From: Gottschalkiaceae bacterium SANA
Lineage (GTDB): Bacteria > Bacillota > Clostridia > Tissierellales > GPF-1
Assembly (NCBI GenBank): GCA_036323355.1
Contig: AP028876.1
Coordinates: 3,224,001 to 3,288,000, forward strand
Length of the DNA stretch: 64,000 nucleotides
Direction: 5' to 3'
Part shown: positions 1 to 64,000 of the stretch, in pieces
Layout of the letters: the number at the start of each line of letters is the position of its first letter
Numbering within the stretch: position 1 is the first letter of the stretch
The notes under the pieces: generated by a model
What the model saw: the letters and a program-made list of their open reading frames with translations, nothing else
What the model was told of the DNA's origin: nothing
Databases searched by the model: none
Program-made: the position numbers and the translations under genes

Positions 1-371
1 ATCATAAGGTGCTCATAGGAGAATCGCTCGCCAAATTTCTTTGTCCGCTGCTTTTCTATGAAAATGACCTCGGATTCCTGATATCGATTCAATTCAATCA
101 GGGGCATGACATAGCCAATAAAATGTCCTCCTGGACCATCATAAAGAGCTTTTGTCGGCCAAGCGACCCGGCCGTTCTTACAGTTTGGATCTGTCAGCAG
201 CCGAGGTGGCTTCGCAATCATTGTACAAATTTTTGCTTCTTTAAAATGAGTCGGTTTTGCATAGATCTTCGCACATTCTGACCCAGAAACACGGTAGACC
301 CTTCCTTCGCCGCCAGCACCCAATTGATTCCTTAAAATAATCACTTTTCCAAATTGATCATACACATTCAT
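1..371 (-). CDS. Ser/Thr protein kinase-like protein, TerY-P type (partial, N-terminal part)
   Basis: The reading frame opens at the ATG at 371 and stays open to the left edge, so only about 123 N-terminal residues are visible. Residues 18-26 read GAGGEGRVY, a glycine-rich nucleotide loop, followed by an AKIY segment whose lysine fits the VAIK lysine of protein kinases. A later WPTKALYD...GYVMP stretch resembles the hinge region of kinases that accompany vWA and PP2C partners. A GGGAGGAGG-type ribosome-binding site precedes the start. The gene is the last visible one of a run vWA, PP2C, membrane protein, kinase, the TerY-P signalling arrangement. The catalytic loop and any C-terminal domain lie outside the window, so the kinase call rests on the N-lobe plus context. 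Confidence 0.75.
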   Translation of the reverse strand, partial: MNVYDQFGKVIILRNQLGAGGEGRVYRVSGSECAKIYAKPTHFKEAKICTMIAKPPRLLTDPNCKNGRVAWPTKALYDGPGGHFIGYVMPLIELNRYQESEVIFIEKQRTKKFGERFSYEHLM

Positions 372-422
372 CCCAGCCCCTCCTCCCTAACGGACCCGGC
401 CGTCACAGCCCAATCTATCGCC

Positions 423-797
423 CTATGGATTGATCCTCTTTACAAAAGCCGCATAAATCGGAATAAGGAAAGAGATCATGGAATGAAACATTACCGTAAA
501 GGCAATGGCAAATGTTAAAAAGTACTCTACTCCTGCCCCATAACCAATCCACATCGTCTCTGTTCCAAGTTCATCCATGGCAAATGCCAAAAAGTAAAAG
601 GCAGCTGCCGCCAATAGGCAGGCTCGAATTTCTTTCCCATCACGACTAGCGATCACAAAACTCATCAACGCAATGGTCCAAGGCACATAACCCGGTAAGA
701 CTAGGGCCTGCTTCAACCAATAGATGCCCCCAATAGCCAGGGCAATTCGAACCGCATGGGTACCCGTTCGATAAAAATTTCTTTGCATGGCTCTCAC
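423..797 (-). CDS. Small four-helix membrane protein of the TerY-P cassette
   Basis: This 124-residue protein has about four hydrophobic helices and ends in a short basic tail (VKRINP). I do not recognise a family. The proposed GTG start overlaps the stop of the PP2C gene as GTGA, with GGAG four bases upstream, which suggests translational coupling. An in-frame ATG three codons later is an alternative start. Its position between the phosphatase and the kinase gene suggests a membrane anchor or sensor for that pathway, but this is inferred from context only. Confidence 0.65.
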   Translation of the reverse strand: MRAMQRNFYRTGTHAVRIALAIGGIYWLKQALVLPGYVPWTIALMSFVIASRDGKEIRACLLAAAAFYFLAFAMDELGTETMWIGYGAGVEYFLTFAIAFTVMFHSMISFLIPIYAAFVKRINP

Positions 798-1612
798 TTT
801 GCTCCTCCCTCCCGCCGAAAGGCAATGGCAAGACTTTTATCATCAGAACTCAATCGGTCAACTGATTGCACATTCAAAAGTTGTTTGACAATTTGATCAC
901 CATTTACAGAATCGGCCTTTTCAAATACCTTTTCAAAAATCATGGTTCGCTTTTCATTTAAAGTCTTTTTGCCCGGTTGACAATCGAAGACCAGGCGATC
1001 GAGACCATCAGAAAACATGGCAATCCAGTCAGGGTTTTCTACCACTTTCACCTGAATATCCTCAAACCATCTAGGCGCCGTTAAGGGAATCACCCAATTT
1101 TCTTGCTGCTGTGGACGACCTGCGAGGACGACCTCGAAGTTGGTGCCTTTTTTAGCGACAATGCCCCCGTCGCCCACTTGGGCAACAATCCAAACCGGCT
1201 TTTGATAGACCCCCACCAAGAGGGTGGTGCCCATATCCTGAATACTGCAAGCCAATCGGTCAGCACTTCTGACAAGCTGTCTGCGCACTTTCGCAAAGAG
1301 TGCCGCCATCCAAGCTTCTGGATTTTTTGTTGGATCCGGATGATCCAAGAGCTGAAGTCGAATCTCTTTTTTTGCAGCAGCCGCAGCCACCCTTGCCCCC
1401 TTGCCCCCATATCGGCAAGAGCTGACCCCGTCCGCCACAACCAGTACCGCAGTTTCCGCGTCAATCGTCGTCTTTGTAGTCGCATCCTCACACGCCTCCT
1501 TCTTTTTATCATGCTTCAGTCCAGGAACGCTGGCCGCATAGATACGGGGCAATCCGTTTTTCTCTTCTCGTTTCAGAATTCGCTTTCGCTTCCACTGCAT
1601 CCATGCGTTCAT
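794..1612 (-). CDS. PP2C-family protein phosphatase (TerY-P triad)
   Basis: A 272-residue Ser/Thr phosphatase of the metal-dependent PP2C fold. Metal-binding motifs appear in family order: ADGVSS in the first third, VGDGG in the middle, FSDGLD after it and SSDDKSL near the end. No membrane segment or signal peptide is visible, so it should act in the cytoplasm. An AAGGAGG site precedes the ATG by six bases. It starts 11 bp after the vWA gene and overlaps the membrane-protein gene by 4 bp. By analogy with other TerY-P modules it would reverse phosphorylation by the neighbouring kinase, with the vWA protein as a likely substrate or scaffold. That wiring is inference. Confidence 0.9.
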   Translation of the reverse strand: MNAWMQWKRKRILKREEKNGLPRIYAASVPGLKHDKKKEACEDATTKTTIDAETAVLVVADGVSSCRYGGKGARVAAAAAKKEIRLQLLDHPDPTKNPEAWMAALFAKVRRQLVRSADRLACSIQDMGTTLLVGVYQKPVWIVAQVGDGGIVAKKGTNFEVVLAGRPQQQENWVIPLTAPRWFEDIQVKVVENPDWIAMFSDGLDRLVFDCQPGKKTLNEKRTMIFEKVFEKADSVNGDQIVKQLLNVQSVDRLSSDDKSLAIAFRREGGAK

Positions 1613-1623
1613 GATCTGCCTCC

Positions 1624-2355
1624 TTAGCTCAAGTTATTGATAATTTCCCAATCCGACATAGCCGGATTATTTTTGGCCAATGGATCCGATGCCTGGTTTG
1701 ACGCTGTATTAATGGAGTTGGAAAGCCACTTCATAAAGGAAAGAATCATTTTTGGATCCAATTCCTTTGCGCCATTTGTCGACAATTGATCCACCGCACT
1801 CATGCAGGAGTGGTCGATGGCCAAGGGCAAGAACATCCACTTCTTCTGATTTTCGCCATCCTGGATGCGGCCAATCAAGTCTTGGAACTTACGGTCCTGA
1901 ATGGGTACATCAGTTGGATATCCATCGGTCATCAAGACAACGATGGGACGACGATAACTCATGCCATTGTCTCTATAATGCTGCTTGGTCTGCTCTACGG
2001 TTTCAAAACTTGCCTCAAGAGCCTCAAACATGGCCGTCGCTCCCCGGGTTTTAAACGATGGCATGATAAATTCTGTTATGGATGTTGGAGCCACCATCTC
2101 AATATCCGTACCAAAGGTGGTGATTCCAATATCAATACTGGATTCAGACAAGGGATCTTCCCGCAAGCCTTCCACCAAAAGCTTGACACCATTTTCGATA
2201 ATCTTTACATAGGGGGATACAGACCCCGACATATCCAAAATCAATTGCAGATATCTGCGTTCCTGGCCACTGTCAAGAATTTCAGCATTTTCCTCTAAAA
2301 TATAGGCTACCTCCTTGTTAATTTCCGCATCTCTTGTAAACGTGTTAATCGCCAT
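1624..2355 (-). CDS. vWA-domain protein, TerY-like
   Basis: A 243-residue protein consisting almost entirely of a von Willebrand A domain. The MIDAS metal site starts at residue 41 as D-M-S-G-S (DxSxS) and continues with a MTDGYPTD segment. The size and the pairing with PP2C and kinase genes match TerY-type proteins of tellurite/stress-associated modules. The ATG follows AAAGGAGG. A 286-bp gene-free stretch separates it from the upstream zinc-motif gene, with a terminator for that unit inside, so the vWA gene probably starts its own transcript. No tellurite (TerB/C/D) gene is visible in the window. Confidence 0.88.
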   Translation of the reverse strand: MAINTFTRDAEINKEVAYILEENAEILDSGQERRYLQLILDMSGSVSPYVKIIENGVKLLVEGLREDPLSESSIDIGITTFGTDIEMVAPTSITEFIMPSFKTRGATAMFEALEASFETVEQTKQHYRDNGMSYRRPIVVLMTDGYPTDVPIQDRKFQDLIGRIQDGENQKKWMFLPLAIDHSCMSAVDQLSTNGAKELDPKMILSFMKWLSNSINTASNQASDPLAKNNPAMSDWEIINNLS

Positions 2356-2641
2356 TTTTCTTCCTCCTTTTCGTTTTCATTCAATTAATAGTGATTCATT
2401 CCCAGACCCTGAGCGCTTTTCTCTTGACCCGGAAGCTTTTCTTACTTCTCTCTTAGGACCTTTTTTCACACTTTCCCCAGCAAATTTCAAAAAAAATTCT
2501 TTTTCAATTCTTTTTACCATGACCTTCTTCTCCCTTATCCCAGAAAGACCTTCACCCACTTCTTTCTTTTGCGGGAGAAGGTCTTCTTTTTTTCGCATAC
2601 AAAAAGACGTCCCACTTCATGGAACGCCCTTTCTTACTTCC
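2356..2641. other. Intergenic region upstream of the vWA gene
   Basis: No convincing gene. It holds a minus-strand terminator at 2603-2629 for the zinc-motif gene, and a separate stem (AAGACCTTC at 2545-2553 with GAAGGTCTT at 2577-2585) whose T-run lies on the plus strand. I found no good -35/-10 pair for the vWA gene on the minus strand. Confidence 0.5.
2603..2629 (-). terminator. Rho-independent terminator after the sigma/zinc-motif pair
   Basis: On the minus strand an eight-base stem (GGCGTTCC with GGGACGTC, one mismatch and one G-U) is followed by TTTTTG. Confidence 0.55.
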
Positions 2642-3208
2642 TCATTCTTTTACAATCACAAGATAGTCTCCAGCTTGGAAATCAATTTCTTCCAAGCCGT
2701 CGGCCTGGCCCTCATAAACAAGGTTACCTGCCAGCCCGTCCTTATTGCGTTCAAAGACAAATACCTGGACAGAAGGCTTTCCTTCCACATAAATACCGCC
2801 AGCAGCAGCACCCATTCGCATTTCATCTTCTTGAAAACGACCTTGCCACTCGCTGCTTTCACCACGTACCGCTATGGGTTTCCATTGATTCCCTACCCCT
2901 GCTTCCCGCAAAGATATCTCTGCCGATTCAAACATGTTTTTCATCCGAATCTCAAATACACACGAAGAGTCTGCCATCTTCATCACAAGCTGATCCCATT
3001 TTGACTTGGGCGTCAACCGTTCGATCACACGTTTCTCCATTCGATCAACCTGCCTCAAAGCCTGTGCGTGTTTTTGGCATACTTCACAAGATTTCAAATG
3101 GCTCTGAATCTCCATCCACCGCTTGGCTTGTGCCGGACTAACACCATCTTTCCACTCCCCTCGCAGGTAGGCGAGATATCCGCTTAAGTTTCCGACATCA
3201 ATATGCAT
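2642..3208 (-). CDS. Zinc-motif protein resembling an anti-sigma factor
   Basis: A 188-residue protein with an N-terminal H-x3-C-x2-C motif (His37, Cys41, Cys44: HLKSCEVC), as seen in zf-HC2 type anti-sigma factors. The rest is soluble with no transmembrane helix and ends in a beta-rich stretch. The chosen ATG lies within GGAGG reach, and an upstream in-frame start would overlap the preceding gene further. It overlaps the upstream sigma-like gene by 11 bp, the usual arrangement for a sigma factor and its inhibitor. Unlike classical membrane anti-sigma factors it looks cytoplasmic. The function is inferred from the motif and context. Confidence 0.6.
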   Translation of the reverse strand: MHIDVGNLSGYLAYLRGEWKDGVSPAQAKRWMEIQSHLKSCEVCQKHAQALRQVDRMEKRVIERLTPKSKWDQLVMKMADSSCVFEIRMKNMFESAEISLREAGVGNQWKPIAVRGESSEWQGRFQEDEMRMGAAAGGIYVEGKPSVQVFVFERNKDGLAGNLVYEGQADGLEEIDFQAGDYLVIVKE

Positions 3209-4181
3209 GATCCGCCCCTCCTTCAACCCAAAACATTGCAATTTCTCCCTTCACCCGTTCTCGCCATTTAGCGACCTGCTTGACCAGCTTCTTTTGCACT
3301 GAATCATCCAATTTCATCACTGGCGGCTCCACCCTTCCCTCACTTATCTTATAGTGACTGGCATAAGAGCTTTCCCCGAGCAAAATTTTGCCATGACTGC
3401 TTTTCATCAAAGTCATACATCGATTGTGGGCAAAGACCTCATCGGTGCTGAATCGCAGGCGAACATTACGCTCATATCGAGAGTAGTCAAAAAAAAGGCT
3501 TTCATCAGAAAGTTCCTGCATCACGGTCTGGTTCACATTGGGCATTTTTTCGATGGCCGTATACCAGATCCCATACAGATAAGCCAAACGTTCCGGCACA
3601 CCTCTCGTCACTCGATTCAAAACCAGGTCATGATAACGACTTAATTCATCAAAGCCATCTAGTTCGGTATAAGCCCCCGCATTCATCTGCTGATGCGCCT
3701 CGGCATCATCCGAAAGCCACTCGTCAAAGGATGAGGTGTCGAGTCGTGATTTAAAGGGTTGAAGACCCAAGGCTTCCAAAATCATACGATCCACCCTGGG
3801 GGTATAGCCCGCATGGTTGTCGGGTGCCAAGAGATCCTGACAAACATAGGTTCTGAACTTCGCCTTTGACGCATCAAAATTCAACAAGCGATCACGATCT
3901 GCTAAATCAACAAGAAACTCAAACCAAACCACTTCCGCCACCTGTTGATAATTCAAGGTGAAGTCATCCTTGTTTCCTGATAGATTGAAAATATCTTCTC
4001 GTTGGATTCGACCAAAGTTCATCATCTGGCGCATGCGTTTTTTTACCGCTCCTAAAAAATACACCCAATGGGTTGATTCTCCTTCGATCTGATTCATCCC
4101 GTCCATCAAAATCGATACCAACTCTTCTTGTGGTGCATGAGCCCGTTTCCCTTCCTGAAATTTTAACAACCACGATTCCAT
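3198..4181 (-). CDS. Divergent sigma-factor-like protein
   Basis: A 327-residue protein, with the ATG placed after GTGAGGGGG. It is not a clear member of any family I know. The segment around residues 80-125 contains a helix rich in aromatic and acidic residues followed by NFDASKAKFRTYV, which resembles sigma-70 region 2 (FDxxKxKFxTY). The neighbouring short gene encodes a zf-HC2-like motif and overlaps its 3' end. No convincing region 4 helix-turn-helix was found by eye, although the C-terminal 50 residues are basic and helical. Alternatives are a DNA-binding or scaffold protein unrelated to sigma factors. It is transcribed divergently from the aminopeptidase gene; a TTGATT-17-TATACC promoter is possible in the 99-bp gap. 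Confidence 0.45.
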   Translation of the reverse strand: MESWLLKFQEGKRAHAPQEELVSILMDGMNQIEGESTHWVYFLGAVKKRMRQMMNFGRIQREDIFNLSGNKDDFTLNYQQVAEVVWFEFLVDLADRDRLLNFDASKAKFRTYVCQDLLAPDNHAGYTPRVDRMILEALGLQPFKSRLDTSSFDEWLSDDAEAHQQMNAGAYTELDGFDELSRYHDLVLNRVTRGVPERLAYLYGIWYTAIEKMPNVNQTVMQELSDESLFFDYSRYERNVRLRFSTDEVFAHNRCMTLMKSSHGKILLGESSYASHYKISEGRVEPPVMKLDDSVQKKLVKQVAKWRERVKGEIAMFWVEGGADHAY

Positions 4182-4224
4182 CCCCGAATTCCCCCTCACT
4201 TGGTTTTTTTTCATTCTATCATCT

Positions 4225-4240
4225 GGTATAATCAAAACAT
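4225..4240 (+). promoter_or_regulatory. Extended -10 promoter of the M42 aminopeptidase gene
   Basis: TGGTATAAT, an extended -10, has its hexamer at 4227-4232. The -35 region is T-rich and poor. The start codon is 49 bp downstream. Confidence 0.6.
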
Positions 4241-4280
4241 AGTGAAAAATCAAAATTCTGCCCGCTAAAGGAGAAAAACA

Positions 4281-5327
4281 ATGCAAAATATCGAAAATAC
4301 CATGAGTAAGACCGTATGTTTATTGAACATCCCATCCCCAACCGGAAACACCAGTCAAGCGGTTCAATGGGTAAAATCTCGTTTTGAGGCCCTTGGACTT
4401 GCCACTCGATTAACGGAAAAAGGCGCTTTGATTGCCACACTTGAAGGCAAGGATCAACGAAAAGCCAAAACCCTCTCGGCACATGTGGACACCTTGGGCG
4501 CCATGGTTAAGGAAGTCAAAGGAAGCGGCCGTCTCAAGTTGAGTCAATTGGGCGGATATGCTTGGACAAGCGTAGAAGGTGAAACCTGTGTCATTACCAC
4601 TTTGGATGGAAAGACCTATACGGGAACCATTCTTTTTGACAAAACCAGTGTTCACGTTTACAAGGAAGCGCGAGGTACTACAGAACGTACCGATGCCAAT
4701 ATGGAAGTGCGTCTGGATGAAAAGGTCTTTAAAAAAGAAGAAACGGAAAAACTTGGAATTCGTCCTGGCGACTTTGTCAGTTTTGATACCCGTACCGAAT
4801 ACCTGCAAAACGGTTATCTGAAGTCGCGCCACCTCGATGATAAGGCCTGTGTTGGCTGCATGCTGGGCATTGCCGAAAATCTAGTGACTCAGAAAGAGCA
4901 GCCGCCGCACACCATTCACTTCTTTATCTCTCCATACGAAGAAGTGGGCCACGGATCCTCAGCCGCTTTACCTCTTGAAACAGTGGAAATGCTGGCACTG
5001 GATATGGCTGCCATGGGTGATGGGCAAACTTCAACCGAGCATGCGACCACCATTTGTGCCAAAGATTCATCAGGTCCATACGATCTATCCATACGCAAGC
5101 TTTTGATTCAATTGGCCGAAGAGAAAAAAATCACTTATCAAGTTGATATCTATCCATTCTATGGATCCGACGCTTCAGCTGCCCTTCGCGCAGGCTGGGA
5201 TATTCGATGTGGACTCATCGGCCCTGGTGTTGATGCTTCTCACGCCTATGAGCGAACCCATCGAGAAGGCATGCAAGCAACCATCGACCTAGGCACAGCT
5301 TACTGTTTCGCCCCACTTACCAAATAG
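4281..5327 (+). CDS. M42-family metallo-aminopeptidase
   Basis: A 348-residue cytoplasmic zinc/cobalt peptidase of the glutamyl/deblocking aminopeptidase family (also annotated as CelM/YsdC-like). Two-metal-site residues are recognisable: His68 and Asp70 in SAHVDT, the aspartates in HLDDKAC near 186, the catalytic EE pair at 220-221 followed by VGHG, Asp247 in MGDGQT, and a late His in SHAYERTHREG. The length is typical of the family. The ATG follows AAAGGAG by seven bases. The gene stands alone between an extended -10 promoter and a strong terminator. Its substrate preference cannot be read from sequence. Confidence 0.93.
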   Translation: MQNIENTMSKTVCLLNIPSPTGNTSQAVQWVKSRFEALGLATRLTEKGALIATLEGKDQRKAKTLSAHVDTLGAMVKEVKGSGRLKLSQLGGYAWTSVEGETCVITTLDGKTYTGTILFDKTSVHVYKEARGTTERTDANMEVRLDEKVFKKEETEKLGIRPGDFVSFDTRTEYLQNGYLKSRHLDDKACVGCMLGIAENLVTQKEQPPHTIHFFISPYEEVGHGSSAALPLETVEMLALDMAAMGDGQTSTEHATTICAKDSSGPYDLSIRKLLIQLAEEKKITYQVDIYPFYGSDASAALRAGWDIRCGLIGPGVDASHAYERTHREGMQATIDLGTAYCFAPLTK

Positions 5328-5340
5328 CCATCAATTATGT

Positions 5341-5370
5341 ACCCGATCACAAAACGTGATCGGGTTTTTT
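5341..5370 (+). terminator. Terminator of the M42 aminopeptidase gene
   Basis: A perfect nine-base stem (CCCGATCAC / GTGATCGGG) with a five-base loop is followed by six Ts. Confidence 0.9.
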
Positions 5371-5375
5371 CTATC

Positions 5376-5402
5376 AAAAAACCAGAGGATCTCTCCTCTG
5401 GT
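5376..5402 (-). terminator. Terminator of the tandem small-peptide operon
   Basis: A perfect nine-base stem (ACCAGAGGA / TCCTCTGGT, loop TCTC) reads on the minus strand into six Ts. It lies 14 bp after the last small gene, which supports a real minus-strand transcript through 5416-5817. Confidence 0.8.
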
Positions 5403-5415
5403 TTTGTCAGCTAAC

Positions 5416-5520
5416 TTATAGGTGTTCAATTCGGCGATATAAATCCATGCCTTCATCCGTTTTCAAATCATTGGTAGATGAGATGCTAGCAGGAATCAAA
5501 ATATGGAAGATCATTTTCAT
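5416..5520 (-). CDS. Small peptide A (34 aa) with conserved GMDLYRRIEHL C-terminus
   Basis: A 34-codon frame with an ATG after AAAGGAGAAAGTG, a strong ribosome-binding site. The N-terminal half is hydrophobic (KMIFHILIPASISS), the middle is polar, and the last eleven residues are GMDLYRRIEHL directly before the stop. Two further genes immediately upstream share this ending, although the rest of their sequences are unrelated. It is the last gene of the trio, 14 bp before the terminator. I recognise no family. A secreted or processed signalling peptide, an enzyme-recognised substrate peptide, or a small regulatory protein would all fit. The chance of three such endings, each with a ribosome-binding site, arising by accident is very low. 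Confidence 0.72.
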   Translation of the reverse strand: MKMIFHILIPASISSTNDLKTDEGMDLYRRIEHL

Positions 5521-5547
5521 CACTTTCTCCTTTTCTTTTCGTTCTAT

Positions 5548-5652
5548 TTAAAGGTTCTCAATTTTTCTATATAGGTCCATTCCTGATTGACTGACTTGTT
5601 GTTTGCAATCGGCTAGTGTTACATCGGCAATACAGTTAAATCTATTTTTCAT
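5548..5652 (-). CDS. Small peptide B (34 aa) with conserved GMDLYRKIENL C-terminus
   Basis: A 34-codon frame, ATG preceded by GAAGGAGAAGAAA. The N-terminal half contains two cysteines (Cys7 and Cys16 in KNRFNCIADVTLADC), then a Gln/Ser-rich linker, then GMDLYRKIENL and the stop. The shared ending is ten of eleven positions conservative with peptide A. It sits 27 bp upstream of peptide A and 63 bp downstream of peptide C in one transcript. The two cysteines are absent from the siblings, so the N-terminal part may be the variable, functional or cargo part. No function is known to me. Confidence 0.72.
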   Translation of the reverse strand: MKNRFNCIADVTLADCKQQVSQSGMDLYRKIENL

Positions 5653-5715
5653 TTTCTTCTCCTTCGATTTCCAATTTATTTAGGTTTTCATTTTTTCTTA
5701 GGCTTTCTTTTAACT

Positions 5716-5817
5716 CTATAGATGCTCAATCTTGCGCAAGAGGTCCATTCCCGTATCGAGTTCATCGTAATTGTAATGCTCGAGTTCTGCTGGATAGATC
5801 TTTTTAAATAACAACAT
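5716..5817 (-). CDS. Small peptide C (33 aa) with conserved GMDLLRKIEHL C-terminus
   Basis: A 33-codon frame and the first gene of the trio. The ATG follows AAAGGAGGAAAACCTG. The N-terminus is LLFKKIYPAELEHYNYDEL, acidic and aromatic, and the peptide ends GMDLLRKIEHL before TAG. A consensus promoter lies about 62 nt upstream. The three peptides differ in stop codon, codon choice and nucleotide sequence within the shared motif, which argues for selection on the protein ending rather than recent DNA duplication. Unrecognised family. Confidence 0.72.
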   Translation of the reverse strand: MLLFKKIYPAELEHYNYDELDTGMDLLRKIEHL

Positions 5818-5885
5818 CAGGTTTTCCTCCTTTACTGGATTCATTTTCTATCATTTACAAGGCTCTTTTCTCTCTTTCCATCTTT

Positions 5886-5914
5886 AGTATAAACCCATTA
5901 ATTAATATTGTCAA
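5886..5914 (-). promoter_or_regulatory. Consensus promoter of the small-peptide operon
   Basis: On the minus strand TTGACA (5909-5914), a 17-bp spacer and TATACT (5886-5891). This is the closest match to the vegetative consensus I found in the window, with transcription expected to begin near 5879. Confidence 0.85.
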
Positions 5915-5922
5915 CATTAAAA

Positions 5923-5956
5923 TTGAATATATTAATGTTATAATTAATATATTCAA
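5923..5956. repeat. Perfect 14-bp inverted repeat upstream of the small-peptide promoter
   Basis: TTGAATATATTAAT at 5923-5936, six bases, then its exact reverse complement at 5943-5956. It starts 8 bp upstream of the -35 hexamer, the usual place for an activator or repressor site. The surrounding 5900-6060 is extremely AT-rich with further imperfect palindromes (for example around 5953-5978 and 6020-6062). Confidence 0.7.
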
Positions 5957-6074
5957 CATATATACTAGATATATTGATGATATAAGCTTGTCGACCCCAA
6001 TATCTTGTTCTATAGAAACAAGTATTTAATATAATTAATATTCAAGTTAATATTATTAATTAATTTCTTGCTTA

Positions 6075-6100
6075 ATAAAAGCGCCAGTAAACTGACGCTT
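6075..6100 (-). terminator. Terminator of the MscS gene
   Basis: Arms AAGCGCCAGT (6079-6088) and ACTGACGCTT (6091-6100) with one mismatch. The minus-strand transcript runs into TTTTATT. Confidence 0.7.
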
Positions 6101-6112
6101 CTTCTCAATTCT

Positions 6113-6973
6113 CTAACTATTTTCAGTTCGCAAAACCCTTGAGGTTGGATAAGCCAATTCCAAATGATCCTCTTTGGCAATTACTTGCAGGATGGCTTCC
6201 CAAAGCTTTTCCGTTTCTCCCCGCTTCTGTCGAGGTTCGCATAGAAAGCGAAAAGTCAATAATACTCCGCTATTCTCCACCGAGGTATACACAATCGGTG
6301 TTAAATTAGAATAATACATAAAGTAACGCTTGCTCGCCTTGCGAAGAGAATCCTCAGCCGCCTTGGCAATCTTTATATTTTGCTCATCGATAATAGACTG
6401 AAATCGTGCTTTGGCCATTTCCCAATCACTTTCAAAGGTTAAGAGGACGCCAACTTCATTCCAAATATAGCCAAAACCTTTGGTTGCATTGGTCAAAGGT
6501 TCTGTAATAATTTTAGAATTAGGCACATGAACGACACGGCCAGTGCTCTGTTCTGCATATTCTTTTGGACTGGTTTCTAGAACCGTGAACTCAAAGATAC
6601 GAAGATCGATCACATCCCCAGACACCCCAGCAATTTCGATTCGATCGCCCACTTCAAAGGGACGGCGCGTAATGATAAAAAACCAAGAAAAAAGATTCAC
6701 TAGAAAATCCCTTAGGGCAATGGCAAGGCCCGCTGACAATAGGCCCAAAAAGGTGGATAAGGAACCCATCTGATCACTCCATAAAAAAACAAGGATAATC
6801 AAGAATAGAAAGAAAAGAACATAGTTCGTTGTTTTCTTGACCCGATAATGTCGCTCGGCCTCTTCAATCCTTCTATAAATTAGCCGATTTAATCCCCATC
6901 GGATCAATAGCATTAAGAAAAAGGCAATTCCCGTGTAAATCAATCTCAAAGCCACCGGACTGTTCCAATTCAT
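6113..6973 (-). CDS. MscS-family small-conductance mechanosensitive channel
   Basis: A 286-residue inner-membrane channel. Three hydrophobic helices lie in the first 110 residues. They are followed by the pore-lining, Gly/Ala-rich segment (LSAGLAIALRDFLVNL) and the beta domain with the family hallmark DRIEIAGVSGDVIDL. The soluble C-terminal part is of normal size. The start chosen is the second of two close ATGs (6973), because GGAG lies eight bases upstream of it and only two upstream of the first (6979). Channels of this class release solutes on hypo-osmotic shock. Monocistronic: it has its own terminator and is divergent from the secreted protein gene. Confidence 0.92.
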   Translation of the reverse strand: MNWNSPVALRLIYTGIAFFLMLLIRWGLNRLIYRRIEEAERHYRVKKTTNYVLFFLFLIILVFLWSDQMGSLSTFLGLLSAGLAIALRDFLVNLFSWFFIITRRPFEVGDRIEIAGVSGDVIDLRIFEFTVLETSPKEYAEQSTGRVVHVPNSKIITEPLTNATKGFGYIWNEVGVLLTFESDWEMAKARFQSIIDEQNIKIAKAAEDSLRKASKRYFMYYSNLTPIVYTSVENSGVLLTFRFLCEPRQKRGETEKLWEAILQVIAKEDHLELAYPTSRVLRTENS

Positions 6974-7073
6974 ATTCATCACTCCTTTTTTTATATTATA
7001 TCGTTTTTTTGAAACTTTTTCTGGTCCATTCCGTCTGCTTAAGTATAAGTTCAATTAAAGAGGAGAATAAAAA

Positions 7074-7913
7074 ATGAAAAAATTAATGATTAGCGTTTTA
7101 TTACTTGCCCTTCTGGCTTCTGGTGCCAGTTTTGCAGATCAGACACCAATCCCGACCCTATTTGGAGACAAACCCATGCTAATATCAGCACCTATTCAAG
7201 AAAATGTACTCGGCTTTGACAGACTGCAAGTGGCTGACACCATGAAAGCCTACGGTCGAATTGTTGCCTTCGAAACCGCAGAAGAAGGATATCGATTGAC
7301 TATTAAAGATGAAATCACCAAAAAAGACTTAACTCTTGCAACCGATATCTATACTAAAATTAACACCAAGATGTTTTACGATTTACAGTTGGGAACCATC
7401 ATTGAAGTCTTCTATACCGGCGATAATGCCATTGCTATTAATGTACTTGACAAGCAATCCCAAGAAGGTCGCATCTTTATCGATGGAAGCATTGAATCCT
7501 TGAATGAAACAACTGTAACCATCGACGGGATGACCATTGACTTAAATCGCGTTACCATCAGCCAGGCAGGAAAACGAGCATTGAAAGTTGGCAATCGCGC
7601 ACAGCTGGTCTTTCTCACTTATGAAAACGAAACCGAGTACCGATTAAAAATCGTTCAAGCCGGAGATTTCACCCTCGAAGCCGCCGGAAGGATTAAAGAG
7701 ATCAACAACAATCCATTGCATCTTTCCTTTTTGGTGGAAACCGAAAAAGGCGATATTTTGCTTCATATCTTCGATGACACCATGATGGAAGCCGCTTTTA
7801 GCAACTATCACGTCAATGATCGAATTACTTTTACCCACAGCATGGCCATGACCATGAGCCTTCCACCACAAACAACGTGTTACAGCGTTTCACTTCCCAA
7901 ACAACCTCGATAA
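7074..7913 (+). CDS. Secreted beta-rich protein of unknown function
   Basis: A 279-residue protein with a clear signal peptide (MKK, a leucine-rich core, then ASGASFADQ, cleavage likely near residue 22). The mature part is rich in Ile, Thr and Asp. It appears to contain three successive beta modules of about 60-80 residues, each beginning with a GRI or GSI turn (near residues 60, 140 and 205), resembling OB-like or similar small barrels. No cysteine pattern, sortase motif or lipobox was seen. AAAGAGGAG precedes the ATG. I do not recognise a family. Confidence 0.7.
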   Translation: MKKLMISVLLLALLASGASFADQTPIPTLFGDKPMLISAPIQENVLGFDRLQVADTMKAYGRIVAFETAEEGYRLTIKDEITKKDLTLATDIYTKINTKMFYDLQLGTIIEVFYTGDNAIAINVLDKQSQEGRIFIDGSIESLNETTVTIDGMTIDLNRVTISQAGKRALKVGNRAQLVFLTYENETEYRLKIVQAGDFTLEAAGRIKEINNNPLHLSFLVETEKGDILLHIFDDTMMEAAFSNYHVNDRITFTHSMAMTMSLPPQTTCYSVSLPKQPR

Positions 7914-7928
7914 AACAAATGATACGAA

Positions 7929-7965
7929 AATACCGCATTCCGAAAAACGGAATGCGGTATTTTTA
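7929..7965. terminator. Terminator between convergent genes
   Basis: A 14-bp stem (AATACCGCATTCCG, loop AAAAA, reverse complement) is followed by TTTT on both strands. It serves the secreted protein gene and probably also the end of the minus-strand salvage operon. Confidence 0.85.
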
Positions 7966-7983
7966 TTGCTTTCTCTGTTGAAT

Positions 7984-9036
7984 TTACCAGTAGTTACCGG
8001 TTTCTGTTTCATAATAGCGTTTCAAATCATAAGGGCTATAGATCCCACGATCCGTAACCACACCACTCACCAAGGCAGGCGGTGTAATATCAAAGGCAGG
8101 ATAGTATCCCTTAACGCCATCCAAGGTATTCTTAATGCCACGGCATTCAAGAACCTCTGCTGGATTTCGTTCTTCAATGGTTACATCATTGATGGTCTTG
8201 TACACTTCATCAGGGATGCCTGTTACAAAGTATGGAACACCAAAGTATTTTGCTGCAATGGCAATTTGCATGGTTCCAACCTTGTTGACCACATGGCCGT
8301 CCATGGTAATAGAATCCGCTGCAGATGTGAAAAGATCAATTCCCTTTGTCTGCATGGTGAATGCCGGCATATTATCCGTAATCACCGTTACATCAAAACC
8401 CATGTCATAGGCAACCGATGAAGTCAATCGAGCCCCTTGAAGATAAGGACGCGTTTCCGGACAGAATAACTTAATGTTTTTCTGTCTCTCTTTCGCTTCT
8501 CGCAACATCATACCAACGATGGTCTCACCAAAGCACTGGGTCATAATCTTCCCGTTGTCCGGGAACATGTCCACCAAATAGGTGGCCACTTCGCCAATCT
8601 TTGCATAGCGGCGGTTCATGGAATCAATGGTATGCAGGAAGATGGCCTCATCAACTGCTTTGCCCGCTTTCAGCGCCTTTTCTGCAACCTTCAGGCAACC
8701 GCCTACAATCATTTCCATACGGTTCACGGTTGTTGGTCGCGCGTGGGACAAACGATAAGCCGCTTCCTTCAGGTAGCTCATTTGATCCGCTTCCTTTAAC
8801 TTCTTACATTCATCCGCAGCAAGAGCCATACCCATGCTGGCTGCCGTATAAGGACCCGCGCTTTGCGTGACCATGTCCGCGATGGCTTGTGCCACCTCTT
8901 GGTGCGTGTTACACGTAACAAATTCAATCTTTGTCGGATAAATTCGTCGATCCAATATTCGTACCTTTCCAGCTTCATACCAAGCAACATGCTCGTATTG
9001 CAGCATAAAGGCTAGATTTGCATCTTCTCTTTTCAT
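7984..9036 (-). CDS. mtnA: MtnA-like methylthioribose-1-phosphate / 5-deoxyribose-1-phosphate isomerase
   Basis: A 350-residue member of the eIF-2B alpha/MtnA isomerase family, which opens aldose 1-phosphates to the ketose 1-phosphate. The family catalytic pair is present: Cys168 in MTQCFG and Asp241 in SAADSI, together with the RPYLQGARLT and ITDNMPAF motifs and NKVGT. The ATG at 9036 is chosen because a GGGGG site lies eight bases upstream and the gene then starts 26 bp after the permease. As the last gene of the operon it would convert methylthioribose-1-P (or 5-deoxyribose-1-P) from the phosphorylase into the substrate of the class II aldolase. Ribose-1,5-bisphosphate isomerase is the main alternative but lacks support from neighbours. 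Confidence 0.85.
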   Translation of the reverse strand: MKREDANLAFMLQYEHVAWYEAGKVRILDRRIYPTKIEFVTCNTHQEVAQAIADMVTQSAGPYTAASMGMALAADECKKLKEADQMSYLKEAAYRLSHARPTTVNRMEMIVGGCLKVAEKALKAGKAVDEAIFLHTIDSMNRRYAKIGEVATYLVDMFPDNGKIMTQCFGETIVGMMLREAKERQKNIKLFCPETRPYLQGARLTSSVAYDMGFDVTVITDNMPAFTMQTKGIDLFTSAADSITMDGHVVNKVGTMQIAIAAKYFGVPYFVTGIPDEVYKTINDVTIEERNPAEVLECRGIKNTLDGVKGYYPAFDITPPALVSGVVTDRGIYSPYDLKRYYETETGNYW

Positions 9037-9062
9037 TTCGTCAACCCCCTGTGTCTTTCGCA

Positions 9063-10424
9063 CTAAGCAGCTTTGTTGTCTTTTGCTCTTTGTGCTTCCA
9101 CTTGTTTCACTTTTGGTTCACGAATAAAGGCATAAGCAATAACCAATGCACAATATCCGGCCATAACTTTCAAACCAAACGGTCCTATAAAATCAACACT
9201 CGAATAGAAACCAAAGGCATAAATACCCGCACTTGCAATCGGCAAGGCATACATAGCCCACATTGGCAATTTAAAATAAGCATTCTTGTATGCTTCAGGA
9301 TTTTTCTTAGGCAAGAACATGACAGCCAATACTGGGAAGATCGCGAAGATCAAACCAATATTATTACCAATAATGGCAATGTACTCAATCGTTCCGCCTG
9401 TAATAATTGGAAGCATGCCTACGATGTAGAAGATGCCCAACAACAAATGCGGTGTTCCATATTTTTTGTTCTCAACTGCTAATGCCTCAGGCAACCAACC
9501 ATCAGTAATTGCCATTTTAATTCCCTTTGTACACCATGCGAATACGGCGTTCAAAGAAGAAACCAAGGCAAACATGGCACCACCAACAATAAAGAAGACG
9601 TAAACAGCTGGAGGGAAAATTTGCTTAGCAACAGAACCCAAGGTTTGGAAGGCTACATCACTGACTGGAAGTACGCCAGATGCAACAACACCCATGAAGA
9701 AATAAACAACCGCAACGATCAAAGTAGAAAGGATCATGGCACGAGGAATTTCTTTTCCTGGATTTTCACATTCACCGCCCAACTCAGACAAATACTCTGC
9801 GCCGATCAAGGCAAAACGAACCAGGAATGTTGCCGATACAAAACCCATAAATCCGGATGGCATAATATTGGCCACTTGGAAGAATGAACCAAAATCTTTT
9901 ACCTGTGGCAAACCAAAGGCAATAAACAGACCCAATGCCGCCAAAAGCATAACAACCATGATATTTTGAATGAAAACAGCTGTTTTCAATCCGCGAAGAT
10001 TCGCGAAAAAGATCAAGGTCATAATGACACTGGCTACCAATACACTATTTAATCCTGGAATAAATTCCTTTGCGTACTCCGCAAAGCCGATTGCATAATT
10101 GGCCAAGACCAATTGCCCTGCTACCAATAGTGCCACGTAGAAAAATGCCGTTTTTCGACCAATTAAGTCACGCACATAGGTATACATGCCACCATTAGAC
10201 GGAATGGCTGAACCCAATGCCGCCAAAGCCGTAATGGGAATAATAATCAAGATTGCCGCTGCGATAAAAGACCACGCCACCCCTTGACCAGTTAAACCAA
10301 TTGCAATACCTGTTAAAATCATGATTCCTGAACCGATGATCTGTCCAACGGACACGCTCATCAAATCCATGAAGCTAATTCCCTTCTTCTTTCCACCAAC
10401 CTTTGAATTTTTAGACACCTTCAT
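9063..10424 (-). CDS. APC-family permease
   Basis: A 453-residue membrane transporter with about twelve helices. It begins with the APC signature (VGQIIGSGIM in helix 1) and the internal GGMYTYVRDL and GAEYLSELGGE motifs of amino acid/polyamine permeases. The ATG at 10424 is only two bases from GGGAG. A GTG two codons later has better spacing and may be the true start. It lies between the aldolase and isomerase genes of the MTA/deoxyadenosine operon, so it may import the nucleoside, methionine or a related compound. The family does not settle which. Confidence 0.85.
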   Translation of the reverse strand: MKVSKNSKVGGKKKGISFMDLMSVSVGQIIGSGIMILTGIAIGLTGQGVAWSFIAAAILIIIPITALAALGSAIPSNGGMYTYVRDLIGRKTAFFYVALLVAGQLVLANYAIGFAEYAKEFIPGLNSVLVASVIMTLIFFANLRGLKTAVFIQNIMVVMLLAALGLFIAFGLPQVKDFGSFFQVANIMPSGFMGFVSATFLVRFALIGAEYLSELGGECENPGKEIPRAMILSTLIVAVVYFFMGVVASGVLPVSDVAFQTLGSVAKQIFPPAVYVFFIVGGAMFALVSSLNAVFAWCTKGIKMAITDGWLPEALAVENKKYGTPHLLLGIFYIVGMLPIITGGTIEYIAIIGNNIGLIFAIFPVLAVMFLPKKNPEAYKNAYFKLPMWAMYALPIASAGIYAFGFYSSVDFIGPFGLKVMAGYCALVIAYAFIREPKVKQVEAQRAKDNKAA

Positions 10425-10535
10425 TTCTCCCTTCGATTTTGAATTCAATTTTCCTAGCAAACATCTATGAGTTCTTATTAAAACCAAGTTTATGAAGCTT
10501 CTGCCTATTCCTGCTGTCTCAATGCCTATTTCTAT

Positions 10536-11159
10536 TTAACTGTTGCGCATGGCCTCAACATATTCTTGAGGGATCACTTTCACATTTCCCGCATTTTTTG
10601 CAATATGATAAATCTTTGCCGCGTCTTCTAAATATATCGAAGACATAAAGGTTGATCGAATCGAACTACCGATGGCAAGAGTACCATGGTTTGCCAACAA
10701 ACAGCCTTTTCGGTCATTCATCACTTTCAAGGCTTCCAGACCAAGCTCTGCAGTACCCGGCATACCGAAGGCCGCTACAGGTACATCGCCACCCAAAAAC
10801 GGTACCATCTCGATAAGAATTACAGGGATACCCTCTTGGCATACGGCAAAACCCGTTGCATATGGGGAATGCGTATGAAGAACACAGCTAATGTCTTCTC
10901 GATCCAAATACATTTGCGCATGCATCTTCCATTCAGAAGACGGATCATGTTTACCTTCAATGATTGTTCCATCTAGCTTCATCACAACCAGATCTTCAAT
11001 CGTCATCCCATCGTAGGACACACTGGATGGAGTAATGATCATAGCTTGACTTTCTTTATCATAAACGCTTGCGTTACCACTGGTCCCTGCCATCAATTTC
11101 AATTCGTAAGACTCCAATGTCACATCAAGCAATTCAGTCTTTAATTTCTTCACACTCAT
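10536..11159 (-). CDS. Class II (fuculose-phosphate-type) aldolase, probable MTRu-1-P/5-deoxyribulose-1-P aldolase
   Basis: A 207-residue zinc aldolase of the fuculose/rhamnulose-1-phosphate family. Phosphate-binding loop residues appear as GTSGNAS (25-31) and TPSS (43-46). Glu76 and His95, His97 and His158 (LHTHS, ANHGT) supply the catalytic and zinc ligands. The ATG has GGAG six bases upstream. In this operon it would split methylthioribulose-1-P or 5-deoxyribulose-1-P into DHAP plus (methylthio)acetaldehyde, as in the bacterial DHAP shunt. An MtnB dehydratase has the same fold, but no MtnC, MtnW/X or MtnD gene is present, which favours the aldolase reaction. Confidence 0.85.
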   Translation of the reverse strand: MSVKKLKTELLDVTLESYELKLMAGTSGNASVYDKESQAMIITPSSVSYDGMTIEDLVVMKLDGTIIEGKHDPSSEWKMHAQMYLDREDISCVLHTHSPYATGFAVCQEGIPVILIEMVPFLGGDVPVAAFGMPGTAELGLEALKVMNDRKGCLLANHGTLAIGSSIRSTFMSSIYLEDAAKIYHIAKNAGNVKVIPQEYVEAMRNS

Positions 11160-11174
11160 TCTAAACTCCAATCT

Positions 11175-11915
11175 CTACAGGTCTACTGCAATCAATGCAT
11201 CCAAACCAATAAGGATGCTCTTCTCTACGGTTCGTTTCAACAATTCTGGATCCGGATCATTCTCTTCTGCCGCTTCCAAAACTGCCAAGGCATTTCCATC
11301 AACAGAAAGTACAGAACCTGCGCGAGCACCAAATACGCTTGCCGCTGTGTAAAGGGCTGCAATTTCCATCTCCACCGCAATAGCGCCAGATTTCATTTGC
11401 TCTACCGTATTCGTCGGCATTACCCCGCCGTAGAAGGCACCTTGTGTAACAACAATACCCTTGAAGGCTTCCATTTCATTGTCTTTTGTGCTTTGGACCA
11501 AGGCGTTGGTAACATCCAAATCCGCAATGGCCGGGAATGATGTTGGTACGTAAATATTAGCTACACCGTCTTCTTTGGCTGCCGCTGTCGCAATGATCAA
11601 AGATCCAGCTTGAATTTCCGGCTTCAACCCGCCGCATGTACCTACACGGATCAACACTTTCGCGCCGCCCTTAATTAAGCTGATAAAAGAAAGCATGGCA
11701 CCACTAGCCCCGATTCCATGGGATGAAACTGTTATGGTTTGACCCTTCCAGTCCCCTCGATAAGTCCAGTATTCACGACCCTTAGCAAGACAGGTCATAT
11801 TGTCGAGCATGTTAGCAATTTTCTCGGCGCGATATGGGTCTCCACAAACCAAAACACGGGGTGTAATATCTCCAACTTGCAGTCTAATTCCTGGTAGTAA
11901 ATTTTCCTCTGACAT
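11175..11915 (-). CDS. Purine-type nucleoside phosphorylase (PNP/UDP family)
   Basis: A 246-residue cytoplasmic phosphorylase of the NP-I (DeoD/Udp) fold. Phosphate-binding motif GDPYR lies near residue 25, HGIGASGA and RVGTCGG form the phosphate/ribose site, and VEMEIAALY carries the family's ribose-binding glutamates. An active-site aspartate that separates purine from uridine enzymes is plausibly the one in SVDGNAL. It follows the deaminase gene by 24 bp with GGGAGG ahead of the ATG. Because the neighbouring enzyme deaminates the adenine ring, the natural substrate is probably 5'-methylthioinosine, 5'-deoxyinosine or inosine, giving hypoxanthine and the ribose-1-phosphate derivative. Confidence 0.85.
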   Translation of the reverse strand: MSEENLLPGIRLQVGDITPRVLVCGDPYRAEKIANMLDNMTCLAKGREYWTYRGDWKGQTITVSSHGIGASGAMLSFISLIKGGAKVLIRVGTCGGLKPEIQAGSLIIATAAAKEDGVANIYVPTSFPAIADLDVTNALVQSTKDNEMEAFKGIVVTQGAFYGGVMPTNTVEQMKSGAIAVEMEIAALYTAASVFGARAGSVLSVDGNALAVLEAAEENDPDPELLKRTVEKSILIGLDALIAVDL

Positions 11916-11939
11916 ATTTTTTTCCTCCCTAAGTAATTT

Positions 11940-13232
11940 CTATTTGATCAATCGCTTTGCGATATTTTTGACTTGGTATTTGATTTTTTCTTCATCCACA
12001 AATTTCATTTCGCGATTTTCCATCAAGACCCGACCATTTACAATCACGGTATCCACGTCCGATCCCTGCATGCTATACACTGCCGCCGAGAATGGATTAT
12101 TTAGTGGTGTCAAATGCGCCTTATCCGTATCGATTAAAATAAGATCTGCTTTCTTGCCAGGCTCAAGGGTTCCCACTTCATTGCCAAAACCTGTCGCTTT
12201 GGCCCCATTAACGGTTGCCATGCGAAGGACTTCCTTTGCATTGACTACCAAGGGATTCATCTGATTTCCTTTGTGAATCATGGACGTTAAATGCATCTCT
12301 TCTACAAAATTTAGGTTACTGTTACTGGATGCGCCATCGGTTCCGATCGTTACATTAATGCCCTCAGCAAGCATGCGCGGCACGTCAGCAATTCCACTTC
12401 CCAACTTCAAATTGCTCGATGGACAATGAGCAACGCTGATGTCTCTTTTTTTAAGGATTTCAAAGTCACCATCTGTTAAATGCACACAATGTGCTGCCAG
12501 AGTTGCTACATCAAAGACGCCCCACTCTTCCAACATTTGCATGGGTGTCTTTCCATACTTTTCAGCAATCTGTGCTTGTTCGAAAGGTGCTTCCGAGATA
12601 TGAATCTGAATCCCCGTATTCGCTTCTTTCGCTGCTGCAACACGAGCACGAATTTTTTCTTCCGAATAGGTGTAAATCGAATGAATAATAGCAGATTCTT
12701 TTATCAATCCATCGTGAGAATTGTTCCACTTTTTCATGTGTGCCACATATTCTTCATATTCTTTGTCTGGATTGATCGTAATATGAGGTCCGGCAACATT
12801 TGCTCGGATTTGATTTTCAACCACCAAGTCCATGATGATATTACTCGGTTCATACATGTCGGCGAAGCAGGTAACCCCACTTTTAATCTGTTCAATCACA
12901 CCCAGCATGCCGCCCCAATAAATATCTTCCTTACTGAATTTCTCTTCTGTAGGAATCATCTTGCCAAATAGCCAGTCATCCAAAGGAAGGTCATCTCCAA
13001 AGCATCGAAGAATAGTCATGGGCGAATGACTATGGGTGTTGACGAATCCCGGCATAGCCATTTTGCCTTTTGCATCAATCACGCGATCCGCCTTAAAGGA
13101 AACAACCGCCTCTGTTTCAAGAGATTCAACAAAAACAATCGTACTATCTTCTATACCGATCCATCCGTTTTCAATGACGCTCATGGCCTCGTCAACGGGT
13201 AAAATTCTTGCATTTTTAATTAATAATTTCAT
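11940..13232 (-). CDS. mtaD: Amidohydrolase, 5'-methylthioadenosine/S-adenosylhomocysteine deaminase type
   Basis: A 430-residue metal-dependent deaminase. His67 and His69 (GFVNTHSHS) bind the metal, later HISEA, AAHCVH and GTDGASSNSNLN supply the remaining ligands and the substrate pocket, as in MtaD proteins that convert MTA, SAH or adenosine derivatives to inosine forms. Length and motif order are typical. The start lies only 3 bp after the stop of the alcohol dehydrogenase gene, so translation is probably coupled; its own ribosome-binding site is weak. It gives this operon an entry step by deamination rather than direct MTA phosphorolysis. Confidence 0.88.
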   Translation of the reverse strand: MKLLIKNARILPVDEAMSVIENGWIGIEDSTIVFVESLETEAVVSFKADRVIDAKGKMAMPGFVNTHSHSPMTILRCFGDDLPLDDWLFGKMIPTEEKFSKEDIYWGGMLGVIEQIKSGVTCFADMYEPSNIIMDLVVENQIRANVAGPHITINPDKEYEEYVAHMKKWNNSHDGLIKESAIIHSIYTYSEEKIRARVAAAKEANTGIQIHISEAPFEQAQIAEKYGKTPMQMLEEWGVFDVATLAAHCVHLTDGDFEILKKRDISVAHCPSSNLKLGSGIADVPRMLAEGINVTIGTDGASSNSNLNFVEEMHLTSMIHKGNQMNPLVVNAKEVLRMATVNGAKATGFGNEVGTLEPGKKADLILIDTDKAHLTPLNNPFSAAVYSMQGSDVDTVIVNGRVLMENREMKFVDEEKIKYQVKNIAKRLIK

Positions 13233-13235
13233 TCT

Positions 13236-14399
13236 CTATACCGCCATTTCTAGGATCTTTACAATATCCTCTGCATTAATTTTTTTAAAGTTTCCTACGT
13301 ATTCGGAATTTTGCGTTGCCTTCTGTGCCATCAAAGCAAATTGATCAACAGGAACCCCAGCCTGGGACAAACGAACTTGAAGACCCAAATCTGTGAAGAA
13401 TTTTTCTAAAGCGCAAATTCCACTTTCCGCCAATCCCAGGCGGTCACTTGTCTCAGCCACACCAAACACCTCACTTGCAAAGCGACAGAAGCGTTCAATA
13501 TTTGCATCCTTCACATAACGCATCCACGATGGGAAGACCATGGCCATGCCAGCACCATGAGTCACGTCATAAAGGGCACTAATTTCATGCTCAATGCGAT
13601 GAGAAGCCCAATCTTCAATCCGGCCCGAAGACAACATGCCGTTGTGAGCTACCGTTGCCGACCACATAATTTCGGCTGCGTGATCATAGTTCTTTGGCTC
13701 CGCCATCAACTTCAATCCCGCTTCCATGACCGCTTTCATTGCACCTTCTAATAGAAAATCACTTAGAATCGTCTGCTTTGTCGGTGTGAAATATCGTTCC
13801 ATTAAATGAGACAGAATATCAGCAATGCCCGCCGCCATCAAACGAGGCGGAATGGTCAAACACATTTCTGGATTTAGAACCGAAAAGACTGGTACAATCA
13901 GTTCATTATCAATGCCATATTTTAATTTTTGCTCTTCATGAGTAATGATGCTGCTTTCTGACATTTCTGATCCCGAACCCGGAATCGTTAATATAGTCCC
14001 AACCGGCAAAGCAGATTCAGGTGTTGCACTTCCCGTATAGAAATCCCAAACATCTCCCCCATAAGGGACACCCATGGCAATGGCCTTTGACGAATCAATG
14101 GCTGAGCCACCACCAATGGCAAGGATAAAATCAACGTCCTCTTTGCGACAAAGCTCAATTCCTGCGTGAACTTTCGTCAACCTTGGATTAGGCACAACCC
14201 CATCCAAGACAACAAAATCAATGAAATTTGCTTCCAAAGACTTTGTCACTCGATCCAATAGTCCAGATTCTACAACATGCGCACCGCCATAATGAATCAA
14301 AACTTTTTTATATTTACCCGCGATCTCTTGTCCAACTTGAGACTCTAGTCCCTTGCCAAACAAAATACGTGTTGCGCTTTTAAATCGAAAATTATCCAT
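13236..14399 (-). CDS. Iron-containing alcohol dehydrogenase (BdhA/YqhD type)
   Basis: A 387-residue NAD(P)H-dependent dehydrogenase. The nucleotide site is GGGSAIDSSK (96-105). Iron ligands are likely Asp and His in GIADILSHLMERY and the later histidines in the EDWASHRIEHE...THGAG region. AGGAGG precedes the ATG. In this operon a natural role is reduction of acetaldehyde or 2-methylthioacetaldehyde released by the aldolase, giving ethanol or methylthioethanol and sparing the cell a reactive aldehyde. That role is inferred; the family is otherwise broad in substrate. Confidence 0.88.
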   Translation of the reverse strand: MDNFRFKSATRILFGKGLESQVGQEIAGKYKKVLIHYGGAHVVESGLLDRVTKSLEANFIDFVVLDGVVPNPRLTKVHAGIELCRKEDVDFILAIGGGSAIDSSKAIAMGVPYGGDVWDFYTGSATPESALPVGTILTIPGSGSEMSESSIITHEEQKLKYGIDNELIVPVFSVLNPEMCLTIPPRLMAAGIADILSHLMERYFTPTKQTILSDFLLEGAMKAVMEAGLKLMAEPKNYDHAAEIMWSATVAHNGMLSSGRIEDWASHRIEHEISALYDVTHGAGMAMVFPSWMRYVKDANIERFCRFASEVFGVAETSDRLGLAESGICALEKFFTDLGLQVRLSQAGVPVDQFALMAQKATQNSEYVGNFKKINAEDIVKILEMAV

Positions 14400-14410
14400 A
14401 TCTCTTCCTC

Positions 14411-15178
14411 CTATTTGCAGACCAGAAGCTCCACTTCCAGATCCTTAAAAACTTGTTTATATTCTTTTGGCACCTTCCTGTCTGCAATCACAAGATCCAG
14501 GTCTTGAATTTCACAAATTGGATTGACAGCCGGTGTATCAAATTTTGTATAATCAACAATCAACACTTTTTTCACGGAACGTTCCAACATGGTCTTTCTC
14601 ACTTGCCCTTCTGCCTCGTGATTATCCGTTACACCAAAGCCTCTCGTAATCGCCGTGCAAGAGACAAAGGCAATGTCAGCTGATAGGTTTGAAAGCGCAT
14701 GTGTTGCCATATATCCCACTAATGAATTGGTCGACTTACGCAATGTACCCCCAATAGAAATCACTTTGATCGTCTTGCTTTCAGATAACTCGCTGGCTAT
14801 TAGAAGTGAATTGGTCATCACAGTTGCCTTTTTGCCACTTTCATCTAGATTCTTTGCCACATAAAGAGCCGTTGTACTGGAATCAAGCATCACGCTCATT
14901 CCATCTTCAATCATGGAAAGACATTTTGCCCCAATCAATTGCTTTTCTTCTAAGTAAATCGTCTCTCGAATCTTAATGGGCACCTCATTGTCCGTTGTTG
15001 CTGGTAAAAATGCACCCCCACGTACCCGCTTGATTTTCATATTCTTACTGATCTTATCCAGATCACGACGAATCGTTTCTTCAGAAACATTCAGGGAAAT
15101 ACTCAGTCTGCTAATGACCACACTTCCATTTTCTTTTAATAATTCTTCTATCTTCTTTAATCGTTCGATCGCTAACAT
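14411..15178 (-). CDS. DeoR-family transcriptional regulator
   Basis: A 255-residue regulator with an N-terminal winged helix (ISLNVSEETIRRDLDKI, then RVRGGA) and a C-terminal sugar-phosphate-sensing isomerase-like domain. The ATG at 15178 is chosen for GAGGAG seven bases upstream. It is the first gene of the operon, 11 bp ahead of the alcohol dehydrogenase gene. A phosphorylated pathway intermediate such as (methylthio)ribose or ribulose-1-phosphate is a plausible inducer, since DeoR proteins usually sense sugar phosphates. Its promoter and that of the neighbouring YczE-like gene share an unusual repeat array that is a candidate binding site. Confidence 0.9.
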   Translation of the reverse strand: MLAIERLKKIEELLKENGSVVISRLSISLNVSEETIRRDLDKISKNMKIKRVRGGAFLPATTDNEVPIKIRETIYLEEKQLIGAKCLSMIEDGMSVMLDSSTTALYVAKNLDESGKKATVMTNSLLIASELSESKTIKVISIGGTLRKSTNSLVGYMATHALSNLSADIAFVSCTAITRGFGVTDNHEAEGQVRKTMLERSVKKVLIVDYTKFDTPAVNPICEIQDLDLVIADRKVPKEYKQVFKDLEVELLVCK

Positions 15179-15257
15179 AAGTGATCTCCTCTCTGGTCTT
15201 ATCCGTCTTTTATTCATTTTCGTTTGAATTCTCGAATTAAACTCACCTTATCATTCG

Positions 15258-15278
15258 CTATAATACGAATAATTATAG
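15258..15278. repeat. Inverted repeat in the leader of the deoR operon
   Basis: CTATAAT, seven bases, ATTATAG, perfect arms, about 25-45 nt downstream of the predicted transcription start. It could be an operator; nothing more can be said. Confidence 0.4.
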
Positions 15279-15304
15279 ATTTATTTTTTCTTTCGTCCGG
15301 AATT

Positions 15305-15358
15305 AGATTACCACAGATTTTCTCAACTTACAACACAAATTCTCTCATATTCTCACAA
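15305..15358 (-). promoter_or_regulatory. Promoter of the deoR salvage operon with phased repeats
   Basis: On the minus strand TTGTAA (15328-15333), 17 bp, TAATCT (15305-15310). On the plus strand CNCA(A/T/G) elements start at 15312, 15322, 15334, 15344 and 15354, so they recur at about one helical turn across the promoter. The same layout occurs upstream of the YczE-like gene. Confidence 0.65.
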
Positions 15359-15378
15359 TTTCAAATATTCTTTCCGCT

Positions 15379-16026
15379 TTACGCTTGGCTTCCCATCCAT
15401 TCATCTGATTTTGATTCGTTGTCGATCCTCCTTGTGTTGATTTTTTTTAGAAGATGTAAGGTTCCTTCTATGGTAGGGCCCACAAGAAGCACGCCTGCAA
15501 TGGTTCCAATTCCAACAACTCCACCCAACAAAAATCCAATGACCACAAAGCCCAAGTCAATCGTCATGCGAATTCGCGTTAAAGATAAGCCCGTTCTCTC
15601 ATTTAAAACAACCATCAATCCTTCCACTGCGCCTGCACCATAATCCGCAAATACATATACAGCCGCTCCAATACCAATGAGAATCACACCAAGGATTGTC
15701 ACGCCTATAGACATGGCCCCTCCCATTGATTCGTAAGGAATGTGAGCAAAGAACAGATTCATAAAAAATCCGATGCAAGTGACATATATGATGCTGGCAA
15801 TACCAATGCTAGATCGATCCAATAAAAATACAAGCAAAAGGATGCTTCCATTTAACAATTGATTAATGGTGCCGATCTGTACCCCCGTTTTCAGGTGAAC
15901 GCCTTGTAAAAACACGCTCATGGGATCTGCGCCGTTGGTCTCGCTGAGAATTAAAAAAATTCCGGCTGCTAGGATCATGGTCCCACACAAGGCAATACTC
16001 ATCTTTTTGATATTTAATTTTTCCAT
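15379..16026 (-). CDS. YczE/YyaS-like integral membrane protein
   Basis: A 215-residue protein with about five or six hydrophobic helices and a charged C-terminal tail. The Gly-rich helices (GTIAGVLLVGPTIEG; LGVILIGIGAAVYV) fit the YczE/YitT-like group of uncharacterised membrane proteins, some of which are thought to be exporters. GAGG lies seven bases before the ATG. Its promoter carries the same repeat pattern as the adjacent deoR operon, so it may move a product or substrate of that pathway, for example a methylthio or deoxy sugar compound. That role is inference. Confidence 0.75.
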   Translation of the reverse strand: MEKLNIKKMSIALCGTMILAAGIFLILSETNGADPMSVFLQGVHLKTGVQIGTINQLLNGSILLLVFLLDRSSIGIASIIYVTCIGFFMNLFFAHIPYESMGGAMSIGVTILGVILIGIGAAVYVFADYGAGAVEGLMVVLNERTGLSLTRIRMTIDLGFVVIGFLLGGVVGIGTIAGVLLVGPTIEGTLHLLKKINTRRIDNESKSDEWMGSQA

Positions 16027-16073
16027 TTTTGCGCCTCGCTTCCTTGCTTTTTCAAGATATCGTTTTCACTAGC

Positions 16074-16140
16074 CACAGAATATCACATTTTCCCACATTT
16101 TACAACACCAAATTCACATTAGCTCACATTTAGCCACATG
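16074..16140 (-). promoter_or_regulatory. Promoter of the YczE-like gene with 10-bp-phased CACAT repeats
   Basis: On the minus strand TTGTAA (16100-16105), 17 bp, TATTCT (16077-16082) with an extended TG. On the plus strand CACA(T/G) starts at 16074, 16084, 16094, 16115, 16125 and 16135: exact 10-bp steps with one double step across the -35 hexamer. This is probably an operator array for the DeoR regulator. Confidence 0.7.
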
Positions 16141-16246
16141 TCCCCAACTAGTCAGAGTAGTCCGACGATTTCGAATGGCATATAGCCCTGACTTTATAAG
16201 GTATCCTTTTTGAGAAAAGAGGAAACGCGACCCTTAAAAAAGACAA

Positions 16247-16314
16247 AAAAAAGAACATCCGATTGAATAATGAGGTTAACAATACAGCAACCCTCTTATT
16301 CAGATGTTCTTTTC
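16247..16314 (-). terminator. Long-stem terminator of the lipid kinase gene
   Basis: Arms of about 25 bp (AAAAGAACATC... near 16249-16276 and ...GATGTTCTTTT at 16289-16314) with a few mismatches; the minus-strand transcript ends in a run of Ts. The segment 16141-16246 between it and the YczE promoter holds no gene. Confidence 0.8.
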
Positions 16315-16330
16315 TACTAACAATTAGAAT

Positions 16331-17233
16331 CTAAAGCGATTCTGCAGACACGATTAATTCAATGGCTCCCGGCTCCATATGAAATTGTACCGGTAAAAGA
16401 TCGCCTCGTTCTCCATCCACATCAAGGGGCACACTACTCAGTCCGTTAATGATCAGATCCTGGGTTTGAAAATGATGAACTTTGGAGTGTTGTACATGAA
16501 TTCCCATCAAAAACCGTGTAAAGATCTCCATCAGCTCTGGAATCGGTGCCTGTTCAATCACCAAGCAATCAAACTTGCCATCCTGATAGGATGCGTCGGG
16601 CAGTGCACGGGAAAATCCCCCAACACTTGCCGTATTAGAGACCAGAAATAAAAGAGTATCCACCGTAAATGTTTTTTCTGGCGTTTCGAATGTTAATAAA
16701 TAGGATTTTGAAATTTCTTCCGGCATTTTAACTGCGCCCTGCACATAATAGGCTAGTCTTCCAAACCAGGTCTTCCATTCCGATGCTAGCTCGTGGGCAA
16801 TACTCGTAAAAGCACCGCCAGCGGCAACATTAATAAAAAATCGATCATTCACTTTCCCAATATCCACAATTTGAACCTGTTCATCCAGCAACATATCCAC
16901 AACATCCCCAACCGAATTGGGAAGTTTAAGCTGACGGGCAAAATCATTCACCGTCCCCGCAGGAAGTATAGCCAAACGAGGCCGCTTTTCATATTGCATC
17001 AAGCCATTGATCACTTCGTGGATGGTCCCATCACCACCGCAAGCCATGACTATATCTACATCTCGTTCTATCATCGTTGCAGCCATGTCTTCAGCGTCCT
17101 TCGGGCCCTTTGTTGCGTAGAGGCTGACAATCCAATTTGTTTTCACTTGAACCTGACGTGCGATCTCAAAAACCTTGTCTTGCTCCCATTGCCGCCCGGC
17201 AGAGGGATTATAAATAATAAATAACTCTTTCAT
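16331..17233 (-). CDS. Diacylglycerol kinase-family lipid kinase
   Basis: A 300-residue cytoplasmic or peripheral kinase of the DgkB/YegS/BmrU group. It opens with IYNPSAG, has the nucleotide-binding ACGGDGTIHEVINGL at about residue 65-80, followed by PAGTVNDFA, all diagnostic of the catalytic domain; the rest is the beta-sandwich C-terminal domain. AAGGAGG precedes the ATG. It probably phosphorylates diacylglycerol or a similar lipid during phospholipid turnover. Monocistronic, with a long terminator. Confidence 0.92.
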   Translation of the reverse strand: MKELFIIYNPSAGRQWEQDKVFEIARQVQVKTNWIVSLYATKGPKDAEDMAATMIERDVDIVMACGGDGTIHEVINGLMQYEKRPRLAILPAGTVNDFARQLKLPNSVGDVVDMLLDEQVQIVDIGKVNDRFFINVAAGGAFTSIAHELASEWKTWFGRLAYYVQGAVKMPEEISKSYLLTFETPEKTFTVDTLLFLVSNTASVGGFSRALPDASYQDGKFDCLVIEQAPIPELMEIFTRFLMGIHVQHSKVHHFQTQDLIINGLSSVPLDVDGERGDLLPVQFHMEPGAIELIVSAESL

Positions 17234-17345
17234 GGTCTGCCTCCTTATCCTCTTTGTACCCTATCCATCCCCGTTAGTCAATCTTCTTACTAGGATCTCG
17301 CTTGCACCGGGGTGTCATCCGCTTTTCATTTTTCCTCAAAAGAAA

Positions 17346-17371
17346 AGAATAAGCGCCAAAGGGCTTATTCT
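17346..17371 (-). terminator. Terminator of the PAS-GGDEF-EAL gene, overlapping its stop codon
   Basis: AGAATAAGC and GCTTATTCT arms with an eight-base loop; the minus-strand transcript continues TTTTCTTTT. The TAA stop of the gene (17365-17367) lies inside the first arm. Confidence 0.8.
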
Positions 17372-19071
17372 TCTGTTGAAACGAGCCAGTTGTGAATGCT
17401 CTTTTTCAATGCAGGGCGATAATAATAGAATCCTTGAATATAATCAACCTGGTGTTCTTGATAGAACTTCAATTGTTCAAGAGTCTCTACCCCTTCCGCC
17501 ACAACTTTTAAACCCATCTGCTTAGACAAGACCACCATATAAGAAACCAGCTTTTGTACATTGATGTCCTGCATCATGCGCTCTGTGAAAAACTGACTTA
17601 CCTTCACCTGCTTAACATAACGATTCATCAGCCGCTCCATCGCCGCATAGCCATTTCCAAAATCATCAATAACAATGGAGAACCCCTCTTCGTCCAATCG
17701 ATTTAAATTATCATTGGCCACGCCATGGCAATCAAATTTTAAGTTTTCCGTAACTTCAAGTTCAATCCATTTTGGATCCAGTTGATAACGGGCTGCCATT
17801 TTCAATACATGTTCTGCAAATTCAACCTGCTCCATCTGTTTAATCGAGAGATTCAATGCCATTCTTATGGGCACACTTCTTCCAGCATTGATTTCTGCAA
17901 TCATGGCAAAGGCTTCTTCCATCACAAAGTCTCCAATTTGCATAATCGCACCATTACTCTCAGCAATCGGAATAAACTCACTTGGTGAAATATCCCCTAG
18001 TTCTGAATCTTTCCATCTTGCCAAGGCTTCCACCTTGCTGATTTCCCCCGATTTCATCTCCATGATCGGTTGATAAACCACATAAATTTTTTTCTCCTCG
18101 ACTGCAGAACGCAAACGATTCTCCAATTGAAACCGCCTGATCCGTTTCTGTTTTAAACGAGAAGAGTAGCGAATCCATTTCACTTCCTTTTCTTCTCGAA
18201 TTGAATTCAAAGCCAGCCGAGCATTATTGACCCACTGTGAACTCGTTTTAACAGAATCACCTTTCTCGGCAAATCCAATCTGAACACCTTGGCTAAGAAC
18301 CAAACCTTCAAAATTATATTCCTCAAATTCCAATGCCAGCTCTCGGGCTACCCTTTCACTTTTTTTATCTTCCAAAGGCAACACAAGGGCAAATCCATCC
18401 ATTTTTAATCGAAAAACCTGTCCATTTTTTTCCACAGCAATTTGACCCAAGCGGTCTGCCAATGATATTAGCAATCGATCACCAAAGGCAAATCCAAAAG
18501 TTTCATTGATGCCACCGATACCAGACCAATCTGTTACAAAAACACCATATGGTTGAGGATCTGCCATAGCCGCTTCCATAAGCTGCATCATCATTCTTTC
18601 ATTGGGCAAACCTGTTAGTTCATCGTGATTCGCCTTACATTCTAAATCCTTATAAAAGGCATTTTCTTTCGTTTTGTCAATTGCCATCCCAAAGATGCCA
18701 ACAACCTCATTTGAACGAGGGTCGTTGATCACTGCTTTATGAACCAAAAAATCAAGCTTATTCCCTTTCATCTCTACGCCCTGTCGTTGAAAATCATAGC
18801 AGGCAGACTGATTGTTACTTTCTATAACCATTTGGTCTTGATGCAAATATTGAAGCGCTTCCTCTTTTGAAAATAATTCCACGTCTTTTCTTCCCAAGAC
18901 CTCTTCCCGAGAGCGTCCCACCATATCGCAAAACATCTGATTCGCGAAAAGATGCTCTCCTTCTACTGTTTTAACAAAAACAGAAACTGGAATTTTGTCA
19001 AAAAGCTGATGCATTTCATCACTAAATATTTCATTCAACTGAAATTTGTTGATTCCTGCTTGATTTTCCAT
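17365..19071 (-). CDS. PAS-GGDEF(degenerate)-EAL protein, probable c-di-GMP phosphodiesterase
   Basis: A 568-residue soluble protein. A PAS domain fills roughly residues 10-130 (FDKIPVSVF...LEGE-type core, RSREEVLGRKDVELF). A GGDEF domain follows, but its signature reads KMDGF instead of GGDEF, so cyclase activity is unlikely. The EAL domain occupies the C-terminal 250 residues, with VEALARW, LNLSIKQ, ELEVTEN, DDFGNG, EGVET and QGF intact, so the metal and substrate sites look competent; the usual KID reads KVS. The ATG at 19071 is used because GAGGAG sits six bases upstream. It is a likely c-di-GMP-degrading sensor; the PAS ligand is unknown. Confidence 0.88.
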   Translation of the reverse strand: MENQAGINKFQLNEIFSDEMHQLFDKIPVSVFVKTVEGEHLFANQMFCDMVGRSREEVLGRKDVELFSKEEALQYLHQDQMVIESNNQSACYDFQRQGVEMKGNKLDFLVHKAVINDPRSNEVVGIFGMAIDKTKENAFYKDLECKANHDELTGLPNERMMMQLMEAAMADPQPYGVFVTDWSGIGGINETFGFAFGDRLLISLADRLGQIAVEKNGQVFRLKMDGFALVLPLEDKKSERVARELALEFEEYNFEGLVLSQGVQIGFAEKGDSVKTSSQWVNNARLALNSIREEKEVKWIRYSSRLKQKRIRRFQLENRLRSAVEEKKIYVVYQPIMEMKSGEISKVEALARWKDSELGDISPSEFIPIAESNGAIMQIGDFVMEEAFAMIAEINAGRSVPIRMALNLSIKQMEQVEFAEHVLKMAARYQLDPKWIELEVTENLKFDCHGVANDNLNRLDEEGFSIVIDDFGNGYAAMERLMNRYVKQVKVSQFFTERMMQDINVQKLVSYMVVLSKQMGLKVVAEGVETLEQLKFYQEHQVDYIQGFYYYRPALKKSIHNWLVSTEE

Positions 19072-19216
19072 CTCACTCTCCTCATTCAAATATTCACCAT
19101 ATATTTATATTTTAACACTTTTATCTTAAATTTAGTAATTATTTCAAATTTTCAGTTCTCTCCTTTCTGTTTTTTTCGTAATTCAAATGAGATATAATAC
19201 TGAAAGGAGGTTTCTT

Positions 19217-21556
19217 ATGGTTAATCATCTATCTGTACGTAAATTTGTGGAATTCATTCTCGCATCCGGCGATATTGATACCACCTTTCGAAGTCAAAAG
19301 CGTGCAGTTGAAGGCACCTTTGCCCACCAAACCGTGCAAAATCGCTATCAAAAAAAATTTGGCGACGAGTATGAAACAGAAGTCCATCTCCTCTTCCAGA
19401 AAGAAACGCCCTATTATACCTTGGAATTAGAGGGACGTGCCGATGGCATCTTCCGCTTCAAGGATCATCTTGTTGTCGATGAAATCAAAAGCATCAAGGG
19501 CAGCTTAGCCCTTGTCGAAGAAGGCCGTCTTACTCACTGGGCGCAAGCTAGGGTCTATGCAACAATCATCATGATTCAAGAGGATCTTGCAGAGATTGGC
19601 GTTCAACTGACCTACTACAGCATGGAAGAAAAGAAATCAAAAATTTTCGAAGAAAGCTGGAAGCGCGATGACTTGCTGGCCTATTTTGAGGACCTTTTAA
19701 TTAATTACGATCAATGGGCAACCTTGCAAGGCAAATGGCTTCTCAAGCGAAATCAAGCCATCCATTCCCTGAACTTTCCATTCTCCGCCTACCGAACGGG
19801 CCAACGAGAAATGGCCGTTGCTGTTTATCAAACCATTCAACAAAAGACCAATCTATTTCTTCAAGCTCCAACAGGCACTGGAAAAACCTTGTCGGCGCTT
19901 TTCCCTGCCATAAAAAGCCTGCCCAATTCGAATATCGAGAAAATTTTTTACCTAACTGCGAAAACGCCACATAAGCAAATCGCCTTAACAACGCTGAATC
20001 TCTTTTTAGATTTTCCATTGAAACGCATTGAGCTTACCGCAAAAGAAAAAATTTGCCTAAATGATGTTTGTCAATGTGAACCGGAAATCTGTCCCTATGC
20101 CAAGGGACATTTCGATCGTGTGAAAAACTGTCTATGGACCATGCTAGAAGAAGAATCTCACTATACCCGGGATGTTATTCACCGTTATGCCAAAGAATAT
20201 CAAGTTTGTCCTCTCGAATTGGGCTTTGACCTTGCCCTCTTTTGTGATGTTATTATCGGTGATTACAACTACGTCTACGATCCAAAGGTGTATCTCCGTC
20301 GTTTTTTTGACACGGACCATACCCCTTATCTATTTTTGATCGATGAATCTCACAACCTTGTAGATCGCTTGCGAAGCATGTATTCTGTTCAGATCAACAA
20401 ACAGGATATACTCACCCTTCGCCGCTTGGTCAAACCCCATCATCCCAAACTAGCCAAGGCTTTAAATCGGGTGAACCGCGTATTTCTAGACCTCAAAAAT
20501 GAAGATGATCCCCCTTACAAGCCCTTGGATGCACCGCCTGATACCATGGATCGCGCCCTTCGCCGCCTGATTGAGGATCTAGATCCCATTCTGGCTGAAC
20601 GCAATTCACCCCTGCAGGAAACCCTCTTGGATTTTTATTTTCAGGCCTTGGATTATTTACGCATTGCGGAGCAACATGTAGATGAGGGCTATTTGATTTA
20701 CCTCTATCAACAGAAAAAACAATGCACCTTGCATCTCTACTGCATGGATCCCGCTATGAAGATGAGGACTTTAAATCAACGTGCCAAGTCGTCGATCTTT
20801 TTTTCTGCCACGCTCTCTCCGTTTCCTTATTTCAAAGAATTGCTGGGTGGTACGGAAAAAGACAAAACGGTGTCAATTTCTTCTCCCTTTGATACAAAGA
20901 ACTGTTTTGTCGGCCTTCAATACGGAATTAATCTGCGCTATCGCTATCGTGATGCCGCAATCCCCCAACTGGTTGCCCTAATCGGAGAATCCATCAAGAA
21001 ACGGCCTGGAAATTATATGGTTTTCTTTCCTTCTTACGCATATATGCATCAAGTATACGATGCCTTTTTTAACATATATCCCAAGCAACGAACCATTCTG
21101 CAAGAAAGCGGATGGGGCGAACCAGAACGAGAAGTCTTTTTGGATGCCTTTGAAAAAGCACCCGAAGAATCACTCCTTGGATTCTGTGTCTTGGGCGGCG
21201 TATTTTCAGAAGGCATCGACCTGCCTGAAAATCGATTAATCGGAGCCATCCTGGTGGGAATCGGATTGCCGCAGATCAGTTTTCAGCGGGATCAAATTAA
21301 ATCCTATTTCGATAAAAAACACGGAGACGGCTTTCTTTATGCCTATGTCATCCCGGGAATGAACAAGGTCATGCAGGCAGGCGGACGTGTCATTCGCACC
21401 GAAAGCGATACGGGTATGATTGTTCTAGTGGGTCAACGGTTTTCACAAGCACCTGCCATTGATCTGGTGCCCGACCACTGGCGACATGGACAATTCTATG
21501 GAGAAACCAAACCCCTATTAACTGATTTGGAAGCATTCTGGGAAAGCAACAAATAA
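19217..21556 (+). CDS. Rad3/DinG-type Fe-S helicase with N-terminal RecB/Cas4-like nuclease domain
   Basis: A 779-residue protein. The first 170 residues look like a PD-(D/E)xK nuclease: Asp76 in GRADGI, Glu89-Ile-Lys91 in VVDEIKS and the QARVYA motif at 110-115. The helicase part has Walker A APTGTGKT (217-224), a cysteine cluster CLNDVCQCEPEICPYA for a 4Fe-4S site, the DESH box in LIDESHNL, and C-terminal motifs FFSATL, EGIDLP and QAGGRVIR. The ATG follows AAAGGAGG. A TATAAT at 19193-19198 with a poor -35 may drive it. A DNA repair role is likely; no CRISPR or phage gene is nearby. Confidence 0.9.
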   Translation: MVNHLSVRKFVEFILASGDIDTTFRSQKRAVEGTFAHQTVQNRYQKKFGDEYETEVHLLFQKETPYYTLELEGRADGIFRFKDHLVVDEIKSIKGSLALVEEGRLTHWAQARVYATIIMIQEDLAEIGVQLTYYSMEEKKSKIFEESWKRDDLLAYFEDLLINYDQWATLQGKWLLKRNQAIHSLNFPFSAYRTGQREMAVAVYQTIQQKTNLFLQAPTGTGKTLSALFPAIKSLPNSNIEKIFYLTAKTPHKQIALTTLNLFLDFPLKRIELTAKEKICLNDVCQCEPEICPYAKGHFDRVKNCLWTMLEEESHYTRDVIHRYAKEYQVCPLELGFDLALFCDVIIGDYNYVYDPKVYLRRFFDTDHTPYLFLIDESHNLVDRLRSMYSVQINKQDILTLRRLVKPHHPKLAKALNRVNRVFLDLKNEDDPPYKPLDAPPDTMDRALRRLIEDLDPILAERNSPLQETLLDFYFQALDYLRIAEQHVDEGYLIYLYQQKKQCTLHLYCMDPAMKMRTLNQRAKSSIFFSATLSPFPYFKELLGGTEKDKTVSISSPFDTKNCFVGLQYGINLRYRYRDAAIPQLVALIGESIKKRPGNYMVFFPSYAYMHQVYDAFFNIYPKQRTILQESGWGEPEREVFLDAFEKAPEESLLGFCVLGGVFSEGIDLPENRLIGAILVGIGLPQISFQRDQIKSYFDKKHGDGFLYAYVIPGMNKVMQAGGRVIRTESDTGMIVLVGQRFSQAPAIDLVPDHWRHGQFYGETKPLLTDLEAFWESNK

Positions 21557-21660
21557 GATCCCTTCACCAGAGATCACGGATCCAATTTTTAAACTTATTT
21601 AAATTGATTTTCTCCAATCCTATTGATAAGATTAATTGACAATTCCCTGGAGGAAAGCAA

Positions 21661-22620
21661 ATGAAAAAAAATGGATTCACCTTAATTGAATTACTTGTCA
21701 CCCTCGCAATTCTAGGGCTTGTGCTTGCCATTGCCGTGCCCAATTATATGGCCGTTCAATCTTCAACAGGCAATCAAGCTTGCAGCCAACAGCGTGCATT
21801 GATCAACAAGGTCCTCAATGAGCAGATGGCCCAACAAGCGACAGAAGACTTGGAAGTTCTGCTTCAAACCCTTTTAGATGATGACTCCAAAATATATTTC
21901 AATGACCAACCCGTTTGCCCCGCCGGGGGCACCTATTCCACCATCGAACTGGATTCTGGAAAGATCGGTGTAATTTGCTCGGTCCACGGTGCACCCGAAG
22001 GTGCTGTCACCTTCAAGGGATATCAATACGACTTTTCCGATGGTACGGTAAAAGATTTAAATACTATTGGAACCATCGGCTATGGAAAGTTCACCTACAA
22101 CGAAGACACAGGAAAATTTTCATCTAGTCGCGGTGCTGCTTTCATTCCCTATGATAAAAGCAATCATTACAAAATAACCACAACAGCCGATCTTTCTGCT
22201 GGTAGTAATGGGTACGGTATTTTCTTGGAAACCAGCTTAAATGAAAGCAATAAGGATAGTGGTTCCATCATTCAATTCGACCCTGGATTAGGCACTATGA
22301 TTGCAAAACGAGAACGAGTAGATGGAAAAGAGAAACCTCACGAAAGAATTAATGTTGGAGACTATATCGCAGAAGCGAAGGTGAAAGAAAACGTCGAAAG
22401 TAATTGGTGGAAATCCGAGCATACCATGAGCCTAGAAGTCATAAGCATCGACGAAAACACCAAAGGTGTAAAAGTCTATATCGATGATGTTGCAATCTTC
22501 AATGATGGTGAATATTCCTACGTGATCGATTCTAACAAAGAAGATAAAACCTATACAGGTTTTCGAACCTGGAGCGGCGATGTAGAATTTTCCGGCATCG
22601 AATATGAAAATTTAGACTAA
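21661..22620 (+). CDS. Orphan type IV pilin-like protein with a large beta-rich C-terminal domain
   Basis: A 319-residue protein with a class III prepilin signal: KKNG followed by FTLIELLVTLAILGLVLAIAVPNY, so a prepilin peptidase should cut between Gly5 and Phe6, and Glu5 of the mature protein is present. The region to about 140 has three cysteines and a pseudopilin-like head. From about 155 onward the sequence looks like a concanavalin/LamG-type sandwich (FIPYDKSNHY, IFLETSLNES, VKVYIDDVAIF, FSGIEYENL), which may bind a polymer such as glycan. GGAGG precedes the ATG. No pilus assembly gene lies in the window. Confidence 0.8.
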   Translation: MKKNGFTLIELLVTLAILGLVLAIAVPNYMAVQSSTGNQACSQQRALINKVLNEQMAQQATEDLEVLLQTLLDDDSKIYFNDQPVCPAGGTYSTIELDSGKIGVICSVHGAPEGAVTFKGYQYDFSDGTVKDLNTIGTIGYGKFTYNEDTGKFSSSRGAAFIPYDKSNHYKITTTADLSAGSNGYGIFLETSLNESNKDSGSIIQFDPGLGTMIAKRERVDGKEKPHERINVGDYIAEAKVKENVESNWWKSEHTMSLEVISIDENTKGVKVYIDDVAIFNDGEYSYVIDSNKEDKTYTGFRTWSGDVEFSGIEYENLD

Positions 22621-22627
22621 AATGCAG

Positions 22628-22665
22628 AATCCCCGCAGCCAAAGGCTGCGGGGATTCTTTGCTTT
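22628..22665 (+). terminator. Terminator of the pilin-like gene
   Basis: A 13-bp perfect stem (AATCCCCGCAGCC / GGCTGCGGGGATT, loop AAA) is followed by CTTTGCTTTT. It also lies 5 bp past the end of the convergent LacI gene and may stop that transcript. Confidence 0.85.
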
Positions 22666-22669
22666 TCTA

Positions 22670-23647
22670 TTAGGTTTCTCGAACAAGCAGTTTATGGGGC
22701 AGAATTACTTGTTCAAGTGGTGCATTCATTTTTTTCATTTGCTCTTCTAAAAGACGAACAGACAAATAGCCCAAATCAAAAGTAGGCTGTTTCACACAAG
22801 TAAGCATCGGCGTTGTCAATTCCGAGATCATCGTCCCGTCAAAACTGATAATCCGAACCTCTTTCCCTGGTTTCACACCCTTCTCAACCAATACTCGAAT
22901 GGCAACTGCTCCATAGGTATCCGAATTCATCAGTAAGCCATCTATATCGGGATTTTTCCTCAAGGTAGTCTCAATTTTATCCTTCAAAAGATATAAATTA
23001 TCTTCACCACAAAAGATGTCTATCCTTACACCCTCGACTTCATCGCCAGCCCGTTTCGCACCATTCGCTCGATCCACCGACGAACTAGAGCCTCGCGCTC
23101 CACCAAAATAGGCGATCCTTCTACAGCCTGATTGTAGCATCTCATGGGTTGCTTCATACGCTGCTTTTTCATTGTCGACGACCACATAGGAAGTCGGCAT
23201 CGGATCGAAATACTCATTGCACATAACGACCGGAACCTTTTTTGCAAGCTCCACCAATCGATCACTGGTAATCGATGAAGAAACAAAAATTGCACCCGCT
23301 GCTTGATTACTATCTAGCAAGGCAAGAAAATGATCCATGTGACTCGTTTCAAATTCAACGGTTCCAATCATTGGATTCATATGTGCCTCTTTTACCCCTT
23401 GCTGAATACCACGAAGAATATCGGCATAAAAAGGGTTAGAAATCGTTGGAACCACCACCAATATGGAATTGCTCCTTTGCATTCTTAGATTTTTCGCTAC
23501 AAGATTCGGCCGGTAATTCAACTCCTCAATCGCCGCCAAAACCTTCTCGCGCGTTTCTGCCTTCACAATGGGATCATCGTTTAATACCCGTGATACCGTT
23601 GCGACAGAGTATCCGCACTGTTTAGCTACATCTTTAATCGTGTTCAT
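22670..23647 (-). CDS. LacI-family transcriptional regulator
   Basis: A 325-residue repressor. The helix-turn-helix and hinge are textbook (TIKDVAKQCGYSVATVSRVLND, then RPNLVAKNLR), followed by a periplasmic-binding-protein-like sensor domain. The ribosome-binding site is weak. It lies 18 bp behind the GH13 gene at the end of a glycosyltransferase-GH13-lacI operon. A perfect LacI-type palindrome at 26639-26652 ahead of that operon is the obvious operator, implying autoregulation. The inducer is probably the sugar handled by the GH13 enzyme. Confidence 0.9.
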   Translation of the reverse strand: MNTIKDVAKQCGYSVATVSRVLNDDPIVKAETREKVLAAIEELNYRPNLVAKNLRMQRSNSILVVVPTISNPFYADILRGIQQGVKEAHMNPMIGTVEFETSHMDHFLALLDSNQAAGAIFVSSSITSDRLVELAKKVPVVMCNEYFDPMPTSYVVVDNEKAAYEATHEMLQSGCRRIAYFGGARGSSSSVDRANGAKRAGDEVEGVRIDIFCGEDNLYLLKDKIETTLRKNPDIDGLLMNSDTYGAVAIRVLVEKGVKPGKEVRIISFDGTMISELTTPMLTCVKQPTFDLGYLSVRLLEEQMKKMNAPLEQVILPHKLLVRET

Positions 23648-23665
23648 CCCATCACATCCCTGTCT

Positions 23666-25303
23666 TTATTGTATCACAAGAATCCGCCCCTCATATGCAG
23701 CTAACTTTGATTGCCTCTTATGCTTCGAATGCGTTGTGATCAAACATTTTCCCTCTTCAAAAAACGTTCGATCTTTTTCTCGACTTGTCAAATTCACTTC
23801 GATCACCAGTCGGCGCCCTTGCCAAAGGCGTTGAAAACTGATCACGCCCGGTTGGCACTCTAAGGGTTTGAAACTTCCCCTCCGAAGGGTCGATTCTACT
23901 TTTCGCAGATTAATCATCCTCTGATAAAAGGAAAGAATCGACGTTTTATCATTCAACTCACGGGCTACATTCACATGCCTGTAATTGATAGCCGGAGACA
24001 GCTTCGGTTTTACCACGCTAAATCCCGCGTGGGATTCCGCACTCCAATGCATGGGATAACGCGCATTATCGCGACTCGTTTCCCACACGTCTCGAAGTAC
24101 CTTTTCTTCCGGCTCACCGCCCTCAAGAACCCTTCGTTGATAGGTTAAACAGGTACGGATATCCTGATACTGCGAAAAATGCCGATACCTGGCATTGGTC
24201 ATGCCGATCTCTTCGCCCATGTAAATAACCGGAACACCACGCAGACTTAAAAGCAATAGAGCCAGCGCTTTTGAGGATTCGCGCCAGTAGCGCCGATCTT
24301 CCCCAAAGTGGGAAACCGTACGACTTAGGTCATGGCTTCCAAAAAATATCATGGCCGCTAATTCAGCATCAATCATCTGCCAACGAAATAGGCGTTCTTT
24401 CCAACCCATAATAAATGCTTCCTGAGACTGCTTTTTTTCTCGATAGTAGTCCGTCGGTTCAAATTGCAAAAAGGAATCTAATTCTTTCCGAATCGGCGCT
24501 GCGTACGCGTATGCTTCCAACTCCGTAATGCCCTGGGTCTGACCGATCAAGAAAAGATCCTCTCCAATCAAGCGGCTTCTCAACTCTTGAATATATCTGT
24601 GAGACAAGGAATGGTTTTGAAAAAAGGCTTCTGGATATTCAGGTAAATTCGTTGCTGGATCCACACTCACATCCGGTAGTCCTGGTTCCTTTCCAATTTT
24701 ATTAATAACATCCAGTCGAAATCCATCAACACCACGATCAATCCAAAACTGCAAGACCTGGGTTACCGCTTGGCGGACCTCCGGATTCTCCCAATTCAAA
24801 TCCGGCTGCCAGTCGGAATAAAGATGAAGATAATAGTCATCTGTCTCCTTTGTTTGCGCCCAACATGATCCACCCACCTTGGAAGAAATCCAATTATTCG
24901 GTGGAGCATGGCCTCGTCCTGATTTCCAAATATAAAAATTCCGATACGGATTTTTCTTTGACTTTTTACTCTCTAAAAACCAGGTATGCTGGTCCGAAGT
25001 GTGATTCAAGGGTATATCTAGTATTAATCGCATGTCGTTATCTTTCAAGGATTTTACCAACTGATCAAAATCTTCGAGACTTCCTAAGCTTCTACGAATT
25101 TTTAAGTAATCACTAACATCATATCCACCATCCTTCATGGGAGACGAAAAGATTGGACAGAGCCACAAGGTTTCCACCCCAAGCCTAACAAGTTCTGGTA
25201 GTTTCTCACGAATTCCATTCAAATCCCCTAGTCCATCACCATTAGAATCATAAAAACTATCTGGATAGATTTCATATACAATCGTGTCTTTCCACCATGT
25301 CAT
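23666..25303 (-). CDS. GH13 alpha-glucosidase/oligo-1,6-glucosidase-like protein with Gln at the acid/base position
   Basis: A 545-residue protein with the full GH13 frame: EIYPDSF, NGDGLGDL, DIPLNHTSD, GFRLDVIN (nucleophile Asp198) and SHDLSR (stabilising Asp). The residue that should be the acid/base glutamate is Gln255, in LIGQTQG where relatives read VGE; the codon is CAG at 24539-24541, one base from GAG. Length and C-terminal domain are normal, so it is not otherwise decayed. It starts with an ATGA overlap on the glycosyltransferase stop, after GGGGGG. It may be a binding protein, a transglycosylase-like variant, or an enzyme with altered mechanism. Confidence 0.88.
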   Translation of the reverse strand: MTWWKDTIVYEIYPDSFYDSNGDGLGDLNGIREKLPELVRLGVETLWLCPIFSSPMKDGGYDVSDYLKIRRSLGSLEDFDQLVKSLKDNDMRLILDIPLNHTSDQHTWFLESKKSKKNPYRNFYIWKSGRGHAPPNNWISSKVGGSCWAQTKETDDYYLHLYSDWQPDLNWENPEVRQAVTQVLQFWIDRGVDGFRLDVINKIGKEPGLPDVSVDPATNLPEYPEAFFQNHSLSHRYIQELRSRLIGEDLFLIGQTQGITELEAYAYAAPIRKELDSFLQFEPTDYYREKKQSQEAFIMGWKERLFRWQMIDAELAAMIFFGSHDLSRTVSHFGEDRRYWRESSKALALLLLSLRGVPVIYMGEEIGMTNARYRHFSQYQDIRTCLTYQRRVLEGGEPEEKVLRDVWETSRDNARYPMHWSAESHAGFSVVKPKLSPAINYRHVNVARELNDKTSILSFYQRMINLRKVESTLRRGSFKPLECQPGVISFQRLWQGRRLVIEVNLTSREKDRTFFEEGKCLITTHSKHKRQSKLAAYEGRILVIQ

Positions 25304-26532
25304 TTGATCCACCCCCCAATCTTCATTAAAAGTTCTTCTTGATCACATTGCGCCAACCAAGCTTGCCCCTTGGAAAATCGCCGTCGTTCCTCTAAATAAT
25401 TCGACCAACGCGGCTCTTTTTCAACCCCTTCTAAAAATACCAACAATCTTTCTTCCATCTCATTCAGCTGCTTCATATCCGTTACATCTTCCCGTTCCAT
25501 TCGGATAGTATCAATCCAATCTAATATTTGTCTTCGAAAATCTTCTTGTCCGAACATGGCATATAAGTATTGAGATGAATCTTTTAAATCCGAAAGGGTG
25601 AATTTTTTCTGTGTCATCACCATCTGGCGCTCCAAAATAAATCGCCTGATATTGTTCTCAAACGACCGAAGGAAATCCTCTCTTTCACTTATAGGCGGCT
25701 GATGTAAAATGGTGACGTCCTTTTCCGAACAAAACCAGGTTAAAAAAAGACGATTCCCCGGTTTGATTTTCATTCTTAGGTCGCCATTCTCATAGAGTAA
25801 GCGCGCCGCCAATAATAAGGAAAAATCTTCTCCCCGCGGAACCTTCCTTGGATAAAATATTTCTTTTGCAACAGAACTTCTTATGCAGAGATTGCCCCCC
25901 AATCCAAACAGGGTTTGACTGCAATCATCGGTCGACAATAGTTTTTTTAAGTCTGCATCCATCGAAGAGACCTTCTTCCAGGTCGTTAATGGATCTTCGC
26001 CTATGATACGCCTGCTTCCATTTTGTTCGTATGGCGCCGTCACAATACCATATTCAGGGTTCTTCTCAAATAATTCTGCAAACCGTACAAGATGATTTTC
26101 TCGAATCAATTCATCATCATCCAATTGCATAATTACATCTTCGTGGAACATGAAGGGAATCAAAAATCCTAGATTCCGAATCTCTGGGTAGCCCGAGGAT
26201 TCGAAAAACTCAATCTCCGTCTGCTGCCGAAAATCGGCCACCTGCCGGTTGCTAATCACATGAACACGCGGTAGTCCCCCCACATTTTCGACAATTTTTT
26301 TGATCTTCTGCTCTATTTCTTGGTCAAAATCGATTCTTTCATTGGCTGCAATCCCAAACAAATACAGGGTATATTCATCTTCCGCCCTACGATTGGCATC
26401 CCGCAAACTTTCCAAGCTAGCTTTTAATGTATTCTCTTTTTCAAATAACCAAAGAGGGGTTGGGTGATCAAAGGGACTTTTCTCCCCTGGACTTGTTACA
26501 ATATAGGTGTTGATCACAATGGCTATCTTCAT
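25300..26532 (-). CDS. GT-A-fold glycosyltransferase-like protein
   Basis: A 410-residue soluble protein. It begins with IAIVINTYIV, typical of the first beta strand of family 2-like transferases, and has the metal-binding QLDDDE motif at about residue 142. Then comes a loop with LGGNLCIRSS and GEDFSLLL, which resemble the acceptor-site and ED motifs of GT2-like enzymes. The ATG at 26532 follows GGTAGG. It is the first gene of the operon with the GH13 and LacI genes and carries the LacI palindrome upstream. A soluble sugar or glycoside product is likely; I cannot name the donor or acceptor. Confidence 0.7.
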   Translation of the reverse strand: MKIAIVINTYIVTSPGEKSPFDHPTPLWLFEKENTLKASLESLRDANRRAEDEYTLYLFGIAANERIDFDQEIEQKIKKIVENVGGLPRVHVISNRQVADFRQQTEIEFFESSGYPEIRNLGFLIPFMFHEDVIMQLDDDELIRENHLVRFAELFEKNPEYGIVTAPYEQNGSRRIIGEDPLTTWKKVSSMDADLKKLLSTDDCSQTLFGLGGNLCIRSSVAKEIFYPRKVPRGEDFSLLLAARLLYENGDLRMKIKPGNRLFLTWFCSEKDVTILHQPPISEREDFLRSFENNIRRFILERQMVMTQKKFTLSDLKDSSQYLYAMFGQEDFRRQILDWIDTIRMEREDVTDMKQLNEMEERLLVFLEGVEKEPRWSNYLEERRRFSKGQAWLAQCDQEELLMKIGGWIK

Positions 26533-26638
26533 CGGTCCTACCCTCTTTCTAAAGATCACTTATGTTATGCCCTTACCCGTGGGGCTGAAAAGTATGCTTC
26601 CCATTTTCTTTCATCTGTTTTCTTCTTGATTCAGAATT

Positions 26639-26652
26639 TGTAATCGATTACA
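26639..26652. promoter_or_regulatory. LacI-family operator upstream of the glycosyltransferase-GH13-lacI operon
   Basis: TGTAATCGATTACA, a perfect 14-bp palindrome with the central CG typical of LacI-family operators. It lies between the histidine phosphatase stop and the glycosyltransferase start, 107 bp upstream of the latter. Confidence 0.7.
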
Positions 26653-26673
26653 TTTATCTCCAAATAGAAAAAG

Positions 26674-27279
26674 CTATTGCTCTTCTATCTTCTTTAGACG
26701 ATTGATTTCTATCAACTCTACTTGCTTGTCTTTAAAATTGAAAAACAACTCAAATCCCAACCCATTAGGCACTGGGAGTTCAAAAAGATTGGCTCGATTG
26801 TTTTTCCGGCACAAGGAATAAATCAATCGAATTACACCTGAATGACAAACTAAAGTGAGACTCTCCTTACCAGATGCTATCATTTCTTGACTCAGAACTT
26901 TTAAGCCATCCATCACCCTCTCTTGAAACCGAACATAACTTTCACCCTCTTCCACTTCGGCTCCTGCTAGCCAGGCATCAAAAAACTGATCATGATCGAT
27001 TTCTTCAATTCCCATTCCTTCATAAATGCCAAAATGAATTTCTCGAAATCCGTTGACCTTCAGAATTTCCTGGTCTGGAAAAAGAATTTTCGCTGTATCA
27101 TAAGCACGACTCAAATCACTTGAGCAATACCCGTCTGTTTTTGGATAGGGATAAGATTTTTGCAAAGCCCGCAAGGCTTCAATCCCTTCTACAGTAAGCG
27201 GAACATCATGCCAACCACTTAAGGTATGCAACTTGTTCCCCATGGAATAACCATGACGAAGTAATACAACTCTCAACAT
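26674..27279 (-). CDS. Histidine phosphatase (phosphoglycerate mutase-like)
   Basis: A 201-residue phosphatase of branch 1. The catalytic histidine is in LLRHGYS near residue 9, with SSDLSRAYDTA, the glutamate in REIHFGIYEG and the second histidine in VCHSGVIRLI completing the site. GGAGG lies upstream of the ATG. Substrates in this family range from alpha-ribazole-5-phosphate to sugar phosphates and phosphoglycosides. It lies just upstream of the LacI-controlled glycosyltransferase operon, separated by the operator, so a link to that pathway is possible but not shown. Confidence 0.85.
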   Translation of the reverse strand: MLRVVLLRHGYSMGNKLHTLSGWHDVPLTVEGIEALRALQKSYPYPKTDGYCSSDLSRAYDTAKILFPDQEILKVNGFREIHFGIYEGMGIEEIDHDQFFDAWLAGAEVEEGESYVRFQERVMDGLKVLSQEMIASGKESLTLVCHSGVIRLIYSLCRKNNRANLFELPVPNGLGFELFFNFKDKQVELIEINRLKKIEEQ

Positions 27280-27426
27280 CCAAACACCTCCATAAGCTCA
27301 ATTTCAATGTACATAGCTATATTTTATCCTCATTTTACCGGATAAAAAAATACCTTGCAAGAACGGCAAAAAGCACAAGCTTCGTTCAATCAACGATTAC
27401 TTGCGCCATTTTACACCCCTTTTTTC

Positions 27427-28062
27427 CTAGACAACTTCAATAACACTTTCAATTTTCGATAATTCCAACACCAACATACTATAAGACGTATTCGGTGGAA
27501 CATCAACCACCAAATCTACCATACAAACCGTTTCATCCCCCTGACTCATATGGATGTCCTTGATCAAGACATTTAACATATTTGCGATATGCCCAATATC
27601 TGCAATCAATCCCGTTCGCTCATGGAAAGTCAAACGTATATGCTTATACTTTTTCTTAGCGCTAACCCGTTCTAAAGCACCTGCAACCAAAAGAATAAGC
27701 AATGCCAGTACGCTTGCGGCTCCTGCAGCAAAATAGAAACCTGCACCTGAAGCCAATCCGATAGCAGCGCACAACCAAATACTGGCAGCCGTCGTCAATC
27801 CCTTAATTTTATCTCCACTGAAGATAATTGTGCCCGCTCCTAAGAAACCCACACCACTGACAACTTGAGCTGCCATCCGCGTCGGATCCGCATTCGGAAA
27901 TGCGTAAGCAGAAATCATCATAATCAACGATGCCCCTACGCTTACAAGAACATGAGTACGAAACCCAGCCGGTCGTCGATTGATTTCCCGTTCAAATCCA
28001 ATCACACCACCAAATGCCAATGCTATTAATAATCGAATCAGTATTTCTTCATTTGTAATCAT
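27427..28062 (-). CDS. MgtC/SapB-family membrane protein
   Basis: A 211-residue protein with four to five N-terminal helices. The family signature is GVIGFEREINRRPAGFRTHVLVS, then GVGFLGAGTI and TTAASIWLCAAIGLASGAG. A C-terminal ACT-like soluble domain follows from about residue 140. GAGGTGG precedes the ATG. Members are linked to Mg2+ homeostasis and to inhibition of the F-type ATP synthase in pathogens; the role here is unknown. Divergent from the aldehyde dehydrogenase gene. Confidence 0.9.
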   Translation of the reverse strand: MITNEEILIRLLIALAFGGVIGFEREINRRPAGFRTHVLVSVGASLIMMISAYAFPNADPTRMAAQVVSGVGFLGAGTIIFSGDKIKGLTTAASIWLCAAIGLASGAGFYFAAGAASVLALLILLVAGALERVSAKKKYKHIRLTFHERTGLIADIGHIANMLNVLIKDIHMSQGDETVCMVDLVVDVPPNTSYSMLVLELSKIESVIEVV

Positions 28063-28156
28063 GTAACCACCTCATTTTAATTAGTATACCAGATTCCAGC
28101 GTTTACCGGAAATTGTCAGCGGTATATATGTAATAAGGGAAGAAAGGAGGCACGCC

Positions 28157-29572
28157 ATGAAACTAAGCAATGAGGACTTTGCAAAACTCGCAGTTAAAGA
28201 ACAAAAGAATCTCTTTCAAAGTGGCAAAACACTTTCCTATGATTTCCGCAAACGACAGTTGATCCGACTAAAAACTGCCATTAAATCATATGAAAAGCCC
28301 TTAATTCATGCATTAGAGAAAGACTTTCACAAGCCCGCCTTCGAATCCTACGTAACTGAAATTGGACAGGCTTATGAAGAAATCAACTTTGCCCTCAAAC
28401 ATCTAAAAAGGTGGATGAAGCCAGAGCGTAGACACACGCCAATCACACAATTTCCTTCCCGTTCTTATATATACCCCGAGCCAAGAGGAACCGTTTTTGT
28501 TATTGCGCCTTGGAATTATCCATTTAATCTCGTCATTTTGCCTTTAATCGGTGCCATAGCTGCGGGTAATACAGTTATCTTGAAATCCGCTTCCGAAGTT
28601 CCCCACACATCCGGCGTCATCTGCGAAATGATCGGAACAACCTTTGAACCAAATTATGTCCTTGCGCTGACTGGTGACGCAAATATCACTCAAGCTTTTT
28701 TACATGAGCCCCTGGATCATGTTTTCTTTACGGGCAGCATGCGAGTCGGGAAAATCATCATGCAAAAAGCTGCCGAAAATCTAATTCCCGTTACCTTGGA
28801 ACTTGGCGGAAAAAGTCCGGCCATCGTTCATGAACTTCATAATCCCAAAGTTATCGCGCAACGCATTGCATGGGGAAAATTCATAAACGCAGGCCAAACC
28901 TGCGTAGCCCCCGATTATATATTGGTAAAAGAAGAATTAAAGGAACCACTAATCAAAGCCTTGATTGATGTGTTGCATGAATTTTATGGTGAAATAACTC
29001 CAGATCACAAGGATTACGCTCATATTATCAATGAAAAGCATTACAATCGACTCAAAGGCTATCTCACTGAAGGAAATATACGCTTCGGTGGAGATACCGA
29101 TGAAGATGCACTCTTCATTGCTCCTACCTTGATGGATGAAATTTCAGAAAAAGCCAAAGTCATGAAGGATGAAATATTTGGTCCGATTCTTCCGATTCTA
29201 ACCTACCAAACGATCGAAGAAGCCATACAAATCGTCTGCCAGCAACCAGATCCTTTGGCACTTTATCTCTTCTCAGAAAATCAAGTGATCATCGATCGCA
29301 TAATTTCTCGAGTTCCATTTGGCGGCGGCGCCATCAATGATACCATCTCCCATTTGGGTACCTCATATTTAGCCTTTGGAGGCAGGGGCAGAAGTGGCAT
29401 GGGCAGCTACCATGGTGTTAAAAGTTTCGAAACATTTAGCCATCACAAGTCAATTTTGAGAAAACACAAACGCTACGGCATCTCTCTGGCTTATCCGCCT
29501 TATACGAAAGAAAAACACAAAATCCTTCGCACACTTGAGAAGCATCGGCTTTTAAAAAAATTCATTAAATAG
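28157..29572 (+). CDS. NAD(P)-dependent aldehyde dehydrogenase
   Basis: A 471-residue dehydrogenase with PWNYP at 118-122, Lys143 for the cofactor, catalytic Glu215 in LELGG and the nucleophile Cys249 in FINAGQTCVAP. The C-terminal SGMGSYHGVKSFETFSH motif with a basic, slightly amphipathic tail matches the class 3/YwdH-type fatty or aromatic aldehyde dehydrogenases. AAAGGAGG precedes the ATG. Monocistronic, oxidising aldehydes to acids; the physiological substrate is not evident from neighbours. Confidence 0.92.
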   Translation: MKLSNEDFAKLAVKEQKNLFQSGKTLSYDFRKRQLIRLKTAIKSYEKPLIHALEKDFHKPAFESYVTEIGQAYEEINFALKHLKRWMKPERRHTPITQFPSRSYIYPEPRGTVFVIAPWNYPFNLVILPLIGAIAAGNTVILKSASEVPHTSGVICEMIGTTFEPNYVLALTGDANITQAFLHEPLDHVFFTGSMRVGKIIMQKAAENLIPVTLELGGKSPAIVHELHNPKVIAQRIAWGKFINAGQTCVAPDYILVKEELKEPLIKALIDVLHEFYGEITPDHKDYAHIINEKHYNRLKGYLTEGNIRFGGDTDEDALFIAPTLMDEISEKAKVMKDEIFGPILPILTYQTIEEAIQIVCQQPDPLALYLFSENQVIIDRIISRVPFGGGAINDTISHLGTSYLAFGGRGRSGMGSYHGVKSFETFSHHKSILRKHKRYGISLAYPPYTKEKHKILRTLEKHRLLKKFIK

Positions 29573-29703
29573 TAAAGCAATGATCCATTCGCCCTTACTA
29601 TAGCTAATTCACTATTTCTCGCAGTTAAAAAAACTCTGCATGGAATGTTTGAAGGTGGGTATCTTATCCTAAATTATAATAATATCAACTTAGGAGGTTG
29701 CAT

Positions 29704-30249
29704 ATGTCAATTTACTCATATCCATACACAAAGCTTGACGGGGAAGAAAGCAGTCTTGGTGAATATCAGGGCAAAGTTCTTCTTATTGTCAATACAGCAA
29801 GCAAATGCGGATTCACCCCACAGTATAAAGGGCTCGAATTGCTTTATCAGACCTATAGTGAGCGAGGACTCGTTGTCCTTGGTTTTCCATGTGATCAATT
29901 TGCCAATCAAGAACCCTTAGATGGTGATGATTTGGCGAATTTTTGTTCCTTAAATTATGGCGTTACTTTCCCCTTGTCCCAGAAGATCAAGGTACGAGGC
30001 AAAGAAGCTGACCCTCTCTATCAATACCTGATTCAGGAAGCACCCTTCACTGGTGCCGACCCTTCAAAACCAGAAAGCAAGGGTTTCTTTACAAAAATGA
30101 AGGGAAAGTTTCCAAAACTTTTTGATGGAGATTCAATCAAATGGAACTTCACCAAGTTTTTGATTGATCGGGATGGAAATGTGGTTTCTCGATTCGAATC
30201 ACCGGTTACACCAGATGAAATTGCCGCCTCGGTTGAGGCCCTGCTGTAA
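29704..30249 (+). CDS. Glutathione peroxidase-family thiol peroxidase (Cys type)
   Basis: A 181-residue cytoplasmic peroxidase. Active-site Cys35 lies in NTASKCGFTPQ, with the Gln in FPCDQFANQEP and the Trp in KWNFTKFL completing the catalytic triad. The peroxidatic residue is a normal Cys codon, not a UGA. Proteins of this type in bacteria usually use thioredoxin and a resolving cysteine (here possibly the one in GFPCDQ or NFCSLN). The ATG at 29704 has AGGAGG six bases upstream. A TATAAT at 29675-29680 without a good -35 may be its -10. Protects against peroxides in an otherwise anaerobic-looking gene set. Confidence 0.92.
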   Translation: MSIYSYPYTKLDGEESSLGEYQGKVLLIVNTASKCGFTPQYKGLELLYQTYSERGLVVLGFPCDQFANQEPLDGDDLANFCSLNYGVTFPLSQKIKVRGKEADPLYQYLIQEAPFTGADPSKPESKGFFTKMKGKFPKLFDGDSIKWNFTKFLIDRDGNVVSRFESPVTPDEIAASVEALL

Positions 30250-30272
30250 GCGATTATTTGATCACTTCAAAA

Positions 30273-30325
30273 AAAGCACGTGAATTTCGAGATCTCTTCT
30301 CGATTTTCACGTGCTTTCTTACAAT
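30273..30325. terminator. Bidirectional terminator between the peroxidase and GntR genes
   Basis: Twenty-base arms (30273-30292 and 30298-30317) with two mismatches. The minus strand continues into seven Ts, the plus strand into CTT; it probably serves both convergent transcripts, mainly the minus one. Confidence 0.8.
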
Positions 30326-30374
30326 CAATCTGCCTCTTTACTTTTCATGGTCGCTTGATTCATCACTTGCTTCC

Positions 30375-31109
30375 TTATTTATTCATAAAGTGAACCGTAA
30401 AATCACTCTTATCCCCACGGGTATAGGTTCGCGAAAATTCAATAATCCGGTTATTTTCATCGTAACTCGTGCCTGAAAAAAGTAGGACCGAATCAGAAGG
30501 ATCAATACCCAACCTTTTCGCATCCTTGTAAGGAAGCGTGGTCAAATCAAGGGTTTGATCGGCTCTTGTCAGCTGAACACCATAAAAATCATAAATTTCA
30601 TAAATAGAAAATACCGCCAAATCAATCTCATCAAAGTTTGGAATCAGTTCTGTCGGGATATAAATTTCTTCCAAAGAAACCGGCTCTCCATCAGCAAAAC
30701 AAATCCGCTTAATATAGTAAATTTCATTTTCAGGACGGATATGAAAAATCATGGCATACTTTTCTCCTGCTTGCCGGATCGCCTTGATCAAGACCTTTGT
30801 AGACGGTTGTGCCCCCTTGGCCTTCATCGTCTTCGTAAATCCACCCAAGGTATCCAAGTCACGTTCCATCTTGGGTCCAACAACAAAAACACCTTTTCCC
30901 TTAACACTTTTCAACAAACCTTCCATAACCAAAACTGAAATGGCGTTTCGCACCGTCAATCGATGAATGCCATACAGTTCTGCCAGTTCATTCTCTGATG
31001 GAATACTCATTCCAGGCAAGAACTCTCCACTATCAATCTGATCTCGAATTGCTTTTCTGACCTGCAAATATATCGGTGATTGATAATCTATCGCCTTCTC
31101 TTCCTTCAA
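30375..31109 (-). CDS. GntR-family (HutC/UTRA) regulator 1
   Basis: A 244-residue regulator with an N-terminal winged helix (YLQVRKAIRDQIDSGEF, then SENELAELYGIHRLTVRNAI) and a C-terminal UTRA ligand-binding domain. I place the start at a TTG (31109) six bases after GGGGG, because no in-frame ATG precedes the helix-turn-helix. It lies 28 bp behind a second, similar regulator and in the same direction as the SIS isomerase gene. UTRA regulators usually sense the phosphorylated sugar of the adjacent pathway. Confidence 0.85.
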   Translation of the reverse strand: MKEEKAIDYQSPIYLQVRKAIRDQIDSGEFLPGMSIPSENELAELYGIHRLTVRNAISVLVMEGLLKSVKGKGVFVVGPKMERDLDTLGGFTKTMKAKGAQPSTKVLIKAIRQAGEKYAMIFHIRPENEIYYIKRICFADGEPVSLEEIYIPTELIPNFDEIDLAVFSIYEIYDFYGVQLTRADQTLDLTTLPYKDAKRLGIDPSDSVLLFSGTSYDENNRIIEFSRTYTRGDKSDFTVHFMNK

Positions 31110-31137
31110 AGCAATCCCCCATTTCCATCTACTTTTT

Positions 31138-31860
31138 TTATCGTTTCAATACGCTGAACAATTGAATTCGATCTGCTCGAACCCACGACTGGAACGATTC
31201 TACAGGTTCATTTTTCTCATCCCAGGCGACGCCATCCAAGTAAAATAGGGCCGTTTCTTCCTGAAGATTCAATTGGTCTGCCTCACTTTTGCCTGCATAG
31301 GTCATACCAACCTTCTCATTCCCACCCAAAATCATGACACCATAGTGGTTCTTCAACACTTCATACAGAGATTCTTTTTCGAAGTCAAACCGGATCAATT
31401 CAGGAAACCGATCCTCACTCAAGCAGGTCCGTTCTAACATCAGGGGCTCTCCATCAAGCATTCGAAGGCGAATCAACTCATAAATACCCCTGCCAATAGA
31501 AACATGCAGAACATTCGAAAGCTGTTTGGTGCATGGAATCAAACGAAAGGAAACGACCTTCGATTCAAAGTCCTTCCCCTTGTTTGCCAGCAATTCGGTA
31601 ATCGATTGACTATCTTGGAGGTTTCGCACGATTTTCGGTTCAGCGACAAAGGTACCCGATCCTTTCTTGTTGTAGAGCTTGCCCTCGGCAATCAATCGCT
31701 TGATCGCCGAGCGCAGAGTCGTTCGATTCAATCCCCACAATTCACAAAGAGCGCGTTCGGATGGAAGTTTCGCATGCGGCTTCACTTGATTCTTTCTGAT
31801 ATGCCATTCAATTTTTTCCATCGCCTCATCACGTGGCCGACTGCGATATTCTCGATTCAT
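31138..31860 (-). CDS. GntR-family (HutC/UTRA) regulator 2
   Basis: A 240-residue winged-helix/UTRA regulator (PSERALCELWGLNRTTLRSAIKRL). Its DNA-recognition helix differs from that of regulator 1 (NRTTLRSAI against HRLTVRNAI), so the two probably bind related but different sites. AAAGGAGG precedes the ATG. It is 104 bp behind the SIS isomerase gene. Two consecutive UTRA regulators with a single enzyme gene is an unusual ratio. Confidence 0.87.
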   Translation of the reverse strand: MNREYRSRPRDEAMEKIEWHIRKNQVKPHAKLPSERALCELWGLNRTTLRSAIKRLIAEGKLYNKKGSGTFVAEPKIVRNLQDSQSITELLANKGKDFESKVVSFRLIPCTKQLSNVLHVSIGRGIYELIRLRMLDGEPLMLERTCLSEDRFPELIRFDFEKESLYEVLKNHYGVMILGGNEKVGMTYAGKSEADQLNLQEETALFYLDGVAWDEKNEPVESFQSWVRADRIQLFSVLKR

Positions 31861-31964
31861 CGCGGCCTCCTTTCCATCTCAATTCCTTGTAACTTCAGTT
31901 GGTAGAATCATATCACACTCTAAATTTCCGATCAATCAAACATCTCTACAACTACTAACAGCTA

Positions 31965-32996
31965 CTAATACGGCATCAAGCCTCCATAGTATCGACGGTC
32001 ATCTGGATTGTGGTCTTTGCTGATCGACAAGTAATAATAGAAATACTCCAAAGGAACAAAAAGAACAAAGGGTGCTAGCATGGGGTGCATATCCTCGATA
32101 TAGTCTTTTGCATCGAATACAATCACATCCGAAGTCAGCTTTTCAACGAAATGAATCGCGCGTTCCGTGGTATGGCGTGACTCATCTGTTCCCAACATAA
32201 AGACGTAAGGAATTCCCTCTTCCACCACCTCTAGAGGACCGTGTCTGAATTCTGCCGCATTCAATGCAGCACCGTGGGTCCACGTAAACTCAAGCATGGT
32301 AATTACGCCTTCCTTGTAAGCCAAGGGCATCAAGGGACCTGCTGCAACGGTATAGATAAAAGGCCATTTGCAAGCCTTCTCGCCCAATTTCATGGAAGCT
32401 TCTTCCGTCTCCTTGACCAATTTCGACAAAATTTCCGGTAGCTTGTTAAGATCTGATCGAATTTGGGTCGCTTCTTCGTTCGGGTCTATCTTTTCAATCA
32501 TTTCCAAAGCAAAACAATAAGTGAGTAACAAGTGAACTTCCCAAATACACTCTGCGCCATAGGCGATCACTTCCTCGGCTGCATCCGCAAGCAGGTTTCC
32601 ATCTGGGTTTTTGGTTAAGCCAACTGTAATTGCACCTGCTTTTTTCGCCTTCTCCAAAGACAGGGATACCTCTTGGGAATTTCCAGAATCTGAAACACCG
32701 ATTACCAAGCATTTTTCATCCAATTTTTTTGGCGTATGGTCGAGAAAATCCCAGCCGCTATATGCCTCGCAAGGCATCTCTGAATACTTGTCAAAAACCA
32801 TCTTTGCTGTCTGACATGCACACAAAGGGGAACCACAAGCCACATAGTAGACACGCTCGATCCCCTTAGAAACCGCCTGATTCACGATTTCCTTAATCCG
32901 TGGAAAATCACGCCTTATAATTGTTTCCACTTCTTGAACCATGTTCCCCGTTACCAGAAAATCCACTTCATTCTTGTCAATCTTCAACATTTCCAT
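31965..32996 (-). CDS. SIS-domain sugar-phosphate isomerase/deglycase (FrlB/GlmS-isomerase-like)
   Basis: A 343-residue protein with two SIS domains. The first has VYYVACGSPLCA and VIGVSDSGNSQE with the phosphate-binding serines, the second VAAGPLMPLAYKEGV and AEFRHGPLE. The RHGP motif and length match fructoselysine-6-phosphate or glucoselysine-6-phosphate deglycases and AgaS-type enzymes; no amidotransferase domain is present. GGAG precedes the start. Followed by two GntR/UTRA genes; no kinase or PTS gene is in the window, so the phosphorylated substrate must be made elsewhere. Confidence 0.83.
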   Translation of the reverse strand: MEMLKIDKNEVDFLVTGNMVQEVETIIRRDFPRIKEIVNQAVSKGIERVYYVACGSPLCACQTAKMVFDKYSEMPCEAYSGWDFLDHTPKKLDEKCLVIGVSDSGNSQEVSLSLEKAKKAGAITVGLTKNPDGNLLADAAEEVIAYGAECIWEVHLLLTYCFALEMIEKIDPNEEATQIRSDLNKLPEILSKLVKETEEASMKLGEKACKWPFIYTVAAGPLMPLAYKEGVITMLEFTWTHGAALNAAEFRHGPLEVVEEGIPYVFMLGTDESRHTTERAIHFVEKLTSDVIVFDAKDYIEDMHPMLAPFVLFVPLEYFYYYLSISKDHNPDDRRYYGGLMPY

Positions 32997-33116
32997 CACT
33001 CTCCTTTTTTATTGATCTCATTCACTTTGCAAATTCGCAATAGCCACAACGATGAGATTTGAAACCCTACTATTATTTTCATACTAATTAAAACCACTTG
33101 GATATATAAGTTAATT

Positions 33117-33172
33117 GTTTTTCATACCAATCTTATCGATGTTAGTATATCATTCCGTTTTTTTTACGTCAA
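33117..33172 (-). promoter_or_regulatory. Promoter and candidate GntR operator of the SIS isomerase gene
   Basis: On the minus strand TTGACG (33167-33172), exactly 17 bp, TATACT (33144-33149). The half-site TT(A/G)GTAT occurs inverted around it: ATACCAA at 33124-33130 and TTAGTAT at 33142-33148 on the plus strand. A related CATACTAAT lies at 33080-33088 and CATACC at 33279-33284. The leader is about 140 nt. The rest of 32997-33296 holds no gene. Confidence 0.7.
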
Positions 33173-33289
33173 TGCCTATTTATTCTGAATATTTAGCGAT
33201 TACTTTCCAGTTATTTTTCTTTTTTCGAATCAAAACCATAAAGCTCTATAAATTTTGATAATCAGGTTGAATGTTTTTCATACCATATA

Positions 33290-33318
33290 AAAAAACCCCA
33301 CACAAGTTTTCCTTGTGC
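33290..33318 (-). terminator. Terminator of the ribokinase-RNase H pair
   Basis: CACAAG / CTTGTG stem extended by partial pairing, then GGGGTTTTTTT on the minus strand. Confidence 0.7.
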
Positions 33319-33341
33319 AGAGTCCTTCACATTTCTACTCT

Positions 33342-33974
33342 TTAAATTAATCCAAGTGCTTTTTTTGCCAATTGATCTGCCATTTCATTGTAAGTATCGC
33401 CTGTATGGGCTGCCACCTTCACAAACAATACCTGAAGCTGATCTTTAATCGATTCATAGTAAGCGCGATAGGCTTGCGTACCCGGTTTATTCGCTTTCCA
33501 CTCGCGAAGCGGCCAATGGCGAATTCCAGCATAATCATGGAAAATCACCAGGCGAAGGTAGCCTTCTTCGACAACTTTCCTCATGGCCAGTTCTGCAGCG
33601 TAAATCTCCCCTGAAACATTGCGCATATCAACAAGTTCCGGGTCCTCACCCATCACACTAAGAGTCTTGGTCGTTTGATCCGCATATAAAAGGACAACAC
33701 CTGATCCGTAACGCATGGTTTTTACATCGAAGCTGCCGTCCACATAAGCGTACACCGTGTCTGGCGAGTCCGGCCAATCCGGTAAACCTGTGCCCTCTTT
33801 CGAGCCTGCTTTGCGCTCCGGTTCTCCTCCAAGAAAATCAAGAGCTTGCGATTTTGTGGGAAAACTCTTGTAAACGGCACCCGAGACTCCCTTTACCTGC
33901 GCTTTGCAATCATCCCAATTTTCATAAATACCTGGCTTTGAACCCACTTTAACAGCATAGAACTTCTTAGCCAC
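33342..33974 (-). CDS. rnhA: Ribonuclease H1 with N-terminal viroplasmin (RNA-DNA hybrid-binding) domain
   Basis: A 210-residue protein. The first 45 residues form the caulimovirus viroplasmin-type domain (KFYAVKVGSKPGIYENW, then YKSFPTKSQALDFL). The RNase H domain has the four acidic residues in order: YVDGSFD, GEIYAAELA, FHDYAGI and NEMADQLAKKA. I place the start at GTG 33974, which directly precedes the hybrid-binding domain and overlaps the ribokinase stop by 8 bp; the ribosome-binding site is weak, and a longer GTG start at 34019 cannot be excluded. It removes RNA from hybrids during replication and repair. Confidence 0.87.
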   Translation of the reverse strand: MAKKFYAVKVGSKPGIYENWDDCKAQVKGVSGAVYKSFPTKSQALDFLGGEPERKAGSKEGTGLPDWPDSPDTVYAYVDGSFDVKTMRYGSGVVLLYADQTTKTLSVMGEDPELVDMRNVSGEIYAAELAMRKVVEEGYLRLVIFHDYAGIRHWPLREWKANKPGTQAYRAYYESIKDQLQVLFVKVAAHTGDTYNEMADQLAKKALGLI

Positions 33975-34875
33975 GGAAGCCGTCCACTTCTTGGCGTGTT
34001 GGCAAACTGCTTTGCGCACCGGCCTTTTGTACCGTCAAAGCACCAACCTTGGTCGCAAACTCAATCGCCTCTTCCAGTGATTTCCCTTCCGCCAAGGCAA
34101 CCGCTACACCACCATTAAAACTATCGCCAGCTGCTGTTGTATCCACCGCTTTGACCTTGAAAGCAGGGAATTGACGACTGCCATTCTCATCAATCACCAG
34201 ACAACCCTTAGAACCCAAGGTTACAATCAAAACTTTAACGCCTTTAGCCATCATGGCTTTTGCTGCTGCTTGAAGCTCATCTTGACTTTCGGTCGGCATA
34301 CCAGAAAGAATCGCCAATTCAGTTTCATTCGGTGTTAAATAATCAACATTTTGAATGAGTTCATCTGCCAAAGGCACGGCAGGTGCTGGATTCAAAATCG
34401 TTACTTTCCCTTGTTCCTTTGCTAACTTAAGCGCATAAGTTACCGTATCTAAAGGGCTTTCCAATTGTGTAATCACAATCTCCGATTCCTCAATAACCGA
34501 TTTTGCCGCATCAATATCTGCTGGCTTCAATTCCGCATTGGCACCCGGAACAACCACAATCGCATTATCTCCGTCAGCTTGTACGGTAATCAAAGCAATC
34601 CCTGTTGAGGTTGGCGCTTTTGTTACGCCTTGCGTATCTACTTTCGCATCCTTCAAAGCTTGGATTAAGGCTTGACCAAAAGCATCTTGGCCCACTTTTC
34701 CAACCATAGCAACATGGCCTTGCAAACGCCCCATGGCCGCCGCTTGATTGGCACCCTTGCCTCCAGGAACTTGATTAAAACTTTCTCCCAAAACAGTTTC
34801 GCCAACAACAGGAATTCGCTGACCCCTTGCTACCAAATCCATATTTAAACTTCCTACCACACAAATCTTTCCCAT
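33967..34875 (-). CDS. rbsK: Ribokinase
   Basis: A 302-residue sugar kinase of the PfkB family. Sugar-binding signature SLNMDLVARG and GGKGANQAAAMGRL are in the first 60 residues; the catalytic aspartate is in TTAAGDSFNGGVA. AAGGAGG lies ahead of ATG 34875. ATP-dependent phosphorylation of ribose to ribose-5-P would feed the pentose pathway, for which RpiB is encoded about 16 kb away. No ribose transporter is adjacent; the partner gene is RNase H, an unrelated function. Confidence 0.92.
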   Translation of the reverse strand: MGKICVVGSLNMDLVARGQRIPVVGETVLGESFNQVPGGKGANQAAAMGRLQGHVAMVGKVGQDAFGQALIQALKDAKVDTQGVTKAPTSTGIALITVQADGDNAIVVVPGANAELKPADIDAAKSVIEESEIVITQLESPLDTVTYALKLAKEQGKVTILNPAPAVPLADELIQNVDYLTPNETELAILSGMPTESQDELQAAAKAMMAKGVKVLIVTLGSKGCLVIDENGSRQFPAFKVKAVDTTAAGDSFNGGVAVALAEGKSLEEAIEFATKVGALTVQKAGAQSSLPTRQEVDGFRG

Positions 34876-35005
34876 GTGAATCCTCCTTGTTTTCATTTTC
34901 AGTCCTATTGTATCAAATTCTAGAAATTTCTACACCACTACATCACGAATTCATACACATTTCACAAAAATTGGGATACAATAAAAGGAACAAGGAGGTG
35001 AAAGT

Positions 35006-35596
35006 ATGAAGAAATTTTTCAAAGGGTTATTCCTTTTGATCCTTATTCTCGCTTTGATCGGCGTTGGACTGATCTTCACCGTGAGACCCGACAATCCCAA
35101 TCAATACACACTCGTCAAAGAACAGCCGCAATTGCAGGATATTATCTCCGGTGCAGAACTAGGCGTAATGGATGGCTTGCGACTAAGTTTTTCTGAAACG
35201 CTTCTTAACCAAATTTTCTCTAATGGCATTCTTCAGTCTTTAAATGAAAATCCGAAAGCAGGTGTTGAGTTTAATGGTTCAAGACTCTATATTCAACAAG
35301 AAATCCTACATGTTGGTGCATCACTCGAATATTATCGCATCCCGATTGGCCTTGACGCCATTGCAAATGTTGATGTAGAAGGCGATGAAGTAGTTATCAC
35401 CTTTACCGATATTCAAGTAGGTGCATTGACTTTACCAGATTCAATTTACAACCGAATCATTGACACTGAGGAGTATCGCTTCCCTCGAAAAATGGAGATG
35501 TTCACAATCGATTCCTTTGATTTTGTTAATGATCAACTGGTCGTTTACTTTTCCATTGAAGCAGACCAATTGCTTCAACAGTTTACAAACAAATAA
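35006..35596 (+). CDS. Membrane-anchored protein, YpmS/DUF2140-like
   Basis: A 196-residue protein with a single N-terminal helix (KKFFKGLFLLILILALIGVGLIF, uncleaved by appearance) and an extracellular beta-rich domain. It resembles the YpmS group of small anchored Firmicute proteins in its layout (helix, FSETLLNQIF, ...IPIGLDAIANVD, late FDFVNDQLVVYF). AAGGAGGTG precedes the ATG. The function is not known. Confidence 0.65.
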   Translation: MKKFFKGLFLLILILALIGVGLIFTVRPDNPNQYTLVKEQPQLQDIISGAELGVMDGLRLSFSETLLNQIFSNGILQSLNENPKAGVEFNGSRLYIQQEILHVGASLEYYRIPIGLDAIANVDVEGDEVVITFTDIQVGALTLPDSIYNRIIDTEEYRFPRKMEMFTIDSFDFVNDQLVVYFSIEADQLLQQFTNK

Positions 35597-35615
35597 TTGG
35601 CAATCAATTAAAAAC

Positions 35616-35665
35616 AAGACCCATCGACGAGTCACGCATAATATGCGGCCTCGTCGATGGGTCTT
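35616..35665. terminator. Bidirectional terminator between YpmS-like and M23 peptidase genes
   Basis: A perfect 16-bp stem (AAGACCCATCGACGAG at 35616-35631 and its complement at 35650-35665) with a nested CGCATA/TATGCG in the loop. The minus strand continues TTGTTTTT, the plus strand ATTACATTCTTG. Confidence 0.8.
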
Positions 35666-35708
35666 ATTACATTCTTGTTCTTCGGATCCTTTCGGATCGT
35701 CAACAATT

Positions 35709-36806
35709 CTATTGCTCTAGGAATAACTCAGGGTCGATATAGGCCCCGTTGATTTTAATTTCATAGTGGATATGCGGTCCCGTACTAAGCCCCGTGCTAC
35801 CCACTTTAGCAATGGTCTGGCCCTGTATGACTTCATCGCCCTTACTGACCAGTAACTTCGAGGCATGGGCATAAACTGTTTCCAGTCCATTGGCATGTTG
35901 AATCGTTACCATATAGCCATAGCCGTACTGATACCCGGCTGAAGTAACAACCCCTTCGGCAGTTGCAAAAATCGGTGATCCATAATCCCCAGGAATATCC
36001 ACACCAGTATGATTAGACCGTCCATTTAATATTGGATGACGTCTTGTGCCAAAAGGAGAACTGATTCGTCTGCCTTCTACCGGCCAAATTCGAGGTACAT
36101 CCTCCATAAAGGCCGTTAATTGCTCTTCAATTTCAAGCAGCCTATCCGTTTCTGGCGAGCCTTCTTCCATGGTTAACCAATCAGCAATCTCTGCCACATT
36201 GACAATCATATCGTCAATTTCTTCAGAAGAATCCATCAAGGGTTCAATTTCTTCCCGAGAACCCGACCGATCCTGCAATTGAATATTGGCCGAAAGCATA
36301 TATGTTTGTGCCAGCACTTCCGTTTTTTCTACCAACACTTCCAACTGATCTGTCATCTCGCTGGTCGTTTCCCGGTAGTCTTTAATAATTTCCAGATCCT
36401 CGGCTATATCATCAGTCCTCATCGCCAACGTATTCTGCTGTGTTTCAATCAACTCGTCCTTGGCAACCGCTTGCGCCTGCAAACTTGCCACTTGCGTGCG
36501 AAGATCACCAACTTCTGCTGTCATCATCGTCACAAAAACAAACATTCCAACCACGGCAAGGCCTAAAGCCCATTTTAACTTTCGGCGAAAATGGCGAACA
36601 TAATACACCTTTTGTTCTTGGTCTTTCAAATGATGAATCCGAATTTCAGTACTATGCTGCAGGAGAATTTCTTTCTCCTTGGAAAACCAATTCTTCGCCT
36701 TGCTTTTCCCTCGCATTATATCTGCACCCAGATCTCTCACTACCTGCCCCAATTGGGCCATGAGGCTTTTCGATTTTTCTTGATCGTTCTTGTTTTGTTT
36801 ATTCAA
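35709..36806 (-). CDS. M23-family (LytM) peptidase with coiled coil and membrane anchor
   Basis: A 365-residue protein. One transmembrane helix lies near residues 73-95, preceded by a basic cytoplasmic segment, followed by a predicted coiled coil (about 95-230: VASLQAQAVAKDELIETQQ). The C-terminal zinc peptidase domain has NHTGVDI and HIHYE for the metal, and SSPFGTRRHP at its start. I use TTG 36806 after GGGGG because no ATG fits upstream; ATG 36761 is an alternative. It is a probable cell-wall hydrolase, or a non-catalytic activator in the EnvC style, active outside the membrane. Confidence 0.88.
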   Translation of the reverse strand: MNKQNKNDQEKSKSLMAQLGQVVRDLGADIMRGKSKAKNWFSKEKEILLQHSTEIRIHHLKDQEQKVYYVRHFRRKLKWALGLAVVGMFVFVTMMTAEVGDLRTQVASLQAQAVAKDELIETQQNTLAMRTDDIAEDLEIIKDYRETTSEMTDQLEVLVEKTEVLAQTYMLSANIQLQDRSGSREEIEPLMDSSEEIDDMIVNVAEIADWLTMEEGSPETDRLLEIEEQLTAFMEDVPRIWPVEGRRISSPFGTRRHPILNGRSNHTGVDIPGDYGSPIFATAEGVVTSAGYQYGYGYMVTIQHANGLETVYAHASKLLVSKGDEVIQGQTIAKVGSTGLSTGPHIHYEIKINGAYIDPELFLEQ

Positions 36807-36956
36807 TCTCTTCCCCCGCTTCCCGTCGGTTTCCAGACGTAAAGTTATTATATCATCGATTCGGGGGTAATCTCAAGAATAATCTGAAAATGGAAATATC
36901 AAGCAGATTGTGTTCAAGCAATCGAACCTAAAGAAAAAACAGGGAGAAATCCCTGT

Positions 36957-39101
36957 TTATAGTATGCTTAAAAAAATGTCTATTAACTTTGGATCAAACT
37001 TTGACCCAGACTCTTGGCGCAAGATTTCTATGGCCTCTTCCCGACTCCACTTTTCCCGATAACACCGATCATGAGTCATGGCGTCAAAGGCCTCGATAAT
37101 ACCAATCAGCCGTGCCGTCAAAGGAATCTCATCCCCCTTTAGTCCATGGGGATAGCCCGTTCCATCCCAATGCTCATGGTGGAGCAAGATATCGTTCGCC
37201 ACCAAGGCAAGATCATTGAGTCCCGAAGCAATCCGGTATCCAATCTCCGAATGCTTCTGCATAATATCCCATTCTTCCTTGTTTAAGGTATCCGGCTTAT
37301 ACAGTATTTCTTTTGGTGTCGCCAATTTTCCGATGTCGTGGGCATAGGCCAATTTTTTTAATGCCATTTTATCTTGATCATTCAGACTCATGGCATCCGC
37401 CATTTTGATCACCATGTCTTGAATTCGAGTGAAATGATCAAAATTTTCATGAGTACGCGAATCCAGAGATTCAATCAAAGTCGCTGACATACTGTCGCGC
37501 TCTTTCCGTTTCTCCCACAATTTGTTGCGGTACATCTGATCTTCCGCCTTTTGGTAGCTCTCCGCTAAGCGTTTCCCCTTGGATTCAATCACGCCAAAAC
37601 CGCTAGAGACACTCGCTTGAATCGGTAGGTCAAAAGCACCCACTTTTTTTCTGATCTTCTTTTGCCGTTCAGAGATCTCATCAACTTCCACGTTTGGAAT
37701 AATAACAGCAAATTCATCCCCGCCAATCCTGAAAATTTTTGTCGGAGTTTCAAATTCAGACTTCAAGCTTGCTGCAAAAGTCGTCAATAGCAAATCACCT
37801 TCACCATGACCAAATCCATCATTCAATAACTTCAAACCGTCCACATCAAACAGCAAAATTCCTACGGGATACTGCTCCTCGGGAAGGTTGCTACGAATAT
37901 ACCGTTCAAAGGCATTGCGATTATAAGTACCCGTCAAAATATCATGATGGGCAAGAAACTCAACGCGTTGCCGTTCCATTTTCTTCTCATCAATATCTCG
38001 GATTACGCCAATAATTCGCTTCGCTTTTCCATCCTTGTCATAAGCTACATTCTTCAAACTCATTTCAATCCAGCGCTCTATACCCTCAAGACGAAGGCGC
38101 ATCTCAATTGAAAAAGCCTCCAATTGACCATCTAGCAATTTGCGTCGTTTCTCAGCAATTTCACCTTGATCAGCAGGATGAATATCCGAAAAGAAAGAAT
38201 CAAAATCATCAATATTCATAATTTTACAGCCGTTAAAGATCCGCCCCTCTGCATGGACACGGTCCTCATCCATTTCAATATCCAAAAATGCAAGATCAGC
38301 GGTATCGATTGCCATTTTAAGCCGTTCTCTCTCAATTTCCAAATTCCGTTGTTTTTTCACCATGATAGTAACATCCGAAAAAATTGTAATGAATTTCATA
38401 ATGGCCGGTGAGTAAGCATGAATTTTCCAATGCTTGTTCAAATCTTCACCATAGTGGATAAAATTCTTAGCCTGTCGATTGACAGCTACATCTCCATATT
38501 CTTTAATTAAAGAGAGAGGTGTTGCCGGCAGAATTTCCTTTACAGTTTTCCCAATCACATCTTCTCGCTTCAATCCCAATAGGCTACAAAACGATTGATT
38601 CACTTCTAAAAACCGATAGTCCACCGGATTTTTCTGGTCATCTAAAATAATCTGATGTACCGCAACGCCTTCTTCCAGATGCTTGAACACATTATAATCC
38701 GAACCCATGCTATTTTCACCGTATCCCAGCATCGACTTCAATTCATTTTTCTCCCGCAAGACTACATAAAGGTATGGATCCACTTGCTCGTTAAGTAAAG
38801 TTGCGGTGATCACAACGTCTACTAGCTGCCCATTCTTCTTCCGGTGAACGTCTAGCATCTCGCCGTAGCCATTTTCACGAATTTTCTTCCATCGGTCATT
38901 CCAATCTTTCTCTAGAAAGGTCTCGCTGATTTCCCAAATTGAAAGGGCTTTCAACTCTGTTATTGTATAGCCTAAAAAATCCAGTACTGCTGGATTTCCA
39001 TAAAAGCAACGCCCGATTTCATCAATTAGAAACAAAGGATCTTGCACCCGTCGAAAAACTCGATCCATTTCTTTTAGCACATTGACTTGTTGTCCACGCA
39101 T
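36957..39101 (-). CDS. PAS-PAS-PAS-GGDEF-HD-GYP signalling protein
   Basis: A 714-residue soluble protein. Three PAS-like modules fill the first 380 residues (IDEIGRCFYGNPAVLDFLGYT; VNQSFCSLLGLKREDVIGKTV; a third near 255-370 with IIGVIRDIDEKK). A GGDEF domain with intact GGDEF (FRIGGDEFAVI) follows, then a full HD-GYP domain (HDIGKLATPKEIL, HHEHWDGTGYPHGL). It could both make and degrade c-di-GMP, or one activity may regulate the other. The ATG at 39101 follows GAGAGGA. Monocistronic. Confidence 0.9.
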   Translation of the reverse strand: MRGQQVNVLKEMDRVFRRVQDPLFLIDEIGRCFYGNPAVLDFLGYTITELKALSIWEISETFLEKDWNDRWKKIRENGYGEMLDVHRKKNGQLVDVVITATLLNEQVDPYLYVVLREKNELKSMLGYGENSMGSDYNVFKHLEEGVAVHQIILDDQKNPVDYRFLEVNQSFCSLLGLKREDVIGKTVKEILPATPLSLIKEYGDVAVNRQAKNFIHYGEDLNKHWKIHAYSPAIMKFITIFSDVTIMVKKQRNLEIERERLKMAIDTADLAFLDIEMDEDRVHAEGRIFNGCKIMNIDDFDSFFSDIHPADQGEIAEKRRKLLDGQLEAFSIEMRLRLEGIERWIEMSLKNVAYDKDGKAKRIIGVIRDIDEKKMERQRVEFLAHHDILTGTYNRNAFERYIRSNLPEEQYPVGILLFDVDGLKLLNDGFGHGEGDLLLTTFAASLKSEFETPTKIFRIGGDEFAVIIPNVEVDEISERQKKIRKKVGAFDLPIQASVSSGFGVIESKGKRLAESYQKAEDQMYRNKLWEKRKERDSMSATLIESLDSRTHENFDHFTRIQDMVIKMADAMSLNDQDKMALKKLAYAHDIGKLATPKEILYKPDTLNKEEWDIMQKHSEIGYRIASGLNDLALVANDILLHHEHWDGTGYPHGLKGDEIPLTARLIGIIEAFDAMTHDRCYREKWSREEAIEILRQESGSKFDPKLIDIFLSIL

Positions 39102-39186
39102 CTTTCGTCCTCTCCCTATTGGCCTAGTACCCTTATTGTACAAGATGACAGAAGAAGCGTCCAATAATTTACAATTATAAATTTCT

Positions 39187-39217
39187 TAAAAAAAATCAGC
39201 TCCCAAAAGGAGCTGAT
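39187..39217 (-). terminator. Terminator of mreB
   Basis: Perfect nine-base stem ATCAGCTCC / GGAGCTGAT; the minus-strand transcript continues into eight Ts. Confidence 0.9.
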
Positions 39218-39230
39218 TACAATTCTTCAT

Positions 39231-40253
39231 TTAATAATACATGGTATCTTTTTTCAACACGCTACTCGCCAAAACATCAAAATGTTCCAAAGCCTTTCCT
39301 GTCCCTACAGCCACGCAAGAGATGGCATCTTCGGCTACATAAACTGGAATGCCCGTACGCTTTTGCAACAACTTATCAAGACCGCCTAGCATGGAAGCGC
39401 CACCTGCCATGATAATTCCTTTGTCCGCAATATCTGCAGCCAATTCCGGCGGTGTTTTCTCCAAGACAGAGTGAACAGCATCGGCAATGGAGGCAACCGG
39501 CTCTTCAATCGCTTCACGAATTTCTGAAGAAGAAACCTTGATGGTTTTCGGCAAACCAGAAACGAGATTTCGACCCCGAGCATCCATATATTTTTCTTGA
39601 TCCAAAGGATATGCAGAACCGATGTTGATCTTTAAATCTTCAGCGGTACGTTCTCCGATCATCATATTATGCTTCTTGCGCATGTATCGCATAATCGCCT
39701 CATCGAATTTATTGCCAGCAACCTTGATCGATCGACTCACAACAATACCACCCAATGAAATCACGGCAATATCCGTGGTTCCGCCGCCCATATCAATAAT
39801 CAAATGGCCGTCGGGTTGCGTAATGTCGAGTCCAGCACCAATAGCAGCTGCCACTGGTTCTTCAATGAGATAGGTTTTTGAAGCACCCGCTTGGTTCGAA
39901 GCGGATACAACAGCACGTTTCTCCACTTCTGTTACACCACTTGGCACGCAGACAATAATCTTGGGTTTGAATAGAGAAGTCCCAATTGATTTCTTGATGA
40001 AATACTTCAGCATTTTTTCTGTCACATCATAATCTGAAATTACGCCGTCTTTCAATGGTTTAATCGCTACAATATTCCCTGGCGTACGACCCAGCATTTG
40101 GCGAGCTTCTTCGCCGACTGCTAAAATTTTGTTGGTATTTCTGTCCAAGGCAACCACCGAAGGTTCGCTTAAAACGATTCCTTTTTTTTCCACATAAACG
40201 AGGATGGAGGTGGTTCCCAAATCAATTCCGATATTTTCTCTAAAAAATCCCAT
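39231..40253 (-). CDS. mreB: MreB/Mbl rod-shape-determining actin homologue
   Basis: A 340-residue actin-fold ATPase. Phosphate 1 motif IGIDLGTTS, connect 1 (NIVAIKPLKDGVISDYDVTEKMLKYF), phosphate 2 (LIDMGGGTTDIAV) and adenosine motif (IMAGGASMLGGLD) are intact, with a full EEPVAAAIGAG segment. The ATG at 40253 follows AGGGTGA. It organises cell-wall synthesis along the long axis, so a rod-shaped cell is expected. Monocistronic, between a TTGGAA-16-TATAAT promoter and its own terminator; mreC/mreD are not adjacent, which fits an Mbl-type copy. Confidence 0.93.
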   Translation of the reverse strand: MGFFRENIGIDLGTTSILVYVEKKGIVLSEPSVVALDRNTNKILAVGEEARQMLGRTPGNIVAIKPLKDGVISDYDVTEKMLKYFIKKSIGTSLFKPKIIVCVPSGVTEVEKRAVVSASNQAGASKTYLIEEPVAAAIGAGLDITQPDGHLIIDMGGGTTDIAVISLGGIVVSRSIKVAGNKFDEAIMRYMRKKHNMMIGERTAEDLKINIGSAYPLDQEKYMDARGRNLVSGLPKTIKVSSSEIREAIEEPVASIADAVHSVLEKTPPELAADIADKGIIMAGGASMLGGLDKLLQKRTGIPVYVAEDAISCVAVGTGKALEHFDVLASSVLKKDTMYY

Positions 40254-40299
40254 TTTTTCACCCTGCTCTTTCCGCAAATTCGCTGTAATATTCTTATTC

Positions 40300-40327
40300 A
40301 TTATATCATAGCCGCTTTTCATTCCAA
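40300..40327 (-). promoter_or_regulatory. Promoter of mreB
   Basis: On the minus strand TTGGAA (40322-40327), 16 bp, TATAAT (40300-40305), about 40 nt before the start codon. Confidence 0.8.
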
Positions 40328-40424
40328 CATGAAATTATTAAATACCTTGAAGATTAACAAAAAATTAATACAGCTTTTACCCATTGACCTACAGAAAATG
40401 CTTACGGGTAAAGCTTCACCGTAA

Positions 40425-40455
40425 GAAAAAACCACTAGCCCCGAAGGCTAGTGGT
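40425..40455 (-). terminator. Terminator of the atp operon, overlapping the atpC stop
   Basis: A ten-base perfect stem (ACCACTAGCC 40431-40440, GGCTAGTGGT 40446-40455) and six Ts on the minus strand. The TAG stop of atpC (40448-40450) lies within the stem. A second hairpin (CTTACGG / CCGTAAG, 40401-40425) follows. Confidence 0.9.
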
Positions 40456-40852
40456 TTCGTTTTGCTACATCAATTCTTGTAATGGCACGTCTGAGGGCTG
40501 CTTCAGCCCGAACCAGATCCAAATCTGTCGGTCCGTGCTTCAATCGATCCTTGGCACGCTCCATCGCCGCTGCGGCGCGATCAATATCAATCTCGTCCGG
40601 CCACTCGGCTGAATCTGTTACAATCATAATATAGTTTTCTTTCACCTCGGCATAACCGGAAGAAATGGCCGCTTCCTTCCACTGGCCCGCCTGTTTGATT
40701 TTCAATCGAGCAATTCCCAATTGTGTCACCATCGGATAATGACCCTTCAAGATCCCTAGGTCTCCTTCAGTCCCCCGAATAATGACCATTTCAACCTCTT
40801 CAGAAAAGAAATGGCGATTGGGTGTTACCACATCGAGTCGGAACGTTGACAT
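40448..40852 (-). CDS. atpC: ATP synthase F1 epsilon subunit
   Basis: A 134-residue subunit: an N-terminal beta sandwich (RLDVVTPNRHFFSEEVEMVIIRG) and a C-terminal helical hairpin with DIDRAAAAMERAKDRL, the part that can inhibit ATP hydrolysis. Last gene of the atp operon, 12 bp behind atpD; its stop codon lies in the terminator stem. Confidence 0.95.
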   Translation of the reverse strand: MSTFRLDVVTPNRHFFSEEVEMVIIRGTEGDLGILKGHYPMVTQLGIARLKIKQAGQWKEAAISSGYAEVKENYIMIVTDSAEWPDEIDIDRAAAAMERAKDRLKHGPTDLDLVRAEAALRRAITRIDVAKRNH

Positions 40853-40864
40853 CCGATCCCTCCT

Positions 40865-42271
<1,407 letters not shown>

Positions 42272-42282
42272 TCACTCCTTTA

Positions 42283-43140
42283 TTACAATGCATTTGCGCC
42301 GCTGACAATCTCCGTGATTTCCTGTGTGATCGCCGCTTGTCGCGCCCTGTTTTTCAAAAGATCTAGGTCTTTGATTAATTCTTCTGCGTTATCAGTCGCA
42401 CTTTCCATGGCAACCCGTCTTGCGCCCTGCTCACTGGCAGAGGCTTCAATTAAGGCTCCATACACGGCGCCAAAAACATACTTCGGCACCAAATAACCCA
42501 ACACGACTTCTGGTGATGGTTCATATTCAATCAACGCTTGTCTCTTGTCCTTTTGAGAATCCTCTTTCAGACCTTCCGCAGGCAATAACTTCAAGACTTT
42601 CGGATCATAGGAAATAGTCGACTTAAAATGCGTATATACCACATTTACCTCGTCAACTTCACCCCGTTTGAATAGATCGAGGGCTATCTCGCCAATATGT
42701 TTGGCATCCGAAAAAATTGGTGCTTCCGAAATTCCACTGAAGGAATCGACGATATCGTAATTCCTACGAGCAAAATAATTTCTTGCTTTATTGCCAACGA
42801 TCAACAGCTTTACCGAAGAGAGATCCGAGACTTGAGACTCCACCAACTTATTGATATTGGTGTTATAGCCTCCACACAATCCACGATCCGATGCCAAGAC
42901 GATAAAGAGACGTTTTTTTACCTCTCTTGCATCCAGAAACGGATGTTTAATTTTGCCGGAGTTCGCGAGGATTTCTTGAATGCTTTCAATAACAGCAAGA
43001 GAATAAGGTCTAGTTCGATCCAATTGGGCACGAGACTTTCTTAGTTTCGCAGTTGCAACCAATTCCATCGCCTTGGTGATCTTCATCGTGGAATTTACCG
43101 ACTTGATCCGGCTTTTAATCTCTTTCGCATTAACGGCCAT
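42283..43140 (-). CDS. atpG: ATP synthase F1 gamma subunit
   Basis: A 285-residue rotor shaft. N-terminal helix KEIKSRIKSVNSTMKITKAMELVATAKLRK and C-terminal helix ARRVAMESATDNAEELIKDL...ARQAAITQEITEIVSGA flank a Rossmann-like middle (LFIVLASDRGLCGGYN). AAGGAGG precedes the ATG. Length and ends are normal. Confidence 0.96.
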   Translation of the reverse strand: MAVNAKEIKSRIKSVNSTMKITKAMELVATAKLRKSRAQLDRTRPYSLAVIESIQEILANSGKIKHPFLDAREVKKRLFIVLASDRGLCGGYNTNINKLVESQVSDLSSVKLLIVGNKARNYFARRNYDIVDSFSGISEAPIFSDAKHIGEIALDLFKRGEVDEVNVVYTHFKSTISYDPKVLKLLPAEGLKEDSQKDKRQALIEYEPSPEVVLGYLVPKYVFGAVYGALIEASASEQGARRVAMESATDNAEELIKDLDLLKNRARQAAITQEITEIVSGANAL

Positions 43141-43167
43141 TCAATCCCCTCCTTTCTTTCGGCTATT

Positions 43168-45240
<2,073 letters not shown>

Positions 45241-45253
<13 letters not shown>

Positions 45254-45747
45254 GTCGACTCGCCTACTTCATCAATAAATTGATCGATCATGGCCGCGTG
45301 ATCCGCATCCGATAGATCGCGCCCAACAACCTTTGCAGCTGCAAGCACTGCCACATCTACGATCGCTTGTTTCACTTCATCTTGAGACTGCGCTTTTTCC
45401 AAGGCAATCTCTTTTTGTGCCCGTTGAATCAAAGCTCCTGCTTCTTGTTTCGCTTCATTCACCAAACGATCCGACAATTCTTCGCCTCGTTTTCTCGCCT
45501 GGTCAATAATCGCACGGCCTTCTTCTTTTGATTCCAAAATATGACCTTCATATTCCGATTTCAATTCATTCGCCGCCGCATTCATTTTTTCAGCCTCTGA
45601 AATTTCCTTTTGAATCGCCGCTTGACGCTTGGCTAAAAACTCCGTCATTGGAGCCCATAAGTACTTTCTAATGACCAAAAATAGAATAACGGTTGAAACA
45701 ATCTGCAAGCTAAAATTATGAAGATCGGGCAATAAATTAATAGTCAT
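45241..45747 (-). CDS. atpF: ATP synthase Fo b subunit
   Basis: A 168-residue stalk subunit: one N-terminal transmembrane helix (LQIVSTVILFLVIRKYLWAP) and a long charged coiled coil (RQAAIQKEISEAEKMNAAANE onward). AAAGGAGG lies ahead of the ATG. It overlaps atpH by 13 bp. Only one b-type gene is present, so a homodimer is expected. Confidence 0.95.
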
Positions 45748-45786
45748 GCTGCTTGCCCTCCTTTTCTACAATTACTTCGTGTCAAT

Positions 45787-46059
<273 letters not shown>

Positions 46060-46091
46060 CTATACGGTTTTAATCAATGATTTAATGTTGC

Positions 46092-46775
46092 CTAGTCTTC
46101 CATGGCTCCTGAAATAAAGATCATGGTAAGAATTGTAAAGATAAAGGTTTGGATCAATCCTGCAAAGATATCAAAATACGCATGCAGGGCTGGTGCAAGA
46201 ATTGGTGCGAACCAACCCAAAGCGCCGTAGAGCAATCCCATAATCAACGCGCCTGATACAATGTTTCCGAATAGACGAAATGATAATGATACAGGATTTG
46301 CAATTTCACCGAGCAAATTAATCGGCAAAAGAAGCGCAAACGGCTCTGTGAAACTTTTGAAGTAGCCCAATTTTTGTGACTTGAATCCAAAAAACTGAGT
46401 TAAGAAGAATGTCATAATGGCCAAAGCCAAAGTGACATTATAGTCCGATGTTGGCGGTGTAAAGCCAATCAATCCCAAAAGGTTAGCAATTGCCAAATAG
46501 ATGGCCAGCATGCCAATGTAGGGTTCAAACCCTTTCCCCTTTTTCCCCATGGTTGATGCTACATAAGAGTTAATTCCCGTTACAAAGATCTCTAGGATAT
46601 GCATCACACCTTTGGGCGGTTTTGTCGGGTCTGTAGCCTTGATTTTCCGACTCATGATCATAAAGAAAATACTTAAAATCAAGACAATGATGACACTGTT
46701 AACAAGGGTGTCATGAATAAAAATTTGTTGGTCTCCGAGGGCAAATTGCAACCCCATCCTACCTGTTTCTTCCAC
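46092..46775 (-). CDS. atpB: ATP synthase Fo a subunit
   Basis: A 227-residue membrane subunit with about five helices. The essential stator arginine is in SLSFRLFGNIVSGAL. I use GTG 46775, which directly follows the TAA of the upstream atpI gene (TAAGTG) and has GGAGG seven bases away; ATG six codons downstream is less well placed. It forms the ion half-channels against the c ring. Confidence 0.95.
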   Translation of the reverse strand: MEETGRMGLQFALGDQQIFIHDTLVNSVIIVLILSIFFMIMSRKIKATDPTKPPKGVMHILEIFVTGINSYVASTMGKKGKGFEPYIGMLAIYLAIANLLGLIGFTPPTSDYNVTLALAIMTFFLTQFFGFKSQKLGYFKSFTEPFALLLPINLLGEIANPVSLSFRLFGNIVSGALIMGLLYGALGWFAPILAPALHAYFDIFAGLIQTFIFTILTMIFISGAMED

Positions 46776-47186
46776 TTATCTCCCTCCTTTCTTACGGGTT
46801 TTACCTTGCAAACTTTGAAGCACAACATCTGCAAGTATCATACTCTTTACTAAAAAATAACCACAGGCTGTTGCGATTCCATTCGTCGAAGGCGAACGAA
46901 ACGCAAAATATAAGACAATGCCGTAAATCGTATACCGAATCATGTACTGCCCCATGGCATATCCCTGAACTCGGCTTTGCGGCATTGATGTAGTTCGTAT
47001 CAAAGAGAGGGTCATCAATCGAAAGTTCAATAGATTAATGATCGCTCCAATTAAAAAACCCTTAACAATTGGATTTGGATTCGGTAATACCAGGCTAAGG
47101 ATTATGCTAATGACACCGGCAACCACAAGCCCTCGGCTGGTGATTCGTTTGACTGGATCTTCAGAAATCGGGTCCATCATCTTCAT
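46776..47186 (-). CDS. atpI: AtpI-like membrane protein of the ATP synthase operon
   Basis: A 136-residue protein with about four hydrophobic helices and a basic C-terminus (QSLQGKTRKKGGR). Position directly before atpB and size fit the ATP synthase subunit I group, which helps c-ring assembly or ion supply. GGAGG lies six bases before the ATG. It overlaps the preceding atpZ gene by 26 bp. Confidence 0.8.
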   Translation of the reverse strand: MKMMDPISEDPVKRITSRGLVVAGVISIILSLVLPNPNPIVKGFLIGAIINLLNFRLMTLSLIRTTSMPQSRVQGYAMGQYMIRYTIYGIVLYFAFRSPSTNGIATACGYFLVKSMILADVVLQSLQGKTRKKGGR

Positions 47187-47436
47187 CCTCGTCCTCCTCT
47201 CCCCAGTTTTTTATGGGTTTGTTTTCTTCCTTAAGTCCCAAACGAAGAATGGTCATAAAACTGGTAGCAACCCCCAACAAAAGAAAGATTAGGGTAAAAA
47301 CAAGGCCGGTTCCCAACCATTCATCGAGCTTCTTGCCCACGAATAAAGCAAGTAGAATCGTCGAAATAATCGTTATACCGATCTGCGTAATTAAAGCGAC
47401 ATTTTTCATGATCGAAACTTTTTCTTTCCGCTTCAT
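47161..47436 (-). CDS. atpZ: AtpZ-family protein, first gene of the atp operon
   Basis: A 91-residue protein with two hydrophobic helices (ALITQIGITIISTILLALFVG and the second with GLVFTLIFLLLGVATSF) separated by KKLDEWLGT, the AtpZ signature. The C-terminus is strongly acidic (GEEDEDEDDGPDF). AtpZ and AtpI proteins form a complex implicated in Mg2+/Ca2+ supply or c-ring assembly. GGGGG is seven bases before the ATG. A TATAAT at 47457-47462 (minus strand) with a poor -35 is the likely operon -10. Confidence 0.85.
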   Translation of the reverse strand: MKRKEKVSIMKNVALITQIGITIISTILLALFVGKKLDEWLGTGLVFTLIFLLLGVATSFMTILRLGLKEENKPIKNWGEEDEDEDDGPDF

Positions 47437-47626
47437 ACACCGTCCCCCATCTCTTTATTATATGACGGAATCATTTAAGAAGAAAATACAAAAACCATTA
47501 CCAATATGTATTTTATCACGTTTCAGCATCTCTAAAAAGAAATTTCCCCTTAAACGCTGTAAACCGTGAATTTTTGGCATTTTACTCCAATTTTCAAATA
47601 GGAATCGTTTGCCTTTGTTAAATTTT

Positions 47627-47869
47627 TCATAAAGTTTTCAGATGCAAAAAGTAGACATGGATTCCAGCCATGTCTACTCTATCAACTCCATTGTCTCCAA
47701 GAGGATTCCCTTTACTTGTTAAATTAATAACATTTCTTTTCTCATAGTGTAATTCATTGGTCCAACCCTTGTCAAATGAAAATTTTCCCTCTTTCTTAAG
47801 CAGGACTCGCAGATCCTTGATTTCCACGGGCATTCCCCGCTCAGCTTTTTCGTCGTTTTGTATTTGCAT
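47627..47869 (-). CDS. Hypothetical small protein (80 aa), uncertain
   Basis: An ATG-initiated frame, start after AAGGGATGG with poor spacing, encoding a charged soluble protein with no recognised motif. The last 17 codons run through a perfect hairpin and T-run (47645-47678), so a transcript would normally end before the stop codon at 47627. Either the terminator is leaky, or the frame is not translated as drawn. A palindromic site (47949-47964) lies about 80 bp upstream. The remaining sequence of 47437-48117 has no other gene. Confidence 0.3.
   Translation of the reverse strand: MQIQNDEKAERGMPVEIKDLRVLLKKEGKFSFDKGWTNELHYEKRNVINLTSKGNPLGDNGVDRVDMAGIHVYFLHLKTL
47645..47678 (-). terminator. 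Terminator within the 47.6-47.9 kb minus-strand unit
   Basis: Perfect 11-bp stem (AGTAGACATGG / CCATGTCTACT, seven-base loop) followed by five Ts on the minus strand. Confidence 0.75.
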
Positions 47870-47948
47870 CAATTGCCATCCCTTTTTAACCATTCTCAAA
47901 ATGCTTCATTTTCATAAAAAAAAGCGAACGTTTTCCCTGGCTTGATAA

Positions 47949-47964
47949 ATTTTGTATACAAAAT
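47949..47964. promoter_or_regulatory. Perfect 16-bp palindrome, candidate operator
   Basis: ATTTTGTATACAAAAT lies 80 bp upstream of the small minus-strand frame. No regulator gene is adjacent. Confidence 0.4.
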
Positions 47965-48062
47965 ACTTTAATTGGGTTTCAGGATATCATTTCCTTTTCC
48001 TTCTGTCAATTGTTTCTTCAACAAGACTTCCATCCCATTTATAAAGACAATTTCAAACACTA

Positions 48063-48113
48063 AAAATGCACCAAGAAGCGCTTGATTTTCGTCAAACTTT
48101 CCGGGTGCATTTA
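48063..48113 (-). terminator. Terminator of wecB
   Basis: AAATGCACC (48065-48073) pairs with GGTGCATTT (48105-48113); an inner TTGA/TCAA pair lies in the loop. The minus strand continues TTTTTAG. Confidence 0.65.
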
Positions 48114-48117
48114 CTCT

Positions 48118-49245
48118 TTAATTTTGCTTTAAAAGTATTTCAACGATTTGCTCAGCAGCATTTCCTTCTCCATATGGATTAACGGCGTTTGCCATGGCCT
48201 CATAAGCGGCCGGCTGAGTAAGCAAGGTCCTTAATTCGCCAACCAGCAATTCCCGATCAGTTCCAATCAGTTTTGCTGTTCCTGCTGCAATGCCTTCTGG
48301 TCGTTCGGTTTCTTCTCTAACCACCAAAACCGGTTTCCCCAATGCTGGTGCTTCTTCTTGAATACCGCCAGAATCTGTTACAACCAAATCTACCTTGGCC
48401 AGCAAATTAGCCAGTGTCAAATAGTCCAAGGGTTCAATCAAATGAATCCGCCCATGGTCAGACAAATGCCGGTAAGCAATTTCTCTCACCTTGGGATTTA
48501 AGTGCATGGGAAAAATCACTTCCACATCTGCTTGTTCTTCTACAATCTGCCGAATCCCTGAAAAAATTCGTTCCATGGGCTGGCCAATATTCTCACTGCG
48601 ATGTGACGTTAACAAGATGACCCGACGGTCCTTATAATCAATTTCGTTCAATAAAGAATCTGAAAATGTAAACTTGTCTTCAATAACAGACAACAAGGCA
48701 TCAATAACGGTATTACCCGTTACAAAAATTTTAGCCTCGTCGATACCTTCTGCCAGCAAGTTTTGCCGACTAACTGTCGTTGGAGCAAAATGAAAATCCG
48801 TTAGAACGCCTGTCAGTTTTCGATTTGCTTCTTCTGGATAGGGAGAATACATGTCATGGCTTCTAAGTCCTGCTTCCACGTGCCCCACCTTCACCTTATG
48901 GTAAAAAGCGGCCAAAGCACCGGCAAAAACTGTACTTGTATCTCCTTGCACCAAAACAACATCCGGCATTTCCTTCTCGATCACCGACTCCAATCCCGTC
49001 AAGGCGCGTGATGTAATCTGAGAAAGACTTTGTCCAGGAGAAAAGATATCTAAATCATAAGCCGGCTCTAAAGAAAAAATCTCCAACACCTGATCCAACA
49101 TTTGGCGGTGTTGGGCCGTTACACATAAAATATGATCAATCTTCTCTTCCATCTCCAATGCCTTCACAATCGGTGCCATCTTGATTGCTTCCGGCCTCGT
49201 CCCGAATATCGTCATTACTTTCAATCGTTTCATCTGTGGTTTCAT
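48118..49245 (-). CDS. wecB: UDP-N-acetylglucosamine 2-epimerase (non-hydrolysing)
   Basis: A 375-residue cytoplasmic epimerase making UDP-ManNAc for wall polymer synthesis. [11 protein letters not shown] at the N-terminus, [32 protein letters not shown] and [11 protein letters not shown] are the family motifs. The ATG at 49245 has GGAG seven bases upstream. Its first 110 bp overlap the 3' end of the wecA/tagO-like gene in another frame. Together with that neighbour it fits teichoic acid or related polymer linkage-unit synthesis. Confidence 0.95.
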
Positions 49246-50332
49246 TGATCTGCTCCTTTCGTTGCTTGAATAACCGTTGATTGTCGCACCAGAGAAAAAA
49301 ACCAGCCAGAACAAAGGCAACGGCAATAATTCCAATCAGCCCCCATGCGGAAAGCTGAACCTTTTCTTTCGTTAACACATAAGCCAAAATTCCCAAGCCA
49401 CCGGTGATTCCATAGAGAATCAAAACAGTCTGCTTTTGATTCAATCCCAAGTCCAAAAGACGATGATGCAAATGCCCCTTGTCAGCTTCCATAATCGGTC
49501 GCTTATTCACCATTCGTCTAACAATGGCAAAAAAAGTATCGAAAATAGGAAGGCCTAAGATCAGAATCGGCAAAATAATCCAAAGAACAGTGATGGATTT
49601 CATCACGCCTTGTATCGAAACGACCGCCAGCATATAGCCCAAAAACAAGGCGCCCGTATCCCCCATAAAAATCTGAGCCGGATTAAAGTTAAATGGCAAA
49701 AAGCCAAAAGCAGCACCAGCCAGTACAGCCGTGGTAGCCATAACCTGCGGATAAATCAAGTCTTGCCCTACAAAAAGAGAGGCTACGGCAAAAAGCGCTA
49801 TGCTAGCAATCCCAGACACACCGCAAGACAAGCCATCCAATCCATCGATCAAGTTGACCGTATTCGTAATGCCTACAATCCAAATCGCCGTTAAAGGAAA
49901 TAACAAATAATCGTAGTAAAAATAAGGAGCCGTATCACCAGCCCAAGTACCAAGGGAAAGAAAATCGATTCGTACGCCAGCTCCAATCAAGAAAATAGCA
50001 ATCATCATTTCAATCATAAACTTGGTTTTCGCCGACACGCCCTTGGAATCATCTACCATACCCATCAGGATAATGACAAGAGCCCCTGTCATAATTGGTA
50101 AGAAATTTGCTCCATAGGGAAGAATCCCTGCTTGTCCCAAGGCAACTCTCGAAACTGTATAACCTATAAAAATCGCTAAACCACCCAACCTGGGAATGGG
50201 TTTGGTATGAACTCGCCTCGCATCCTTTGGTACATCGATCGCGCCAATTATTTTCGCAACACGCTTAGCAACCGGCGTCATCAAAAATGCAACGATTGCA
50301 GCGATACAAAACCCCATCAAATATGGATTCAT
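49136..50332 (-). CDS. Undecaprenyl-phosphate sugar-1-phosphate transferase (MraY/WecA/TagO family)
   Basis: A 398-residue membrane protein with about ten helices. [27 protein letters not shown] and [20 protein letters not shown] (catalytic aspartates) and the [10 protein letters not shown] loop identify the family. AAGGAG is five bases before the ATG, which overlaps the comEB stop as ATGA. The last 37 residues form an acidic tail (QINETTDET... to GREED-like end) encoded in DNA that is also the start of wecB. It transfers GlcNAc-1-P to undecaprenyl phosphate, the first step of wall polymer assembly. Confidence 0.93.
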
Positions 50333-50784
50333 TCCGACTCCTTATCTGCCGCTGATAGAAATGACGGCCGGCTGTACTCCTTCATATGCTCCGTTTTAAT
50401 ATGATCTGCGAACTTCAGCCAATCCCACTCCGGCTGATATCCCTTTGCAAAAACCACGCGGGTAATTCCCGATGATATAATCACTTTTTGACACTCAACA
50501 CAAGGTTGATGGGTTACATAAAGGGTTGCCTCTTCCCGTTCTTCCGGTGATGCATTGATAATGGCGTTAATCTCGGCATGAATCGTTCGCCGACAATGAC
50601 CGTCCACCATAAAGCAACCATCATCGTCACAATGAGGAAGTCCCTTGGGTGATCCATTATATCCTGTTGATTTAATTTGTTTATTTTTAACAATAACCGC
50701 GCCGACATGAAGGCGTGGACAAGTACTTCTCTCTCTGGCCATAAAAGCGATGTCCATAAAATATGTATCCCAATCTTTTCTCAT
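50329..50784 (-). CDS. comEB: dCMP deaminase (ComEB-like)
   Basis: A 151-residue zinc deaminase. HAEINAI holds the first zinc ligand and catalytic Glu, and [10 protein letters not shown] the other two ligands; [20 protein letters not shown] is the N-terminal signature. It makes dUMP for thymidylate synthesis. It overlaps the following wecA-like gene as ATGA. In several clostridia a upp gene lies beside it; none is here. Confidence 0.93.
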
Positions 50785-50904
50785 TCTCGTCCTCCTGTGC
50801 TACCTATTTATTGTACCTGATTCAAATCTTGCAGACAAGACAAATGCCACGCTGTTCACTGAAAATACATCTGTTTTTCTATTGCAAATCACTTGTTTCA
50901 TTTC

Positions 50905-51016
50905 TGTAAAATAACTTACACTTATGATATAATTAAAATGCTGGATGAGCGAATGTTCATTCAACGTCCTTATATAAAAAAGGAATCACCGATTGAGCGG
51001 TGATTCCTTTTTTTAT
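50905..51016 (+). ncRNA. Candidate small RNA convergent to rpiB
   Basis: An extended -10, TGATATAAT (hexamer 50928-50933), with a weak -35 (TGTAAA, 50905-50910) precedes about 75 nt ending in a strong hairpin and seven Ts (50979-51014). A short GAATG/CATTC hairpin lies in the middle. A 21-codon frame from ATG 50938 is also open, but it has no ribosome-binding site and runs into the hairpin. Confidence 0.35.
50976..51014. terminator. Bidirectional terminator after rpiB
   Basis: A 13-bp stem (AAAGGAATCACCG 50979-50991, CGGTGATTCCTTT 50998-51010) with T-runs on both strands. It ends the rpiB transcript on the minus strand and a possible plus-strand RNA. Confidence 0.9.
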
Positions 51017-51441
51017 CCTTCGATTTTATCAACGCGACGTGCGTGGCGTCCCCCTTCAAATTCCGTTTCCAGAAATGCCTGCATAATGGACCATGCCAAT
51101 TCAGGTCCCACAGTCCGACCACCCATGGCCAACATATTTGCATTGTTATGGGCACGGCTCATACGTGCTGAAAACTCTTCACTGACCAAGGCGCATCGAA
51201 TGCCCGCCACTTTGTTGGCAGCCAAAGAAATCCCAATACCTGTTCCACAGAAAACAAATCCGTATTGAAAGTCTTCTTCCATAACTGCCTGGGCAACTTT
51301 TTTTCCGACGTCTGGATAATCCACAGATTCTCCGTTGAAGGTGCCGTAATCCACAACTTCATGCCCAGTTTCCACAAGCTTACTCATCATAAATTCTTTT
51401 AACTCATATCCACCATGATCACTACCAATTGCTAATTTCAT
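51013..51441 (-). CDS. rpiB: Ribose-5-phosphate isomerase B
   Basis: A 142-residue isomerase. SDHGGYELKE at the N-terminus, FCGTGIGISLAANKVAGIR with the catalytic Cys, and RAHNNANMLAMGGRTVG are family motifs. It overlaps sua5 by 4 bp (ATGA). It interconverts ribose-5-P and ribulose-5-P; the ribokinase at 34 kb would supply ribose-5-P. Confidence 0.94.
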   Translation of the reverse strand: MKLAIGSDHGGYELKEFMMSKLVETGHEVVDYGTFNGESVDYPDVGKKVAQAVMEEDFQYGFVFCGTGIGISLAANKVAGIRCALVSEEFSARMSRAHNNANMLAMGGRTVGPELAWSIMQAFLETEFEGGRHARRVDKIEG

Positions 51442-52487
51442 CTTTCTTCCTCCTTGATCACTTGACCCCCGGCTGCTTTTCGCATTCGATTCATCAATGC
51501 CGCACCCAGCCCCTCTTCTTCATATCCTTCCGCAAGTATCCATTGGATATTGCGCGCATCACACATTCTAAGCAAGTCAAACAACCGATTTGCGGCAATC
51601 TCTGGACAATCATAAGAACCTAAATTCCATACGTCCTGATCGGGCAATAACTTCGCTAATTCATCCGAAGCCAACACCACCCCTTTTCCAGAATTCTCTG
51701 TCAAGGCAGCAAGTGCACATTCCTTCTTAAAGGAAAGGCTCCCTTGCATCACCGTCATCTTCGCCCTTGGGGCATAATGACGATATTTTTGTCCAGGAGA
51801 TTTGGGTATCTGCTTGGCATCCACACTTTCTAAAGCCGGATCTACCCGCACCTCTGAATAGATTTCCAAGAGCATTTCTCGAGTGACTCCCCCGGGACGC
51901 AAAATTTCAGGGACTTGTCCGGTTACATCTAAAACCGTTGACTCTACCCCAAATTGCGACTCAGGTCCTATAATAATTCCCGCAATTAACCCATCCAAGT
52001 CCTCCACCACATGCTGACCCCTTGTGGGGCTTGGACGCCCAGAGCGATTAGCAGACGGCGCTGCAATGGGCACACCTGCTGCGTCAATCAAGGAAAGAGC
52101 CACCGGATGGGCCGGCATGCGAATCGCCACCGTGTCTAGCCCTGCCGTTACGCAGTCCGGTACCTTTGTTGACCTGGGCATCACCAGGGTCAATGGGCCC
52201 GGCCAAAATCGCTTCATCGCCTTTCTGGCTAAGAATGGAACTTCCGTCACTAATTCTTCTACCATAGAAAGATTCGCCACATGTACAATCAGAGGATTGT
52301 CTGAAGGACGCCCTTTCGCTTGATAGATTTTTGAAATTGCCACAGGATCCAGGGCATTCGCCCCCAAGCCATAAACCGTTTCTGTAGGAAAAGCGACAAG
52401 CGATCCATTTCGGATCAACTTTGCCGCCTCCTTCATCCATTTATATTCTTGCTGATTTTCTTCTATTTGAAATAATATCGTTTTCAA
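51438..52487 (-). CDS. sua5: Threonylcarbamoyl-AMP synthase (Sua5/YwlC type)
   Basis: A 349-residue tRNA-modification enzyme for t6A37. The YrdC domain holds FPTETVYGLG, KGRPSDNPLIVH, PAPSANRSGRPSPT-like residues, and the C-terminal Sua5 domain (KYRHYAPRAKM) is complete. The probable start is a TTG overlapping the antiporter stop (TTGA), with GGAG ten bases upstream; no ATG is better placed. It is coupled to rpiB downstream. Confidence 0.93.
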   Translation of the reverse strand: MKTILFQIEENQQEYKWMKEAAKLIRNGSLVAFPTETVYGLGANALDPVAISKIYQAKGRPSDNPLIVHVANLSMVEELVTEVPFLARKAMKRFWPGPLTLVMPRSTKVPDCVTAGLDTVAIRMPAHPVALSLIDAAGVPIAAPSANRSGRPSPTRGQHVVEDLDGLIAGIIIGPESQFGVESTVLDVTGQVPEILRPGGVTREMLLEIYSEVRVDPALESVDAKQIPKSPGQKYRHYAPRAKMTVMQGSLSFKKECALAALTENSGKGVVLASDELAKLLPDQDVWNLGSYDCPEIAANRLFDLLRMCDARNIQWILAEGYEEEGLGAALMNRMRKAAGGQVIKEEER

Positions 52488-53671
52488 CTTTCCACGACTC
52501 CTCTTGTCTTTCCAATATGAAAAGCACCTTTCAAGGCTATTGGTGTTACGATTGTTGACAAAAGAACCATCACGATTACACTCGTAAAAATTTCCTGACC
52601 AATAATACCCATCTCCAGACCAAGGTTAGCAACAATCAATGCGACCTCTGCTCGAGGCATCATCCCAAGACCAATTTGAAGGGCCTCTTGGTTGCTAAAC
52701 TTCGAAAGCTTTGCACCAAAACCAGAACCGATCAACTTGCCGATCAAGGCAACTGCTGTCAAACTTAGACTCAAGATGACAAGACTCCAGGTAAAAGGCG
52801 GCATATCCACTGCAATACCAATATGGACAAAAAAGATTGGCGTAAACAAGGCATAAGCGACCCGCTGCACTTCATGAGATACTTGGTTTCGAAAATGCGT
52901 GGTCGAAAAAACAACACCGGTGAAATAAGCACCAATAATCGCCGCAACACCCATTTCCTCTGCAAAAATTGCAGACAGAAAACAATAGATCAAGGCAGCC
53001 TGCAGCAATCTGCGTTGTCGATTAAAAAATTCAGCTCTTTTATTCAAAAGCTTATAGAAAACAACTCCAATTCCTATGGCAATCAGGAAAAATCCGATAA
53101 TCTTCATAATTACCCAAAGCACGCTAGCCCCACCTGTCGGACTGATCATCCCCGTGACAACCGTTACAAGAATAATACCAATCACATCATCGATGATCGC
53201 CGCACCCAAAATACTCACACCCGCTCGGCATTTCAAACAGCGCATATCCCGAAGGGTTTGCACGGTAATACTGACGGATGTCGCCGTAAGGATAATTCCA
53301 TAATAAATATACTCTAAATTATCAAGCCCCGGCCGCAAGAAATACAAGGCTGCTCCACCCAAAATAAAGGGAACGATTACACCGCCAAGCGCAATCATGG
53401 TTGAAGCCTTTCCAGAAGACTTCAGCTCATCAACATCAGTCTCAAGTCCTGCGATAAACATCAAGAGAATGACCCCAATCTCAGACATCTCTGTAATAAA
53501 AATCGAGTCATGAACCAGACCTAAAAAGGTGGGTCCGGCAATCAAACCACCCACAATTTGTCCTAAAACAGAAGGCTGGTTCAAGCGATTCGCTATATAT
53601 CCGCCTAAATTTGCAACCAATATAATGATCACTAAATCCATTAGAAATTGATACTCTCCCAATCCCGTCAT
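52484..53671 (-). CDS. CPA2-family Na+/H+ (or K+/H+) antiporter 1
   Basis: A 395-residue membrane transporter with about twelve helices. The fold hallmarks are LTATSVSITVQTLRDM and the ion-site IDDVIGI motif; the C-terminal RAEVALIVANLG segment is conserved. No TrkA domain follows. The first ATG directly abuts AAGGAG, so the exact start is uncertain (TTG three codons later is well spaced). With a Na+-type ATP synthase nearby, Na+/H+ exchange is a sensible role. It lies between prfA and sua5. Confidence 0.9.
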   Translation of the reverse strand: MTGLGEYQFLMDLVIIILVANLGGYIANRLNQPSVLGQIVGGLIAGPTFLGLVHDSIFITEMSEIGVILLMFIAGLETDVDELKSSGKASTMIALGGVIVPFILGGAALYFLRPGLDNLEYIYYGIILTATSVSITVQTLRDMRCLKCRAGVSILGAAIIDDVIGIILVTVVTGMISPTGGASVLWVIMKIIGFFLIAIGIGVVFYKLLNKRAEFFNRQRRLLQAALIYCFLSAIFAEEMGVAAIIGAYFTGVVFSTTHFRNQVSHEVQRVAYALFTPIFFVHIGIAVDMPPFTWSLVILSLSLTAVALIGKLIGSGFGAKLSKFSNQEALQIGLGMMPRAEVALIVANLGLEMGIIGQEIFTSVIVMVLLSTIVTPIALKGAFHIGKTRGVVES

Positions 53672-53752
53672 CTCCTTATTCTGCGTGTTACCAGTTAAGT
53701 CGTAATCGGCAATCGGCTAGTTGTCGTGAATCGGCAAACCGGTCAACTGTCA

Positions 53753-54826
53753 TTATCGGTTAATTTGTTTTAATTTTTCTGCGTTATCAGACGTGATCAA
53801 AGCATCTAAAATTTCATTAATATCCCCATCCAAGAAAGCCTCGAGCTTATGGATAGTCATCGTAATTCGATGATCACTAACACGCCCCTGCGGGAAGTTA
53901 TAGGTACGAATCTTGGCACTTCGATCTCCGGTACCTACCTGCAAACGGCGTTGCTGGGCAATCTCTTTGTTCTGTTCTTCCAATTGCTTCTCGTAGATCC
54001 GCGCCTTCAAAATTCGCATCGCCTTGGCTTTATTTTTCAACTGTGATTTTTCATCTTGCATGGCAACCACAATCCCTGTCGGAATATGGGTCAAACGTAC
54101 AGCTGAATCAGTTGTGTTGACCGATTGTCCTCCGTTGCCGCTAGAACGGTACACATCACATCGAACTTCATTAGCCTGAATATTCACTTCCACATCATCC
54201 ACTTCCGGCAATACAGCCACTGTAGCGATTGAGGTGTGAATTCGTCCCGCACTTTCCGTTGCAGGTACTCGCTGCACCCGGTGGGTGCCTGACTCGTACT
54301 TCATCCGCGAGTAAACGCCCTTGCCCTTGATCAGGAAAATAACCTCTTTATAACCACCAACTCCATTGTCGCTGACACTCATTAATTCAATTTTCCAACG
54401 ATTTCTCTCCGCATATCGGGTGTACATTCTAAATAAATCTCCCGCAAAGAGTCCTGCCTCGTCTCCACCAGCGCCTGCACGAACCTCAACAATAACATTC
54501 TTATCATCGTTGGGGTCTTTTGGAATCAACATGGTTCGAATTTCCTGCTCCAAGTTTGGCAGTTGCTCCTCAATATCCTTGATTTCCTCTTTAACCATTT
54601 CGCGAAAATCATCTTCCAGACTTTTATCTGTCAGCATTTCCTTATTCTCGTCCAATGACTCTTTTAAGCTCTTATATTCTTGATACTTTTCTACGATTGG
54701 CTCCAATTCCGAATGTTCACGCATTAATTTTTGCCAAACTTTATTGTCCGCGATCACAGCTGGATCGGCAATTTTCATAACTAATTCTTGATGTTTTTTC
54801 ACAAGAAAATCTAGTTTTTCTATCAT
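53753..54826 (-). CDS. prfA: Peptide chain release factor 1
   Basis: A 357-residue factor. The GGQ motif is in [20 protein letters not shown], and the codon-recognition region contains the release factor 1 type residues; [20 protein letters not shown] and [21 protein letters not shown] complete the family picture. It is 48 bp behind prmC, which methylates its GGQ glutamine. A 81-bp gap before the antiporter gene has no feature. Confidence 0.96.
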
Positions 54827-54874
54827 ATCCTCAATCCTTTCGATTAACCAGGTAATAGGTCGACAATCTATCCG

Positions 54875-55732
54875 TTAAGGCTCCTGTGCCTTTTCTCCCG
54901 AGACGACACGATCCAACCCAGCCAAATCAGGATGAATGGCAACGGATTGGTAACCCGCCTTCAGCAACAAATCCGCCACGGCTTGACCCTGGTCCGCACC
55001 AATTTCAAAGGCCAAAAGCCCGCCGGACCTCAAATAGCCCTTCGAAATTTTCACCAATGCTCGATAGAAATCCAAACCATCTTCTCCACCATCTAAAGCA
55101 AGGTGAGGTTCAAAGTCTCGTACATCCGACATCAAATCATCAATCTCCTGTTTTGGAATATAAGGAGGATTCGAAACCAATACATCCACTTTCTCTTGCA
55201 ATTCCAAGGGAATCAACGGCTCGTCAAGATTCCCCAACAAGACCAAATATCGCATCAAATGATGGTTTTTTGCATTTTCAGTGGCCATGTATACAGCCAT
55301 CTTACTAATATCTGTTGCAAATACCCGGGTCTCTTCAAGCTCTAACCCCAAGGTGATGCCAATGGCGCCACTTCCCGCACCAATATCTATAATCGTCTCC
55401 ACGGGATGGGTCTTTGCCCATTCCACTATAATTTCAATCAAATGCTCGGTTTCCGGGCGGGGAATCAAGATCTCTTCCTGCACCGAAAAATCACGACCAT
55501 AGAATTCCTTAACCCCGGTGATATAAGCGATGGGATAACCGGTCTTACGTTTGGCAATTACTTCCCGAAATTTATCCATTTCCACGTCAGTCAATTCCCG
55601 TTGGTGATGGGTCATCAAATAGACCCTCGATATTCTTAATAGGAAGGCTAGTAAAATTTCCGCGTCAAGACGCGGTGATAAAGACTGCTGTAATTGTTCC
55701 GTTCCCCAAATGAGAGCGTTTTGAATCTTCAT
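54875..55732 (-). CDS. prmC: Release factor glutamine N5-methyltransferase
   Basis: A 285-residue SAM-dependent methyltransferase. SAM site IDIGAGSGAIGITLG, then VSNPPYIPK with the NPPY catalytic motif and the N-terminal helical domain. It methylates the GGQ glutamine of release factors; its substrate gene prfA follows directly. AGGTGAG precedes the ATG. Confidence 0.95.
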   Translation of the reverse strand: MKIQNALIWGTEQLQQSLSPRLDAEILLAFLLRISRVYLMTHHQRELTDVEMDKFREVIAKRKTGYPIAYITGVKEFYGRDFSVQEEILIPRPETEHLIEIIVEWAKTHPVETIIDIGAGSGAIGITLGLELEETRVFATDISKMAVYMATENAKNHHLMRYLVLLGNLDEPLIPLELQEKVDVLVSNPPYIPKQEIDDLMSDVRDFEPHLALDGGEDGLDFYRALVKISKGYLRSGGLLAFEIGADQGQAVADLLLKAGYQSVAIHPDLAGLDRVVSGEKAQEP

Positions 55733-55772
55733 TTATACTCACCTACCACATAGTATTTGTTAAAAATTGGCA

Positions 55773-55815
55773 AACAAAAAAGGGGGCATGACGCGCTTCG
55801 CCCATCCTGACCCCT
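55773..55815 (-). terminator. Possible terminator after rpmE
   Basis: An imperfect GC-rich hairpin with loop around 55793-55796 followed by TTTTTTG on the minus strand. It would separate rpmE from prmC. Confidence 0.5.
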
Positions 55816-55827
55816 TCAGCTTTTGGC

Positions 55828-56034
55828 CTATTTTGATTCCATGCCGTAACGCTTCTTGAATTTCTCCACACGTCCACCTTTTTCTGCACGTTTTTGAGTG
55901 CCCGTATAGAATGGATGACAAGCAGAACAAACTTCAACGCGAAGCTTCTCGTTCGTAGATCCCGTTTCGAACTCATTCCCGCATGCGCAGTGAACAGTTA
56001 CTCTATGGTAATCTGGATGTATTCCTTTTTTCAT
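55828..56034 (-). CDS. rpmE: Ribosomal protein bL31 (zinc-binding form)
   Basis: A 68-residue protein with CACGNEF and [10 protein letters not shown] supplying four zinc ligands. AGAGGTG precedes the ATG. It is the zinc-containing C+ form. Between rho and prmC, as in many clostridia. Confidence 0.97.
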
Positions 56035-56124
56035 AATTCTTCACCTCTTTCTAAAAAAGTAGTCCAGAAAAAACTCACTTTTCAACTGCTACAGTATATC
56101 ACAGAAAAATAGCCTTTTCAATCA

Positions 56125-57447
56125 TTATTTCGAAAATCTCTTGTTCATCAAATCAATGAATTCTCGATTGTTCTTGGTAACCCTCATTCCTTCAAGAATC
56201 ATTTCCGTAACCTCCATGGTCTGCGAGGTCTGGAAGGCACGATGAATTCGCCACATACAAGCCATTTCTTCCTTGTTCAAGAGAAGATCTTCTCTCCGTG
56301 TACCAGATTTATAAATATCAAAGGAAGGAAAAATTCTTCTCTCCGACAAATTTCGATTTAAATGAATTTCCATATTGCCCGTTCCCTTGAATTCTTCAAA
56401 GATCACGTCATCCATTCTGCTTCCAGTATCAATTAATGCTGTCGCCAGAATGGTCAAACTTCCACCATCTTCAATATTCCGCGCCGCTCCAAAAAAACGC
56501 TTTGGTAAATGTAATGCCGCTGGATCCAAGCCCCCCGACAAGGTACGCCCCGATGAGGGTATTGTCAGGTTGTAAGCACGAGCCAATCGAGTAATGCTGT
56601 CCATAAGCACCACCACGTCTTTCCCTTGCTCCACAAGCCGCTTGCATCGTTCCAAGACAATCTCTGCTACCTTGGTATGGTGGCTCGGCATTTCATCAAA
56701 GGTAGAAGATACCACATCAGCACCAACAGATCGTTTCATATCGGTTACCTCTTCTGGACGTTCGTCAATCAAAAGAATGATAATCTCCGATTCAGGATGA
56801 TGTTTTTCAATGCTATTGGCAATCTGCTTCAATAAAACTGTCTTACCCGTTTTCGGTGAAGCGACAATGAGTCCCCGCTGTCCCTTTCCAATAGGCGCAA
56901 ACAAATCAATGACCCGAGTGGATATCTCTTTTGAGTCATCTTCCAAATGCATGCGTTCATCAGGGAATACCGGCGTCAAATTTTCAAATTGAGGTCGCCT
57001 AACCGCCCGCTCCGGATTCATGCCGTTTACTTCCCGTATAAAAAGGAGGGCCTTGAATTTTTCTCCTGCCTTGGGCGGACGCACAATTCCCTTAACCTTG
57101 TCACCGGTCTTCAAACGAAATCGACGAATCTGAGGCGGTGCAATATATACATCACCATCACTAGGCAGATAATTTCGTGTTCGTAAAAATCCATATCCTT
57201 CTGCCAAAACCTCTAACACACCTTCAATCAAATCCTGAGGCTTGTCTCCCACTTCATCCTTCAATCGCTCCGGTAGGGCCGAATAATGGCGTTCTTTGTT
57301 TTCTATCTTTTCCTGCTCTGCAACATCGCCCATAATCAAATCAATGACAGATGCTTTATCCGCACGCGAATACCCTTTTAACTCCATCGACTTGGCTATT
57401 TCTTTTAAGTCTTTTAAACTTTTTCTTTCCAATATGGTTCGATTCAT
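56125..57447 (-). CDS. rho: Transcription termination factor Rho
   Basis: A 440-residue hexameric helicase. The N-terminal Rho-N helical domain ([22 protein letters not shown]), the RNA-binding cold-shock-like domain ([28 protein letters not shown]) and the ATPase with [11 protein letters not shown] and [15 protein letters not shown] are intact. GAGGTGAAG precedes the ATG. A TTGACT-17-TAGCAT promoter lies about 60 nt upstream. Bicyclomycin-site residues appear normal. Confidence 0.97.
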
Positions 57448-57510
57448 TCTTCACCTCTGTTTGGGTTTTCTCCGCAATGGATCCATGCGAAATAGGCTGG
57501 CTTTTGTTTC

Positions 57511-57539
57511 ATGCTATCACCTTGATGAAAAGAAGTCAA
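57511..57539 (-). promoter_or_regulatory. Promoter of rho
   Basis: On the minus strand TTGACT (57534-57539), exactly 17 bp, TAGCAT (57511-57516), about 60 nt before the start. Confidence 0.7.
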
Positions 57540-57545
57540 ACAACG

Positions 57546-57568
57546 TAAAAAGCCGCCTTTCGGCAGCC
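57546..57568 (-). terminator. Terminator of the antiporter/P-II-like pair
   Basis: GGCTGCC, GAAA, GGCGGCT (one G-U) followed by TTTTTACG on the minus strand, immediately upstream of the rho promoter. Confidence 0.7.
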
Positions 57569-57652
57569 ACACATTTCAATACTTCAACAGCAAGTTCGGC
57601 CCACTGTGTCTTATCGAATTGTACTTTTTTCACAGTGCTTTCAAGGCCACAA

Positions 57653-58018
57653 CTAAACGACAGCTTTCAGTTGACTTCCCAATGTTTTAATAACCGGAAG
57701 AACCAAAGCTGTAAACTCTTTATTCTCCTCAAGATTTCCATAAATCTCCTCACAACGCTTTTCGAATGCCTGCATGGCATCCTCTTTCATAAGGGTCAAA
57801 ACAACCTTGGAGTCTGGAGAATCTTTTTCCAGCAGCCGTAAAAATCCGCCAACCATTGGAATTTCCAATTTTTGTTCTTCTTCCGGGCCAACCACTTGGT
57901 AGCCCGGCAAAGCAATCGATTCAATGTGTAATTCCGATAAAATATCAACAATGGTTTGAAAAACCATTGGCGATCTAAGAATGAGTAGAAGCATGCGCTT
58001 CTCGTTGCACATTTCCAT
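57653..58018 (-). CDS. Small P-II-like protein paired with a cation antiporter
   Basis: A 121-residue soluble protein. Two beta-alpha-beta units can be drawn (LLLILRSPMVFQTIVDILSEL; DSKVVLTLMKEDAMQAFEKRCEEIY) and a loop with VVGPEEEQ in the middle, consistent with the ferredoxin-like P-II/P-II-like fold. The nucleotide-binding glycine motif is not clear. GGAG precedes the ATG at 58018. It overlaps the antiporter gene by 44 bp, so it is probably its regulator, as SbtB and related proteins are for transporters. The fold call is tentative. Confidence 0.5.
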   Translation of the reverse strand: MEMCNEKRMLLLILRSPMVFQTIVDILSELHIESIALPGYQVVGPEEEQKLEIPMVGGFLRLLEKDSPDSKVVLTLMKEDAMQAFEKRCEEIYGNLEENKEFTALVLPVIKTLGSQLKAVV

Positions 58019-59201
58019 GAACTTTCTCCTTTTCTGCTTCACCAGCGCTAAAAATCGCATACCTTGTCATAATGGGTCCAACAACCTCCGTTACAATGGT
58101 TGTTGCCAATAAGATTGTCAGCACCAAAGAACCAATCTGCGTGCCCGCAAACATTTCACTCACAATAATCGCAAGTCCCACCGCAACACCAACCTGAGAC
58201 AGAAGACCGAATCCCAGATATTTTCGAACAACCAAGGGTGATTTTGATAAAGCACCACCCAAAGAGGCTCCACTGATTTTTCCAATCATTCTTACGACCA
58301 AATAAACCAAACCAATCAAACCGATCTGTGGAATCATCGCAAGGTCCAACCTCGACCCGGCAATAACAAAAAACGCCGTGATCAGAGGCGGTGTAAATTG
58401 TTCCGCTACAGTAAATAACCGTCTAGCCGGTACAACAGCCATTCCATTAGTCACCGTCACACCAGCAGCCATGGCACAAAGCAATTCCGACAAACCCAAT
58501 TGTTCCGCCGCTCCTGTAATCATGAGAGAGGCAGCCACAACAACCGTTAACAATTCCGCATCATTACTCACTCGTCGAGCCACCAAAATTAATCCACCGC
58601 CCAAAACAATACCAAGACCAATTGAGCTGACAATTTCAACCAAGGGATTCACGACCAATCGGCTGAAAGTTAATACATCATGAGCAACAAATACCTTGGC
58701 TACTGAAGATGCAACGGCAAAGATCATCAAACAAATCGCATCGTCCACCGCAACAACCCCTAAGAGTGTTGAAGTTAATGGACCGCGCGACCGGTATTGT
58801 CGCAAGACCATCATGGTGGCTGCCGGTGCGGTTGCCGATGAAACAGCTCCCAAGATCAACGCCGTCGGCCAATCAACAAACAACCGCATAAATCCCGTTA
58901 CCAAAATAAAAGTAACCATGGCTTCGCAAAAGGCAATCACAACTATCGATTTGCCTAACTCTCGAATTTCCTGCATACGAAATTCGCTTCCGATACTAAA
59001 GGCAATAAAGACAAGAGCAACCGAACTGATAAATCCCATTTGTTCAATAAATCCTGGCGTTAAAAGATCAACCCCGGACCTACCTAATAATAATCCAATT
59101 AATATGTATCCCGTTACTGTCGGCAACTTAATCCGTTTCATTAATTTTCCGCCAAAAAATCCAATAACCAATAACAAGCCTAACCGAAGAAAAACATTCA
59201 T
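57975..59201 (-). CDS. CPA2-family cation/proton antiporter 2
   Basis: A 408-residue membrane protein with about twelve helices. SSATAPAATMMVLRQYRSRGPLTSTLLGVVAVDDAICLM holds the family's ion-site aspartates. The start at ATG 59201 follows GAGGTGG. It lacks the C-terminal regulatory domain and instead overlaps the gene for a small soluble protein by 44 bp. The second antiporter in the window, probably Na+/H+ or K+/H+ exchange. Confidence 0.88.
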   Translation of the reverse strand: MNVFLRLGLLLVIGFFGGKLMKRIKLPTVTGYILIGLLLGRSGVDLLTPGFIEQMGFISSVALVFIAFSIGSEFRMQEIRELGKSIVVIAFCEAMVTFILVTGFMRLFVDWPTALILGAVSSATAPAATMMVLRQYRSRGPLTSTLLGVVAVDDAICLMIFAVASSVAKVFVAHDVLTFSRLVVNPLVEIVSSIGLGIVLGGGLILVARRVSNDAELLTVVVAASLMITGAAEQLGLSELLCAMAAGVTVTNGMAVVPARRLFTVAEQFTPPLITAFFVIAGSRLDLAMIPQIGLIGLVYLVVRMIGKISGASLGGALSKSPLVVRKYLGFGLLSQVGVAVGLAIIVSEMFAGTQIGSLVLTILLATTIVTEVVGPIMTRYAIFSAGEAEKEKVHGNVQREAHASTHS

Positions 59202-59494
59202 AATTTCCACCTCACTAATAACAACTGTATAAGAATATGTTTTTGTTAGCCTTCCCATCAAATGCAAATCCTTTAGTTATATGGTTTTTCCTGTAATTAC
59301 ACTTCCTATTTTTTTAATAAATAAAGATCATGCCACCCATACTCCATTTTACTCGATATATCTCCCATTTACTCTGTTTTTTGTAGGACAGAAAAATATT
59401 TTCTCTAAGAAAACATTTGCAAGGAAAACACAAGTCGTTATTTATTTATCAAATTCCCTAAAATATCCTATCTTTTCTGTTCTTCCCAAATTCA
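59202..59494. other. AT-rich intergenic region between the divergent antiporter and hexomutase genes
   Basis: No gene or clear structure was recognised. An antiporter promoter should lie in the first 100 bp, but I saw no convincing -35/-10 pair there. Confidence 0.4.
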
Positions 59495-59522
59495 TTGCTT
59501 ATTTACATTTGAGTGATATAAT
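59495..59522 (+). promoter_or_regulatory. Promoter of the phosphohexomutase gene
   Basis: TTGCTT (59495-59500), 16 bp, TATAAT (59517-59522) with an extended TG, 24 bp before the start codon. Confidence 0.75.
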
Positions 59523-59545
59523 ATTCCTGTTAAGGAGGTGTGCAT

Positions 59546-61036
59546 ATGAGCGAATTTATGCATTTACAAAATGGAACGGATATTCGAGGCGTTGCTATTG
59601 CCGGTGTAGAAGGTGAACCTATTTCCATTACACCCGCACATGGACAACAAATCGGCGCCGCTTTCGCGCGCTGGCTGAAACAAAATGCCAACGAAGAAAA
59701 ACCACTAACAATCGCCATTGGACGAGACAGCCGAATTTCAGGCCCAGATCTTGTTACAGGCACCGTACAAGGTCTACGAACAGAAGGGTGCCGCGTGTTG
59801 AATTGTGGGCTAGCGAGCACGCCAGCCATGTTTATGTCAACTGTATATCCAGAGATTCAAGCAGATGGTGCTATCATGATAACGGCATCTCATCTCCCCT
59901 ATAATCGGAATGGACTCAAGTTTTTCTCTCCAAAAGGAGGCTTGGAAAAAGCGGATATCCAATGGATCTTGGAAAAAGCAGAAACCATAAAACTGGAGTC
60001 ACAAGAGGGCAGTGAAGAAACAAGCAATCTAATGGATCTTTATTCAGCATCCCTCGTATCTATTATTCAAGAACGTACCGGAGAAACCCAGCCTTTACTC
60101 GGAAAACACATCGTACTCGATGCAGGTAATGGCGCTGGCGGATTTTTTGCAGAAAAAGTATTGGCTCCATTGGGTGCCGATACAAGAGGAAGCCAATTTT
60201 TAGATCCTGACGGCATGTTCCCCAACCACGTACCCAATCCAGAAGATGAAGCTGCAATGAAGGCAATTGAAGATTGCGTAAAGGAAAACAATGCCGATCT
60301 TGGTATCATTTTCGATACCGATGTGGATCGGGCTGCTGTTGTTTCCAGTGATGGCAGAAGCATCAATCGCAACCGCCTGATCGCTTTAATTGGCAGTATT
60401 TGTTTAAAGGAAACGCCTGGAGCTACCCTCGTAACCGACTCCGTTACATCCGACGGTCTTGCTGAATTCATTTATGCCAACGGCGGTCACCATCACCGCT
60501 TCAAACGAGGCTATAAAAATGTGATCAACGAAGCCATTCGATTGAACGCAATTGGTCAAGATTGTCCCTTAGCCATTGAAACCAGTGGACACGCTGCTTT
60601 AAAGGAAAATCATTTCCTCGATGATGGCGCTTATTTGGTCGTCAAACTTTTAATAGAAATGGCTGAGCGAGCAAAAGAAGGCAAGGATCTAGCTCAAGCC
60701 ATCGAGACATTAAAAATTCCCAAAGAATCAAAAGAGTACCGCATTAAGATCAACGCAGAAGACTTTAAAACTTACGGGCAAGATGTAATCGAAGATCTAG
60801 AAGGGTTTGCCAAAGGAAAGAAAACCTGGTCCTTGGTTCCCGACAATTACGAAGGCGTACGTATCGCCTTTGAGGAAAATGGGAAAACAGGATGGTTTTT
60901 AGTCCGCTTGTCTCTTCATGATCCCGTCATGCCGGTAAATATCGAATCCAACGAATCTGGCGGAGTCAGTCAAACCGCTGATGCCTTAATCGAATTTTTA
61001 AATAATTTCAAGCAATTGGATTTAAGCGCATTTTAA
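59546..61036 (+). CDS. Phosphomannomutase/phosphoglucomutase family protein
   Basis: A 496-residue four-domain phosphohexomutase. The phosphoserine is in MITASHLPYNRNG, metal-binding aspartates are in FDTDVDRAA, and the sugar-recognition loop is near ETSGHAAL, which is ETSGH in family members. Domain 4 has a normal phosphate-binding region. The start at ATG 59546 has GGAGG seven bases upstream. It may supply glucose- or mannose-1-phosphate for polymers; whether it is GlmM-like or ManB-like cannot be decided. Monocistronic. Confidence 0.9.
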   Translation: MSEFMHLQNGTDIRGVAIAGVEGEPISITPAHGQQIGAAFARWLKQNANEEKPLTIAIGRDSRISGPDLVTGTVQGLRTEGCRVLNCGLASTPAMFMSTVYPEIQADGAIMITASHLPYNRNGLKFFSPKGGLEKADIQWILEKAETIKLESQEGSEETSNLMDLYSASLVSIIQERTGETQPLLGKHIVLDAGNGAGGFFAEKVLAPLGADTRGSQFLDPDGMFPNHVPNPEDEAAMKAIEDCVKENNADLGIIFDTDVDRAAVVSSDGRSINRNRLIALIGSICLKETPGATLVTDSVTSDGLAEFIYANGGHHHRFKRGYKNVINEAIRLNAIGQDCPLAIETSGHAALKENHFLDDGAYLVVKLLIEMAERAKEGKDLAQAIETLKIPKESKEYRIKINAEDFKTYGQDVIEDLEGFAKGKKTWSLVPDNYEGVRIAFEENGKTGWFLVRLSLHDPVMPVNIESNESGGVSQTADALIEFLNNFKQLDLSAF

Positions 61037-61040
61037 AGCC

Positions 61041-61075
61041 CCCCCTACATTCCATGAATGTAGGGGGATCTTTTT
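61041..61075 (+). terminator. Terminator of the phosphohexomutase gene
   Basis: A perfect 12-bp stem (CCCCCTACATTC / GAATGTAGGGGG, loop CAT) and then ATCTTTTT. Confidence 0.92.
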
Positions 61076-61161
61076 ACTTTACAAAAAGTTAAGAATCCCT
61101 TTATACTTTTCCATGCTCTTTTTTGATAAAATGACAGAGAAATCCATTTAAGGAGATGAGT

Positions 61162-62655
61162 ATGGGAGAGTCCTCGCTTTTTCAACATTTTAAGAGTAAC
61201 TTCAGCAAGTATGCCATCGCGTTAACTTTACTATTCGTCTGCACAGCGGCTGCGAGTATCGCATATCAAGTTAAGCTGTATCAAGAACAAGCTCAAACCA
61301 TGATCAGCCAAACAATCGATGCCCACTTAACACAACAAGCTGAACACAATCGGATGCTGGTGTACCAATTCTTTGAAAATGATCAATTGATGAACGCTTA
61401 TCCCATGGATCGCAATACAAAACAATTTGCTAAAAATATGATCAATGCCAACGAATCTTCCATTGATCTTTTTTACGTAAGCAACAATGATGAAATTAAT
61501 TTTTACAGCAATACAGTTTCTCAAGCCGATTTTGAAAATCAAATCTTTACCATCAAGCAAGGTTCAATTAAAAAGATCAGTGAATCCTATTATCTATTTT
61601 CGACCTATTCTGCCAATGGCACTTCCATTGCGGTTGGAGAAAAAATAGACCAAGCCTTCTTAAAGAACTTGACTCGTTTTTTACCCCTTTCGGTCGAAAG
61701 CATCACCCTTGATTCTGGTCAACCAACAACTTGGAATCAAAAAAGCTTCACCTTTCCATTCCCTGACATCGACGCCAAGCTAACCATTACTACACACTTG
61801 AATCTTCCAGCTTATGTCATGCAGAGTATTGCAATTCCAGCTTTTTTCTTTATCATTGGATCAATTGTACTCTACCTTATGTTTAAGCATGAAATTAAAC
61901 GAATCAATCCCTTTCTTGAGAATACCAGAATAGCTCTAGAAGATATTGGCTTGGGTCAACCACCAGTCTTACCCAATTCTGAAGTGGCTGAAGCCAATCT
62001 CCTTTACGGCTCCGTTCAATCCCTCTTCCGTCAACTAAAGGAAAAGGACTCTCAAGTCAAACAATCTCATTTTGAGATGATTCAATTATTAAATGCGGCA
62101 ATCGGAACCAATGATACCTACACCAACGGACATTCTCAACGCGTGGAAGCAATCGTCACAAAATTCGGATTGGCCATCGGCTACCAAGATCAAGATACCT
62201 TGGCCGTCGCTGCACGCTTGCACGATATTGGAAAACTCGGGATTCCAACAAATGTATTAAATAAACCGGGAAAACTGAATGCCAGCGAATTTAAAAAAAT
62301 CAAGGATCACCCTTCCAAGGGTGCTGAGATACTATCCCGTAGCGAATTTTTTAGCGCTGCAGTGCCTTTGGTTCGTCATCACCATGAACATTGGGACGGC
62401 AAGGGATACCCCGATGGGCTTTCTAGAAATACAATCCCCTTGGGTGCTCAAATCCTCGCCTTAGCCGATGTTTATGACGCCCTAACCACCAACCGTCCCT
62501 ATCGAAAAGCACTCGATCATAGAGAAGCGCTTAGAATCATTCGAGATGAATCCGGTTCTACTTTCAATCCGGTATTGGCAGATCAATTCCTCTCCTTTCT
62601 TTCAGATCCAGCTCTCTCTTATTCCATTCAAAAAAATGCCTCCAAAGTCGTTTAG
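61162..62655 (+). CDS. Membrane-anchored HD-GYP phosphodiesterase
   Basis: A 497-residue protein with an N-terminal helix (about 18-40), an extracytoplasmic domain of roughly 190 residues that may be a Cache-like sensor, and a second helix near 228-250. A coiled linker then leads to a complete HD-GYP domain (HSQRVE, RLHDIGKLGIP, RHHHEHWDGKGYPDGL, DVYDALTTNRPYRKA). The ATG at 61162 lies six bases after AAGGAG; the ATG at 61156 is too close. It probably degrades c-di-GMP in response to an external signal. Its last codons lie in a terminator for the convergent CHAD gene. Confidence 0.92.
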   Translation: MGESSLFQHFKSNFSKYAIALTLLFVCTAAASIAYQVKLYQEQAQTMISQTIDAHLTQQAEHNRMLVYQFFENDQLMNAYPMDRNTKQFAKNMINANESSIDLFYVSNNDEINFYSNTVSQADFENQIFTIKQGSIKKISESYYLFSTYSANGTSIAVGEKIDQAFLKNLTRFLPLSVESITLDSGQPTTWNQKSFTFPFPDIDAKLTITTHLNLPAYVMQSIAIPAFFFIIGSIVLYLMFKHEIKRINPFLENTRIALEDIGLGQPPVLPNSEVAEANLLYGSVQSLFRQLKEKDSQVKQSHFEMIQLLNAAIGTNDTYTNGHSQRVEAIVTKFGLAIGYQDQDTLAVAARLHDIGKLGIPTNVLNKPGKLNASEFKKIKDHPSKGAEILSRSEFFSAAVPLVRHHHEHWDGKGYPDGLSRNTIPLGAQILALADVYDALTTNRPYRKALDHREALRIIRDESGSTFNPVLADQFLSFLSDPALSYSIQKNASKVV

Positions 62656-62690
62656 GTAATCAAATCAATTACCCTCTACTTTGGAGGCAT
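62636..62690 (-). terminator. Terminator of the CHAD gene, overlapping the HD-GYP 3' end
   Basis: ATGCCTCCAAAGT (62636-62648) pairs with ACTTTGGAGGCAT (62678-62690), with an inner GTAAT/ATTAC. The minus strand runs into seven Ts. The first arm is coding sequence of the HD-GYP gene. Confidence 0.8.
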
Positions 62691-62697
62691 CACATCA

Positions 62698-63411
62698 TTA
62701 TGGGTGCTTCCTTTGTAACTTTTCAATAAAGTCAGGAAGCCTGCTTTTTGCCTTCCGTAAATTCTCTTGCAACACATCTTCATTGGCATGGCGCACCATG
62801 GCATCCTTTTCTTCCAACCAGTCAAACCACTTTCGATTGGTCAATCCATCCTGTATCAATCCCAACAGATCCTGCCATTCCTTTAAAAGAACAAGGATTT
62901 CTTTATCAGCTACCGCTTTTTGCTCCAAGGTATACCGGTAACCCTTAATCCGGATTCTCAACCGGTGCCAATCTACATACTCCGCTTCGCTTTCACAAAA
63001 AATTTGCTTACGCAACTTCTCCTCTCTTTGATTGTCGGCTTCACCATTCATTCTTAAAGCCAGTTGATCAATTTCATCCCAAAAACCTGCCGCATATTTG
63101 AAACCATCGATCATAAGCAATCGCGAGAACCGACCCTTTTCAACTGATTTTTCATCGATCGCCTCTCCGAATATTTCAATAAACACATCCCACTCCCGGA
63201 CCAATGCCGTTTGGCGTTGCAAAAATACCAATCTGTTTTTTACCTGCTTATCGGTTCCCTTGGAATCAGAATGCCAAAATTTCAAATAGCTACGCGTCTT
63301 ACGAATCGCCACTCGATAAGCATGTACTGCTTCCGGCACCCATTCTTCTCGCATCCCTAAGTCATATTTTTTTTCTACCTTTTCGAGCAAATGAATCAAG
63401 GTCTTGTCCAT
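62698..63411 (-). CDS. CHAD-domain protein
   Basis: A 237-residue helical protein whose conserved histidines and basic residues (AYRVAIRKTRSYLKFW, WHRLRIRIKGYRYTLE) match the CHAD domain, which binds polyphosphate. No CYTH/triphosphatase domain is fused or adjacent. TAGGAGC precedes the ATG. It is 9 bp behind the oxidoreductase gene and probably cotranscribed with it. A role in polyphosphate or phosphate homeostasis is plausible. Confidence 0.88.
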   Translation of the reverse strand: MDKTLIHLLEKVEKKYDLGMREEWVPEAVHAYRVAIRKTRSYLKFWHSDSKGTDKQVKNRLVFLQRQTALVREWDVFIEIFGEAIDEKSVEKGRFSRLLMIDGFKYAAGFWDEIDQLALRMNGEADNQREEKLRKQIFCESEAEYVDWHRLRIRIKGYRYTLEQKAVADKEILVLLKEWQDLLGLIQDGLTNRKWFDWLEEKDAMVRHANEDVLQENLRKAKSRLPDFIEKLQRKHP

Positions 63412-63420
63412 AACCTGCTC

Positions 63421-64000
63421 CTACACCAAAAGTTCTTCAATTCCTCGACTTACGTCCACAAAAGAACTTTTTTGAACCAATTTTTTTAATCGCTGCATCT
63501 GTGAAACATCACCAATCAAGACGCCACCCACAAGGCGTTCTCCTTTAACATACAATCGCTTCCAACGACCCTTTTCCGCATAAAAGGCATCCACCGTCTT
63601 ATCATAGTCCTGTACATCACCTACGGAAAATACACGAATTCCCGCAATATTCAATAGGGTAAAAGGGGCTTCCGATTCGTAGCGTTCCTTGCCACCTGCC
63701 ATATTCGCACCGGCAATTCTTCCCTGAGCCGTTGCCTGAGTCCATAGTCCAAATCCTTGCCCATTTAACTCCACTGCATCTCCAGCAGCGAAAACTATAG
63801 AATCACTGGTTTCCAATCGGTCATTTACCACAATGCCTCGATTCACTTCCAAACCGGCACCCTTAGCTAGACTTGTATCCGCACGCACACCCACTGAAAA
63901 GATCAGATGATCAACCATTAAAGTCTCACCACGCTTCATAAGCATGTGTACTTTCCCGTCATTCGTATCCGCTTTGACCAGAGAATTAGACAAAGAGAAG
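63421..64000 (-). CDS. NAD(P)H-dependent flavin (pyridine nucleotide-disulfide) oxidoreductase, C-terminal part
   Basis: The frame is open at the right edge, so the N-terminal FAD domain lies outside. The visible 193 residues have FSVGVRADTSLAKGAGLEVNRGI and SDSIVFAAGDAVELNG, the FAD/NAD-domain GD motif, and the C-terminal dimerisation-like domain ending VSRGIEELLV. It resembles nitrite reductase NirB N-terminal-like or rubredoxin/NADH oxidoreductases. The 3' end is 9 bp ahead of the CHAD gene in the same direction. The specific electron acceptor is not visible. Confidence 0.85.
   Translation of the reverse strand, partial: FSLSNSLVKADTNDGKVHMLMKRGETLMVDHLIFSVGVRADTSLAKGAGLEVNRGIVVNDRLETSDSIVFAAGDAVELNGQGFGLWTQATAQGRIAGANMAGGKERYESEAPFTLLNIAGIRVFSVGDVQDYDKTVDAFYAEKGRWKRLYVKGERLVGGVLIGDVSQMQRLKKLVQKSSFVDVSRGIEELLV

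Follow-up and report, generated by a model that had tools for sequence, protein, structure and literature searches.

What is encoded by three consecutive short genes that share a common ending of eleven residues? The question is raised by a locus, referred to below as L1, on the minus strand of the window, i.e. the whole stretch of 64,000 nucleotides that was analysed. The initial annotation of this DNA had proposed a constant C-terminal part joined to variable N-terminal parts, as in peptide signals, modified peptides or processed substrates.

The three genes of L1 and their control region

The reading frames (33, 34 and 34 codons; Table 1) are found where the initial annotation had placed them and are characterized by the ending G-M-D-L-(L/Y)-R-(K/R)-I-E-(H/N)-L. 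A degenerate DNA pattern for this motif matches three times in the window, a number reached in 0/100 dinucleotide-preserving shuffles (mean 0.00). As had been described, the codons of the shared motif are not identical among A, B and C, and a strong ribosome-binding site, GGAG(G), is present 6-8 bases 5' of each start. For gene C, an in-frame GTG at position 5523 would add one residue. The start of the peptide is hydrophobic in C and in neither A nor B, for which reading by eye detected no signal-peptide-like stretch and no long hydrophobic or transmembrane-length stretch. The two cysteines that had been taken as the mark of the B class do not define it, since the number of cysteines in B copies ranges from one to three.

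Table 1. Features of L1 and of its flanking regions (positions in the window; G001 and G002 are the two other species of the genus)
Feature	Position	Strand	Remarks
Peptide gene A, 33 aa, MLLFKKIYPAELEHYNYDELDTGMDLLRKIEHL	5716..5817	minus	stop TAG; first in unit; orthologues in G001 and G002
Peptide gene B, 34 aa, MKNRFNCIADVTLADCKQQVSQSGMDLYRKIENL	5548..5652	minus	stop TAA; one copy in G001, three in G002
Peptide gene C, 34 aa, MKMIFHILIPASISSTNDLKTDEGMDLYRRIEHL	5416..5520	minus	stop TAA
Shared C-terminal motif of A, GMDLLRKIEHL	5719..5751	minus	ORF translation and motif scan
Shared C-terminal motif of B, GMDLYRKIENL	5551..5583	minus	ORF translation and motif scan
Shared C-terminal motif of C, GMDLYRRIEHL	5419..5451	minus	ORF translation and motif scan
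Promoter TTGACA-17-TATACT, sigma-70-type	5886..5914	minus	11/12 consensus; kept in three species
Operator-like region	5899..5982	minus	two copies of a 42-nt unit (76% alike), spacing 42 nt; overlaps the -35 box
Distal AT-rich arm	6026..6064	minus	79% complementary to 5897-5935 (figure without shuffle control)
Intrinsic terminator of the three-gene unit	5378..5405 (about)	minus	RNA hairpin and U run, -18.3 kcal/mol, z -5.68

The single consensus promoter and the single terminator that had been proposed are both found (Table 1). The terminator does not appear in the list of the consensus scan and was identified by RNA folding instead. Upstream of A, the three species of the genus agree exactly in the -35 box, the -10 box, the sequence ATCAATATATCTAG and portions of the 5' leader. 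The operator-like region contains the inverted half-sites TTGAATATATTAAT and ATTAATATATTCAA, which are 14/14 complementary and 6 nt apart. From 300 dinucleotide shuffles of positions 5880-6070 (82% A+T), none contained a perfect 14-nt inverted pair at a spacing of 3-20 nt, and the best direct repeat reached 29 matches, against 32/42 in the real sequence. These repeats are kept only in part in G001 and G002. The region looks like a putative cooperative operator with about four helical turns per unit, and we infer that it acts as such on the L1 promoter.

L1 is a closed three-gene unit. Upstream, the same strand carries an MscS-type channel gene followed by a hairpin (6066-6112, z -3.48); downstream, an M42 peptidase gene is convergent. 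Neither a maturation enzyme nor a cognate-receptor domain was found among the 11 window neighbours scanned (two of which have no Pfam match), and their only transporter is an amino-acid permease. The initial statement that L1 adjoins no maturation enzyme or transporter, so that a partner may be encoded elsewhere, is supported as far as adjacent genes are concerned.

Distribution of the family

The sample of the genus, whose members are anaerobic, is composed of the window's own genome (G000), G001 and G002. A single-sequence search of 60 relatives gave clear matches only in these three genomes; matches in four genomes outside the genus, with E values of 0.76-1, were rejected as weak. L1 is syntenic in both other species, with A, B and C in G001 (3 copies) and A, three B and C in G002 (5 copies). 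A profile of the 11 L1 peptides (A1), run on 249 genomes of the order, revealed members of the family at two further loci within the genus, named L2 and L3. A second profile (A3), built with 8 peptides of L1A, L2 and L3, recovered 22 members in 3/3 genomes of the genus (6, 7 and 9 per genome), and these 22 members stop 0-1 residues past the last L/I of the motif. The recurrence of the motif in small tandem genes of relatives, which the initial annotation had put forward as a check, is therefore observed, and it extends to loci with different neighbours. L1 and L2 are syntenic in 3/3 species. No neighbour common to L1, L2 and L3 was seen, in support of the view that no partner is encoded next to these genes.

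L2 is located between a pair of ABC exporter genes on the same strand (best NCBIfam matches MsbA-type, below cut-off) and a beta-CASP metallo-hydrolase gene. Its two peptides, MRRFKFFHFPVELMHFNFMRR(G/V)DGMELYRRIERL and MKRL(F/I)TWIYSS(Q/E)LxFWNFEKKVDGM(D/N)LYRSIERIS, have a basic/aromatic N-terminus. Between the exporter pair and the peptides, at least eight RNA hairpins are present (L030:6212-6640, corresponding to about 1436211-1436639 of G000:C1; MFE -152 kcal/mol, z -8.57), with no match in Rfam. Five of these hairpins have common closing and loop bases of the AUUGnUUUAnAU type and different stems (one shows two differences from the searched pattern), and most of them are linked by CACGA or CCAAGGAGG. 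The five occurrences of the AUUGnUUUAnAU-type pattern in G000 are all in this array, with none in G001 and G002 at up to two mismatches; variant hairpins occupy the place of the array in these two genomes. Two arginine-rich mini-ORFs, RVKDDHELRKRR (L030:6641-6733) and RRKAWREDRFVRKRKG (L030:6868-7002), alternate with the family peptides and, by eye, seem to be related. Their coding evidence is weak, with few changes and a dN/dS of 0.43-0.63 for the second. No such basic companion ORF was seen by eye at L1, and outside L2 the only matches to the second type (E 0.29 and 0.38) had no fitting gene on reading.

The L3 peptides are 3a (MKVFCFLFPAELEHFNYDTQNDGLDLYQRIEHLR, as in G002) and 3b (MKWLKHIFPKDLESFNYEHEDTALDIYRKIEHIK, as in G001). 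In G001 and G002, L3 follows an ECF sigma gene and a gene of 392 aa without Pfam or NCBIfam match; the succession sigma gene, 392-aa gene and family peptide is found at L031:7890-9526 and L032:2228-3867. The 392-aa protein gave no credible match in PDB or among plasmids. For 3a of G001 an own start is not evident, the frame opening within the end of the 392-aa gene. In G002, a radical SAM gene located at L3 carries biotin-synthase domains. G000 keeps L3b among other genes, with an HD-domain protein behind it and, about 2 kb away on the other strand, a gene of a MatE-type transporter; neither the 392-aa gene nor 3a was detected in this genome. The sigma and 392-aa genes were rejected as general partner of the family, since G000 has six members without the 392-aa gene and with only distant sigma relatives (24-26% identity). 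An alternative-sigma promoter (GGGTAT-like) shared by L1, L3 and the ECF sigma gene was also dropped, since by eye the -35 parts disagree. Upstream of L3b, a conserved palindrome-like sequence AACATAGnGTTTTG followed by AAGTGGGTATATAAA is present in the three species (L055:6500-6750, and in G001 and G002), and represents a possible operator and promoter.

Beyond the genus, no convincing member was detected in the order (249 genomes, two profiles), the class (391 genomes) or the phylum (398 genomes), these samples overlapping. At the level of the order (E<=0.05), A3 matched in 13/249 genomes, i.e. the three of the genus and ten with weak partial matches. The eleven matches of these ten genomes have E values of 0.016-0.049; seven are in frames of at least 256 codons and one has three stops. 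On reading, two (G134 and G175) had no fitting gene, and the 31-codon frame of G053, which contains MLDIYKKIEDVRP, shows a partial likeness and does not end at the motif. The A1 matches of G155 and G236 are short parts of frames of 456 and 261 codons. In the class (E<=0.01), 3/391 genomes matched A3: the own genome and two that were dismissed (G355, E 0.0036; G450, E 0.0089) for want of a fitting small gene. In the phylum (E<=0.01), 3/398 genomes matched, the own one and two with weak matches. One of these (G751, E 0.0027) covers 12 positions within an 883-codon frame, and the other (G653, E 0.0090) had no fitting small gene on reading. A pattern scan of contigs, limited to the L1-type ending, gave 3 and 5 matches in DAOUQF010000002.1 (Eubacteriales CSMAG_119) and JABXKS010000072.1 (Clostridiales GPF-1), respectively. 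Plasmid and phage matches, obtained with one query peptide each (E 3-8), are not credible, and 28 stretches of viral contigs failed confirmation.

Pfam and NCBIfam contain no family matching A, B or C at E<=10. The best Pfam match among 20 members (Prok-E2_A, E 0.18, and not Spo0E), the best PHROGs match of A, B and C (E 0.074) and the best PDB match of the A3 profile (TSR1, E 0.14) were taken as chance; PADLOC gave no credible match for five peptides. The literal motif retrieved no paper, and topic searches no relevant family, as judged from the listings. These results agree with the initial remark that no known family has such an ending. The family is new and restricted to the genus in the samples searched; its kind, that of lineage-restricted small proteins, is already known. 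Such families, with fewer than 50 residues, come from comparative genomics. The present one resembles them by its short length, its protein-level conservation in a narrow clade and the lack of a domain match, and differs by its tandem paralogues at three loci, their similar C-terminus and the fast N-terminal part of the B class. Families of this sort have no entry in the domain libraries that were searched, and gene callers that apply a length limit may overlook them.

Homology and selection along the peptides

The N-terminal parts of seven peptides were compared by a shuffle test (21 pairs, P values uncorrected). A gave P<=0.001 with C, and P<=0.0044 against all of C, L2a, L2b, 3a and 3b. For C, the values are 0.0012-0.013 with L2a, L2b and 3a, and 0.068 with 3b; L2a against 3b gave 0.26. 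B gave 0.05-0.45 with the six others. From these values, A and C most likely share homology with the L2 and L3 peptides over their full length, and B most likely has an N-terminal half that was lost or replaced. The N-termini had been described as unrelated, which holds for B and fails for A against C. The following composite is read from the alignments: M-K-x-L-F-x-x-I-F-P-A-E-L-E-x-F-N-Y-D-x-x-x-D-G-M-D-L-Y-R-R-I-E-H-L.

Between species, the whole-gene dN/dS is 0.07-0.12 for C (three species pairs), 0.13 and 0.16 for B (the third pair is saturated at synonymous sites; one of the three G002 copies was used) and 0.06-0.21 for A. The low values of C and B demonstrate the conservation at the protein level that had been deduced from the codons. 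In B, the last 11 codons display a pS of 0.72 and a pN of 0.027 (pN/pS 0.04), and the remainder a pS of 0.65 and a pN of 0.304 (pN/pS 0.47), on the basis of 7 cross-species pairs that are not independent. These values correspond to 33.0 synonymous differences in 45.7 sites and 5.0 nonsynonymous differences in 185.3 sites for the tail, and to 53.5 in 82.0 and 115.5 in 380.0 for the remainder. The near-frozen tail supports a constant functional C-terminal helix in B. In C, the pN/pS of the tail and of the rest are 0.18 and 0.20, even along the length (pN 0.077 vs 0.136). A is conserved throughout (pN 0.025 vs 0.052), and L3b has the least constrained tail of these genes (pN 0.151 vs 0.190 in the rest). 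Judged by these position-split values, the pattern of a constant tail and a free head is real for B and not for the whole family. The constant C-terminal part of the initial annotation is therefore retained, above all for B (0.04 vs 0.47), and the variable N-terminus is not a general rule: the A, C, L2 and L3 peptides are for the most part homologous in their N-terminal half as well, and several of them show strong conservation there.

Synonymous sites present a second signal. Against G001 and G002, respectively, A has a pS of 0.28 and 0.32, L2a of 0.15 and 0.25, L2b of 0.19 and 0.19, and L3b of 0.38 and 0.30. For the neighbour genes (5 and 4), the 541 and 549 overlapping 34-codon segments have medians of 0.60 and 0.68 and minima of 0.26 and 0.33. 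Segments with a pS as low as that of A number 1/541 and 0/549, and L2a and L2b (0.15-0.25) are below every segment. The synonymous sites of B and C show no constraint. An overlapping coding frame does not account for the constraint in A, every other frame having a stop in at least one species, and local RNA structure is ruled out at L1, where none of five RNA stretches is unusually structured (z -1.07 to 0.98). The low synonymous divergence in A and L2 may stem from codon bias or local recombination.

Proposed docking on a common partner and other explanations

A, B and C are very probably chromosomal, vertically inherited members of one genus-restricted family, and we infer that they are translated. 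We tentatively favour, at somewhat less than an even chance, the explanation that this family consists of intracellular small proteins that use an amphipathic helix at the C-terminus to dock on a single partner encoded elsewhere. The last 11-12 residues (G/A-M-D-L-Y-R-K/R-I-E-x-L) would form this predicted helix, the terminal element of the chain. The AlphaFold2 model of A (alignment of 20 rows) is poor, with a mean pLDDT of 64.3 and a pTM of 0.23, and its best-predicted part is a helix at residues 21-32 (pLDDT 71-73); Foldseek found no PDB match with this weak model. Over their last 11 residues, the five L1 and L2 peptides of G000 reach hydrophobic moments of 0.64-0.82, a marked amphipathicity, and the C-end of the L3 peptides has lower values (0.26 and 0.35).

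A partner common to the family and acting in trans would most simply account for the similar ending that stands at the very C-terminus at three loci whose neighbours differ. The helix would dock on this partner, whose gene would be located elsewhere in the genome, and the outcome of docking would be set by the N-terminal two thirds (a hydrophobic/basic start, then PAELEHFNY in the seemingly older members), a part that would be free to change in the B copies. As promoters and neighbours differ from one locus to the next, different conditions may feed versions of the peptide to the same partner, and the AT-rich operator array over the L1 promoter may control the unit. The role would be that of an adaptor or inhibitor, presumably inside the cell. 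The synteny of L1 and L2 in the three species speaks for a chromosomal household function and not for a mobile trait. Docking is also favoured by the purifying selection on C along its length and by the absence of a long hydrophobic stretch in A and B. The low moments of the L3 peptides count against it, as do the L3b tail, which is almost as variable as the rest, and the tails of A and C, which are not set apart as in B. The synonymous sites of A and L2, more conserved than a protein-only role requires, and the position of L2 beside an ABC exporter pair, compatible with secretion, also count against it.

Sda, MciZ, SR1P and the Spo0E-like proteins are small intracellular regulators of Firmicutes with a single protein partner. 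These regulators resemble the present family in size range, soluble helical character and the single protein partner proposed here. They are encoded by single genes, are not known to form a multi-locus tandem family, and the family described here has no credible Pfam match. It would represent a compact case in which the constant docking end and the diversifying end of a 34-residue protein are separable from sequence alone, and the finding of the partner would show several inputs reaching one target through tiny interchangeable proteins. A wider version, which we regard as rather improbable, is a genus-wide network of 6-9 peptides and three differently controlled loci. In this network, one C-terminal address would be read by a single receptor, protease, exporter or regulator of an undescribed type, the other end would be diversified by tandem duplication, and the L2 mini-ORFs and hairpin array may form an RNA-protein device.

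The peptides could instead be exported without a classical leader and act outside the cell, either as signalling peptides or as a leaderless bacteriocin made of several peptides, the C-terminus being the part recognized by a receptor or an exporter. Leaderless multi-peptide bacteriocins include the garvicin KS and aureocin A70 type, and a constant receptor motif at the C-terminus is known from the LsbB/EntK1 type; members of the LsbB group have a variable helix followed by a conserved C-terminus. The tandem leaderless genes of L1, with 33-34 codons and strong ribosome-binding sites, are similar to the 30-35 codon genes of these bacteriocins and to the LsbB group in their C-terminus. Secretion is also consistent with the ABC exporter pair ahead of L2, the MatE-type gene near L3b in G000, the fast-changing N-termini of B and the net charges of the L2 peptides (+4 and +2). 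Against this, the charges of A, B and C (-3, +1 and -1) are unlike those of cationic leaderless bacteriocins, A and B have no signal-peptide-like stretch, and L1 and L2 occupy the same place in 3/3 species and not a patchy one. The direct neighbours of L1, a channel and a peptidase, are not exporters or immunity genes, the sole transporter of the wider set being the amino-acid permease, whereas L2 does follow an ABC pair. Because of the charges, the neighbours of L1 and the vertical inheritance, secretion is less supported than intracellular docking, and we consider it unlikely.

The related categories of the initial annotation (peptide signals, modified peptides and processed substrates) receive no specific support, for lack of a maturation enzyme among the 11 neighbours and of a signal-peptide-like stretch in A or B, and because the constant part is C-terminal. 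In RiPP precursors, the leader is a constant N-terminal part and the core a variable C-terminal part, contrary to the arrangement found here, and L1 has no maturation enzyme among the scanned proteins (two without Pfam match). Compared with RRNPP/Rgg pheromones, a hydrophobic N-terminal segment is read in C only, and L1 has no receptor gene at its side (channel and peptidase) nor such a domain in the 11 window proteins.

The transcripts may also be as important as the peptides, with the short frames acting as sensors or leaders that control other genes through their translation or their RNA. The unusually low synonymous divergence of A, L2a and L2b and the hairpin array ahead of L2 argue for this explanation. 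L1, however, closes at its own terminator with a convergent gene next to it, its RNA structure is ordinary, the synonymous sites of B and C are unconstrained and selection on the amino-acid sequences is clear, so that we hold a transcript role to be improbable. Membrane-active peptides of the type I toxin kind, kept in check by an antisense RNA, would agree with short tandem genes, the hydrophobic N-terminus of C and the basic/aromatic one of the L2 peptides. We hold them to be very unlikely in view of the lack of a transmembrane-length stretch in A and B, as read by eye, and of a suitable antisense promoter: the promoter scan (8 sites found, 6.1 expected by chance) gave no plus-strand site within 5416-5817, and the plus-strand site at 5917-5944 is directed away from the genes. 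Finally, chance or decayed repeats without function would fit the lack of homologues outside the genus, but are already refuted by the low dN/dS, with frames open in 3/3 species and conserved ribosome-binding sites and promoter, unless the signal of selection represents an overlapping constraint.

Elsewhere in the window, positions 7984-15217 of the minus strand contain a cluster composed, according to Pfam, of an IF-2B-like isomerase, an amino-acid permease, a class II aldolase and a nucleoside phosphorylase, and continued by genes reading as an amidohydrolase, an iron alcohol dehydrogenase and a DeoR-type regulator. We take this cluster to resemble those of 5-deoxyribose or methylthioadenosine salvage (DHAP shunt).
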